From contig NC_068575.1 of assembly GCF_025698545.1 (NCBI RefSeq), forward strand, positions 50,415,980 through 50,479,979: a stretch of DNA of 64,000 nt, in the 5' to 3' direction. The stretch is from Gossypium raimondii. Lineage: Eukaryota > Streptophyta > Magnoliopsida > Malvales > Malvaceae. Position numbers and translations under genes: made by a program. The notes beneath the pieces were generated by a model, which was not told where the DNA came from, searched no databases, and was given only the letters and a program-made list of their open reading frames with translations. Below, in pieces: positions 1 to 64,000 of the stretch (positions within the stretch are counted from its first letter, which is position 1; every line of letters begins with the position of its first letter).

Positions 1-299
1 GCATGTAAGAATGATAGACGATAATATAATTTGTTTTAAAATTTATTTTTAAAATAAAGTGATTTTGCCGTATAATGATATCCATTACATAAAATTCTAA
101 TTTTATTTTTACTATGTTTTCTCTTGACATGAAATATAAATGATGAATCGCTTAATGAAACTCGATCCTAGTATCCTTAGACTTTGGTAAATATTATTAG
201 GTAATCAATTAAGTAAGGCGATTCAATATGTTTATGAAATGCTTTTGGATCTCAATACAATATTTGATTACATAATATTTTAATGTTGATACAATGTAT
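1..299. other. AT-rich intergenic DNA
   Basis: AT-rich sequence with no open frame, RNA gene or repeat that I recognise. Confidence 0.5.
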
Positions 300-860
300 T
301 AACGAGGAAAGAGAAAAAGAGAAGAGGGTGATGATGCAAAGGAGATCAGTTCACTTTAACAGGCAAAGAGCCGAAAAAGGAAGAGACTAAGAGTAGAGTA
401 AAGTGATTTGAGGATAAGGGAAGTTAGGTGCAATAGATAGGTGCTTAGGGTTGTTGAGAAATTCCAAAAGATCCCTCCTCGTTTTACAGGGTATTTATAG
501 GGTAGAAGTCTCACGTTCAGTAATGCAACATCAACTAACAAATTTGGAACATGGTGATAAGGCCGTTTGAATGTGGGCTGTCGTCAAATGGGGTACTACT
601 TTGACATTCTCCTTATTGAGGTGGTACCAAGTTGATAGGTCTCAGTGATCCCTTATGGACTCCTATTGGAGGTGAGTGCATTCCAGCTAAAAGCGAGTTG
701 CCTAGAAGACAAGGAGTCCGGGTGGTTGGTCATTGGGTGATAGAAGATGGGAGATTGTTCAAGTGTTCTTTAGATACGAAACTAACCAAGTGATGCAAGG
801 CAAAAAACCGTATGCAAGTGTTTCCCGAATAGCTTCTTGTGATGTCATGTGTCCATTTTG
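300..860 (-). repeat. Possible LTR remnant, minus strand
   Basis: This stretch is less AT-rich than its surroundings. On the minus strand a good TATA box, TATAAATA, lies at 492-499, followed by a leader-like run. That is the layout of a retrotransposon LTR promoter. I could not find paired ends, a primer-binding site or a target duplication, so this is a guess from base composition and the TATA box. It could instead be the promoter remnant of a lost gene. Confidence 0.25.
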
Positions 861-1887
861 AGTAAGAGTATAACAATGTTCAATTTATTTATTTTAATTA
901 AATCAATTATTAATGAAGTTAAAAAAGAGATGAATTTAGTTATAAAAAAGGTTCATCTTTTATTGGACACCCTAGTCCCTAGCTAGCTAATGGGTAGGCT
1001 TTAGGGGACCCTCTTGCATTAGAGTATGGAGAACTCCAATTCTAAAAAAGACAATGACTTGAAATATAAGCACACTAAATGCTTTACTTACCTACTGCCA
1101 CCGCTTAATCCTCTAAAGATAAAGCCTAAAATCAGGCAGGAAAAAAGTAGCCAGCTGATTATTGCTGAATGCTGACCGGTCTTTGTTATGCCTAAATATT
1201 CTCCCCAAAATCCTCATTTCTTGTCTTATATACAATTAATGGTTACATTAACTTGTCTATATATTTTCAAGGAGCCTATAATTTTCCAATATAAAAAAAT
1301 ATTATAAATATTAAAAATTAAAATTTTCAGATGTTATTTAATAATGATTGCATAAACAAATAAATTAAGTTAGATTAAACATCAAACAAAAAGTTGGATT
1401 ATATTATATTAATTAAAACGTTAAAAATGGATAAGCTTTTTTTAATTTCTCTATATTTGAAATTAATCTCTTCCTTCTCTAATTTAAAATGTAAGTTTAA
1501 TTATTAACACATCGAATATTTTTATTAAATTTAAGTATATTATGTCATTACAAGACTTTTAAGTAGGTATTTTTATATCAAAATATCACATAAACAAATT
1601 TAATAATATTAACAATTAATTTTAAATTTTAAATTTTAAAAATAGATTAACTCAATTCTTAAAGATAAAAATATAAAGACTAAATTCTAATTTATGAATA
1701 ATACTAATATATTATAACCTAATTCAAAACACAAGTACTCACTCTGTTTTTAATGATTCTTTTATAACTATTTTTTTCTTCGCCATAACATATTTTTTAA
1801 CTTATTTAGTTTAAGAAATTTTAAGCTATATGTTATCATATTTTTGTTGAGAAAGAATCCACTCTCTTATTAGGAGAAGTCTTTAAA
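861..1887. other. AT-rich intergenic DNA, no gene seen
   Basis: AT-rich sequence with short homopolymer tracts. I see no coding frame with family similarity, no RNA gene and no bounded repeat. Confidence 0.5.
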
Positions 1888-2103
1888 ATGTCATTTTTTG
1901 GACAGTCGACTAAAATATCAAATAGTGAAGGTATTGTATTCGGGGTATCTATGCTTGATTTTAGCCTCAAAGTTCGTTTCCTAACTCCGAAGAGAGTACC
2001 TCAAACAGTGAAAGTATTATACCCGGAATATTTATGCTCGTTTTTATCTTTCGACTCCGAGGAGAGTCCAAAGGGATTCACGGAATTTATCGAGAGTACC
2101 TAG
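1888..2103 (+). repeat. Imperfect tandem duplication with open frame
   Basis: Two diverged units of about 80 bp follow each other. Each starts near GTGAAGGTATT or GTGAAAGTATT, then a TATGCT(T/C)G motif, then CTCCGA(A/G)GAGAGT. The region happens to be open for 71 codons, but the protein resembles no family I know and its composition is that of the repeat. I treat it as non-coding repeat DNA, source unknown. Confidence 0.35.
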
Positions 2104-2129
2104 GGGCCACCAAGAAAATGCTTTTATCA

Positions 2130-2360
2130 TTTGGCCTAGCCAAGTGATAACAAGTATGCTAAGGCCAAACATTTAACCCTTAATTGATGGTTCGATCCCC
2201 ATAAATGCAACATGTATAAATATAATTAATATTTCTTACAATATCAATACCTCTTCCGTGAACTTACAGGTCATATATACATCAATTGGGGCACTTTCTA
2301 CTAGATATAAAACCTCCGAATAAGACAAAACCTTCCATTGAGAGTTCGAGTCCTAACTCC
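2130..2360 (+). repeat. Possible tRNA-derived SINE
   Basis: An A-box-like motif (TAGCCAAGTGA, 2137-2147) is followed about 40 nt later by a perfect B-box-like motif (GGTTCGATCCC, 2189-2199). That is the spacing of an internal RNA polymerase III promoter. A second B-box-like motif (GAGTTCGAGTCC) lies near 2341. There is no acceptor-stem pairing, so it is not a functional tRNA. A decayed tRNA-derived SINE is the best reading, but no tail or target duplication was identified. Confidence 0.25.
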
Positions 2361-3383
2361 CTTCAACAATTTTACATTTCATAATTTTTTTGGAAATTAT
2401 ATGTTATTGAGGATGGAGATTCAATATTTTATAAGAAGTTAATATATTGAAGGAGATGAATGGAGCTTGAAAATGTCGGATTGGATGAATGGGCCACAAA
2501 TTCATATAATTTCCGTATAATATATAGTATGCACATTTATTGTCAATATATGATTGTCTAACAACTTTTTACTCACTTGCAACAATCGAGACATTCAAAT
2601 AATTGTTTTTGAAGTGTAGCTTTCAAAGAAAATAAAATACATACATCTTACTAAAAATACACATAGTTGCATATATATTCACTTCCCAACCATTAAAGTA
2701 TATTTATGTTTTAATAATGTTAATAACTTTTTTATATATTTCATATCCGTTTTTTGTCCATATTCGGAGTTCATGATTATTCCTATTAATAATGTCATAT
2801 TTAAAGTTTAAACTTAATTTTTTCCTTGAAAGCATAATGTGCTTTATCGGTCGCCAACCACTTGTTGGTGGTAATAATATTTAAAATATAAATATTAACT
2901 TGTATGAAGTAATAGTTAAAGTTCTTATCAAACATTTAGTTGACATAGAGTCATCATATTATCATCATCTTCTACTTCTATTATTGTATAAAAAATTAAA
3001 AATATAATTCTCGAAAATTTTGATTGGTATTGAAGAAAGTAATTCCAAACTGTATTTGTATTTAAATTTAAAAGTTAAATTATACTTCTTCAATGATCTT
3101 TTATGTGTGCTTAAGATTATGAAATAACCTTTTCTATATTTTCTTTTGACAATTTGAAATTTAATTTTTTTCTCAATGAACATTAATGTTTTTGTTATTA
3201 TACTCACAGAAAACAATAGATACCTTTCTTTATGTAGTAATAAAGACCAAAGTTATCAACATTGTATTTGTAAACATATTCTTTTATTATTTTAGAGTTA
3301 TCAATATTTTTAAGTTTTTCATATGTTTAGTTATAGTCTCATGTCAAAATTTGAACCATATATATTAATATAAAAGAAATTAT
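2361..3383. other. AT-rich intergenic DNA, no gene seen
   Basis: Very AT-rich. Short open frames on both strands are rich in Lys, Ile, Phe and Tyr, as expected by chance in such DNA. Nothing else is seen. Confidence 0.5.
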
Positions 3384-3860
3384 TTGGTATCTTGATTTTT
3401 TAGACTCCACAAGTAAGTTGATAAGTGTCCTTTATAGTAAAATATTTAAAATTTAAAATATATATATGTCAACTTTTAAGAGTGCTTGTGGAATTAAAGA
3501 AATTGTTAGTATTTGGTACACACGCAACCTTAAAAAATTGATACACGTCTCTTTTTTTAAATATTTTTTAATACTTTATATACTTTTATAAGACACTTGT
3601 CAACCCCTTGACGCTGCTTGTGGAGTCTAAAAACTCCATTGACAATGTACCGAATATTTGGTACACAAGCAACCTTAAAAAACTCCACCGACAATGTACC
3701 GAAATGGTTAGTATTTGGTACACAAGCAACCTTAAAAAATTGACATGTGTCTCCTTTTTTAAATATTTTTTTAATACTTTATAAACCTCTATAAGACATT
3801 TGTGAATCCCTTGACTCTTCTTATGGAGTTTAAAAACTCCATTGACAATGTACCGAATAT
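3384..3860. mobile_element. Cluster of MITE copies with GGTACA-type ends
   Basis: Two near-complete direct copies (about 3508-3656 and 3707-3860) share a start like TATTTGGTACACA and an end like GACAATGTACCGAATA. These ends are inverted to each other (TATTtGGTACA against TATTcGGTACA), so each copy has short terminal inverted repeats. A partial copy sits between them near 3657-3706. A further diverged piece, in opposite orientation, occupies about 3384-3500 and shares the motif TTTTTAGACTCCACAAG. There is no transposase. This fits a family of small non-autonomous DNA transposons inserted into or next to each other. Confidence 0.6.
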
Positions 3861-4699
3861 TATTTTATAAAAAATATGTTTAAACATAAGTATAAATTTA
3901 AAATTATTAATCATGTTAAATAAACTAACCTAATAATATATTTATTTTAATGTAATTACAAAAACAAAATATTAAGCGAAGAATATTAAATTTTAATTTA
4001 AAATAATAAAAGCTTGTACACACCTATATGGACCGATCCACAACGATACATGTAGGGTACATTTGGTTCACAGAATGTAATATTACACCTTATATTCTCA
4101 AAGTCCGAAATAACATTACGTTTTATGGGTTTTCAACATTTTAGTCATCGTAATCTCATAGTCTCAAATAGTCTTAAGATGCTAAAATATAGAGTGTAAC
4201 TCATGTTATATTAGATTATGTTAGTAATCTTAAATTTTGGACCAATTTATCATTTTACTTTTATTATTTTAATTCCTTTTTATATTTTTTTCGAAATAAA
4301 TTTTAAGTCTAATACAAAAAAAATTGTTTATCTTAACAAGATGTCATATTTTAAAATTAAAATTATTTTATTTACTCTAAAATTTATTTATTAGTATATT
4401 AACCAAATTAATAATTATTTATAAATCTATTAAACATCATATATTTAATTATTAATAAAAATTATAATAAAATTAAGAATTATCATAAATTTATAAAATT
4501 TGAGACTAAAAATATTAAATGAACTAAATTTAGTAAAAAAAACCTATAACAATGATAATTTAGTAAAATGTATTTTAAATAATTTTACATTCCATCAATC
4601 AATACCAAAATCTTATGTGACAATTAAATAAACCAAACAAAATAATATAACATACTTCCACCTCGTAATATTAGTATTACATCCCTATAATCTTACATT
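3861..4699. other. AT-rich intergenic DNA, no gene seen
   Basis: AT-rich with no recognisable gene. Nothing else is seen. Confidence 0.5.
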
Positions 4700-5646
4700 C
4701 TTTAAAGGCTTAAGGGTATCAAAAGCCCTCAAACTTTTTTAGAAAAAAAGCAATTAAACCCCCCCTTTTTTTTTACACTTAATTGGTACTTGAACTTTCA
4801 AAAGATTCTCAAACTTAAATTAAAAAAAAAAGCAATTAAGCTCCTGCTTTTTCTTTTTTTTTTGCACTCAATTGAATACTTGAACTGTCAAAATGCATCA
4901 AAATGACCCTTTAACCGTTAAAGTTAAGTGCCATTAATTTTTTTTTTCAATTAAAGCCACCCTATGTCATAACCACGGCGTGACATGTGGCACAAAAAAT
5001 ATAATAAATAAAAATAAATAAAAGTTATAAAATTATTAAATTTTAATAAAAATATATTAAAATAATTAAAAATTAGAATAAATTTATAAAAATTGAAAAA
5101 AATTATAAAAATTTATAAAGTTATAAGAAAAATATAAAAATGTAAATAAATATAAAATTCCTAAAAAATGTAAAATTTTATATTACATTTTTACGAATTT
5201 TATATATTTTTATATTTTTCTTACGGTTTAATAAAATTTTATACTTTTATATATTTAATAATTTTTACGATTTTTATAATTTGTTTTCTAATTTTAATAA
5301 TTTATATATTTTATTAAAATTTTATGTTTTTTTATAACTTTAATTGATTTTTATTTTTTCATCAGTTTTTGCCACATGTCGCACCGTGATTGTGACACGT
5401 GGTGACTTTAACTAGAAAAAAAATTAGGGGCGATTAACTTTAACGACCAAATGAACTTTTTGATACATTTTGACAATTCAAGTACCCAATTGAGTACAAA
5501 AATAAAGGGGACTTAATTACTTTCTTTTAAAAAATATAAGGAACTTTTTGATGCATTTTAAAAGTTTAAGTACCTAATTGAAAAATATAATTAATTACTT
5601 TTTTCTAAAAAAATTGAAGAATTTTAGACCCTTAAACCTTCTTTAA
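4700..5646. mobile_element. Foldback element / long-TIR MITE
   Basis: The two halves are inverted copies of each other. The left arm, with CTTAAGGGT near 4709, 'AATTGGTACTTGAACT' near 4781-4796 and 'CCACGGCGTGACATGTGGC' near 4973-4991, matches the reverse complement of the right arm, with GCCACATGTCGCACCGTG near 5368, 'TTCAAGTACCCAATTGAG' near 5477 and ACCCTTAAACC near 5629. The arms are roughly 280 bp each and flank a very AT-rich centre. No coding capacity is seen. The transcript of such an element would fold into a long hairpin. Confidence 0.7.
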
Positions 5647-7812
5647 GCTAAACATCACTTAAACATTTACCGAAACACATAAAAAGTAAAACATAGCTTA
5701 AATTGTTTTATTCTAATTAAGATGGCAACGGTATGTACTAATCAACACTACTAATATTAATGCAATGCCGACCACCATCATCTAAACAATATTAAATGCT
5801 TTTGCCTTTGAAATTTCTGCACTTTCCTCGTGTAAGCTTAAAAGGAGCCATGGAAATTTTCAAAAAAACTATAGTCAAAAACAAAGAAATAAGAAAAAGA
5901 CAACCCAAAACTTGGTGTAAGATTATCTCCTTCACCTCCACCACCCCTTTATTGGTGGGTCCTAAAAGGGTTATTATTAGGAAGGGCCGATGTGGGATCC
6001 CATTCCCATATTATTTACCTTACTTTGATATCATTTGATATGATTTCTCTCACCACTACCCACCACTTCCCCTTTCATCTTCATCTTTGTCTTCGTCACT
6101 TCACTTCATATGGTTACCAACAATTTTTTTTTTCAATTCCAAAGTCAAATGTATTCTAACTATGTCCAATAACCTTCGATAATTTTAAACACGATATATT
6201 TACATAAAATATAGTTAAAATAAAATAAAATAGAGACATGGAACATGAAATCATGTTAGTTCAGAATAAAATATATTTTATAATATTTGGTTTTGTTTTT
6301 GCATAAGAATAAATTATTGTTATATTTTAGTGTTGGAACTGAAATCTTTATTTATCTAAACTGACAAAGCTTTTACCTAAAACGATCAAATCTAAAGCTT
6401 TAATGAAGCAACAAACAAGGAAATGTAAGGAGAGGCATCAAAAAAGGTAATTAGTTTGGTGCTGAAAAGAAATATGTATTTTTTTATTACATAAAAAATT
6501 TGATGAAACAACTTTTTACCGCAGCCCCATCAACTCATCATCACTGTTTAGCACGCGTTTCGGCTTAATATTTTGATTGTAGAAGTCATTGTTTGCGAGA
6601 CAATATTATAACATTGGCATCCTATGTTCCAACAATATCTTACACTGATTTGGGGCATGCAATAGTTTCTTGTAATGGAATGAAAAGTCCACTATTTATC
6701 AATTATCTAAAAATAAGAAAAGAAAATATTATGGAATGTTATAATTTTTTCTAGGGTAAACTATTTATCCTCATTTTTATTTTGATTACTCATTTAAACA
6801 ACTTGTTATTTTAGTCTCTTTTTTTAAGATAAATTGTAAGTTTTAGTCAATCTACGGTTAAATACCTTTGGTCACTATGCGATCATTTTTAATTGGTGAA
6901 ATAACAAATTTAATCTTTAACATTTTACACATTTTATCAATTTAATCTTAATTCTAGTAATATTTAACAAAATTTACCCACAAGTTAAACATTATTATAA
7001 AAATACATAAAATTTAAATTAAAAACATATAAAAATTGGTAGGTGAAACCAAAAATAAAATGAAATCCGTATAAAGTTTAAATTAAAATTAAAAACATAT
7101 AAAATTTAAATTAAAAACATAAAATTAGTAAAAAAATACAAAAATACAAAATTGAGCTCCACACTAACATATGTTTTAAATAACCACAATTTCAACTTTC
7201 CTTTTTTTAGCGACACAGTTTCGACTTTTTTTTTTACGTGCTACATTACATTGTAATGGTGAATTCTTATAAATTTATGAAGTTATCGAATAACTTTTTC
7301 TTCAAAAAAAAATAAATTTTAAATAGTATAAAAGAGAGAGATCAAAATTGTAAATTGACCATAAACTTATAATGGCTGAAAAAAAGAAGATGGCATTGCA
7401 CACGCGCAGCAATAACAAGGGTCAAACTTGTTAGGCTAATAGTCCCTCCTATCCATTCTGATTCTACAACAGGTTATAGGCTGGGCCGATTTGGATTTTC
7501 ATTTTCTGGCGTAATGTAAGTAGCACCATTAGAACTTAAAAAGACAATTATTTGAGTGGCCAGCCATATGCAAACTTCTTCATACTTAATGACAAGAAAG
7601 GAAAACATAAAAGGCATTTCATATTCGTTTCCCAATATATGTAACAAGGATTTGCTCCAATTCCACACGTGCATAAAAAAATTGAGGCAAGTACTTGAGA
7701 TACATCTATCTATATATATAAATAGATATTCGTAAAGATTGAACGGTGATATTAGAGTTATTGCTCAAAATCCCACACCATTAAATTAATAATATGGTAT
7801 TAAGACTCGTAT
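5647..7812. other. Intergenic DNA, no gene seen
   Basis: Mostly AT-rich. A patch at about 5930-6110 is pyrimidine-rich (CACC and CTTCATC repeats) and resembles a plant 5' leader, but no start codon leads into a convincing reading frame. A similar less AT-rich patch at 7440-7680 carries no recognisable protein on either strand. Confidence 0.45.
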
Positions 7813-8169
7813 ATGAAAATACTAAAATTTTTAGTGGGTAGGCCATGTTCTGTATACAATTACAACTTTAATATAAAAGTTGGTTTAGTAGATACGTATA
7901 AATATGGTGCAATATTGACATTCGAAGGCAATCCATATTATTCACTTGGTACGTATAGCACCCCTAATCCAGGTGCATCTTACGAAATACAACCATTGAT
8001 TTGTGGTTTTCAATCTGAATTAGGGATTCAAGAGGATAGTGCAAAAGCTCCTAATGACAGTGAGGAACTTGATATGGAGGTAGAGGAATTCAGTGACCCT
8101 CAAGCTAATGAGGTTCCCGATGACGTCAAAGATGAAGAAGCGGGCAATGATTATGATGATGCCCCTTAG
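7813..8169 (+). CDS. Hypothetical 118-aa acidic protein, possibly TE-derived
   Basis: I do not recognise this protein. The first part (to about residue 65) is neutral and rich in Tyr, Gly and Pro. The rest is strongly acidic, with clusters such as EELDMEVEEFSD and DDVKDEEAGNDYDD, and it ends in a clean stop. The same frame stays open beyond the stop for a while (about 8170-8370), which suggests the C-terminal part of a longer former frame. An acidic linker after a short globular domain is seen in N-terminal regions of plant MuDR-like transposase genes, so a decayed transposon gene is possible. There is no catalytic or zinc-finger motif to support it. No intron signals or neighbouring gene context help. 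Confidence 0.25.
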   Translation: MKILKFLVGRPCSVYNYNFNIKVGLVDTYKYGAILTFEGNPYYSLGTYSTPNPGASYEIQPLICGFQSELGIQEDSAKAPNDSEELDMEVEEFSDPQANEVPDDVKDEEAGNDYDDAP

Positions 8170-8940
8170 TCTAGGCAGCTTGCTAGTGGCATTGTTATAC
8201 GGAACAAACTCTCGGCCCATATGTTAAATGTCGACCCAGCTGCAGCGCATGCACATAAGTTCTCGGGATATCCAGATATATTAACTAGCCATATGTTGAT
8301 GCCAAATGTAGAATTGGAAAAGTTACGAGTAAGGCGACTTCAGTCTTGGTTGGTTGCGATGCAAGAGTAAACGTCGGGAACTAAGATTAGGCTACAAACA
8401 CTCGATGCATACAACCAAGCTTACCAACTAGTGCCAGGAAAAAAAATCTTTCATCATTTATTCTGAACATTTTCCTAATTGTAAGTCGATTGTTGAAGTT
8501 GACAAAACTTGCCTTTACAAGAAATACACACAAATCCTACTTTAAAAGATTAGAAATGTGGGTGGGTGAATTTTAGTGAAAAAGGAAAACGAAAATAGAG
8601 AAAAGTAGTTGAAGTAAAATTAATGAAGAGAAAAGTTGTTTGTGATTTTATTTTCCCACTAGTTTAAAAATAGTGCTGGGCTTTTACATAGGGGATTGAA
8701 GGGGGATGGGATATTAATGGGGAAATTAAATAGGGTTTAGGTCTGTTGATTGATTCAGATTTTTGCCTCCTTCGTACCAACCCGACTTTGAAAAAAATTC
8801 TTTATCCAAATCACCCTTTAAAATGGAGATTTGGTGCCAAACATTTATACCACAGTTCAAAAAGTATTAATCTCGTAAATAATTTGGGTAATTAATTTTT
8901 AAACTTATATTATTTTAATTAAAGAGCCAACCCTATATAC
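8170..8940. other. Flank of the acidic ORF, no gene seen
   Basis: The frame of the preceding ORF continues open past its stop to about 8370 and then closes. The rest is purine-rich and AT-rich with nothing recognisable. Confidence 0.4.
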
Positions 8941-9420
8941 TTGGATAAAGAATACTTAAATTTGAAGCTTGCGAAACAGGTGTTTCGACTTTATTTAAGA
9001 AAATTACGATCAAAATTACTACAATTAAGGAAGTAACGGACATAAACAAATTGAGAGTTGATGAGCTCACAAGTTTATTGCAAACTTTTAAAATGAATCT
9101 CGATAAGATAATAAAAAATAAAGTCAAAGGCGAGAAAAATATTGTTTCTAGTTACAATTAGGAGTTACAATTAAAGGTAAATCTCCCGTAGAAGAATTGC
9201 TCATAACTTTAATAGAGCATTCAAGAAGTTGACTAAGAGGAAGAAAAAGTTTGATGCAATTACAAAACTTGCAAAGTTAGAGTGTAAGGGAGTTCTGAGA
9301 AAAAAATACAATGACATTAATGTGATGACTTTAGTTATATTCAAATTGAAGGTGCAAACATCTTGAAATATCACTGAGTTACATAATGATGAAGATATGT
9401 CATAGTTATATTAAAATTTT
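8941..9420 (+). pseudogene. Ty1/copia gag remnant, copy 1
   Basis: A short stretch near 9005-9160 reads TIKITTIKEVTDINKLRVDE and continues ELTSLLQTFKMNLD. This is the plant copia gag signature around 'ITAIEE...DL..L..DELIGSLQTFEMNL'. Upstream and downstream the frame is broken by stops and shifts. No LTR, protease or polymerase is attached. It is an old fragment; a related, more decayed piece follows at about 10100-10330. Confidence 0.55.
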
Positions 9421-9576
9421 CTATATATTAATATATAGAAAGTATTTTAAATCGATATGATAAAGATATAAGATCGATTCAAGAACTTATATGTATGGGA
9501 AGTACAATTATATCAATAAATTCAATGTTGAATCATTAAAATATTAATTGTACAAAAGAGTGTAAATGGATCCTCC

Positions 9577-10015
9577 ACAAAATTAAGGCAAAATGATTAT
9601 TTTGCCTTCCAACTTTATATATATATAAAAATAGTCATTTTAGCCGTTTATTTAATTTTTGCTTCTTTTAGCCCTTGAATTTGTATTTTTATTAAATCAC
9701 CCCAAAATAGATGGAAAAGTTAATGTTTGTTAACTTTGTTGATGTGACATACATGTAGATTGCCACTTAAATGACACATAAGCATTTAATTTTTTAAAAA
9801 ATAAAATTTATATTTATATTTTTTATAATTTTAATGATTTTTAATTTAAATTTTTTAAAAATTATTTTAAAAATTAATTAAATGCTAACATGTCATCCAC
9901 GTGTATGCAACGTCAGTAAAGTTAAAAAAACGTTAACTTTTCCATTTATTTTGGGATGATTTAACAAAAAAAACACAAGTTTAAGGGCTAAAAAAGACAA
10001 AAAAAAATTTACCTT
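9577..10015. mobile_element. MITE / foldback element
   Basis: The left arm (about 9600-9790, with 'TTAGCCCTTGAATTTG', 'AATCACCCCAAAATAGATGG' and AAAGTTAATG) is the inverted counterpart of the right arm (about 9885-10000, with AACGTTAACTTT, 'CCATTTATTTTGGGATGATT' and 'CAAGTTTAAGGGCTAAAA'). The centre is AT-rich. The element is non-coding and non-autonomous. It lies between two copies of a gag remnant, so it probably inserted into an already broken retroelement. Confidence 0.65.
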
Positions 10016-10099
10016 AAACCCAAACCGCCTTAAACTCAATTTTAAAAAAACGACCCTAACGAATCGGGTTAGGTCAAAATCTGTTAGATTTGAGTTTTT

Positions 10100-10330
10100 T
10101 TGTCATTCTATTCGTTACAAAATTTTTAACTGAATCTTGATGAGATAAAAAAAAAAACAAAGTCAAAGGGAAGAAGAATATTGTTTTACAAGCTCTAACT
10201 CATCTCCCATAGAATAATTGTAAGAGCGAACGGCTCTACTATTTCAAAACTCTAATAGGACATTCAAGAAGTTAATTAGGAGGAACAAAATGCTTGATGC
10301 AAATAGAAAAGTTACAAAGTTGGTATCGAA
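10100..10330 (+). pseudogene. Ty1/copia gag remnant, copy 2
   Basis: This resembles the end of the gag remnant at 9060-9250. Shared words include 'AATCT(C/T)GATGAGATAA', AAAGTCAAAGG, CTCCC(A/G)TAGAA, and 'GACATTCAAGAAGTT' against 'GCATTCAAGAAGTT'. It is frameshifted throughout and non-functional. Either a local duplication or two insertions of one family would explain it. Confidence 0.4.
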
Positions 10331-10399
10331 TTTACGAAAGCTTAAAATTAACTCAGTATCGAACAATGATCAATTTGAAATAAAAACGAAAAGTTAGGA

Positions 10400-10617
10400 A
10401 AAAACTGCAAACAGGGGTCATACGACTGTGTCCCCTAACCCTGTGGAAGGTTAAGGCTGTATGGGTCAAAAGTGTAAATATTCAAAAGATGTCACATGGC
10501 CATGTCGTCGAGCCATGTAACAGACTATGGACGTGTGCACCAAAAATCATTCAAAACTCACAAACCACATGGTTGTGCCATACACCCGTGTATAGCACAT
10601 GGCCTTATGCCAGGTTG
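10400..10617 (+). repeat. Fragment of gypsy-type LTR
   Basis: Rich in the words ACTGTGTCCCC, CACATGGCCATG, CACCCGTGTATAG and CACATGGCC. These are diverged forms of the ACACGGCCGTGTG palindromes in the 3' halves of the two longer LTRs in this window. It looks like the broken 3' part of an older LTR of the same superfamily, into which or next to which the LTR at 10618-13328 inserted. Confidence 0.45.
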
Positions 10618-13328
10618 TGTAACGACTCGATAGTCATAAGTGTCAGAAAGTGCATTTTCGAGACTCTGTTCCCGTAAATCAAACTTGTAAGTGAATTTGC
10701 ATGAATTAAGAGTAATTAGGTATGATAACTAAATTACATATAGGGTGAAAGTTGAATTATAGATTAAAGAATAATTAAAGGGACTAAAGAAGTAATTTTA
10801 CCATTGTTCTTTAGTAGGACGACATTAAGTAAGATATTTGTAAATTTATTATATATATTATAATATGAAATCTTAAGTATTAAGTATATATATTATATAA
10901 TAATAAAACAAAATTAGTAAAAGAAATAAAGAAAGACAAAAGCAAAACCAAAATTAAGAAAGAAAAAGAAAGAAAAAGAGAAAGAAACAGACACACAACG
11001 TTAGGGACTTCAAAGTTTCTAAGTTCAATTGGTTAGTCAATTTAGTCTCATTTTCTTGTAATTTATGTTTTTGAAATCCTAGAGTTAAGTATTATCCGAC
11101 CCATGCTAAAATTTTAGCATTGATAGCGTTTTAAGTGTTGTTAATGTTGAATAATTTTAGTATTAGGGATTCAATTGATAGATTTTTAAACTAGAAATGA
11201 AAAAGGATTAAATTGTAGAATAAATTTTAAATTTTGAGTAATAGGAACAAATTGTGAAAAATTTGAAATTTAGGGTTTAAGTGAAAATAGGAGTTAAATT
11301 TAGTTTAAAGTGGAATTTGTATGAAAATACAGAATTAATTGTAAAGAAATAAAGTTAGTCTCGGTTTAGGGACTAAATTGAAATTTAGGCAAATATTGAG
11401 TCAAAATTTAAAATATTCAATATGAAATTAAACTGTGTTATATTGATGAATTTTAATTGTTTTAATTCTGTAGCTAACGTCATGCCGGAATCCTCGACTA
11501 AAAAGGGGAAAGATAAAGTCGACATTGAATGGCTCAAAATTCTTGGTTTGTATTTCTATAATTCGAACTAAGTCGTAAAATTATTGCATTTTGATATCTT
11601 GCATATGGTAAGTATTGGAGGTGAGAACTATTGTGTTTTACAATTGAAATGGATTGATTCGGTATGTATGAATTTATTGAATTTATGTATATATGTGATT
11701 ATATAAAAATTTGATATTGGATATTAGTTATATTTGAAAATTAAAATGTAACCCTATTAACTGTATCGGGTTGAGTCAGATATAGATGGCATGCTATAGG
11801 ATAGGAAGAGTTCAGTGATTTCTTCGACTTCAAGTCGATGAGGCACTAGGTGCCAATTTACTTCAGTTTAACTGATTAGACACTGGTTGTCAAATTTATA
11901 TAGCGTTGGGCGCATATTACTTCGGATTATCCGATGAGGCATTGGGTGTCAAACTGGTGTGTTGGTTCGATCTGTGTATCTGTCCGACTATGTGAATTGA
12001 AAATGGGATAGTAATTTGAAACATGAAAATGAGATACATGAGTTATGTACTCCTGAATTGGATATGGAATGAATAATGTTATTGTTTAAATGATATGTGG
12101 ATCAAATTGTGAAAAGCTATTATATAGCAAGTGATGAGAAGTGAATATGGTATGAAATGATGTATTCATGAATTGAGTATTGAATAACTAATACCATTGC
12201 ATAAATAAATGTGGTTTGATATGTGCTTACAATTCAATTGTACATATTATATTATCTTGACATTAAATATTCAGATTATAGAAATACCACTGAGTTTTAC
12301 TCAGCGTACGATTTTATTTTTCTGTGCGCAAATTTGGTACTTCACTTTTGATCGCCGATTCAGCATCCAACAACAATCCCGAACTCAAATGTGGTGATGT
12401 TTACCTTTTGTTTCGGCATGTACCTAGGGTGTCTAAATAATAGTTATTTTGTGAATTGATTGTAAATGAGGTTATACGTTTAATATTGGTTTGATATATA
12501 TATAAACACGTGTTTGTTTTTGAAGTCATGTTATGGCATGGTAAATTGAACCAAATCTAGATATGTGCATGTGAATTTAAGTTACTGTTTAAGTGCTTAT
12601 GAACTAGGCAAAATGGATTGAATTTGGTATGTTTATAATTTGAATTTGAATGATGCTTTGATAATATGTTTTGATAATATAAATGTAGTACCAATGAGGG
12701 TACATTGGTTAGGCACTTAGGATAATTGTTTTGACATATTTTGAATATAATTGATCGTGTTTTGAATTGGTTATACGAATGGTTTTTGAGTTGTTTAATG
12801 CCCAAGCATGTAGGAAATGGTAAATTTGTTGTTTAGTGACTTGGCCGTGTGAGACACACAGCTAGCACATGAGCGTGCGAGGCCATTTCGAAAAGGTACA
12901 CAGCCTGGCACACGGGAGTGTGGTTTGGCCGTGTGACCCAAGTTAGAGAGTTACACGGGCATGGACACGGGTTGGGACACGACCGTGTGTTCCTATTTCG
13001 AATGCCCACACGGCCTAAGACACGGGCGTGTCTCTTGGCCATGTGAGTCACACAGCCTGGCCACACGGCTGTGTGAACCCTGCAGCTTTGAAAATTTTTA
13101 ATGTATTTCAAAAAAAATTTTGAGTTTCTGAATTAGTCTCGACTTGTTTCTAACGCGTATTTTGGGTCTCGAGGGCTCAAATAAGGGACAATATGTATGA
13201 GTTTGATTGATTTTTGACCTGAATATTATACGATATGAAATGTTTAAAATTTTTGTCTGTTTGATCTGTAAACTCTAGTAATGCTCCCTAACCCGGATTC
13301 GACGATGATACGGGTTAGGGCTGTTACA
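10618..13328 (+). repeat. Ty3/gypsy-type LTR, probably solo, about 2.7 kb
   Basis: It begins TGTAACGACTCG and ends GGGCTGTTACA, giving the inverted ends TGTAACA/TGTTACA shared with the LTR at 29635-36490. Its 3' part (12830-13328) lines up with 35900-36490, including palindromic ACACGG/CGTGTG clusters and the phrase 'TTGTTTCTAACGCGTATTTT'. A tandem block at about 11815-11960 repeats CCGATGAGGCA(C/T)TGGGTG-like units. No matching 5-bp target duplication was found (GGTTG against AGTCG), and no primer-binding site follows the end. It is therefore either a solo LTR with rearranged flanks or the terminus of a deleted element. The short Arg/Cys-rich frames inside are by-products of the palindromes. 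Confidence 0.7.
11815..11965 (+). repeat. Short tandem block inside LTR
   Basis: About three diverged units, each of the form TTCGRNTTATCCGATGAGGCA followed by CTAGGTGCC, CTGGTTGTC or TTGGGTGTC. This is internal tandem structure of the LTR, non-coding. Confidence 0.5.
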
Positions 13329-13331
13329 AGT

Positions 13332-13850
13332 CGTGTCTCAAGTCGTGTTTTATTGGAAATGCCTTTCTATACAAGCTTTATAACCCTAAATCTCTTATGC
13401 AATATGTTGAGTATGACTCATATTTCAGTCAAATCTGAGAGATAATCTCCTAGATAAACTCTGTTTATTTGTTTCAGTCAAACTCTAATTAGTCTAAATT
13501 ATTTTATTATTATTTGACCTACAAATTTAGCCTATAAATAGGCTCTTTTACAACTTTAGAAAATACACTCATTAAAATAATAGAACTCATAACACTTTTG
13601 AGAATTTTGTGTTTACGTTTTGAGGATTCTTTATTTTCGGGTTTTGGGGTTTAGTTTTTATCTCAATTTTTTGTACTCTTCGTTCTTTTGCCATTATAGT
13701 AAAATTATCTTTGCCTATGATTTTTTTATCCTCTTTGAAGGGTTTTTCTATGTTAAATTTGAGTGTTCAAATTCACAATTTCTTCCGCTATTTTTACTTG
13801 TTCGTTGCTTTTTACTTGTTTGTTGCTTAATCGAGTCGATTCCCAGCAAG
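13332..13850 (+). repeat. Ty1/copia 5' LTR
   Basis: The right boundary is fixed by a plant initiator-Met primer-binding site, TGGTATCAGAGC, at 13851-13862, right after a CCCAGCA-type LTR end. A promoter TATA box (TATAAATA, 13533-13540) sits about 310 bp upstream of the end, followed by a leader-like region, as in copia LTRs. The left boundary is placed approximately after the preceding gypsy-type LTR. No 3' partner of the same sequence is seen, so the element is truncated. Confidence 0.55.
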
Positions 13851-14100
13851 TGGTATCAGAGCTAGTTCAATTTTCGTATATCAGCCCATTAAGAGATGAC
13901 AACAATAAGGTTTGACATTGAGAAATTCGATGGTGTCACAAATTTCAATCTGTGGCAAGTATAGATGATGACAATTCTAGTTCAGACCAGCCTAAAAAAG
14001 GTAGTTATTGGGAAAAAGCCTGAGAATTTAGATCAGACAGAATGAGAAGAGTTTGATGAAAAGGCCCTCTCTGTAATCCAATCGTGCCTCGCGAATAATT
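13851..14100 (+). pseudogene. Ty1/copia primer-binding site and gag start, broken
   Basis: After the primer-binding site, an ATG at 13897 opens a frame reading MTTIRFDIEKFDGVTNFNLW, the typical N-terminus of plant copia gag (KFDGxNFxxW, UBN2/DUF4219-like). An in-frame stop replaces a codon directly after 'LWQV', and another follows near 14043. The gag fragment ends around 14100, and the sequence then turns into unrelated repeat. The element therefore kept only its 5' LTR and about 80 codons of gag. Confidence 0.6.
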
Positions 14101-14703
14101 TAAATCCACAAGATACGAGTGCTTAAGTGGCTAATTTTGCTATTTCTCTTCTTGTGTCTTTCTTTTTTTTCTCATGTTTACAAAATCACTTTTCCATTAG
14201 TGGGGGAATGTTGGTGATGCAAAAGAAAAGGATAATCCCACATTGGTTAGGAATAAGCTTTTAAAAGAGTTTATGTATAGACTTGAATCTTTCTCTTATT
14301 GAGTAATTGGAGCTAAAGGTCTAACACACGTCAAGCGCCGCCTGACACGTACATTAGTATGATATTCTATCTAGGAGATTGGGTTTTAAGCAGAACCGTC
14401 TATGATCCCTCTAATATTTCCTGGGAATTGAACCTATTATGGTTTATCTAAATTTTTTTCAGTTTATTTCCCGATTCTTTTGAGAAAAGCAATTCCAATC
14501 GTTGTTCCACCTTTTCTATTCTGGTGTACGAATATAAAAGTATTGTGTTAACCTTGGGGGGTGACGTCTGTTACTTGATTACACCGGTTAGGACAAATTT
14601 TCTTCTAAGGAAATGGTTACTTCATTTTTATTTACGTTCTATTTATTTTATCTATATTGGCAACCATCCATATTTAGAAAAGTCAAATATATGAGAATCA
14701 AAA
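14101..14703. repeat. Unassigned retroelement-like DNA
   Basis: A purine stretch GTGGGGGAATG at about 14200, followed by TGTTGGTGATGC, looks like a polypurine tract and 3' LTR start. No matching 5' LTR exists in the window and the other end is unclear (perhaps near 14600). I record it as a likely 3' end of a copia-type element, unproven. Confidence 0.35.
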
Positions 14704-15219
14704 TGTTGGCACTGGAAATAAGAGACTTAAGGCACTGAAAGCGGGATTGAAATTTGGCATGAGATATTTGCAATTTTTGGTCCCTAATTGTATAGTGACT
14801 TTGCAAGTTCATCCTTGAATCTCAACTATAAATAGGCCTAACCATTTCTCATTTTCAATCATCCCCATATTTGCCATTCTCTCCTTAAGGCACTGTTCTC
14901 TCTCTTTATTTGTAAATTTTCACTTTTATTTTGGAGTGAAATATATTTGTTAGTGCCCAAGGACGTAGGAAAAATTTACTGAACCTCGTTAAAATTCTTG
15001 TGTTCTTTATTTTTTATTTTGCATATTTTGTGAGAGTGATTGTAGTGATTTATTGTGAGGTTAAATTACGATAGAGGGATATTCTGGCTAGGAAAGACCT
15101 GGTACATAAGTGATCCACCTCTCTTTCCTAGGAATTGAAATTTTACTCTTTTACACGCTTCCGCACAACAATCTAGTTAGTGCTAATGGGTTTATTTTGC
15201 AGTAGTATTATTTCCAACA
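14704..15219 (+). repeat. Copia-type solo LTR
   Basis: The ends are inverted (TGTTGG...CCAACA) over a length of 516 bp. A TATA box TATAAATA at 14827-14834 is followed by a pyrimidine-rich leader. These are the features of a copia LTR. There is no primer-binding site downstream and no polyprotein on either side. The flanking 5-mers (CAAAA and GTTAG) do not match, so the target duplication has decayed or an end is misplaced by a few bases. Confidence 0.55.
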
Positions 15220-16110
15220 GTTAGGACTGCAAAAGTTGCAACATTTTCTATGGTTGGTGGTAAAGTAGACGTTGCTAACAAATGCTAAATGGGTTAGGCG
15301 TGGTATGGCTGATGACCCAAGTTATTGTCTGTGTGGGGGTGGTGAAGAGACTATCATTCATGTTTTACGTGATTGTCCTATTACAGTTGAGACGTGGTAG
15401 AGTATTTTGCCTCGTCAGGTGACTCAGGATTCTTTCGCTACCTTTGCAAAATTGAATTATTCAAAATTTATGTCACTTCCAGGACATTGTCATGGTTGGG
15501 GTTAGTTGGTATGTGTTGTTCAGTGTTGTTCTATGGCGTTTATGGAAGCGGTGGAACCAACATGTTTTCGCTAATGGTCTGGGTTGTTTTGGTGATGTTG
15601 TCAAGGAGAGCTTGTCATGGGCAAAGAATATTATGGTTGCGAGTTTAGGAGATTAGGCTGGGGGGCATGGATATTTCAACTGGTGTTGCTTCGACCGGGG
15701 GTGTCCTATATGATTAGACTGGCTATTCGCTCATAAGGTTTAGTCAATTTATTGGCGTTGGTACAGTGTTGCAATCAAAACTATGGGCAGTTTATGATGG
15801 TCTTTGAATTGCCTAAGAGGAGGGGTATAAAAATGTGTTGAATGAGAGTGATAATTTGTTGTTGGTTCAGCTCTTAACAAAGTGTCATGCTAGAGCTAGT
15901 TTCCTTTCTTTGGTGCAAGACATTAAACGTTTATGTGCTCGTGATTGGCAAGTTTCGTTTGGGCATGTGTTTGGGGAAGCGAATAAAGTTGCAGATGTTT
16001 GCTGGTGGCGTTGTTGGGTTACAGCGTTTTACTAAACCCCCTATTACTGTTCAGGCAGCCATGGAGGATGATGTAGCTGGTGGTGCTGGGCACCGACTGG
16101 TTTGAGCCTG
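15220..16110 (+). pseudogene. LINE 3' end: zf-RVT and RNase H remnant
   Basis: Near 15235-15400 a broken frame carries CLCGGGEETIIHVLRDCP, the CxC...E(T)xxH...C motif of the zf-RVT domain that follows plant LINE reverse transcriptases. Further on (about 15660-16030) come pieces of the RNase H domain that ends such proteins, including a motif like WQVSFGHVFGEANKVAD near 15949-15999, where active copies read 'HVxREANxxAD'. Stops and frameshifts are frequent. The reverse-transcriptase core is absent, fitting a 5'-truncated L1-type insertion. It is cut on the right by the hAT-like element. Confidence 0.65.
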
Positions 16111-16130
16111 CTGTGTGCTGTTTCTTTAGG

Positions 16131-16138
16131 TGTTAGAC
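16131..16138 (+). other. Target-site duplication, left copy
   Basis: TGTTAGAC here and at 18250-18257 are identical 8-mers that flank the hAT-like element. Eight bases is the diagnostic duplication length for hAT insertion. Confidence 0.8.
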
Positions 16139-18249
16139 TAGACCTTTCCATGGGTCGGGCGGCTCGGCCCGGCCCGACGGCCCGCCCGAAATATGGGAGG
16201 GTTCGGGTAAAAATATAGGCCCGAAATATGGGCTTGGGCAAAAATTTAAGCCCGTTTGGAAAACGGGCCGGGCCTTGGGCAAAATTTTTTTGGCCCGGGC
16301 CGGCCCGAGAATATATTAAATATACATATATTTTTTATTTTAAAAATATAATAGTTTTTATTTTAAGTTTGATTTACTTTCCTTTTGTGCTGCTGTGTCT
16401 TCCTCCCTTTTTTCCCCATTTCCAAAATCGACAAACACCTAAAATCCCTAACCCTATTATGCTGTCTGCTGTGCCTTCCTCCCTTTTTCTCCCATTTCCA
16501 AAATCGACAGTCTCTTCCAGTACCGATCCACCTCTACCGTCAAGACCTCCACCGATCCACCTCCAGTCGGTTTGTTTACTCCCGAATCGCCAAGTAGAAG
16601 TAAGCATACAAGAACGAGGAGTTTAGTACAGGTACGAGTTTGCTCTTCTTCTTCGTTTTCCTCGTTTTCATTCTCTTTAAGATACTTCATCTTCAGGTTA
16701 CTCTTTTATTTCTTTTATCAATTACCCTTCTTCCTTGCCTGCACATTCAATTAAGCGCAACTCTTTTACTCTTTCAAAATCTGAGACATTGATTTTTTTT
16801 TCTAGAGATTGTGTTCTTAGGTATTCTGAATCAATGGTTACGATTATGTTACAAAGTTGAAACATCAGATAAATATTTATTAAAAACAACTGTTCTTTCA
16901 ATGAATTTATGCATCAAAACAGCAATAACATAAATACCAAATGTAAAATAAAACGCATTAAAGCATCAAAAAGCTTACCTGAAATGCAGACTGAAAGCTC
17001 AAAAAGTCAATAAATATATGAACAAAGAAGAGAAGAAGAAGAAATAATATATGAAGGCACACAATTTAGCAGGCAGGACAAGATTGGTCCACTACTTTTG
17101 GTTTTAGGCAAAGATTAGTCCAAAGTTAATATAAAAGGGTCAAACGTGTATGAACTATGAAGTAAGCAATGGGATAACATTAGCTGACCAACCATTATAA
17201 CAATAATATTAAAATCAAGAGTAGATAATGCTAAGTTCCCACTTTCTGCAGATTACCCACTCTTTTACCTCTCAAGATGATTCGCTTAATTTTAGTTACA
17301 AAACATACAGGCATGAGGTGTTTTGTTTACTTAATTTTTGTTTTATGCATGCATGATGTATTTAGTGGTTGATACTATGAAAATATTAGAGGGTAGAGTC
17401 AGTAGTGAGTCATGTCAATGGAGGATATTAATACAATTCTTCTTTTTTCTTAGAAACAGTTTGAATTAAAAATGGAAATCTAATCTAACATTCTTCATTT
17501 CTAATTGCAGTTTTCTTTCAACTTCTTTCTACTGAAGTTACACACACTTCATTTTGGGCATCCTTTTGCTGAATGTTAACCAATGTTGACTATTCTAGAA
17601 CTATACCACATCGACATATAATTGCAATTCTAATCCAACAACTTACCTTTTTCGGACAAAGCGGTTAAACAAAAGTTGGTCAAAGAAAGGATAAATTCTA
17701 TTCTTAGTCTTCTACTTTGTGAAAGTTATGAATTTAGTTTTTGTAAATTAATTTGATTAATTTTAGCTTGTGTGTTTTTTAATTGGTCAAATTTTGAAAA
17801 ATGTACTCTTAGGCTCTTAGCTTAAAAGGTTGGAGTTAAATTAATTTGATTAATAATAAAACATCAATTTTGTTTTACTAATTAAATGTTAGATTTTGTT
17901 ACAGCAATTAATACAATTAATACAATTAACAATTAATACAATTAATAATTTGATAAATTTACTAATCAAATGTTAGATTTTATTACAACAATTAATACAA
18001 TTAATAATTAATAATTTGATAATTTTACTAACAATTAATTTTAATAACAATTAGTTTTAATTTCATTAAAAAATAATTTTAATTTAAAAACGGGCCGGGT
18101 CGGGCCGGGCTCGGGCCCCATATTTTTTACCCGGAACGGGCTTGGGCAAAATCTCAGGCCCATATTTCGGGCCGGGCTGGGCCCCGACCTAGTAAACGGG
18201 CTGAAAATTTTTTATTGGCCCGGCCCGGCCCGGCCCATGGACAGCTCTA
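16139..18249. mobile_element. Non-autonomous hAT-like transposon, 2.1 kb
   Basis: The left end TAGACCTTTCCATGGGTCGG and the inverted right end TAGAGCTGTCCATGGGCCGG match over most positions, and the element is bordered by a perfect 8-bp duplication. The subterminal 150 bp at both ends are packed with GGCCCG/CGGGCC words in inverted orientation, unlike the AT-rich core. No transposase frame is present. The interior holds a duplicated block (about 16390-16510, two copies of 'CCATTTCCAAAATCGACA' preceded by CTTCCTCCCTTTTT) that looks like a genic 5' leader. At about 17690-18060 it has MITE-like 'CTTTGTGAAAGTTATGAATT' sequence. The element may be a deletion derivative or may have captured host DNA. 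Open frames of 60-130 codons inside show no family similarity. Confidence 0.85.
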
Positions 18250-18257
18250 TGTTAGAC
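18250..18257 (+). other. Target-site duplication, right copy
   Basis: TGTTAGAC, identical to 16131-16138. Confidence 0.8.
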
Positions 18258-18612
18258 CTCCTTTGTTTATTAAAAAAAGGTTAAAAAATCAACGAGAGAA
18301 AGAAATTTTAATAATTAAATATATAATTAATGAGCACACGGCACACCTAAAACAACATGAAGCCAAAATGGGAAATAATTTAATCTACGTTTGGAGAGAA
18401 TAGTTAAAATTCCTAGCTAACATCTGTCTTATAATGGGCTTATAATATTAAAATATGCGAAGAGTTAGCGACTAATAAACACTTTGTAAACAAACAAAAT
18501 AATTACTAAAGCGAAGTAAATCTTTGTGAAACTACTAAATAATCTTTGACTAAAAATCTCTGAAAATAAAAAAAAAGCATCTCAAATCAAAGCATCCCGA
18601 CCAGACAAAACA
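18258..18612 (+). promoter_or_regulatory. Promoter and 5' leader region of BSD gene
   Basis: AT-rich sequence between the hAT-like element and the start codon. No single convincing TATA box could be chosen. The A-rich run just before ATG (ACAAAACAATG) is a good plant start context. The transposon end is only about 360 bp from the start codon, so it may form part of the promoter. Confidence 0.4.
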
Positions 18613-20586
18613 ATGAATCTGTCGTCGTGGTTTCGCCGCAGTGTTTCAAGGAACAGTAAAAACAACAAAAACCCACCAGATCAACCTCAACCCCACCACC
18701 AAGAACAAGAAGAATTACTTGGAATTACCCAACAATTAATCGATCATGTCAAGTCTTTTACTTTAGAAACCTTCAAGAATTTCCCTATCCAAGGTACTTT
18801 CCGTCTTTTTTTCTTTCGCTTTGGAAATTTCTAAAGAGAAAATTGGTTTGATTGAAGCTTATGGTGTTCAGATGATGGTGACATTGAAGCCCAAACTTCT
18901 TATAATGTGCGTAAAGATCTTTCTGATTGGCAAGAGCGTCATGCTGTCTTAGTGCTTTCTAAAGTGAAGGTTTGGGGTTTTTTTTTTTTTTAAACCTTTT
19001 TTCCTTCTTAATAATTTATAATTATTGTTCTATTCTTCTTCTTGTTTTCCAGGAACTTTCACAGCTTAATTATTGTTCTATTCTTCTTCTTGTTTTCCAG
19101 GAACTTTCACAGCTTAGATTCAAGTTATGCCCCCGCCATTTGAAGGAGGAAAAATTTTGGAGGATATATTTCATGCTTGTCAATAGTTACGTGGCTGAGT
19201 AAGTTTTACATTTTTTTCATGATAATTAGTAATTTAGAACAAGGAATCTGTGCATATATTGTTGCTTTGTGGATTTGAATCTGAGCTTGATTTTAGATGC
19301 CTATATGATATTGCCATTCTCTCATCAGATATATCCTTCAAACATTTGCCAACACATTCTTTGTATTGACCTTTCGTTTAGTGAAAAATTATTTCTTGAA
19401 AGAAATTCTTGAATTCTGTTTCACAATACATGCTTATTACATACATACTAGCATTTCGTGACAATGCACAAACGTATCCATTGTGTCGTTATACATGCAA
19501 ATATAGAAATTACTGTCAAAGTTAGCGCCAGCTGTTCGGAGATCTAAAGCCTGTTTAAGGATGCTAGTGGAGATCTGTAGAATGTAACGCCGTGATGTGG
19601 CTTTTCTTACGTCTTCAAGATGTCCTAAGCGGATATGTGATTTTGTTTGCTAGGGTTGCACCCGAAAGTTTGAATTAGTTTTTAGGGTGCTTTTTAGTTG
19701 ATTACTGATTTCTTTGCTGTCTTTAATCATGTTTGTTATGAATAGAACTGATATATCATGATTATCCTCCTATTGCACCGAAATGTATACTTTGTCTTGC
19801 ACAAGTAATCATGGTAAAAAAATAGAAGATGGAAAGTTTTATTTCTTGCAATTGAGAAAATAAATATGAAAAATGAAGTTCTTGTTTGAGTCCGATTTAT
19901 TTGAAATTTTAAAAAGAGATTGCATTAGTGAGACAATCTGTACCCAGTTCAATTATATATCAGTATGGATTAACTTCTTATGCCCTTATTTGTGCTATGA
20001 GAACCATATTTTTCAAACCGCGGAATTTATTTGGATAAAGAATTTCTTGGGAAAAAACAATGCCAACATTGTCAGTTTAATTGGAAATGTTATCATCTAT
20101 AAACCCGAACAAGTCAGTATATTCTGTTGGAAATTGAAAAAAAGAAGGTGGATAGTTCTTTTTGTCCTCGTCTGTGGAGAATGGAGGAGGGGCAGCACCA
20201 TTTCAAACATAGAATGGTACTCTTTTTCTTTATAGGAGGTGTTTGGCCCTTTCCAACATAGCACCATTGTTCTTTTAGTTTCCCCAAATAGCTCCATGCT
20301 TGTAAAGTTCTGTTTCCAAACAAGGTTGCTCTCCTTTTGCCTACTTGTTATGTAAGATTATTAGTTTCCATCTTAATCAAAGTTAATCCCTAATACATGT
20401 AAAACCAGATAAATCCAAGCTCAAATGCTTGTCTTTGTGTTTATCAGATACGAGCTGCATGCTATACAACGCGCTAAACTGCAAAGCATTGCTATGAAGG
20501 ATGAGAAAACACCAGATACCTGTGCGTATGAAGTTGAAATGGCCGAAAGAAATCAAGCAGATAGTGTTGCACCATCAACTCCATGA
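18613..20586 (+). CDS. BSD domain-containing protein
   Basis: Four exons, 18613-18793, 18872-18969, 19101-19198 and 20448-20586, join in frame to 171 codons plus stop, all with GT-AG introns. The N-terminus is basic and low-complexity (NNKNPPDQPQPHHQEQEE), then a helical segment follows. The BSD fold covers about residues 65-135, with DLSDWQERHAVLVLSKVKEL, FKLCPRHLKEEKFWRIYF and the conserved Phe-Trp pair. BSD domains (named after BTF2-like factors, synapse-associated proteins and DOS2) occur in the TFIIH p62 subunit and in small plant proteins whose biochemical role is unclear. This short form belongs to the latter, so nuclear or chromatin function should not be assumed. Exon 3 has two identical candidate acceptors because of a 48-bp duplication; using the upstream one adds 16 residues without a frame break. 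The gene converges on PRT1, whose coding region ends 1.4 kb downstream. I recall the same pair as near neighbours in Arabidopsis (AT3G24820 and AT3G24800). Confidence 0.88.
19021..19116 (+). repeat. Perfect 48-bp tandem duplication spanning a 3' splice site
   Basis: 19021-19068 and 19069-19116 are identical. Each copy contains polypyrimidine tract, CAG acceptor and the first 16 bases of exon 3 (GAACTTTCACAGCTTA). The acceptors end at 19052 and 19100. Choice of the first keeps frame (48 = 16 x 3) and meets no stop. Confidence 0.95.
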
Positions 20587-21998
20587 CCCCAATTAACAAC
20601 AAAAACTGCATTGCCAAGTATGTTGTTCATTTCCAGTGGTAAAAATGACCATGTAAGTACATTTAATGTAGGTCAGGAAGTGTACAACAACTAAATTTGC
20701 ATGTTGAAGAAATCCGATGATTCGCTCTCTACATAAAGATGGGTGCAAGACCCCTTTTTCTTTAGATGCATTTGAATTGTAACTCAAAACAGTTGCAGCA
20801 TTTGTGTTGGCACTCTATTATATGCAGCATTTGTTGGTTTTGCCTTTCCCAGACAACAACTGTCCTTTTACTTAATTTACAAGAGATGGAAGTATGCTAG
20901 CCAAGCTCCCTTTGGTGTTGCCATGTTGATCTTTTACCTCTGATTTGGGAATTGCAAGATTAAGTAAAGAAGCAGAATAGATGGTTTAAAAAAAATATCA
21001 TTTTAAGCATGTAAAATGACTGGAAGCGGAAATAACGCAGTTGTTTAGATGGTTTAGATTGTGGTACATTAGAGTTAATACCTTATAATAAATTTGTCTC
21101 CATATAAATACTAGAGAGTGTAGGGGATAGATAGATTGAACGCTGTAACTGAAAATTTATTGTTTCTCTCTTTAACATTTTACTTACATTTGTTTTAAAA
21201 TTAGATTCAAATTTGTGATAGTATTATCCAAATTTAAATTTGAATTTGAATCAATTAAATTATACATGGAATATCTAAATTAATTTTAAAAACTAATGTA
21301 AATCTAAACTAAAATCAAATATATTATTCACTAAAGTAATATAAATTTAAACAATCTTTGTTTGTATTTACATCTATTAATTACAAAATAAAAATAAAAT
21401 TTTTTAAATTTAGATAATAGATATTCAAGGATTAATATCCAAGTCCATTCTAAATTTGCTTTAAAATAATAATTAAAATATCTAAAATCAAATATTTTCT
21501 TAAATTACAAAATCCAAATTCACAAAATCCCCGTTTGCCATCCTTAAGATCAAGGTATCAATTTAAAGAATGGAGGCAAAAGAAGAATGGTTTAATGACA
21601 AAATCTTTGATGATAAGAATGTTGGTGGAAGATGTATTAAATTTTGAGGCTGAAATTGATGAAAGATGGCAATCACATCGTTTATACATGCATAGTGAAT
21701 ATTAACAATGTCCACCCGGAATAGACAAACAACTCTCTACTTATTAAGCAATGCCTCAAATGATGTGCAATTGCCACCGACTATGGCCGCTCACATACTG
21801 TTGCTTCACAAAACCACAAATTAATGCATATGCTGGAGCCACCAAAATGGGGGGTTTTTTTTTTTTTAAAGAAATGCAAGGAACCAGATTGCAGCTTAAA
21901 TATGGGATCCGAATGGTACTTTACAGAACTAATTAAGGAAACACGAACTTACACGTAATTCACCGGTCCCTACCCACTAGAAAATTACTATACGGATA
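20587..21998. other. Region between convergent BSD and PRT1 genes
   Basis: Contains the 3' untranslated regions of both genes. The BSD gene's 3' UTR probably extends some hundred bases (about 20587-20900). The AT-rich middle (21150-21540) has no gene. A run of 12 T occurs at about 21857. No other feature is seen. Confidence 0.5.
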
Positions 21999-24942
21999 TC
22001 ATTCGACGGATACAGCACCAAGATCTTCATCCGACTCCTCATCTTCATCCTCCATGCTATCAATCTCTAAAAGCGATGCAGCTAGATTATTATTGCGAAT
22101 GTACTCTTGAAAAGCACTCGATAAAGCATAAGGTACCAGTCCATTTTCCAGATTTTCCGAAGCTTCGTCAAAGGCAAAAAAAGAAGAAGAACCACGATTC
22201 AGCCGCCCATACCTTCGGACAATGTCAGCAGGCTTTATAAGCTCAAGCTTATGCTCTGGGGTGTGTCTCTGGTTGAACCTGCCTGGAAGCTTCGGTCGAG
22301 TTTTAAAGCAATCTCCACAAAGGTCAAATCCTATTTTCTCTGTGCAATCCTTGCATTGGTATCTATCCCCGATTATTGGAGACATCTGCCAGTACAAACT
22401 CAAATATTAACAAACTCATTGCAGATTTTAATTAAAACCAAAAGGAAATAAATAAATATATAAGATTAGCAAAGCTTCATATTCTGCTAAGAAACTCTTT
22501 AAATACAAATTCAAATCTACTGCAAACTTAACTATGCCTTCATAACTTGCCTTGAATAAAATTCAAGCAATATTAATATACAGCAGATAGAAGTATCAAT
22601 TAGTTTAACTCTTCAAAGCAATAGAATCCTTCATCTTCATGCATTAGGTTAAGTAAAATGTTGCTTGAAATGCAGTGAACAAAATCCAACAAACACCGAG
22701 TTCTAAAGCATATAGAGAGCAACTTATCCTACGAAAGGGTCCCCTCCTCAAGAATAAAATCCTATTATTACAAATTTCCAATGCCGATAACTATCAATAG
22801 AAATTAACTAATTCATGGTAGAAAAAAAGAAGAAGAAAGGATACTAGCAAAAACAAGCATGTATATATATTTACAAATAATTTTAGTTAGGTAAAATAAA
22901 AACTAAAAGTGTTCTGAGAGGAAATAAAGGACGAAAGTTTTTAAAACTGTAGAATGGGCTATGTTATTTATAAGGATGAAATGAGAAACAGAAAAAACTA
23001 ATTATGAGCAAGCATGAAACCAAACTCAATTGAACTTTTAAAGAGACTAAATTGGTGTGGCTCCAGAACACACACATACATATGCACTCATATAAGAGAC
23101 AATAAGCAAAGCACTTACCCCACAAGCATCACAACCAACTCCTATATGTGTATGGGGGTGAGGCTCCCCTCCGGAGGGCAACTGGACAGGTGAGGAATCT
23201 TGTTTACCAGCTTCCGTCGAACCTAAAAATTTCAAACATAATAACTGCTCTAAAAATTGTGAACTCAAAAGTTGATGCAGCAGTATTGTAGTACGACCAG
23301 TTGGTCAGATTCTTTTCATGATCAATTTACCAACATGACTGAATAAGAAATTCTATATACATATATAATATGGATATTGAACTAGTAATGACATGCTTCA
23401 GTTTTAAGCTTAAAAAATGTGGCAATAAACCAAGCAGCACGAAAAAGGGTGGAACCAATAGTATTATACAGCTAACCACTAAATCAACGAAAATGTTAAA
23501 CTTGATAAACCTAGAACAAGATGGGATCAATGGCGCATTGAGACATACAAGTAGTTGGTTTCTCATGCTTGGAAGAAACTTGTTTGAGCTGAACAGCGTC
23601 TTTTCTCAGTGCATATTCTTTGGGAAAATTAGCCGCCAAAAACTGATCAAGTGTCAAGCAGACTTTTAAAGATCCCTTTGGATGCAAACATTGACAAACT
23701 TGACACCTAAGCATCTCATCAGGAGGGATGGCTATGCAAGTTTGACAATAAACTGCCAAAGAATAAATATAAGTTATAAATATCAGAAAACTGAGGCTTA
23801 ATGATGCAAATGTAAAGAAAAAAGAAGTAGTAGAGGAATACCATGGCCACAGTTAAGAACAATAGGACAAAAAAGCAATTGCTTGCAAGCAGTACAAAGC
23901 AGATCTGCAACTGAAACCTGATCATTTTCCTCCCTGGAAACACAAGACTGCTTTTGTCCAATCAGTACACTATGTTTCTCTTTGCCGGCAGAAGAATAGT
24001 CTGAAAGTGCGGAAGACTGCAACGAGCTTCTGAGGTGATTAATTTCTCCATCAGCCTCTGATTCACAAGCATGACGATTGAATTCCGGTGAGAAGTAGTC
24101 CAGTTTCTTTTCCTCATCTGTAGCAAAGATAATAAGTTTCATAATGTTGAACAGTATAGGTATAGTATTGCACTAGCTACAGTGAGAATAATCTCGAAAC
24201 TATCTACAATGATTCATCCCCACCACTAAAAAGTGTGGCAACATGAGCAGATTGTTCCAATGCAAAATTGAGTCACAGATTAGCCATAGGATAACTTCAT
24301 CAAATAAAATGTTCCCCTCTTAAAAGATTATGCTAAGTAGCAAAGCAAATATTTTAGTCGCCACTAAGCATAGCCATGAAAACATGAAAAATAAAAACAC
24401 CAAACTTACCGAGAACCTGCACTTCTCTTTTCTTATATGTAATGGGATATAATTTTAACAGCAAGAAGTGAAGCATTTCGCAGATGCTTGGAAAGTGAGA
24501 ATATGGATTTCTACAAACTGGACAATGAGACTCGTACCGAGAACTCATTGATCTATGAACACACCAGAAACACGATATATGACCACAATCTGCATATTTC
24601 GAGGGAACAAAGAAATTATTAAACTCATCAACAATAATAATTGAACATTAAAAAAATGAAATTCACAATTCTTTCTAGAAAACTAGCAAAAAGAAAAAAG
24701 AAAAAATCTTACGCAGAACGATGGGTTTGTAGAGAAGATCCCTAAAACAACATAAATGAAAAGAGAGCAGATTAGGTATTTTCCAAAAATCAAACGAAAG
24801 GATAAGATCACAAGAAACATTGAATTTATTTTATGGTAATCATAATTGCTTACAAACAAACGCAACAAACAAAATCGTCAGAAACTTGTTCAGCGTCAGG
24901 AGATTGATGATGTTCCATGGGAGAAGCTTGGAAGGAATCCAT
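21999..24942 (-). CDS. PRT1: E3 ubiquitin ligase, PRT1 type (N-degron pathway)
   Basis: Seven exons on the minus strand (24942-24854, 24741-24713, 24589-24410, 24117-23842, 23752-23549, 23222-23119, 22385-21999) give 422 aa; Arabidopsis PRT1 is about 410. Domain order matches PRT1. A first RING runs from about residue 26 (CCVCLDLLYKPIVL...CGH..CFWC...CPVC). A second RING follows in the middle (CTACKQLLFCPIVLNCGH, then VYCQTC and CQVC). A ZZ zinc finger comes near the C-terminus (GVGCDACG...YQCKDC...FDLCGDCF), then an acidic tail (MEDEDEESDEDLG). PRT1 is the plant E3 that recognises proteins with bulky aromatic N-terminal residues and marks them for the proteasome; the ZZ domain is the likely degron-binding part. 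The start is the first in-frame ATG, 75 nt before the first RING cysteine. The predicted leader contains a CCCA repeat whose complement can form a G-quadruplex. Confidence 0.93.
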
Positions 24943-24966
24943 GAATTCTCTTCCAGTCCGAGATTT

Positions 24967-24995
24967 GGTGGGTGGGTGGGTGGGTGGGTGGGTGG
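24967..24995 (+). repeat. GGGT tandem repeat in PRT1 leader, potential G-quadruplex
   Basis: Six GGG tracts separated by single T (70-72, 74-76, 78-80, 82-84, 86-88 and 90-92 in 249xx). This is the most stable class of parallel G-quadruplex sequence. It is on the + strand, which is the template for PRT1, and it starts only 25 bp upstream of the PRT1 ATG. The transcript would carry CCCA repeats. Confidence 0.9.
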
Positions 24996-25478
24996 CAAAA
25001 CACCAAATTGAACTCCTTTATAAACTCTCACCTTTCTTTCTTCTTCTTCCTTTTTACTTTTCAAACTATTTAATTGTATTCGAAAAACGGATCGATATAT
25101 ATATATATATATATCAGTTAAAGATTGATATTGCTTTGATGATTTAAGTAAATTCCAAATTCTGATTAATTAACCTTTTCTAAAAAATATCAGGAAAAAA
25201 ATTGAAAAACCTTTGACCGACATACTGATAATGCTGGATGTGGATATGGTCTTATTTTATTTCACAAGCTTAATCAACACAATGAATATTTAAATTATAC
25301 TCAATTCTTTTTATAAGAAGTAGTACTTAAAATATACATCCGTATTTAAAATAATAGTTAAATAATATTATGTTATTTAAATTATTTCGACCGTTAAAAA
25401 ATAAATTTAGCCAATCTTGATCATTTTAAAAAAAATATATTTAAAAATTTATAAACATATTAATCTCTTTTGTTATTC
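24996..25478. promoter_or_regulatory. PRT1 upstream region
   Basis: A pyrimidine-rich tract on the minus-strand reading (about 25020-25060, GAAGAAGAAGA-type) is typical of a plant 5' leader. A TA microsatellite at about 25094-25114 follows. The rest is AT-rich and runs into the 2.36-kb duplication at 25479. The transcription start cannot be fixed from sequence. Confidence 0.45.
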
Positions 25479-26989
25479 ATTCAAGATCACTAGTGATGAA
25501 ATGCTCATCAAACCGGTCCTAAAGTTGCTTGAACTGGACCGACTGATCAGACTAAGAATTAGTCAAGATATCGATTCGAAGAAGGGCATTGAACCACGAA
25601 CTAGTTGAACAGGTTTTTTTATTTTATTTTAGTTTTAATCAAACCAATGTCTTGATTGATTGGATCACCGGTCCAATTCTAAAAACATTATCCAAACCCA
25701 ATTTATGGCAACAAAACTCAAATTCTGGCGAGCTTCTATTCTTTAAACCTCGATTTTGATTTCAATTTCCTTCTCATCCTCAATTCAAAATCTATATATT
25801 ATTTTTCTTAAAAATAACTTTTTCCATTCTTTTCTATATATTTTGTATAATATTATTAATATTAGGTGAATTTTATAATAAAAATAGATAAAATATGAAA
25901 TCCAAATAAAAAAAAAGAAGTTGAATAAAAATTGGTAAGAGGATTAAAAAATCGATTAGTTAAAAAGTGCATTAAAAGAGAGAAAGAATCGTGGGGAGTG
26001 AGAGTGTAAAAAAAAAGTAAAAGTGTTACATTTGTAATGTAAATTCAGAAAAATGAAAATGAAAAAATTCATTGGAATTTGAGTTTTGTGTTTTAGATGA
26101 GTTTTTTTAATGGACTCTTGAATTTTGTATGAATATTTTTATAAATTTGTTTAAATTTTTTAAGGAAATAATAGTTTTTTTGAATTTTTAGTTAAAAATT
26201 TCAAGTGATACAAGATGAATTGTTTAGAGAATATTTTAACGAATGAGTAATTTAGGTAATAAAGTATAGTTCTAATACCACTTGTGATAAAAAAATTTAG
26301 ATATCAACTTAAGAAAATGAGTGTGGTTTAAGTGACATTTTGTGATTTAAAACTATTTTATAAGTAATATCATGAGAAAAATAAAAAATATATTTAAAAT
26401 ATCTATAAATATAAAATTATAAAAATCAAAATAGTTGTATAAAAAATTATAAAAGAATTTAAAATTATAAACAAATTACAAAAACTTAAAAGATAATTAT
26501 AAATTGTGAAAATATTAAATAATTTCCAAAAGAGAGATTTAAAATTAACCAAAATTATCAAAAATCAAAAGAATTTAAAACTTTCAAAATAATTTAGAAA
26601 GTTAAAAAAACTAAAAAATCAAAAGATAATTATGAAAAGAATCAAAAACAAATTCTTAAAATTATAAAATAAAATAATCCTTGCAAGTTTTAACCACATT
26701 CCATTCATTCAAAAGGATGTTAAAATACTTTTTTTTTTTTTGTTGGAACAAAAGAATATTAAGGTTTTGCATTGAAAAGGGCATGAATAAATTCCTTGTT
26801 TTTGTATGTGTTATCTCTGGACTGGTTTTGCTGCTTCCAATTTCATCTTTTTCATTAATGGCAGTTTTATGGGGGTGGAGGATGCCTATTTGCTTCTTAT
26901 TCCCGAACATTCTTACTTTTTATTTCTGCCACCATAATATTTTTAAAATTATAATTATTCTCAATTTTGATATTATTAGTTGAGAGACG

Positions 26990-27222
26990 GGGTCGCATGG
27001 GCGAAGCCAGAATAATATTTTAAGGGACCGAATGAAATTTTAATTTTTTATAGTCTATATTTTTATAATTTTTAAAGAATCAAATCAAATTTTTATAATT
27101 TTAGGGGAGGCCAAAGTGTAATTTTACTTTTACTAATTTAAAATTTAAGAGCCTCAATAATAATTTTCTATTTTAGGGGAGGTCGGGGCCCCTACCAGCC
27201 CCCCTAGATTCGCCTCTGGGCC
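26990..27222. mobile_element. MITE-like insert in duplication unit 1
   Basis: The left edge (GGGCGAAGCCAGA) and the inverted right edge (CAGAGGCGAATCTAGG) are imperfect inverted repeats. Inside are 'AGGGGAGGCC' and 'AGGGGAGGTCGGGGCCCC' patches seen in many plant MITE families. It is non-coding. The matching copy lies in unit 2 at about 29350-29581, where the left edge is more decayed. Confidence 0.45.
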
Positions 27223-27273
27223 TCGATATTTTAGCATTTAAATTTGAGTCTTATTATAAACAAATGCAAATGT

Positions 27274-27840
27274 TGTAACAACCTGTTTTCAAATGAAATC
27301 GAACAGTGGTTTCGAGACTACAAATCCAAGTCGGAGAAAATTTTATTTTATTATTATTTTATGGTTTACAATATGATAGAAATATCGTATAAAAATTTCG
27401 TTAAGAAATTTTACCGCTTATATGTCTAATTTGATAAAGATGACTAAATTGCATAAAGTGCAAAAGTTGAATTTTAGTAGCTAAAGGGACTAAAAGCTAT
27501 AGAATTTTAAATTGGAGGTCTTTATATAGCAAATAGACCATTTAGAGTAGTTAGTGGATAAGCATGATTATTCATCATTGAAATTTAATAACTTATTAAG
27601 GTTAATTTTGGAAATTTTAAAGATTTAGGTGATGATAATAATTATTTTATTATATTATCATCCATTCTCATTATCTTTACCAAAAAAAAAGATGAAAACC
27701 TTAGTCATGGAAGCTTAAGTTTTTAGGAAGTTTATTTTGCTAATTTAGATCTAGATAGACCTCGTATGAACTAGATCGAGGTAAAGAGAAAATATCGTTT
27801 AGTTGCCTCCGTATCTACATACATTTATCGAGGTAAGTTT
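27274..27840 (+). repeat. Truncated gypsy-type LTR, left 567 bp
   Basis: It begins TGTAACAACCTG and stops abruptly at the duplication breakpoint. It is the left end of the LTR at 29635 copied by the tandem duplication, so it is not an independent insertion. It has no right end. Confidence 0.85.
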
Positions 27841-30207
27841 ATTCAAGATCACTAGTGATGAAATGCTCATCAAACCGGTCCTAAAGTTGCTTGAACTGGA
27901 CCGATCGATCGACTAAGAATTAGTCAAGATATCGATTCAAGAAGGGCATTGAACCACGAACTAGTTGAATGGTTTTTTATTTTATTTTAGTTTTAATCAA
28001 ACCAATGTCTTGATTGATTGGATCACCGGTCCAATTCTAAAACATTATCCAAACCCAATTTATGGCAACAAAACTCAAATTTCAAGAGCTTCTATTCTTT
28101 AAACCTCGATTTTGATTTCAATTTCCTTCTCATCCTCAATTCAAAATCTATATATTATTTTTCTTAAAATAACTTTTTCCATTCTTTTCTATATATTTTG
28201 TATAATATTATTAATATTAGGTGAATTTTATAATAAAAATAGATAAAATATGAAATCCAAATAAAAAAAAAGAAGTTGAATAAAAATTGGTAAGAGGATT
28301 AAAAAAATCGATTAGTTAAAAAAGTGCATTAAAAGAGAGAAAGAATCGTGGGGAGTGAGAGTGTAAAAAAAAAGTAAAAGTGTTACATTTGTAATGTAAA
28401 TTCAGAAAAATGAAAATGAAAAATTCATTGGAATTTGAGTTTTGTGTTTTAGATGAGTTTTTTTAATGGACTCTTGAATTTTTGTATGAATATTTTTATA
28501 AATTTGTTTAAATTTTTTAAGGAAATAATAGTTTTTTTGAATTTTTAGTTAAAAATTTCAAGTGATACAAGATGAATTGTTTAGAGAATATTTTAACGAA
28601 TGAGTAATTTAGGTAATAAAGTATAGTTCTAATACCACTTGTGATAAAAAAATTTAGATATCAACTTAAGAAAATGAGTGTGGTTTAAGTGACATTTTGT
28701 GATTTAAAACTATTTTATAAGTAATATCAGTGAGAAAAATAAAAATATATTTAAAATATCTATAAATATAAAATTATAAAAATCAAAATAGTTGTATAAA
28801 AATTATAAAAGAATTTAAAATTATAAACAAATTACAAAAACTTAAAAGATAATTATAAATTGTGAAAATATTAAATAATTTCCAAAAGAGAGATTTAAAA
28901 TTAACCAAAATTATCAAAAATCAAAAGAATTTAAAACTTTCAAAATAATTTAGAAAGTTAAAAAAACTAAAAAATCAAAAGATAATTATGAAAAGAATCA
29001 AAAAACAAATTCTTAAAATTATAAAATAAAATAATCCTTGCAAGTTTTAACCACATTCCATTCATTCAAAAGGATGTTAAAATACTTTTTTTTTTTTTTT
29101 TTTGTTGGAACAAAAGAATATTAAGGTTTTGCATTGAAAAGGGCATGAATAAATTCCTTGTTTTTGTATGTGTTATCTCTGGACTGGTTTTGCTGCTTCC
29201 AATTTCATCTTTTTCATTAATGGCAGTTTTATGGGGGTGGAGGATGCCTATTTGCTTCTTATTCCCGAACATTCTTACTTTTTATTTCTGCCACCATAAT
29301 ATTTTTAAAATTATAATTATTCTCAATTTTGATATTATTAGTTGAGAGACGGGAAATTATGGGCTAAGCAGAATAATATTTTAAGGGACCGAATGAAATT
29401 TTAATTTTTATAGTCTATATTTTTATAATTTTTAAAGAATCAAATCAAATTTTTATAATTTTAGGGGAGGCCAAAGTGTAATTTTACTTTTACTAATTTA
29501 AAATTTAAGAGCCTCAATAATAATTTTCTATTTTAGGGGAGGTCGGGGCCCCTACCAGCCCCCCTAGATTCGCCTCTGGGGCCTCGATATTTTAGCATTT
29601 AAATTTGAGTCTTATTATAAACAAATGCAAATGTTGTAACAACCTGTTTTCAGTGAAATCGGAACAGTGGTTTCGAGACTACAAATCCGAAGTCGGAGAA
29701 AATTTTATTTTATTATTATTTTATGGTTTACAATATGATAGAAATATCGTATAAAAATTTCGTTAAGAAATTTTACCGTTTATATGTCTAATTTGATAAA
29801 GATGACTAAATTGCATAAAGTGCAAAAGTTGAATTTTAGTAGCTAAAGGGACTAAAAGCTATAGAATTTTAAATTGGAGGTCTTTATATAGCAAATAGAC
29901 CATTTAGAGTAGTTAGTGGATAAGCATGATTATTCATCATTGAAATTTAATAACTTATTAAGGTTAATTTTGGAAATTTTAAAGATTTAGGTGATGATAA
30001 TAATTATTTTATTATATTATCATCCATTCTCATTATCTTTACCAAAAAAAAAAAAGATGAAAACCTTAGTCATGGAAGCTTAAGTTTTTAGGAAGTTTAT
30101 TTTGCTAATTTAGATCTAGATAGACCTCGTACAGAACTAGATCGAGGTAAAGAGAAAATATCAGTTTAGTTGCCTCCGTATCTACATACATTTATCGAGG
30201 TAAGTTT
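27841..30207 (+). repeat. 2.36-kb direct duplication, unit 2
   Basis: Second copy, continuing without break into the rest of the LTR at 30208. Because this copy holds the junction with the complete LTR while unit 1 holds a truncated one, the LTR was in place before the duplication took place. Confidence 0.92.
29630..29634 (+). other. Target-site duplication AATGT, left copy
   Basis: AATGT directly before the LTR start and again at 36491-36495 directly after its end. Five bases is the expected length for LTR retrotransposon integration. Confidence 0.85.
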
Positions 30208-30373
30208 GTATAATTAAATTGTACATTAATATGTGCTTAATTGATTTGTTGTTTGTGAATTATACAATTGCCATGAATAAATACCGATTGTATATCTGAC
30301 AATTACCGAGTCTCGTTTGAACCGTAAGAATTCGTAAGATACAAATGACAATGTCATTAGAGTTACCGATATG

Positions 30374-30556
30374 TGTTAGAGTAAATGTTAAAGCATTTGT
30401 TTAGTTAATAGTTGGTTGAAAAGTTCAGGTTAGTTGAAGTCGGTTGTAGTCTGTTGAGGTAGTTAAGTACGTTGCCAGTGATTTGTGTATAAATGCATGT
30501 ACTGCTATTGAATTGATAGAATGAAAAAAGATGAGCATTCAGTATTCAGTTTAACA
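30374..30556 (+). repeat. Copia 5' LTR, 183 bp
   Basis: Ends TG...CA. Compared with the 3' LTR I count seven substitutions and one small indel where the 5' copy has ATTCAG twice. A TATAAAT motif lies near 30490. It is unusually short for an LTR. Confidence 0.9.
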
Positions 30557-30565
30557 TGGTATCAG
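30557..30565 (+). other. Primer-binding site (initiator Met tRNA)
   Basis: TGGTATCAG directly after the 5' LTR, complementary to the 3' end of plant initiator methionine tRNA. The match then breaks down. Confidence 0.8.
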
Positions 30566-30596
30566 TTGTTACATTTTTTTTCCTGGGGTTAGTTTC

Positions 30597-30845
30597 TTGA
30601 GTTTATTTGGTTTTTCATGGCGTTGCCTTCTAGTCTGTCAGCTATGTGGGAAGCCTGGTCATCTTGTTGATAGATGCTATTATAGATTTGATTCTTCATA
30701 TAAGAATATAGGGTACAGACCGTCTATGCCTCTACAAGCAAATCTTTGTATGTTTTGGCCTGGTTCTCCAGTGTTACTTTGGATGCTAATTTCAGTCCGT
30801 CGTCAGGTTGGTTTGGTTCTTCTCCACCAATTAACAGCTAGCTAA
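30597..30845 (+). pseudogene. Copia gag remnant with zinc knuckle
   Basis: The frame contains CQLCGKPGHLVDRC (from about 30636), the CX2CX4HX4C zinc knuckle of the nucleocapsid, followed by the copia linker DSSYKN. Nearly all of the upstream gag is missing: only about 70 bp separate the primer-binding site from this motif, where complete relatives have about 1 kb. This is an internal deletion. A frame break follows before the integrase part. Confidence 0.75.
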
Positions 30846-30949
30846 TCCGTTTGTTCATAATGCTTCACAATTTGGCAATTCTTCTTCAGCTGCTCCCTCG
30901 TCTCAGGCGTATCTTGCAACTCCTGCAATAGTGGCAGATAATGCATAGT

Positions 30950-33900
30950 ATCCTAACTCAGGTGCTACTCACCACCTCACGAATTCTGCTGCTTCTGTAG
31001 GTGAAAATGTGAATTACAATGGTCCAGGTAAAGTATATGTTGGCAATGGTTCTGCTCTTCCAGTTATGCTTACTGGTCAATCATCGTTGCTAACTCGATC
31101 GCGACCTTTGATCATGCGATCCTTATTATTTGTACCTGGCATAACAAAAAAATCTGTTGTCTGTATCCAAATTTACTAGAGATAATCAAGTGATATTTGA
31201 ATTTTATCCTACACAGTGCCTAGTTCGTGACCTAAAGACTAAGGAAGTTCTTGTTCGAGGCACGATGCATGATGGGCTGTACAAGTTAAGCTTGAATAAT
31301 TGCTCATCAACAGTGGTGTCCTCTGACTCAGCTCAATGTTTCCATACTACGATCACAGTGCCATTGAGTATTTAGCATGCTAGATTAGGTCATCCATGTA
31401 ATGAGACACTTAAGAAGGCTTTGAAACAATGTAATATACCGTTTGATGCAAATAAAGGTTTTCATTGCTGCATCTCCTGTCACTTAGGGAAGGAGCATAA
31501 GCAACCGTTTAACTTGTCTTTCTCTGAGTATGCTATGCCCTTACAACTGGTGGTTGCTGATGTTTGGGGACCAGCTCCAGTTTACTCAAATGGTTTTCAG
31601 TATTATGTTGCATTTGCTTATGCTTATTCTAGATATACCTAGGTCTATTTTCTGCAGAGAAAGTCAGAAGTTTCTAGTGTTTTTCCTCATTTTCATAGAC
31701 AAGTTGAAAGAATGCTTGGGTTTAAACTTAAATCCTTGCAAATGGATAGAGGAGGAGAGTTTCAAGTGTTGAAGAGTATCTGTCTCAACAGGGAATTGTC
31801 CAACGTTTTACATGTCCATATACCTCAGAGCAAAATGGACTAGTTGAGCGCAAACATCGTCAAATTGTCGAAGTTGGTCTCTCTATACTGGCTCATGCGT
31901 CTATGCCTGTCAGCTACTAGAATGATGCTTTCAGCAGTGCTATTCATTTAATAAACCGGCTACCACCATCTCCTTTGGGTGTTTCGCCATATGAAAAGTT
32001 GTTTCAAAAGTTACTAGCATATTCATTGTTTCAAGTTTTTGGATGCCTATGTTTTCTGAATCTTCGACCTTACAACAAGTCCAAGCTGCAATATAGGTCG
32101 ACGCCATGCACATTTTTGGGGTACTCTCAATGTCATCAAGGGTATAGGTGTCAAGCTAGCAACGATAGAATATATGTGCCACGTCATATGACATTTCATG
32201 AGATTGAGTTTCCTTTCAAAACTCTTAGTTCAAAGTCAGTGCATCCAACATCATCTTTGCGGTTTAGTTCCAAGCTACTTGTTGTGCCCTCAACCAGTCC
32301 AGCACATGTTGTTTCAACTGCTTCAACTACTCCAGTGCCTGCAGTCAATTTTGCTAGATCATTAAATACGAGTTCTGAGCCTCAAGTTACTTGTCCAGTG
32401 TCATCTCTAAGTGTCAGTACCAGCACTGATGGTCTGGTTCTGTTGCACCACACGTGTCACCTCCACCACCCTCTGCTCTTGTTAATTCACATGCAATGGT
32501 TATGCGTAGCAAGGCGGGTGTTCTTAAACCTAAGGTATACTTAAGTAAAACAGATTATACGACATATGAGGTCCCTATTACTATTTATGAAGTAATGCAA
32601 AAGCAATGTTGGCAAGAATCGGTTCATAAGGAGTTATAGACACTTCTCCAAAATAAGACATGGACGCTTTGCCCTCCACCTGCTCATCGGAAAATCATTG
32701 GCTGTAAATGGCTATTTAGAGTAAAAAAGAAGGCTGATGGGACAGTGGATAGGTATAAGGCACGATTGGTGGCTAAAGGATTTTCGCAGCATGCAAGTGT
32801 TGATTTTCGTGATATTTTTAGTCCAGTAGTTAAAGCAACGACTATACAAACTGTCCTTACCATTGTTGTCGTGAAGGGCTGGTCGTTAAGACAGGTTGAT
32901 GTGAATAACGCTTTTCTTAATAGAGAATTAACAGAAGAAATATATATGGAACAACCACCTGGATTTGAAGTAGCTAAAGACAATGGTCAGTAATTAGTTT
33001 GTCGTTTAAACAAAGCCTTGTATAGACTAAGGCAGGCTCCTCGTGTATAGTTTCAAACACTGAAACAATATCTAGTAGAAAACTTGAGGTTTCGAGCTTC
33101 GAAAGCTGATCCTTCGTTGTTTATTCGAACCTCCTCTGGGCAGTTGCTTTTACTTATGGCTTATGTGGATGACATAGTTGTAACAGGAAGCTCGGTTGCA
33201 GATGTAGACAAAGTGATTCGACAGCTTCATGATAAGTTTGCCCTTAAAGACATGGGTCAACTCAATTTCTTCTTAGGTATTGAAGTTCAACATGTGTCTA
33301 AGGAAATTTTGCTTAGTCAAAAGAAGTATATTTCAGTGATACTTCAAAAGATAGGAATGATGATAAAGATCACACCTACACCCATGGTCAAGACTCCAAA
33401 ATCGGTTCGCGCTGCATGCGATCCACCGCTTGTTGATGGTCATTTGTATCGGAGTGTTGTTGCCATGCTTTAATGCTTGTGTATTACACGTCCAGACTTA
33501 GCTTTTTGTGTTAACAAACTAAGTCAGTTTATGAACTTTCCGAGTGACACATATTGGAAGGTTGTTAAGCGAGTGTTGAGGTATTTTGTAGGGACAATAG
33601 ATCATGGTTTGTTCCTCACGAATGAGATGTTTGAGCTGGTGTGTTATTCTGATACTGACTGGGCTACTTCTATTGAAGATCGACGTTCAACCACAAGGTA
33701 TGTTGAGTATCTAGGGTCCAATCCGATTGCTTGGTGTTCCAAAAAGTAAGTCATTGTATCTATGTCCTCACATGAAGCAGAGTATCATAGTTTAGCTAAT
33801 TGTGTGTCAGAGCTACTGTGGGTTAAATAATTGCTGGATGAAATTGGTTTGCCACATTGTCAGACACCAGTGGTCTGGTGTGATAATACTTCTATAGTCA

Positions 33901-34080
33901 CCATGGCTGCCAATCCAACACACCATGCTAGAATGAAGCATGTAGAGATTAATCACCATTTTGTACGAGAGAAGGTACTTGATGGTGTTTTACAGGTCAA
34001 CTTTGTGCCATCTATAAAGTAAGTTACTGACGTTCTCACAAAACCTCTTCCACCAACACAGTTTACTGCTTTTCGATGAG
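30950..34080 (+). pseudogene. Copia pol remnant: protease, integrase, RT, RNase H
   Basis: In order: a degraded protease region with a GATHHLT-like motif near 30961; the integrase zinc-binding region (ARLGHP...CISCHLGKEHK, 31379-31503); catalytic-core pieces (VVADVWGPA near 31552, QMDRGGEF near 31741, NGLVERKH near 31836); a Pro/Ser/Thr-rich linker; reverse transcriptase (from KWLFRVKKKADG near 32708, with VDVNNAFLNREL, PPGFE and the active site AYVDDIV at about 33160-33180); and RNase H (CYSDTDWA near 33650, SHEAEYHSLA near 33770, WCDNTSI near 33870, LTKPLPP near 34034). At least eight in-frame stops or shifts interrupt it, for example near 31374, 31642, 31918, 32638, 32991, 33050, 33474, 33750 and 34022. 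It is non-functional. Confidence 0.9.
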
Positions 34081-34153
34081 ACTTGCAAGTTTGTTCTAGT
34101 GCCTTTGATGATGTTTTTTTCAAGTTTAATTTTTCCAATAAAATCGGGAGAAT

Positions 34154-34328
34154 GTTAGAGTAAATTTTAAAGCAGTTGTTTAGTTAATAGTTGGTTAAAA
34201 AGTTCAGGTTAGTTGAAGTCGGTTGTAGTCTGTTGAGGTAGTTAAGTACGTTGCCACTGATTTGTGTATAAATGCTTGTACTGCTATTGAATTGATAGAA
34301 TGTAAAAAGATAAGTATTCAGTTTAACA
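34154..34328 (+). repeat. Copia 3' LTR, 175 bp
   Basis: Partner of 30374-30556. About 4% divergence (seven substitutions counted by eye) indicates an insertion that is old enough to have lost its coding frames. Confidence 0.9.
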
Positions 34329-34344
34329 ATTTGGTTGGGGTCCT

Positions 34345-34531
34345 ACATGTGTTGCGGACACACCACCGCTCTCATGAGCTTCCCGATATTTAGCTCGCAT
34401 GAGCTTCCCGTTATACAGCTCGCATGAGATTTCCATTATACAGCTCGCATGAGTTTCCCGTTATTCAGCTCACATGAACTTCTCGTTATTCAGCTCAGAG
34501 GAGCTTCTCGTTTACAGCTCATATGAGCATA
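34345..34531 (+). repeat. 25-bp minisatellite, array 1
   Basis: About six to seven copies of a unit like CTCGCATGAGCTTCCCGTTA plus TTCAG, with substitutions. It is part of the LTR. A second array of the same unit lies at about 34985-35155. Confidence 0.85.
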
Positions 34532-34984
34532 CATGAATATGAATTAACAGATTACAGTTCAGTACACCTCAAGTGTACTACCTGTGTATCTAACGATATT
34601 CTAAATGGTTAAACGGGTACAGTTCTATTATGAAATTATATGAGATCGATATGAACTATTACTGGTATATACATGAAATTCATGAAATGTGAATACTTAA
34701 TGAATTCATCCATGTGTATTGAATCTTATATGTGACTTACATGGATAACATGTTAAGAATATGTGTTTAGACTTTTGGCCAAGTTGGTTTGGATGAATTA
34801 AATTGTACATTAATATGTGCTTAATTGATTTATTGTTTGTGAATTATACAATTGTCATGAATAAATAACGATTGTATATCTGACAATTACCAAGTCCCGT
34901 TTGAACCGTAGAAATTCGTAGGATACAAATGACAATGTCATTAGGGTTACCAATTTGGTTGGGGTCCTGCATGTGTTACAGACA

Positions 34985-35155
34985 CACCACCATTCTCATG
35001 AGCTTCCCGATATTTAGCTTGCATGAGCTTCACAATATTTAGCTCTCATGAACTTCCGGATATTTAGCTCGCATGAGCTTCCCGTTATATAGCTCGCATA
35101 AGCTTCCCATTATTCAGCTCAGAGGAGCTTCCCGTTTACAGCTCGTATGAGCATA
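34985..35155 (+). repeat. 25-bp minisatellite, array 2
   Basis: Same unit and a similar copy number as array 1, in the second copy of the LTR-internal duplication. Confidence 0.85.
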
Positions 35156-36490
35156 CATGAATATGAATTGACGGATTACAGTTCAGCGAGTGTACTACCC
35201 ATGTATCTAACGATATTCTAAATGGTTCAACGAGCACAGTTCTGTTATGAAATTATATGATATAGATATGAACTATTACTGGTATATACATGAAATTCAT
35301 GAAATGTGAATACTTGATGAATTCATCCATATGTGTTGAATCTTATATGTGATTTACATGGCTAACAAGTTCAGAATATATGTTTAGACTTTTGGCCAAA
35401 TTGGTTTGGATATGTTTGTATGCTTACCCTAAATGTGATTAAATGGTAAGTTAAATTATGTATTATACGAACTTACTAAGCTTAAATGCTTACTCAATGT
35501 TATTTTCCATGTTTTATAGTAATTCGGAAGCTGGTCGGAGCTATTTCACACTACCCATCAGCTCTTTTGGTACTTTTAGTAAATCAATATCGGATATAAT
35601 GGCATGTATAGGTTATTTTGAGTCAATGTTGGTATATAAATGTTTTGTTGAGGCAAGTCATTTGAATGACTTGTGTTGGTATATTTTAATGTATATTTAT
35701 ATAAGTGACTTGTCATGTTTGATGTGTGAGTGATATGGTAGAATGAAAGAAAGTAAAATATGGTTTGAATATGCATATATGAATTTTCTCATCTAGGTAA
35801 CTTGAGATACTTGGTTGACATGTTCTTAAATTGTCATTTGAGGTGCCTAAGGGCATATTGGTTGTATGTGGTAATATTTCATGTTTAAGACATGATTTTG
35901 GCTTGTTTTGAATGTCTTGTTATGGCTTATTGATATGTGAGAAATGTTCTATTTTTGTCCACACGAGCAGAGACACAAGCATGTGTCTCAGCCGTGTGTG
36001 ATACGCGATAAGGTGAAACGACCGCGTGTCCCCTATATCTTTAAAATTGCGCAAGTCAGTATGCTCAACACGGCCTAGCACATGGGTGTGTGACTTAACC
36101 ATGTGACCTAAGTCAGAGAGTTACACGGGCATGGACATGGGCTAGGACACTACGGTGTGTCCTTATTTCGAATGCTCACATGGCCTGAGACACGAGCGTG
36201 TCTCCTGACCGTGTGAGTCACACGGCCTGGCCACACGAGCGTGTGTCCCCTGCATCTTTGAAAAATTTTCATGTTTTCAGAAAAATGCTTTGAGTACCCA
36301 ATTTAGTCCCAACTTGTTTCTAACACGTATTTTGGGCCCCGAGGGCTCGTATAAGGGACATTATGTTTGATTTTGATTGATTTCTGATATGAATGCTATA
36401 TTATATGAAATGTCTGATTAATTGGTCTGTAAACTCCGGTAATACTTTGTAACTCTGTTCTAGCGACGGATTTGGATTAGGGGTGTTACA

Positions 36491-36495
36491 AATGT
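36491..36495 (+). other. Target-site duplication AATGT, right copy
   Basis: Identical to 29630-29634. Confidence 0.85.
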
Positions 36496-38710
36496 TATAT
36501 ATCGATTTTGTTTAAATTTATTTTGATTTTATTTAATTCTTTGTATGTTTTAATTGCTCAAAAATATATTTGTATTTATGAGTATGCTCTATGTAATAGG
36601 CTAATTTTGGCCTAATTAAAAATCAATTAAATCCAAATCATTGACCCTAAATCTTAGCCCAATTATAGTGTGGCCCAAAGTAAAAATTTTCAAAGGATAG
36701 TAGCAACCCTAGCAGATTAGCAAGATCTCACCACCGCAAGAATCGCCCATCGCCCCCATCGTTGCACCTTGCCCACGTTCAAAGAACGGTTCCATCACCC
36801 CACGACGCAATCACCCACGATCAACGATCCCTTGTGTCTATTATGCACGTTCGTTCTACAAACGAACCACGAACAACAAGATATACACGCAAAGAAAACA
36901 ATTGTAAAGGTTTTGAGTAAAGGCTATATAAAAGCCAATCGAATCATTAAAGAGGTGGGCAAAATATTGTATGAAAAAGTTAAAGAAAATACGAAAAAGA
37001 AAATACAAGAAAAGAATAAATGATTTTGAAGGTGACGGCTTCTTGTTTTTTTCCTTTTGTTCTTTTACTATTTTCATTTTATTTTTTTGTTTTGCTTTCG
37101 TTTCTAAAAAATAAAGAAAGGGAGTTAAGGAAATTTACCGGCGTGGCATCGTTGAAGCTCCTTTATTTCGTCGCCATTGGAGCAGGGAAAGAGTTTTTCA
37201 GAGGGAGAGCAAGACGGCAGTATCAAAGAAAGAAAGAAAATGAGTTTTAGGGTTTAAAAATGGGGATTTTATTTGGTTTTAAGTTGATGGGTTATTTATA
37301 ATTTGGGCCCTTCATGTTTTTATGGTTTTCAAAATCACTGTTTTTTTATTATTTTCAAATTTTCCCATGAAACATTATTAATGTTTTGATTTAAATCAAT
37401 ATTGCGCAGTGCTTTAGATGGTTTGGGTAAATTATTTTTTGGGTCCTTCCCTTGGTTGCGCGTGTTTGAATTACTCCCTTTCTTGCTTTTATTTTCAAAT
37501 TCGGCTCATAAATTCTGTTTGGCTTTTAAATTTAGTCCTTAATTTGTTTCTTTTAGTTTTTTTTATATTGTTTATATTATTCATTAGTATAATTATTACT
37601 ATATTATTATTATTGCACGTATATATTTGTGCATATATATGTAAATATGTGTATATTCTAAATGCTTTAAATATATATGTAGTACGTATATATTTTATTA
37701 TCATATCATTTTATATTTATAGTTTATATATATTTTATATACATTCATATTTTTTATAATATTTATATTTTCATGTTTTAAAATTTATATGTTCATACAT
37801 TTTTATAAAATGTACATATATTTTGCATTCTTTTCAAGGTTTATTATAAATATTTTCCATTTTTAAATACATTATACTTATACATTTTTTAAAATATATT
37901 AATATATTTTATATGTATTTTATCATTGTTTTATTTTTATGATTTATGCATTTTCTCTCATATCCATGTACATATTTGCAAAATTCGCTTATACATTATG
38001 CTTATGTATACACGTAATTTAAATTAAAATATTTGTTCCATATTTCATTGACATTTTTAATACATTTTTAAATACATTTTGATTTTGTCAAAACATTAAA
38101 ATTATTTTTATGATTCAAAGATTTTCAAAATAAAAACGATATTCAAAGTTAGGGATTTTCGAGGAAAATTGAGTCCTAACGTATTGGGTTCCGATTTTCT
38201 TTGTTAATTCCAAATAACCGAGAATATTCGTTATTTAAAATATATAAACAAAAATCATTTTCGGGAATTCAATGTGTTATGTCCTAACGCACTGGGCATG
38301 ACATATTGCTTTCTCGAAATGAAGATTTTCTTTAAAAAATTAATTAAAAAGCGATATTCAAAATTCGGGGATATTGAGAATTTGTACCCTAACGTATTGG
38401 GTCTCAATTTCTTCGCATGACTTGAATAATTGATTATCCTTTTCAGATTTCAAAATTTGAGTTTAACAAAATCTTTTTAATTTTTGACACCAAGATATTA
38501 AATAATCAATTTGGTACCGATTTTGGGCGTTACGAGGGTGCTAACCCTTCCTCGTGCGTAACTGACTCCCGAACTCGTTCTCTCAAATTTCGTAGACCAG
38601 AATAATTTTTAAGGTGGGCCGATCACACCTCAATAAGGGATCGGTGGCGACTCCAATTTTTTGTTTTTAAAGTCGACAACTAAATTTTTGTTTTCAAAAA
38701 ATGGTTTCGA
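36496..38710. repeat. Retroelement-derived DNA, LTR-like
   Basis: At about 38090-38430 three diverged units share the phrase CCTAACG(T/C)A(T/C)TGGG within GATATTCAAA...GATTTTC contexts. Then comes GGTGGCGACTCCA (about 38643-38655), which resembles the TGGCGACTCC primer-binding site of plant gypsy elements. This looks like the 3' part of an LTR and its junction. The middle (37300-38050) is very AT-rich without genes. The 36700-37250 part has short open frames with no family similarity. Boundaries are uncertain. Confidence 0.5.
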
Positions 38711-40252
38711 CACTCTATTTGTAATAAAAATTTAAAATAAAGGTTTGAATTTAATAACCAACTCGATCATTTTTCCACTTATCCAACTCATTATTCTTCC
38801 ATTCTAACTTCTTTTTTCTTCTAGAAGAGATAATTTGGTGTAATATATACATTAAATTTGAATTGTGCTTCATATATAAATGAAATTTTGATTTTGATTC
38901 AACTGTACACACATTTAAAGAAATGAATGTATACATTTATTTTCATATCGATTAATATAATTATTTGTGTATAAAATATATCAATGTAAAATGATGTTAA
39001 TTAGATAATATTGTTAGTGATTTGTGAAAATTGAATCAAATCAAAATTTCATGTATAAATCGTACCAAATCAAAACTCATATATGACATTGCAGATTAAA
39101 TCAAAGTTCATGTATAGTTTTGATATTTATTACTCATATTTTTTACCATTATTTTTATCTTTTATATTTTTAATAAAATTTCAATTATTTTTACATTCTC
39201 TTATATATATATATATTTCCATATCTTTAATAACTTAAAAAAAAATTATTCCAGCTTAATTTTCTACCCATCTTGTTTTAAGGTTAAGTACTAAAAGACC
39301 TTGTAAAATAACAATCAATACAACTCGAAATTAACTTTATGTCCAAATGTCTAGCAGTTCATTAAAAGATGCTAGGATAGTTAATGCGTAAAAATTATAA
39401 TAAAAATCTAAAACCTTCTTTTACTTACTAAAATATATTAAAATTTAATTTTTAAATAATATGAATAATAGTAACTCTAAAATTTTAAAAGATGAGAACT
39501 TCCATAAATTTAATAAAAAAATTCAATCAACTCATTTTAACTTGCATTTGTTTATTGAAATTTTATACAACACAACTATGGCATAAAAATAAAATAAAAT
39601 ATTTTTACACTAAATATAATTAAAATTCTATAATAAAACATATTTTCAAAACACAAATATAGATATATCATAGGATCAATTTGGAACACCTCCACTTAAC
39701 CAGATTAATCATTTACTTGGACTATTTTTTTAATTTTTAAATGTTCTTCTCTTTTTCTCTTTTTGAGTTTTGTTATTATTGCTATTTGGAATTTTTTTAT
39801 GAATTTCTAGAATTTCCAATTTAAAATGTTCAAGTATTTACATGACATTTAAAACCAACCAAAACCTTCGAGGAAAAACAAAGTTAATTTCAATAACTCA
39901 ATAATTCATAAACTTAATTTTTTTCTCATTACTTTGCAGAGTACTTAAAATGTATTACACGACTCATTTTATCAGTATAGAAAACACATGAAAGTAGCTT
40001 AAGGGCACATTAATTAATGTAATTGCAAATATAGGAGGATGATTTTCTGAATAAGAATAATATTGCCTAAAAAAGCGCCAAAAATGAACAAAAAAACAGA
40101 AAATTTTCTGCTCTAACTCAAAGCAGAGAAGCTACCCATAGCAGAATTATGAAGAGGATTCCAGAATAAATTACACACCATACCATATTTATACATACCA
40201 TTTCCATGGGACTGGAAGCAATGCTGTTTTTTTTTCTCCTATTTCTATTGTT
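38711..40252. other. AT-rich spacer before LUH 3' end
   Basis: AT-rich sequence without a recognisable gene or bounded repeat. The last 150-200 bases (from about 40060) probably hold the LUH 3' untranslated region. Confidence 0.5.
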
Positions 40253-43200
40253 CTATTTCCATAGCTTAACAGAGCCGTCATGACTTGCTGTCGCAACAAT
40301 TCCTCCGACAGGTGATTGTGCGAGTGCCGAAATTATATTCTCATGAGCTGGAATTGTCATGCTCTTGTTCTCAGCCATGTTCCACAACTCCAAAGACTGT
40401 GGCCCCATTGAGAAAAACAAGATGCAGAAAATTAGCTGCAGATGAACATGAAAGTAACTTCTATTTTTTTCATTTGTCGATAAGAGCTATACTGAAGTGG
40501 CATATAATTGGTATTAAGTCCATAAACTCGGTTATTAGCGTGTATCAAAAAGAGAGAACTTTATAATCAATCAGTGAATTTATACATAAACTAGATAATA
40601 AATACTAGTTTTACAGGCTAAAATATGGGGAGGTAGCCATGTTGATTTGAACCTTACCACTCATTGAGAAAACATAACTATTTTTTATTATGACCTTAAA
40701 TATACCTCCATAAATGGAAATGGAAACCATAATTATAACTCAAAGAATTACCGAGATTCCTCCAATCACCAAAAGAGTGGAATAACTTGGATGAAATACA
40801 CAAGAGTGGAACTGGTTCCCACCAGAACTGAGTTCTTGAATGCACTCCCCTGTAGCCACCGACCATAGTTTTACCAAGTCATGACTCACGGATGCCAAAT
40901 AATCTCCATTCACATCCCAGCATATATAGTTTACAATTTCCGAATGCCCCTGCTATTAAAGGGAAACAAGGAAGAGATGTATATTACTAATGTAGTACTG
41001 AAGCTATTAATAGGGATGAATCTTGGCTGTTAATGAAAATGGAAGATGATCTGACATCATGCCAAGGCCATTACTGGAGCAGTAAAAGTATACAAGCAAT
41101 ACCTGAAATGTTAATATTTGCCTATCGGTTTCCACGTCAAAGATAGACACTACTTTATCTGAAGCTGCTGCCAGAAAATGTCCAAGTCTTGGTTGAAATC
41201 TCACTTGGGCCATACCTCCCTGCATCAGGATGATGAATATTGAACAAAAAGAACTGAACAAATAAAATATAATGCACCATAAGAGAGTATAAAGGAATAG
41301 AATAGTGAGTAACTAACCTTGGACATCCTCATGCATGAGAATAAATTAAGATTCCAGTAGTGTATTTCATTGTCGTTATCACAAAAACAAAATAATTCAG
41401 TCTTCCTGGGGTGGAAATCAAGGGACATCACAGGTGAAGAGTGGCCATTGTATGCTTGCACACAATAGCTTGGCTGCAACAATGAACTAAGTATGTTAAT
41501 CACAGTAGAATAGAAAGAATTTTCATGCATGCTTCAAAAAAAAAAAAAAAGAACAGGTATATGCCAGAAAATTGACAACCAAGTCAGAGAGCATAGAGTA
41601 GCAAAAGTAGCAAGAAAAGCAGAAGATTACATTAGCTGCATCCCATATTCGCACTGATTTATCAACTGAAGCTGTTGCCAACTGAGTTGAATTTGGTCTG
41701 AAGCGAACATCTGTAATAACCAATTTGTGTTCTCCCGGACTACTCACTGTTTGAAGGGTATCCATATTCCAAAGCACCACCTAATGGGAAAAAATGCCCA
41801 TCACCATGTGATAAGTATTCTTCAACCTTTTTTTCCCAAACATACTCCACTAGTAGAATAAATTAACCAAACAGAGGTGATTGCCAACCCACCTTACAAA
41901 TTACCTACTAGAACAATGAAGGTTATGTCATCTAATTCACTTCTCTCGAGTAACTTTATGTAGTCAAATAGTTCAGAAAACTTTTGCCACAATGGCTAAT
42001 CAGGTTTATCAATATATTTGTCCCAAGTGACCTCAATTTTGTGTTATTTCGAATCCATTGGACTTAATCAAGTTTTCTCCCATTGTTTTCACAGAGTGAA
42101 TTTCCAAACAATATACCGAGGTATTAAACTTGAGACCTCGTTTTTTATTCACTAGGTGTTACATTTATAAACATAATACTGAAGGAAAGGGTTGGAAAAT
42201 TGGAAGTCGTCAAATACCTTCTTGTCATGCCCAGAACTAGCCAAGAACTTCCCATCCGAAGAAAAATGACAGCAAGTAACTTTGCTATTTCTGGTCCGTA
42301 TACAACCAACCTCAGCAAAAGTGAAACCTGAAATGGAGAATTTGGGGTCAGAATACAAAAAAGAAAAATCCAACAATAGGTAAAGACTAAAGACAGAAGA
42401 TAGATAAGGCTTACCTTTAACAGACTCCTTTTGGTGCTCATTAGGACTTTGTTTAACTGTACCATAGATGCCCCTCACATCACTTCCATCATGCGAAAGT
42501 AGCGTCTCCGTATTTTCATCCAAAGGATCAAACCTTTCTATGTCTTCCTGCAAAAAGAAAAGATGTTATTAGTAGTTTCAGTATTTTTAACTTTTACACT
42601 AAAGCAAGTGTTGAAGAAATACATATTGACCCAACTATTAGCTCAACCTAACAAACAAGTTGCATGCCATCACATGACAATAAGATTTTGATGTCTGAGC
42701 TGAAAGGTAAAATTATCACTTGGAGTTATTAAACGATCATCTCATCCATTGCTAGAAAAAATACAGATAATATCCTAGGCAAAGCATGCTTATGCTTTGC
42801 ATGTACATAACTGAGTACGTTTCTGTTGCACACTTTGAAAGTCATTTCAAAGCCTGTGGATTGCCTACCAATAGATTTGAAGATGATGAAAGGTGCGCTG
42901 TTGAATCTTCCCCACAAATCATGCTTTTAGAAGCATTATTGACATGCTGCAGACTAGATGCCGTAGTTATTGCATCACCAGGCAGGTGAGTTGATGGAGG
43001 TGAATTTGGTGAAGGGCCAACTGTGTTTCCTGTTCCAGTGCTGTTAGCTGCTCCAGAAGAAGAGGGTTGTTTCCTTTTTCTGTTATTCTACAATGTAATG
43101 AATCGTCATATGAGTTAGTTTAAACAGAATTTAAAGATTTTAAGAAAAATCCATCTAAAAAATGCATGCTTTAGTTGGGAGTCATATTGTAGTTTCTAAA

Positions 43201-46111
43201 AGATTCTTTCCTGTAAAGTATCAGTTCAGCTCATGAATGAAGGATCCTTTAATTAATTCTCATTGAAGTACAACCTGATGCAGTTGCTGTGATGGCTGCT
43301 GCTGTTGCAACTGCTCCTGTTGTTGAGAGGAAGAATGTGACATTTGACTCATCTTCTTCTGTTAATCACCCAGCAAAAGTTACATGAGACACAAGGCATA
43401 TACAATAGTCCATATTAACAGAGACTGACTACCGTAAATCATCAGAACGAAAGCAACTCCAGCATAATGATTAAAGAGTTACAAACATCAATATAACCCA
43501 ACAGGTAAAAGCAGGATTTAATAAAAGCATGTCAGTATACCCCAAGTTACTGGTGCTTGTCTCACACAACACTTATAGATCTGGAACATGCATGTGATCC
43601 TCATTTCATATTTGGAAATTTAGGAAAAAAATCCTTTCAATAACATGATGTAGCTTCTCTGTTTCTGGAAATAGTAAAACTCAATTTTCATGAGTAGCCT
43701 TCTGGTATCAGGAATATGTTCAAACCTTTGGAGAACTTGAATGCACAGGGGAGCATGTGGATCCATTGTTTCTAGCAGATTGACCATCTTTTGCATTCAA
43801 GTTGCCCCTAGACAATTGACCAAACCTACAAGGGTCTGTGTTCCCAAAGTTTGCTGAATTTCCAAGGTTGCCTTGTATCTGAGCCTGTGCCAAGACATTA
43901 TGTTGTTGAGAAGCCAAAAGAAATTGATTTTGGGTCTGCAGATTAGGCTTTTGCATTTGTATGCCCAAACTTGGTCTTAACTGATCAATGCCCTATAAAG
44001 TTTAGCAAAATCCAACTAAGTCTGATGTATCTAAGTACAGAACAAGGACAGGAAAAGGTCAGTGGAACTTACAGTTAGAGGCCAACCCCTTAATGAAAGA
44101 CTAGAGACACCTTGATTCAGTCCTGAGGGCAGTCAGTAGAGGTATACAGGTTAAAAGCAGGAACAAGTTGTCAAAAATGCTCCGGAAAATCCAAAATCTT
44201 TTACTACTACTACAAAGAAACTCCCAAGAAAAATAATATCCTAGAACAGTTAGCAAAGGTTACTGCTACTATGAGCATGCAGAGTATCTCAGCTTAATAT
44301 AACTGCTAGATGCATTTTTGTCTCACATTTGCTGTAATTTTCACCCCTAGCTAAATCATGAGTTTTAATCTTTCTTGTCACCACTCAGACTCAGCAAAGC
44401 CAATCTTCATGTATACAGCTTCCCAAAATTCAATGGCAGCATTGTTGGTCTAACAAGCTTGATTGCAATTAAAGCTCTAAATTTACTGCCTAGAAAATCC
44501 AGCAACAAATATAAAAGCTAAGATGTCTGATAATATGCTACCTCCCATGATCACCTTCTAAATTTAACATCTAATCTAGGTGTACCATACAATAAAATCA
44601 AGGAAAATAAAAACTATACATCATTAACGTAGAAAGATGAAACTATATTATCAAACTTGTTTTTCCATTGAGAAAGTCAGGTATCTTTATGAGCACCTCC
44701 TAGTCCTGATTTAGGCTGTAAAATTGCCTGCCCATAGATGGATGAGGGATCCATAGGTAAGCTTTTCTGATTTCCACCGAAATTAACTTCACTTTTGATA
44801 TCCTAGAAATCCAAACATAGTACATTTCAAGTTAGAGAAGAAATGATAAAAGTTAACAAGAGTACTAAAAAAAGGATACAAATAACATTATCTCAGAAGA
44901 TCAAAAGCAGATGACCTGGGCAGTTGCAGTGGCTAGTGGTGTTTGTGATTGGATTTGTTGCAAAGCTGCTGACTTATTTCCACGGCTACTTTGCACCAAC
45001 TGGCTGTATATACAAAACGTGACATCATAGAGATCTAAACTGTAAACTAGGAAACCAAATGCTCACTAGGATCAGTTTTTCATACCTATGAGGATTGGCC
45101 TGTGTTTTCAGAAGGGCCATTCTATTAGCATCTATAAGTGCTGATGATGTCTCTGAATCTACAGACTGAGGGTTTTTCACACGTTCTTCATACAGTTTCA
45201 TGGCCAAGATACTTGCTGATGGATGTCCCATCATTCCTTCAGAGTTAGTATTTACAGAACCACCAAGAGCAGGATGATTGGGATCCCTTCGTTGTAACTG
45301 AACATTGCGGTGCTGCATTAGTTGCAGCTGCTGCATTTGTAGTTGCTGCTGTTCCCTTGCTTTTATTTGTTGTGCCTGTTTTTTAATTAAAAGCACACTC
45401 ACATATAAACATGCATACAGATAAAAAGAGTACACGATGAGATAAAGCAACCAGGTAAATGTATGGAATACTTTATACAACAAAATAGAGGTACCTCTAT
45501 ATAAGCTGCAGCAGCAACAGAATGTTTCTCATTTGTTCTAGCAATAAATATGTCCCAGAAGACAGACCACCATTCGAACAGAAATCCACCAGGTGCGTCA
45601 ATAGCTGCAGAAAAAAATTACATCTCGAGATAAAGCTTATGATACAAGGAAAATAGGCAATAGTCCCACTGGATTAGATAATTCAACAAGATAGTAAAAG
45701 AGCAAAAGCACTATGAGACAACACAATCGCCTGAATGAGTTTGGCATGCATCATAAAAGCATCGTCAAAGAATCAGACTCTAACAATATTTGCAGTTTCG
45801 ATTACTGTATGCTATAAATAAACGAATTTGCTTGCGAAAATTACCTACTGGATCTGTCGCAACCTTTCCTTCGGTCATAAAAGCTTTTGCAGAAGCATGC
45901 AACTTTCTTTTCAACATATAATCATGAATATACACATCAAGCCTGTAGCACGAACCAAAAAAACGCAAAAATCACGATAATTACTGCTTAAAGCTACCGA
46001 AAGGCAGTAACCAAGTTCAAAATTAGTTAACCTAATAATCAACAAAAGTTTTTAACTACAAATTTATAACCAGTCTTACATCTTGTCAGCTTCCCAATTA
46101 CTCTGTGCCAT
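40253..46111 (-). CDS. LUH: Transcriptional corepressor LEUNIG_HOMOLOG
   Basis: Seventeen coding exons on the minus strand join in frame to 783 aa, close to Arabidopsis LUH (about 787) and shorter than LEUNIG (about 931). Exon spans: 46111-46080, 45942-45845, 45604-45495, 45375-45086, 45003-44916, 44802-44697, 44122-44073, 43992-43726, 43358-43275, 43087-42869, 42547-42415, 42327-42218, 41780-41631, 41473-41318, 41219-41103, 40949-40752, 40396-40253. The N-terminus [20 protein letters not shown] opens the LisH/LUFS domain (to about residue 85, with [17 protein letters not shown]), which in this family binds SEUSS-type adaptors. A Gln-rich middle and a basic NNRKRK patch (about residue 376) follow. 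Then come WD40 repeats from about residue 495 to the end ([40 protein letters not shown]). Such proteins repress transcription in the nucleus with SEUSS and Mediator/HDAC partners. In Arabidopsis LUH acts in flower, embryo and seed-mucilage development. It is head-to-head with the DeSI gene. Confidence 0.95.
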
Positions 46112-46930
46112 TTTCTTTTCCTGCAAAACAAAAAAAGCTACTAAATTCCATTGCTTTAGATCTTTCCTTAACAAATTATAATCTAAAGGAAAACGTAACT
46201 TTAAGAAGTAGAATATTAAAAAACTCATCAAACAAATGAAGAGGAAAGAATTCAACTATAGTCAGCGTGCGTTTACTTCAACAGAATTTTACGATCTCTT
46301 CTCTTTAAAAAAAAAACTTCAAACTGTTTTTATTAATTTTTTCTCAGCTTTCTTAGCAACCAAACAAATCAAAACTAGAAATTCAGAAAACGCAGTCCTT
46401 AAATAACCGAATAAATCATTACCGGTGAAATGGATCAATGCTTAAACAAAATTTCAACAAGATCTCCACTGCACTTACTGTAATTCAATCTAAACAATTT
46501 AAAGAATAAAAAATCAAATTTAGCAATAAAAAACAATAAAAAATTAAGGCCGTTTTTTTTTTTGGTGACACTGACTGAATAATGCAGAGCTTAAAGTGAT
46601 TGGAACTGAAAACAGATACAAGCTTGCAGAGCTTGTATTTTTTATTTTTTATTTTGAATTATTTCAACAGACGACAAGAACAAATTTCTTTCTTCAAAAG
46701 GAATTTTGTTTTTGAACGATTGTTTTGAGTGTAACTGAAGTAGAACAGCTCGAACTTTAACAGTAGAAGAGGGAGAAAAAAGGTTTTTTTTTTTTTTTTT
46801 TTTCAGAATCAGCGAGGCAACACATGGATTAAAAAGGAAAAGAGCTTATTCTGAAGAAGCTTTTGCTGCGGTTCGTGTTCAGATTCTGTTTCGTTTATAT
46901 AGAGTTTCTGGTTCGGTATTTGGTTCGGAA
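46112..46930 (-). promoter_or_regulatory. LUH 5' leader and promoter region
   Basis: Directly before the ATG a splice acceptor (TTTTGCAG, then GAAAAGAAAATG) indicates an intron in the 5' untranslated region. A run of 20 T (46784-46803, so A20 in the transcript sense) and CT/GA-rich flanks lie where the non-coding first exon is expected. A TATAAACG-type motif at about 46894-46901 on the minus strand could be the TATA box. No experimental start is known. Confidence 0.45.
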
Positions 46931-47319
46931 TTTGAAAGTAGATCTTTCGTTGGTTCGGTGGGCCGCTCGGTCCCGGTTTGATGAGTGGTTATATGTCGAG
47001 CAAGGGTGTATGGTGAAATGCTTGTTAGGAGAATGATGTGGACTTAAGTAAGGGTGCAAGTTGTTGGAGGTTTAACGAGTGGCATTAGGATGTAAATTTT
47101 GGAGGGTTTGTGGGATTTTTTGCCACGTATGGAAAATAATTAAAATAAAATGCTAAAAATGATAAAATATGAATTTATATTTCATACAATATTAGTAAAT
47201 GAGATTACAATCCATTATTAAAAATTTTAAGGGGAAAGAGTTGAATGAGCGGCAGAGGAGACGGTGGTGTGGCGATCTCTTTCGAAACCTTTTATTCGAG
47301 TAAATTTTTATGTAGATTT

Positions 47320-47690
47320 CTACAAGGAGTTGGAGGTAGCGAGTATGAGGATTATCATTAGAAATAACATTGGTTTGATAATGAGAGCAACTTGCCTGGA
47401 ATAGATATGTACCGAATGCGTTGGCGACGAAGGCGTTGGCTAGTACCTAGGCTCTCAGATTTGCTCAAGAGTTAGGATTTTGGGCAATTAAGGTTGAGGG
47501 AGATTTCTTGGTGGTTGTAATGAAGCTCCGAGCGACATGCATTGATCGCTTGAAAATTAATAACCACATATGGGAAGCAAAACAGATTGTGTTTGGTTTT
47601 GAGATATGTAAATTTTAACATATTAAGAGAGGAGGCATCAAGTCACTCACCTGTTGGCTAAAGAGGAGTCCTGCCAAAAACATGATATTT
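47320..47690 (+). pseudogene. LINE-type RNase H remnant
   Basis: Broken frames spell the plant RVT_3/RNase H-like domain. First comes RIIIRNNIGLIMRATCLE near 47346, then NALATKALA with RFAQELGF and KVEGDFLVVVMKLRATCIDR near 47460-47550, and NNHIWEAKQIVFGFEICKF near 47560-47620. A HIKRGG...LAKE-like end follows in another frame near 47620-47670. At least two frameshifts and several stops are present. No reverse transcriptase accompanies it, as in 5'-truncated LINE copies. It lies between the divergent LUH and DeSI genes. Confidence 0.6.
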
Positions 47691-48975
47691 GGTGGGTGGA
47701 GGATGGCCCAGCGGTGATTCAAGGACTAGTGGAGAAAGAAGTCCACTCTTCAAGTCAATTGAGCTCCATCAATACGACGACGGGAGAGGCTAGAAGATCC
47801 AATCATAACAAACAAGGTTAGATTGCTTCAAATCGAAGCGATTCAATACCGATTTTGGATATTTGAAGTGGTTTATGACATGTGTGAGTTGTGAGAGGAA
47901 AGAAAAGTTTTTGTTTTCTTAGATAACTGAGAGTTACAATTATTTTTATTATTTAATAACTTTTTTAGTAATAAATGCATGTAAGGTAAAAAAAAAATTA
48001 AAAATAAATTTATTAATTTTATTTTAATGATATATCATCATCTAGTTATAGTGTATAAAATTATACCATCAAATATTAACTCTATAAATATATCAAATAT
48101 TATAAAACATACATTAATAATATTATATAATATTACAAAGTATGATTTTTTTTAAAATTATATGATGTGGCTATTTTGTAATAAGTAAATACTCTTTTGT
48201 CTTTTATATTAAATTAATGCTACCCCACTATTTGTTTAAGTTTATATAGTACAATATCAATCAATATTTTCATGTTAAAAGAATATTCAACAAAAATAAC
48301 TAAACGTCTTGCATTTGAATCTAAACAATTATTTATCTAGATTTATTGGATAAAAATACTAGGTTGTTTATATATTATTATTTTGAAATTAAAAGTATAA
48401 AAATTTAAAATTTAAAATATATAAATTGATAAAAAGTTTACACCAATAATGAACTAGGCAGAATTTTCCAAATACAAATGTATTTGAATAATTATTGGCC
48501 CTGATTCATTTTAGACATGTTTTAGTAATCTTTTATACTTTTAAAAATTATAAAATTTTAGTTGTTTATATATTTATATAATTTTTAAAAATGGTTATCT
48601 CTCATATTCATAAAATTAATAAGTTTATTTTAAAAATGGCTTTTCGGTTTTTCATTCTTTAAAATTCCGTTAAATTTGTTGTAACTAAAAATCCTAAATT
48701 TGGAATCGTGACAGTGAATTTGCGTCAGATCAGAGAAAAACCATTTAATTTTATTACTATTACCATATTATATTTTCAAAAAGCGCAATTTGGAATTTTT
48801 GGAAAGTAAAGCCAAATACAAGTTCGCTGGCCATAGTGGGTTTTCTTTGCCACGTATGACCAACCGTTACCGTCTCTAAACAGTAATTAAATACGTGTAG
48901 AAAAATGAGTGGATAGTAATTTCTAGAAGGTGATAGAAGACCGCGAACCCGAACTCCGAGATCGTTATAGAGAAT
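47691..48975. other. Intergenic spacer, LUH to DeSI
   Basis: AT-rich in the middle (47930-48720) with no gene. The last 250 bases become GC-richer towards the DeSI transcription start. The antisense open frames at 48760-49058 look like chance frames in a promoter. Confidence 0.45.
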
Positions 48976-49691
48976 CCAAACCCGACCGCCCACCTATAAA
49001 AAAAGCTCTCACGTTCAGTTCCCAGTCTCGCGCAACGGGCCGGAAGGGAAAAGAACATAACTTACCGTGATTCCGCTCTTTCCTCTCAGGTACGCTTCTC
49101 CGTACTGTTTCCTTCCCAAACCATTTTCAAATTTCAAACACTTATTTACCAGATAGTTGTGTTTTCGGTTTGAAATTGAGGAATTTGACTATATATTTAT
49201 TTGTTTGGGGTCGTTCGATTCGATATTGTGGTATTTTAGATCCTGTGTTTGCAATGTGCGGTAAATGTTGATTTCCTGATCTGCAATGAGGGAATTCTGG
49301 AGTGATTGTGAAATATAAATCCATTTGAATTATCTCGAGTGAAATTCTAGGGCTTTTAATTTAAGATGTGTGATTATCTGCGTAAGTAGCTATTTTAGGT
49401 CTAAAATTTTGAATTTTTCGTAGAAAAATACGGGATATTTGCCTTTGCATAACACGAATGAATGTATTGAGATCTTTGTTAAAATGGCACTTGAAAATTT
49501 ATTTGATCTACGGAAAGCCTTGAGAAGCAAAGTCATATATTTGTTCTTCATTGGATGATATAAACAGTTCTTTGCTTGTAAATTTGTCTCACTGGTCTGT
49601 TTGGACAGGTCATCTTCCTCAGTTCTGTTCGAGGGTGCAATAATTCTTTTTCTTCTCTTTCTACCAAGAGCTATCACATTGAACTGCAGGG
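48976..49691 (+). promoter_or_regulatory. DeSI 5' leader with intron
   Basis: CACCTATAAAAAAAGCTC at about 48991-49008 contains a TATA box (TATAAAAA). A leader exon then runs to a good donor (CTCTCAG/GTACGC, exon end 49089). An acceptor (TTGGACAG, ending at 49608) precedes the exon that carries the ATG at 49692. A leader intron of about 520 bp is typical for constitutive plant genes. Confidence 0.6.
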
Positions 49692-51994
49692 ATGGCTGAG
49701 GTATCGAATTCTCCTCATTTATTTCGACTTATGTTTGATTCTTTCCTTTGCTCTGTTATATTTTCTTTGCCTTTTAGCACCTATTTTTACAGTATGCTTT
49801 TTGAGGATTTTATTTGGCTTGGTAAATGTTTTGTCGAAGTCTGTGGACTAATAGTGACTTCGAACCGGTGACAGGAGGGTCAAAAAGTTATCTTGAATGT
49901 GTACGACTTGAGCCAAGGACTTGCTCGGCAGCTTTCAATGACCTTATTAGGGAAGCCTATTGAGGGAATATGGTAAGCATTTAGTTTGAAGGGGAAAGAA
50001 ATTTGTCATGTCTTTTTTCACAAAAGCTACGGATTGTTTCAATGAACTGTGTACTGTAAATATACAATCCACGCATAAGCTCACTTTAATATTGTTAAAT
50101 AAGTAAAAAGAACTCCAAATTTAATGGAGTCGGTGAATAAACAAATAGAGCCTCCATCTACTGGAAAGTTTAGAAGCATATATTATAAACTAGTAAACAA
50201 CTTAAATTAATAAACTAATTCCTTGTATGGGAAGAACCTATTTTTCATACTATTTATCGAACTTTGACTAAAAATTCCTTTCATTATTCATAGGAGTTTG
50301 TAGGTAGTTTTTTTTATTTTACCCGTTTTATGCTGTTGAGTCCGGCAGTTTTTCATCTTTATCTGATTTTGGCTTGTAACCTGTTGCATCTTCATTTCAA
50401 TATCAGATATGTTGGGCCTTGGTAGTGAATGTTAGCATTTTTTTTTTTCTCACCTTATTTTCTTAACTCAGGCTTGAAACTTATGTTTCGATGGTTTGTA
50501 CATACTCTTTCCCTCTTTTTCAGTTGAGTTATTTTACTTATCTTTGTCACATGAAGTCTTCTATTTCCCATTGCAGACTTGGAAATTGAATGGGGTTTAC
50601 AGTTGCATTGCTTGATGCACATTTTCTTACTTGGGTTTATTAAATTCTGTTTGCTTGATAGGCACACTGGAGTTGTGGTTTATGGCAATGAATACTATTT
50701 TGGCGGAGGAATCCAACATTCTCCTGCTGGGACGACACCATATGGGACACCAATTAGAGTGATCGATTTAGGAGTCACTCATGTGCCTAAGGATGTGTTT
50801 GAGATGTATTTGCAGGAGATTAGTCCCCGCTACACTGCTGAGACCTATAGTTTGCTCACCCACAATTGCAACAACTTCAGTAATGAGGTTGGCCAATTTT
50901 TAGTTGGTTCCAACATTCCGGACTATATTTTGCAGCTACCTAATGAAGTTATGAGCAGTCCGATGGGTGCACTTTTAAGTAAGTCATCATCTACCTTTGA
51001 GTTTTACTTCATTCATTGTATCTGTTTGATGAAGCCCCGAGGCAGATATGCTGTTGGGACATCTTAACCCTTTTCGTGTTAATCATAGTAGATTATAGTG
51101 GTTAGTATTTTCCCTAAACGGGATTGGCTTACTAGTACCTTCCATCCAGTATTGTGATTTTTTATTTCCTTGAATGAAACTTCTCATCTTGCCCGAAAAT
51201 TGCTAAACTAACATGCTTGATAGTTGATAGGATAAAATTGTATTCCATGATGAATGTGATCCATTTCTTTTTGGTCTTTTCCTCCTCACAAGAGGCATAG
51301 TAAATATACCTGGACCTCCCAACCACAGTTTTTGTTTTCAGCAAAAACAGATGCTTCCTTTTCTTTCATGGTCTAATTGAATGGTTTCTGGAACCAGACT
51401 TGTTAACTGTTGTGCCTCGTCAATGAACATTGCTGGTTAGTTCAAAGTTTTAGGAGCTACTTTTCAGGTTATGGAGTATGCGTAGGATTGTATTAAATTT
51501 GTCTTTTCATCCTCCTCGAATTATGAAACTTTATCTAATACAAGTTTGTTTATACAGTGCCCATGATACAGAATCTGGAGACAACTTTGAGGGCTGGTGC
51601 TGTTCCTCAAGTACCCCAATTCAGGCCTTCTGTGTCTGCTCAGTCATCCCAGTCCACAACCATCAGTGTGAACGGGTCCTCCATTAGTAGTCAGCCAAAA
51701 GAGGTAGACAATAAGGTGAAAGATGGGGAGCAACCAAAATCTGAAGAAGTCAAGACATCAGAAAAGACAGTACCACCTTCTAAACCAACCGGCACACAGG
51801 AAAAATCAAAAAACAATGGAGCTGCAGCAGACCCTCTTGGAGATGCTCGAGCCAAGGTCCAAGAGGAGATAACCCGTGAATTTGCCGCAATCATGGCGAG
51901 TGGAACATTGCGAGCTAGTGAGGCAGCAGCACTAGCAACTAGGAAGGTGATGCAGAAATATGGACACTTGAATGTTGCTATGCAACAAAGTTAG
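49692..51994 (+). CDS. DeSI-type PPPDE isopeptidase
   Basis: Coding exons 49692-49700, 49875-49972, 50662-50978 and 51558-51994 join to 286 aa. The PPPDE domain covers about residues 6-140. Both catalytic residues are visible: His37 in GIWHTGVVVYGNEYYFGGGI and Cys105 in LTHNCNNFSNEVGQFL, with DYILQLP closing the domain. The DeSI family are papain-fold thiol proteases that remove SUMO or ubiquitin from target proteins; which one this plant member prefers is not shown by sequence. The C-terminal part is Ser/Lys/Glu-rich and probably unstructured, ending in a helical segment (EEITREFAAIMASGTLRASE) conserved in plant relatives. The first coding exon has only three codons (Met-Ala-Glu). The gene converges on the transporter gene; I recall both as neighbours in Arabidopsis (AT3G07090 and AT3G07080). 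Confidence 0.93.
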
Positions 51995-54352
51995 CAGCAG
52001 AAAAAAAAAAGGAATTTTTTTTTGTAAGTCCTGCATTTACCTTTGGGAATCTGGATCTGGCCAAAAATGAAATCATTTTATGATAACTATTCAACTTGTT
52101 TTTGAAAAATGACTTGAATTTTCCTAAATTAAATGATTGGAATTGTGAAGATCTCAAAGACAGTAAGGTTTGCTTGCACTGTATTGCATACAACAAACAA
52201 ATTTGTTGGGACTTTGCTGGGCGCCCTGTTACTATGAGTAGCGCAGTAGTTTCCAGCTATATAAACGATATCCAGTGGACTTGTGTGTCTAATGGAATAA
52301 ATCTAAACATTTTTTAAATAAGAATCAGAACTTATAGGCCAACCTGTGTTGTTAAAACGTAAATTATACATAAACTAATTTACCAAGGTAAGTACAAAAA
52401 AAATTACAAAAATAAATACTAGAATATTTTAATTTAAATTTTAATAAATATATTTTTATTTAAAACTATATATTTTAAAGAAATCTAAAAAAGGTTAGAT
52501 TTTCAATTGATGAGAAGTTAATAAATAATAGAGATTAATTAAGAAAATAACGATACTGTACACTAGCTGAAAATTGAAACAATATAATATTTAAAAATAT
52601 TTATAACATAAAAGGTAATTAATAAAATAAAAGATTTTAAAGTTTCCAGATAAAGATTTTTTAACGAAGTTATATGTAGTGGACTCTTTTCTTAATTGAA
52701 ATAGTTATAAGTTCTTGAAATAAATAAATTAAATTTTCCTAAATTTATATAATATCACATATCTATATTAGTTTTTCCATATTTGTTTGAAGTTAACTCA
52801 TGGAATTAACTTATTCAACTTTTTCATTAACAGTATGGATATTGGTAATTCATTTAGTGATTGGATTTAGATATAATAACATATAAATGATATGTTCCGG
52901 TAATCATCATAATGTCAGAAATTTTAATAAATTAAATTCAATTATAGTTTTCTAAACAAGTACATGATTAAATTTAGGATAAATATTAAACTTATACATT
53001 AACTTTAATACAATTTGCAATCTTATATAGTAACTTTAATTTTGGTTTAATTTTCATATTTCACTAATTTCATTATCTATATGGTGCAATTTTCACCTAA
53101 TAAATTTATTAAGATTTTTCCCCAAATTTTTTTAATCTAGATAAAATAATTTAAATTTATTTGTTTGTTTTTAACTTAATAAAATATCATGTAAGCAATT
53201 TACACATGACTTAAAGGAAAATTGTGTCTCATAGATAGGTTAGTGAAATGTGAAAATTAAACTAAAATTAAAGTTTGATGTATACAAATGTACCAAATTA
53301 AATTTGAAGTTGATGTTCAATATTGCAAATTGTATCGAAGTTATTTTATACAACAACAATAGTATTTTAATTTAGAACATAAACTTCATTTTTTAAAATA
53401 TAATTATTTGTTATTTTACTAATTTAGTTTAAATTATTTAAAAAACAATTTTCAATACATTTTGATATACTAAATATTTAGCCAAGTAATTATTATAAAT
53501 TATTTATATTAATTTTAACTAAATTGCATAGGATTTTAATTAACCAATAATGTCAAAAGAATATATATTTAATGTTAGAAAGGGTATAGCTCAACCAGAA
53601 ATGCTAAGTAATAAAAATAAATTGCATAGTTAACTTTATTAATAATCGTAATGTTAAATACTTTATTAGACAAATTACTTGTTAGAAAAGAAAATTTTCA
53701 AGTATTATGAATACATTTTTATAATAATTAATGTTTTTTAATTTAAATTATATAATTACGTAATTATAATTTATACTATAAAAAATACAAATTACAGTCT
53801 TCTTATCAACCAGTATGAAGAACTAAAATTCTTTATGGTAATCACCGCCTATAAATTACCAATCAGCAGAATATAGAAAATGTAAACAACAGCCCATAGG
53901 ATGGTTCAACAGAAGAGAGGGGCATAGCTTTTCTTTGCTTGGCTTTCAATCTTCAATAACCCTATTTCCTTGTTGATCTGAATTTTTTAATTATCATACT
54001 AAACACACCAAAATGTTACTACTTTTTAATTACGATAAACATGATACATTTTGGATTGATCTGTGAGAGTCAAAAGATTAAGTTCACTCTCGACATATCA
54101 GGGACTCACTAAAATCCACATCATCCAATTTAAACGTAACATCATAAAACAATGATCAATTCTCCCCAAAATTTATTTTTTAATAAAAAAATAAAAGGAC
54201 TAAATTCATTTAAATGGGAATAGAGAGGACTAAATCAGTAGTATTATAATAGTAAAGATTCAAATTTTAACCTAAGAAAACAATATAGGCTCAAAATAAT
54301 TACCTTGTGGTAACTTTACAGCAGCAACTGGAATAACAACAACAATGACGCG
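51995..54352. other. Spacer between convergent DeSI and transporter genes
   Basis: The first 300 bases hold the DeSI 3' untranslated region. The rest is AT-rich, with one MITE-like inverted repeat at about 52975-53345 and no coding sequence. The transporter 3' untranslated region probably extends into about 53800-54352. Confidence 0.5.
52975..53345. mobile_element. MITE with long inverted repeats
   Basis: The left part ('AACTTTAATACAATTTGCAA', then 'TTAATTTTCATATTTCACTAA') is the inverted form of the right part ('TTAGTGAAATGTGAAAATTAA', then 'TTGCAAATTGTATCGAAGTT'). The size is about 370 bp. It is non-coding and AT-rich. Confidence 0.65.
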
Positions 54353-56649
54353 TTAGTCAATAGGAATTGTTTCTTGGAGAGGCAATGGTGTATGCTCTTG
54401 ATTAGCTAAAGTAATATTTTCATTCTCTAATTCAATTGTAGTTTCTTTATATCTACAAAAAACATCAGAAGGGATGTTGATTCCCGCGAAACCAATCATC
54501 ACGGCCACAGCTCCCAGGTAATCCATGAGATGAGGAGCGTTGCCGATTATCGTATCGACGATGGCTGCCAATGGCACTTGAATAGTAAGACCAGCCGTTG
54601 CTACTGTTGTTGTGGTAAGAAGAACAGCTTTCGCCCATAAATAATCACTCAGCACATTGTCCAACAAACCTATGCATGATGAAGACATGAATCAGGTATG
54701 GGCATCATAGTGCAAAAGACAGTTAATCTGCTAGGAGAGAGAATCGATAATAGTGGTAAAATGAAATTTGTATCGCTTTATCAAGGAAGTCAAATGAAAT
54801 GATCCATCAAGCTGCCTTTTATATCTAAATGCATACATGATTGTTTTCTGCAACATGTGCAGGTTCCTATGATGTTGTGCAGTCATGAAAGGCAGCGAGG
54901 AACATGAGATTATGGCAAAGTTTTGATATGGCATACAGCCACATTTATTCTTCTTTTTCCGATTATGCCTACTTTTAAATGATTAAGACTTGAAACAACA
55001 ATATAATTCAGGGATGTATAAGAAAGTCAATACCCTATGTAACTTGAATATTATTTATGCACAAACAGTGTCAATACGCTCTTTACATAATTTCGAGCCA
55101 TCAGTGTCGCAATGTGATTGACAATGAGGACTTAAGCCGTTCGTGCACAAACAGTTTCATATCCAACCAATTCTTAGAACATTAGTGCAAGTTAAGCACA
55201 GTTTTCCACACAATAAATGCTCTGTGCCCCATCAGCTCCCATATAAATTATAAACGAGCAGTTTGGAAAGGAGAAATCCATAAAAAGGTTCTCAAAAGGA
55301 AGGATGATGACAAAAAGGTAAGCAAACCCCATAAAGGCACTAATATTTCCTAGTATACAAACAAATCTGACAAGGCATCACCTTAAAAAACAGTGAAATA
55401 CAACCTAGCCAATAAACACCAAGCAAAAATGTCACCTACATATGCAGATACATAAAGTCATGCACCTTTTCCTATATATGCAGACAAATTAGGTAGATAA
55501 ATTTAATAATTTCATCAGTTAAGAGAAAAAAAGTAACTGAAAGACAAAGTAAAATACAAACCTTTTCCTATAATCAGGCCAAACTGCTTCCAGGATAATG
55601 TGTTGAGAGACTCTAGCTTGGTGACATTGAGTATAAGAGCCACGGGAAGGAATATTAATACATTGAAAAGCCCTAGAAATCCCAGGAATTGTGCCATGCT
55701 GGCATGACCACTCTTTTCATCATTATCAGGCAACTGTTTACGAATAAGTGTAACGTATATAGCATAGAAAGCAGCGGAGAGAAGAGCCAGAATGTCTCCA
55801 AGAACAGGGTTTGAAGCAATTATTCTTAGATTCTTGGAGTTACTTGAGTCACCCAAGCTGACAATAATGGTTCCTGCCATGCAAAGGAGGACACTTACAA
55901 GCTTTATCCAAGTGAACTTCTCACCCAAGAATGCCAAAGATACCAAAAACGTGAAAAGGCTGGACGCACTACTTAAGATGGTGTTAGACTGCAGACAACA
56001 AATGAAAGTAAATTATCCGACAAACATGTGTAAAACCTGAACAAATACAAACATTGAGAACATGCATTATGCTTACTGTTACAGTAGTATACTTCAATGA
56101 GAGATTAAAAGTCAGTTGAGCAAGAAACCAAAATGGGCTTATTGACAGGCTAACTTTAGCCACTCTAGTACGTGTCCATCGCCCTTTTGCATCTAAGCCC
56201 ATGTCAGCAACTTCACCTTGTTCAGGCAAAGTCTTAATATGCTCAATGGAATCATTTTCCGATTGTGAACCATCTGGGATCTCGTGACTAATTTCTCCTT
56301 CTTCCGCAAGTGAGAATCGACTTGATCCATCCTCTCTTGTACCTAAAACACCCTCTGCAAGAAGGATAGCTTGCTCTGATCCTCCCAACTCTTGTAAATG
56401 ACTTCGTCTATTTCTCCAGAACATTAAACTTCCACAATTATCTTCCACATACCGTCCAATTTCAACCAAGGGAATGTAAAGAAGGAATAAGGCATTGCAA
56501 ATGTATGTTATAAGAAATGGTGAAACACCTGCATCAACAACAGACTGTACCACAAAACTAGCAGAAATCCATATAGACGCGACGGCCAATATGTAAAACA
56601 AACCTAAGCCCCACCTCCAAGCTTCACTTTTCATTTCTCTCGAAGTCAT
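54353..56649 (-). CDS. SLC35F/EamA-type nucleotide-sugar-transporter-like protein
   Basis: Three coding exons on the minus strand (56649-56077, 55988-55562, 54669-54353) make 438 aa. The protein has the ten-helix drug/metabolite transporter plan: two N-terminal helices (FYILAVASIWISASFVVQSV and a second near residues 43-60), then a long charged cytosolic loop (about residues 65-155), then about eight helices with the EamA-like motifs SNTILSSASSLFTFLVSLAF and TAGLTIQVPLAAIVDTI. The C-terminus is acidic. The closest group is SLC35F5 and yeast THI74-type proteins. Substrates in this group are mostly unknown, so none is assigned. It probably acts in a Golgi, vacuolar or other endomembrane. The start is the first Met of the open frame (MTSREMKSEAWRWGLGL). 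Intron 2 is 892 bp. Confidence 0.9.
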
Positions 56650-57260
56650 TTATGGATCAAACTACCTCCCAAAGTCACAATCATTCCAGAAAATAGATCA
56701 AAAACCAATCACCGAACTTCAAATTCTAGATTCCCCATAGAGGAGGGAGCTCTTGAAAATGTAATATCCAAATATCAATAATTCACATAAAATTCGAAGC
56801 TTGCCTGGAAAAAAAAACAAAAAAGAAAAGAAAATAAGCAAACCGTGGGGAAGATTGCAACAGAATGTAATTCTAAGGTTAAAATCACATTAAGAAAAAA
56901 CAAAATAATAGAGATTAAAAGGAGAACCCATTCGCAAGTTCGTCAAATCTGGGTGAGTAATTATCCAATCATGCCAGCAAAATTAGAAATACAGATTAGA
57001 ACTAACATCAAAATGCAATCAATTCTTTTTTAGAAAAAGGAAATGATAATCCTAACAAATAAGATGCGGAACAATAATTTACCTGCCCCCCCCCCCCAAG
57101 AATCGAATGCTTTATATATATATATATGTTCTATATTTTCAGTGTCTAACAGATTTGCTTCTATCCCACTTCCCAGGTTTTCTGATTCTGAATTGTTTTT
57201 CAGATTCAGTTGTATAGAAGAAGAATGATTGTCGAGAACCAAACAGGGAGCTTCTGGCCC
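56650..57260 (-). promoter_or_regulatory. Transporter 5' leader with putative intron
   Basis: On the minus strand a donor GCAG/GTAAAT (exon end 57083) and an acceptor TTTTTTCCAG just before GCAAGCTTCG (about 56807) suggest a leader intron of roughly 275 bp. A run of 12 C (57086-57097; G12 in the transcript) sits two bases from the donor. A TA microsatellite follows at about 57114-57127. Confidence 0.5.
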
Positions 57261-57436
57261 AATTTATTAGGTCTTTGTGGCCCAAACTAAGATTTTTGTC
57301 TTCTCTTGATCCTTTGATCTCTCTTTTTACATTCGTCGGTTTTGTTGATCTCGAATCTTTATAACAAAAATGTCAAACAGTGAGCTGGTTGAAAATCTTT
57401 TTCAACCCCGCCACTATCTTGCTTTATTATTTTCTT
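57261..57436. other. Transporter promoter-proximal DNA
   Basis: Short unique stretch between the leader and a MITE. No distinct motif was chosen. Confidence 0.35.
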
Positions 57437-57967
57437 TTGGTTAAATTCGTTTATTAGTCCCTATGCTTTGAGAAAGTTATAGATTTAGTCAGTGTACTTT
57501 CCAAATCAGCGAATTTTAGTTTTGTACTTTTTGAAATTTGTAATTTTAGTTTTAATCCAAATAATATCAGTTAAATCTGTTTGATTAAATTCAATTGCTA
57601 GCCTTGCACTATGCGTACATTTGTAGGTTTAGTCTATATTCTCAAATTGAATCATTCTAAGTCCTTATACTTTTCAAAATTGAAATTTTGATTTTGATGC
57701 AAGTGATAGTAATTAACCTATTAGTTAGATTTTAGTGATTAATATGTGAAAATAACAAGTTGACATAGCATTACATATATGATAATAAGTTTAGCGCGTC
57801 GATTTTGGAAATAACAGAAATTAACTTAATGAATTTAACAATTATCATTTGGTAAGGACTGAAATTTTAAATTCTGAAAAGTACGTGGACTAAAATAAAC
57901 AAATTAAAGTATAGAAATTAAATCTGTAACTTTCACAAAAGTGCAGGGACTGATAACAGAATTTAAC
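57437..57967. mobile_element. MITE with long inverted repeats
   Basis: The left end GGTTAAATTCGTTTATTAGT (then CCCTATGCTTTGAGAAAGTT) pairs with the inverted right end GGTTAAATTCTGTTATCAGT (then CCCTGCACTTTTGTGAAAGTT). Arms exceed 100 bp with some mismatches. The size is 531 bp. It is non-coding. A similar half-element appears inside the hAT-like transposon at about 17690-17820. Confidence 0.7.
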
Positions 57968-58785
57968 CTTCTCTTATTTTATTTTATTTTATGTTTTTAG
58001 GCTAAAACACCTTTAAAAACTACTATTAATTAAAATAACCAATTAAATTTCTTAGGTAATGGAACCCGTGATTGATTATATTGACGTTAAAATAAATTAT
58101 CAAATCAATCAGATAATGACATTAGATTTAGGTGTAATATAATATTTTCTCATAAAAATCATTGAAAATTATAAAAACCAAAACAAAATTAAAAATTATT
58201 AATATTTAAAATATTTAAAGAAAAATTTTAAGTTATATAAACTTATAAAAATAAAACTTATAAATATTATAAAATATTAAAATTTAAAAATTCTAATCAG
58301 TTATAAAAATATATAAAATTAACAAAACATATTTAAATTTTTAATAAAAATATAAAACCATAAAATATTATAAAATGTATTAAAATTAACATAAAATTAT
58401 AAAAAGACTATAAAACTTAAACCAAAATTTACAAGAGTATCAACCCGTAAAAGCTATTAGACTGAATATTCAAGTCCGAGTCCAACTATATTTTGATCGG
58501 ATCTAATCTTTTATCCAAACTCATTTTTTATACCTAATATTTTTATTTAAAGCATCTCAAATTTCATGCAAAAGTTGGGAGTTTGGATGGATAATATGGC
58601 TAATAAACAGATTTACTGCAAAGTAAAGGTTTATTATATATTTATATATCTCAAATTTATAAATTTTGTTACACTGTGTGCATGATCACAAAAATACAGT
58701 ATAAAATAAAACAGCAGAATTAAACAATAGTATTTTACAGTAGTATTATGCACTCCTCGTGTTTGTATGAATGTCTGCGAAAATT
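57968..58785. other. AT-rich spacer and kinase 3' region
   Basis: AT-rich with many TATAAAA words and no gene. The last 150-200 bases probably include the 3' untranslated region of the kinase gene. Confidence 0.5.
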
Positions 58786-60452
58786 TTACAGCGATGCGCT
58801 ATGAGTTTGCGCCGAATTGTGTTCTGAATTTGAACCCCACTCGATGGCTTCCGCAACAGCTCGTTGTCGTTCTGCCCTGCTATCTTCACCATAACTTCCA
58901 CTCTCTGAAAATGAATATCCTGCTTTATCGTCGGATTCCTTGTAAGCAGCGGCGTTCATGTTGGCATCTGGATCATTTCCGAGGCAACTCAGAGCAGTCA
59001 CCACGTCGCTAATCAAGGGGCGCACCTCACCTTCCTCTTGCAGGCACATGGCCGCCACTGCCAAGGCTTGTTGCAAGCCTCTTGCGGGGAAATTGCCTTC
59101 CAAGAGTGGATCAGCGAGTTCCGAGAACTTGCTTGGTTCCTTGAACATTGGTTGAGCCTGGTAATGGTTAAAGATTAGACTGAGAAAGAACCAAAAAGAC
59201 ATTGATTGTTGAAAGAAACATGAGGGTAGATGTTGTGAAAAAAAAGAGTTAGCTTTACCCATGAAACTAGATTCTGTTCATTGTTTGGCCTCGTGGTGTC
59301 AATGGCTCTCCTTCCAGTGATTAACTCCAACAAGACGACTCCGAAACCGTAAACATCGGATTTCACGGTTAACTGACCTGTTCTTTGATACTCCGGAGCA
59401 CAATATCCGTATGTTCCCATGACCCTGGAAGATACATGTGTTTTGTCCCCTTGAGGTCCGAGTTTGGCTAACCCAAAATCAGAGAGTTTGGCATTGTACT
59501 CATGATCCAGCAAGATGTTGGCGGATTTCAGATCGCGGTAGATGACCGGGGGATTGGCCTTGTCATGTAAATATTCCAAGCCTTTAGCAGCACCTCGTGC
59601 TATTTTCATTCTGGCATACCAGTCTAATGGCTTCTGACTCGGGCTAATATCTGAAGTTCCAAAGGTAAAACATCCATAAATGCATCCCCTTCTTATGAAA
59701 GTCATATGATCCAACAGAAAAACTAAGGAAAAAAGAAGAAAGAAAGGAAGTATACCAAGTAGATGATCATCTAAAGATCCCAATGGCATGTACTCGTAAA
59801 CCAGAAGCCTCTGATCACCATCGGAACAATATCCGATAAGATTGACTAGGTTAGGATGGTGCAACAAGCTTAGCATCAAAACCTCAACAAGGAATTCTCT
59901 ATTCCCTTGCAATCCATTCCTGTCAAGCTGCTTTACGGCTACTACCTAAAATGAAGTAAACCCAATGTGACCAAAAGAAAAAAACCAATGATATTTCAAT
60001 GAAAGGCATGGAAGAACTATGCATTACCTGGCCAGTTTTTTCAAGTTTTCCCTTGTAAACTCGACCGAATCCACCTTCCCCTATCAAGCATTCTTTTCTG
60101 AAGTTTCGGGTCGCGGCTGCCAATTCACGGAAGGTGAAAGTTTCCACCGCGATGTTATTGTTACCATTGTCTTTAGTGCCATCGGCAGTAGTCTTTGCAG
60201 GTTCGGTTGCTGTGGTCTTTGGTTTAGGAATATTCTCTGCCGAAAAAAAGAAAGATCATACATTAAAATTATGTATGATTATCATCATAATGCATGAAAG
60301 GCTTATTCGTGGAATGTGACATTACCAGGGGGATGTTGCTGGGGAAGAAAAGCTTCAGTTGTAGCATTATCACCAGCCTGATTATTTTTGGTGGAACTAT
60401 TTTGCCTTTTAGCTGCCTTTTTTTCTGAAGAAAAACATGAAAAACAATTCAT
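58786..60452 (-). CDS. Receptor-like cytoplasmic kinase, class VII (PBS1-like)
   Basis: Five exons on the minus strand (60452-60326, 60236-60028, 59945-59756, 59650-59259, 59157-58786) join to 429 aa. There is no signal peptide or membrane helix. The N-terminus [16 protein letters not shown] lacks the myristoylation Gly2 but has Cys3 and Cys6, likely palmitoylation sites for plasma-membrane anchoring. The kinase domain spans about residues 93-375: glycine loop G95-V102 (GEGGFGRV), Lys117 in VAVKQLD, catalytic Asp215 in [13 protein letters not shown] (Tyr in place of the usual His of HRD, normal for this class), DFG Asp233, activation segment TYGYCAPE at 255-262. A Ser/Glu-rich tail follows. 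Class VII kinases (PBS1, BIK1 and PBL proteins) relay signals from surface receptors in immunity and growth. Which PBL this is cannot be fixed without a tree. I recall AT3G07070 as the Arabidopsis positional counterpart. Confidence 0.93.
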
Positions 60453-61836
60453 TTTTCTTTGGATTCTTAATCAAACAACTCCTTTGCTTAACCCTTTTTT
60501 AAAATGTTTACAAAGCTATTGAATCTCAAACTTGGTGAGGTAACCCCATGGAGGTGCTGCTATTTAATCACAAAAATGCCTCTAAAACATTTTCTATAAC
60601 AACCTGGATTAATGTTATAACATCTTATCCTATGATAACTCCTAACAAATAAAAAAAGAAGAAAAAACTAAAGCTTCCTAAATAAAAATAAGAAAAAATC
60701 TAACCTAGACTAGTAACAAATTAACTATACAAGGTTCGAGGGAAAAAATCTCAGATCAAAGGGAAAAAAAAAAAAAAAAACCTTCATGAAACAGTGGGGT
60801 GAATGAAAGAAATAGTGACCTTAGAATTGAAACAAAAACAAGCAAAAATGTTCTTAGTACTGTTATGTATTGTTGGTTAGAAATGAAACGGTTAAAAGAA
60901 GCTTGTAATTTTATGTAGGTCCGTGGAAAATGGAGACAAATGTGGGATCATTTTTTTTTTTTGTCTGTGTGGACATTATATCGGACATATTATGTAATAA
61001 AATCTTTCAGCCTTGAAGCAAAGATAGAGAGTGACCAGCAATGGCATGCATCTCGTGTTAGGACATAAAGGGGCTGTAACACCTTTATACCCAGCTCGAG
61101 TGCTAAGTCAAATATAGGAATGTCACATTTAAGCACCGAAATAACTCCAATTAAATTCAATTATTTAAACTCTTTTTCGATCTAATTTTAACTCTTGTCT
61201 CTTTAATCTCTTCAATTTTTCCTCAACTTTCTTCATTTCTAACTCCAATTTCCTTCTTCCAATGTAATATTCTAGCTCTCTAGTATTTTTATTTCACTCC
61301 TACTTTTAGGTGACTGAAAACTTTAAAAGAATTTGAGAGAAAAATAAGTTTCATGATAAATGACCAAATTGTTAAAAATAAAAACCATAACCAACGTGAG
61401 AAGCAATAGATGGATGGAGAAATTTTTACATTTTCTTTAAAAATATCTTAATTAATTATTAAAATATCTTATAAAATAATAAAACATTCGACCAATCAAA
61501 TTTCAACACATTTCATCCTCAATTATTGGTATTGACCATTTTACCTTCATGTTTTTAAAATTCCATCCTTGAGTCACTACTCACTTTTGGTAAATTTTAA
61601 ATTTTGGTGTTCTTATTTCTATACTTATTCAATTTAGTCCTTGCAGACAATTCAATGTCATAAAAATTGGATTACTTTCATTATTGGTCATTTAACTTAC
61701 TCATTTTTAAACTTTGACCCCTCAAATCTTGAATATTACACTTAAGCCATAATTTTTTTACATATTTATAGTTTAGTCCTTTCTTTAAATTAATGAATCA
61801 CAACATGCTTCTTAATTCTTTTTTTTTCTTGGTATC
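60453..61836. other. Kinase promoter and spacer
   Basis: The kinase leader probably extends to about 60850. Homopolymer runs lie at about 60764-60780 (A) and 60951-60962 (T). Further out the DNA is AT-rich without genes up to the LTR at 61837. Confidence 0.45.
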
Positions 61837-63348
61837 TGTAACAGCCCAATTTTGACCCTAATCGGAACAGTGGTTTCGGGACCACAAATCCGAATTAAAA
61901 AAAATATTTTAATATTATTTTGTGTGTTTATGATGTGTGAATTTAATTGTGTGAAATTTTCGTGTTTTAATTTTGTCGTTTGAGAGATTGATTAAAGAAA
62001 ATGGCTTAATCGCGTAAAATGAAAATTTAGGGGTTAAATCTAAAGGTACCAAATTGTTGTTGTCTTTATTAAATGGAGGATTTATGATGTAATAAGGCCA
62101 AAATATAGTTAGTGGGTGGCAAAGTACAAGTATAGCCTTATATAAATATAAGTATATATATATTTATATAAAGGTTAATAAAGTAAACTAATTATTAATG
62201 TTAGTACATGTTTAACATATTAAAATTAAAGCATTATTTCTCCATCTTTTGGCCGAAACTAAGAACAAAGAAGATTGTTTAAAAGCTTTAGTATATTCGG
62301 CACTTGCAAGCTTGATTGAGGTATGAATTTTGTTTGTTTTTTTGATAATTTTTACGTTTTTGAGATCGTTGCTTTGAATACTTCAAAACCCATGCCTTAA
62401 TTTTGTGAATTGTTGATGATTTTGAAATGTGCCATTGATGAATGTTTGAGTTTCATGATTTTAGTTGATGAAATATGAAATATAATTTTTAGATTAACAT
62501 GTTTTGTCTTTGAATTTTTGGTGAATTTGAGTAATTAGGGCTAAATTGAGAAAATAAATTTTTGAAGGACTATAATGTGAAATAAATGAAATGCATGAGC
62601 TTGTATAGACACTAGGAATATTCGGCCCTTAAGGAGTGTAGTCAAAATTGGTGTATTTTGTGTTTTGAGCAAAAAGGATTAAATTGTAAAAAGTGTGAAA
62701 TTTTAGGGGCAAAATTGTGATTTGCCCATTCATGTATTTTTAGGGTAAATTGAATAGAATGGTGTTTAAATAAGCTTAATTTGAATATTTTTAGATCAAG
62801 AATTAAAGAAATCGAATTTGGATCGGGGAAAGACAAAAGTGGTCGAGTAGCCGATTTAGCAGTCGACGACATCCGAGGTAAGTTGATAAGCATTTAAATG
62901 TTGTTAAATTCAAGTATATATAAATGATAAGTGATAAATTAAATTATTTATATGTTATATGTTTTGGCCGAAAATTATTATTAAGATAGGAATTTTCTTT
63001 TGAGTTCAATTCGATCGATAATCAACGCCTAAAAGCCCCGTACGAACCCTAGGAATAGATAGGATACTTATGTCATGACATAGGACTCCGATATGTGTTT
63101 TCGTGTAAGACCACGTCTGGGACGTCGGCATCGACTTGTGTTTTTGTGTAAGACCCTGTCTGGGACGGTGGCATCGGTATGTGATTACATGTAAGACCAC
63201 GTCTGGGACGTTGGCATTGTACTAGCTTTTTAATTATCCGTGTATCCTTTTTAATTCCGAACGGTTCAACGGGCAATGTTAAGTGAAGACCGAATGTGAA
63301 ATCGAAATAATAATAGTGTTCAGGTATGTATTTATATCATGCTATGAA
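61837..63348 (+). repeat. Gypsy-type LTR, left part
   Basis: It starts TGTAACAGCCCAATTTTGAC and then 'CGGAACAGTGGTTTCGGGAC', matching the starts at 27274 and 29635 ('CGGAACAGTGGTTTCGAGAC'). It includes the minisatellite at about 63088-63216. It is interrupted at 63349 by a hAT-like terminus, so its right part lies beyond the window. The interior is non-coding. Confidence 0.75.
63088..63216 (+). repeat. 43-bp minisatellite, three units
   Basis: Three consecutive units contain GTGTAAGACC(A/C)(C/T)GTCTGG or ATGTAAGACCACGTCTGG followed by GACG(T/G)(C/T/G)GGCAT. Part of the LTR; the 60-aa frames that cross it are by-products. Confidence 0.8.
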
Positions 63349-64000
63349 CAGGGATTTAAATAACGGTCCGTTACCGAAATAGCGGCCGTTATATAGCGGT
63401 AGCGGCGCCGTCAAAACCGCAATTGCTGAAAATAGCGGAGAAGCGAGTCACACCGATAGCGGTGGATCACGGCCGCAATTTAACGGTAACGACCAATTGC
63501 GGCAATAACGGGCCGCTATTCCGTTATTTCCGTTAACGACAAATTAAAAAAAATCATCTCCTCTAAACAAAATCAATGAAACAACAAACACAGTTCAATC
63601 AAAAAAAGGAAAAAGAACAAAGAACAAAGAACAAAGAAGATAACGGGAAAAAGAACAAAAAACAAAAAAGAGGAGGTATGCCTGGAAATGGAGCTCCCTG
63701 AGGGCCTGAGTACGCTGAAGAACAAAGAAGATACGATTAGCTATGTGAACCAGACTAGAAAGAACCAGGAGAGGAAGAATGGAAGGAAGAAAGCTTCAAA
63801 ACAATAAGAAAATGGAACGGTTCGGAAGGAAAAGTTTTGAAAAAGGAAATGGTCAAATTGAAAATGAAATGACGGGATTATGGGAAGAAGAGAGGGCAGA
63901 TTTCAGCTGATTGGGCAAGGAATCGGTGCCTTTTTTTAGGATTATATCTAGATTTTTTTTACTTTAAAAATATTTAGATTTTTTTACTTTGGGCCATCTA
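63349..64000 (+). mobile_element. hAT-like transposon terminus, incomplete
   Basis: It begins CAGGGATTTAAATAACGGTC inside an LTR, then a 190-bp GC-richer subterminal region packed with AGCGG, CCGTTA and TAACGG words on both strands. After about 63540 the sequence is A/G-rich with no frame. Such subterminal motif clusters are transposase-binding regions in hAT elements. The other end and the target duplication lie outside the window, so the superfamily is inferred from the end sequence and layout only. Confidence 0.6.

Follow-up and report, generated by a model that had tools for sequence, protein, structure and literature searches.

Introduction

Tandem duplication is reportedly a source of alternative splicing in human, to judge from the title of a 2007 PNAS study. 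To our knowledge, most tandem acceptor pairs arise otherwise than by exact copying. As a source of splice sites, tandem duplication is well described in the available part of PMC3443670. A plant example is the potato RdRp gene PGSC0003DMG402000361, where an intron is reported to have been gained by tandem duplication (PMC4974935, available part): the duplication spanned an intron-exon boundary and copied the pyrimidine tract and the acceptor, together with a putative branch site, and a cryptic GTAAG within the copied exon sequence served as donor for an entirely new intron, for which 106 RNA-seq reads are given in support.

Tandem alternative acceptors are a related system, in which two nearby acceptors compete and the exon is extended (PMC6783452 and PMC2423196, in the parts available). 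In a designed library, consensus tandem acceptors were found to be used without preference for their order, unlike donors (PMC6783452), a result that comes from human cells. For plants, the accessible part of PMC3017782 gives YTRAY as the branch consensus and 18-40 nt as the range from branch site to acceptor, and its data suggest scanning for the first AG as in mammals. In the Arabidopsis gene RPT5b described there, a new putative branchpoint accompanies 12-25% use of the next AG, and the first AG remains the main site.

Here, we analyse a stretch of 64,000 nucleotides of Gossypium raimondii DNA (the window), in which a predicted BSD-domain gene carries a perfectly duplicated acceptor. The locus resembles the potato case as a plant tandem duplication over an intron-exon boundary that copied a pyrimidine tract and an acceptor (PMC4974935, as far as available), and it resembles tandem alternative acceptors in its two nearby, potentially competing sites and the exon extension between them; however, unlike these pairs generally, as the available parts of PMC6783452 and PMC2423196 present them, its two sites are natural duplicates without a single difference in 50 nt. 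A plant case of a duplicated acceptor was not found in titles and the openings of abstracts, a scope that does not establish its absence from print.

Results

Self-comparison of the window revealed 50 consecutive nucleotides that are identical at an offset of 48, positions 19019-19068 matching positions 19067-19116. TRF described the array as a 48-bp unit in 2.0 copies with 100% matches (score 196). On both grounds, copy 1 lies at 19019..19066 and copy 2 at 19067..19114 of the forward strand, identity continuing for 2 nt to 19068 and 19116, respectively. The first-pass annotation had placed a perfect 48-bp repeat at 19021-19116; the repeat is indeed perfect, but its left limit was drawn 2 nt short, the array extending over 19019-19116. 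The dinucleotide TA, common to both break ends, accounts for the difference between the 50-nt identity and the 48-nt unit, and the breakpoint is therefore uncertain by 2 nt. Among offsets of 20-200 this was the longest perfect run of the window (runner-up, 28 nt), and three simulated windows (order-1 Markov) gave longest runs of 12, 12 and 13 nt at the same offsets. Further copies of the 48-mer with up to 16 mismatches were not found on either strand of the window. The only other tandem repeat that TRF reported with 100% matches was a 4-bp microsatellite (24967-24995), and all remaining long-unit tandem repeats of the window were imperfect.

Larger repeats were also recorded in the window. A direct tandem duplication of 2.37 kb (25476-27840 versus 27838-30207) shows 98.0% identity. 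A copia-type retrotransposon region, with an RVT_2 match at 33051-33473, occupies 30204-35411; it carries direct repeats of 170-175 nt, whose halves have changed places on the right side (30204-30377 pairs with 34787-34960, and 30374-30543 with 34153-34322), and a duplicated block (34323-34794 and 34947-35411, 88%) that contains 25-bp tandem repeats. A dispersed repeat of about 346 bp is found in the same orientation at 12898-13243 and 36068-36413 (83% identity), and the sequence at 4855-5506, a large inverted repeat or palindrome (about 650 bp), is 77% identical to its own reverse complement.

The 48-bp duplication straddles the boundary between intron 2 and exon 3 in a four-exon BSD-domain gene on the forward strand, as predicted from GT/AG borders, an open frame and homology. 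The coding part of exon 1 would span 18613..18793 (GT/AG borders, open spliced frame) and exon 2 would span 18872..18969, ending at the donor AAG/GTTTGG (spliced frame, and an alignment to PDB entry 1x3a that runs ungapped over the junction). Exon 3 would start at 19053 or 19101 and end at 19198, its core being 19101..19198, and the coding part of exon 4 would run from 20448 to the stop at 20586 (20448..20586; spliced frame in both cases). The upstream acceptor, a CAG at 19050..19052 (+), would leave an intron 2 of 83 nt and yield a product of 187 residues; the downstream acceptor, a CAG at 19098..19100 (+), would leave an intron of 131 nt and yield 171 residues. In the spliced translations both choices stay in frame and reach the same stop at 20586. 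The duplicated acceptor and in-frame choice of 16 residues put forward by the first-pass annotation were thus borne out, with CAG at both sites and both spliced frames open; likewise, the extra 48 nt gained from the upstream acceptor (19053..19100 of the forward strand; T 50%, GC 31%) contain no stop and read ELSQLNYCSILLLVFQ, as had been stated. The donor looks like a weak match to the consensus, and splicing could be more complex than drawn here. An alternative donor 6 nt upstream (AAA/GTGAAG), also in frame, was not preferred because it would remove two residues that are kept in the ungapped alignment to human SYAP1.

Adjoining the BSD gene, an ORF on the reverse strand (21999-22406) matches the ZZ zinc finger at 21.9 bits, against a cut-off of 21.4, and seems to encode the C-terminal end of a ubiquitin ligase of the PRT1 type. 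In Arabidopsis, too, PRT1 (At3g24800) presumably lies close to a BSD gene (At3g24820).

The two predicted proteins match the Pfam BSD profile (PF03909) differently. The short form scores 45.7 bits over residues 76-127 (profile 4-56 of 58), and the long form 36.8 bits over residues 108-143 (profile 21-56), positions 21-56 of the profile remaining matched without interruption; both exceed the curated cut-off of 24.6 bits (whole-protein score). Among solved structures, the best relative is the human SYAP1 BSD domain (1x3a), to which the short form aligns over 37 residues with no gap across the exon 2/exon 3 junction (24.3 bits), whereas the long form requires one gap, part of the insert replacing the displaced residues (23.0 bits). 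Since the SYAP1 alignment is ungapped and the BSD score higher in the short form, the 171-aa protein looks to be the ancestral one. The insert falls within the BSD profile match of the short form, and its core, SILLLVF, has a mean hydropathy of 3.16, in agreement with the hydrophobic stretch inside the BSD domain that had been noted previously. From these comparisons, we conclude that the 16 residues would interrupt the N-terminal part of the domain. Matches to Pfam DLP_helical (18.5 and 18.1 bits, below the cut-off of 25.5) and to PDB entry 9fqr (E 0.15) were set aside as weak. A search of viral_contigs for relatives of the protein gave 32 pattern matches, none of which was confirmed, and megablast of the gene region against plasmids gave no match.

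From -34 to +16, no base differs between the acceptors at 19052 and 19100, and models that consider only the local site therefore score both alike. The suggestion that they are equally strong holds for this local interval; it does not hold for their surroundings, where the branch-site matches differ. Each copy contains another AG, whose last base is at 19064 or 19112, 12 nt downstream of the acceptor and therefore in frame. In sequence, one donor faces two canonical AG acceptors with open frames, the arrangement of an alternative 3' splice site. In contrast to the potato RdRp duplication, GT is absent from the copied exonic piece (19053-19068), and between the acceptors it occurs only at 19075 and 19092, which leaves at most 26 nt to 19100. 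A new intron of the potato type between the acceptors was therefore rejected, and an alternative acceptor is to be expected instead.

Two YTRAY matches occur in 18970-19110, both reading TTAAT on the forward strand. The one at 19008..19012 (A at 19011) lies 41 nt before the upstream acceptor; the other, at 19066..19070 (A at 19069), lies 31 nt before the downstream acceptor and was created by the duplication junction itself. The looser motif YTNAY has five matches in the same interval, one of them being TTTAT, whose A at 19018 precedes the upstream acceptor by 34 nt. In a stretch this rich in T, 1.74 YTRAY matches are expected by chance and the probability of two or more is 0.53. Because two is about the chance number, we regard these candidate branch sites as permissive, and the second match was discarded as positive evidence.

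Plant introns are UA-rich, and a shift in composition would favour the downstream acceptor. The 48 nt between the acceptors are intron-like (GC 0.31, T 0.50): intron 1 has GC 0.33 and T 0.45, intron 2 up to the first acceptor GC 0.23 and T 0.61, and exons 2 and 3 have GC 0.40 and T 0.32-0.33. In the first 48 nt past 19100, GC rises to 0.46, and the change to exon-like composition coincides with the downstream acceptor. Averaged over windows of 80, 120 and 160 nt, predicted folding did not clearly distinguish the acceptors (mean unpaired, first/second, 0.54/0.49, 0.49/0.40 and 0.44/0.44, respectively). A single 311-nt fold leans against the second acceptor and its branch-site match, with mean unpaired values of 0.38 and 0.18 at the first and second acceptor, and of 0.31 and 0.05 at the first and second branch-site match.

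The perfect identity of the copies had been taken to suggest a recent duplication. This argument is weak, as zero differences in 50 nt only bound the age at about 4-9 million years: with an assumed 7e-9 to 3.5e-9 substitutions per site and year, the 95% bound is 4.3-8.6 million years for 50 sites, and 6.3-12.6 million years if only the 34 intronic sites are counted. As for the open frame, 524 of the 1266 overlapping intron 48-mers of the BSD gene are open in a given frame and one third of lengths keep the frame, so a stop-free, in-frame insert needs no selection.

Discussion

The structure of the locus could be explained by a single 48-bp tandem duplication, its break ends sharing a 2-bp TA. 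The copied segment would have comprised the acceptor with its pyrimidine tract and 14-16 nt from the beginning of exon 3. The spliceosome would now face two locally identical acceptors 48 nt apart. Choice of the downstream site would let the exonic piece of copy 1 leave with the intron, restoring the presumed ancestral 171-aa protein, and choice of the upstream site would lengthen the N-terminal part of the BSD domain by 16 residues. The duplication is likely an example of an already described origin of alternative splicing.

On balance, we lean towards a reading in which both acceptors are used, the ancestral form is a substantial product and the long form has no specific regulated function. 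Use of both sites, in whatever proportions, appears likeliest when composition, first-AG scanning, folding and the human library are weighed together. Each acceptor has an upstream YTRAY match, which we count for dual use, and the absence of an order preference among consensus tandem acceptors points the same way (PMC6783452, available part), although its origin in human cells lowers its weight for a plant gene. In RPT5b, the 12-25% use of the next AG alongside a new putative branchpoint fits dual use, but the first AG is still the main site (PMC3017782, in the part accessible), which speaks for the upstream acceptor. Also to be set against dual use are the chance-level number of YTRAY matches, the stronger pairing of the second acceptor and its branch-site match in the 311-nt fold, and the weak-looking donor. 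More tentatively, as a prospect that we hold to be worth stating but fairly unlikely, the branch site made by the junction may have given, in one step, a self-sufficient second acceptor and an isoform with an interrupted BSD domain, both isoforms being made appreciably.

Use of a single acceptor has to be weighed against this preferred reading. If only the downstream acceptor at 19100 were used, intron 2 would merely have become 48 nt longer and the protein would be unchanged. The intron-like composition of the 48 nt between the acceptors (GC 0.31 before and 0.46 after 19100) and the conserved protein, which corresponds to the short form, both fit this possibility, as does the junction-made branch-site match, whose distance of 31 nt lies inside the 18-40 nt range (PMC3017782, available part). 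However, the upstream acceptor has an identical tract and AG, with nothing disabling seen in the sequence, and it probably keeps its whole ancestral upstream context; moreover, in the longer (311-nt) fold it is the second site that is more paired. We consider exclusive use of the downstream site unlikely. Conversely, the first AG past the branch site may win, the acceptor at 19052 being used alone or in the main and the 187-aa protein being mostly made. Scanning for the first AG is suggested for plants (PMC3017782, as available), the 83-nt intron and its upstream context are retained, the 311-nt fold leaves the first site more often unpaired, and the insert can in part replace the displaced residues in the SYAP1 alignment (23.0 versus 24.3 bits). 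Yet this choice would break a conserved BSD spacing, with a fall from 45.7 to 36.8 bits, and a candidate branch site of its own precedes the downstream acceptor, which makes predominance of the upstream acceptor, in our judgement, decidedly improbable.

The remaining explanations concern the copy itself and its meaning. The second copy might be an assembly error, in line with the perfect identity of the copies; however, the unit is absent elsewhere in the window, the other long-unit tandem repeats of the window are imperfect, and small exact expansions are rarer as assembly errors than collapses, so that we hold an error to be very improbable. Least probable, with hardly any weight in our assessment, is regulated switching between the isoforms, the long one having been selected for some role, for example in weakening binding by the BSD domain. 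An insert that keeps the frame without a stop, has a strongly hydrophobic core (SILLLVF) and lies inside the domain match would suit such a switch; against this, an open in-frame 48 nt needs no selection, as the intron 48-mers indicate, and the two copies are identical, with no sign yet of selection on either.

Dual use of the acceptors thus remains our preferred reading. As an illustration of how an alternative isoform may originate in one step, the duplication is an example and not a new principle. Because a single native plant gene here offers two acceptors that match over 50 nt, effects of position are separated from local strength, and junction counts at this pair would allow first-AG scanning to be weighed against composition-guided choice in plants. 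If the junction did make a branch site and both isoforms are produced, the locus would provide a natural experiment on acceptor choice in plants when the two sites are identical.
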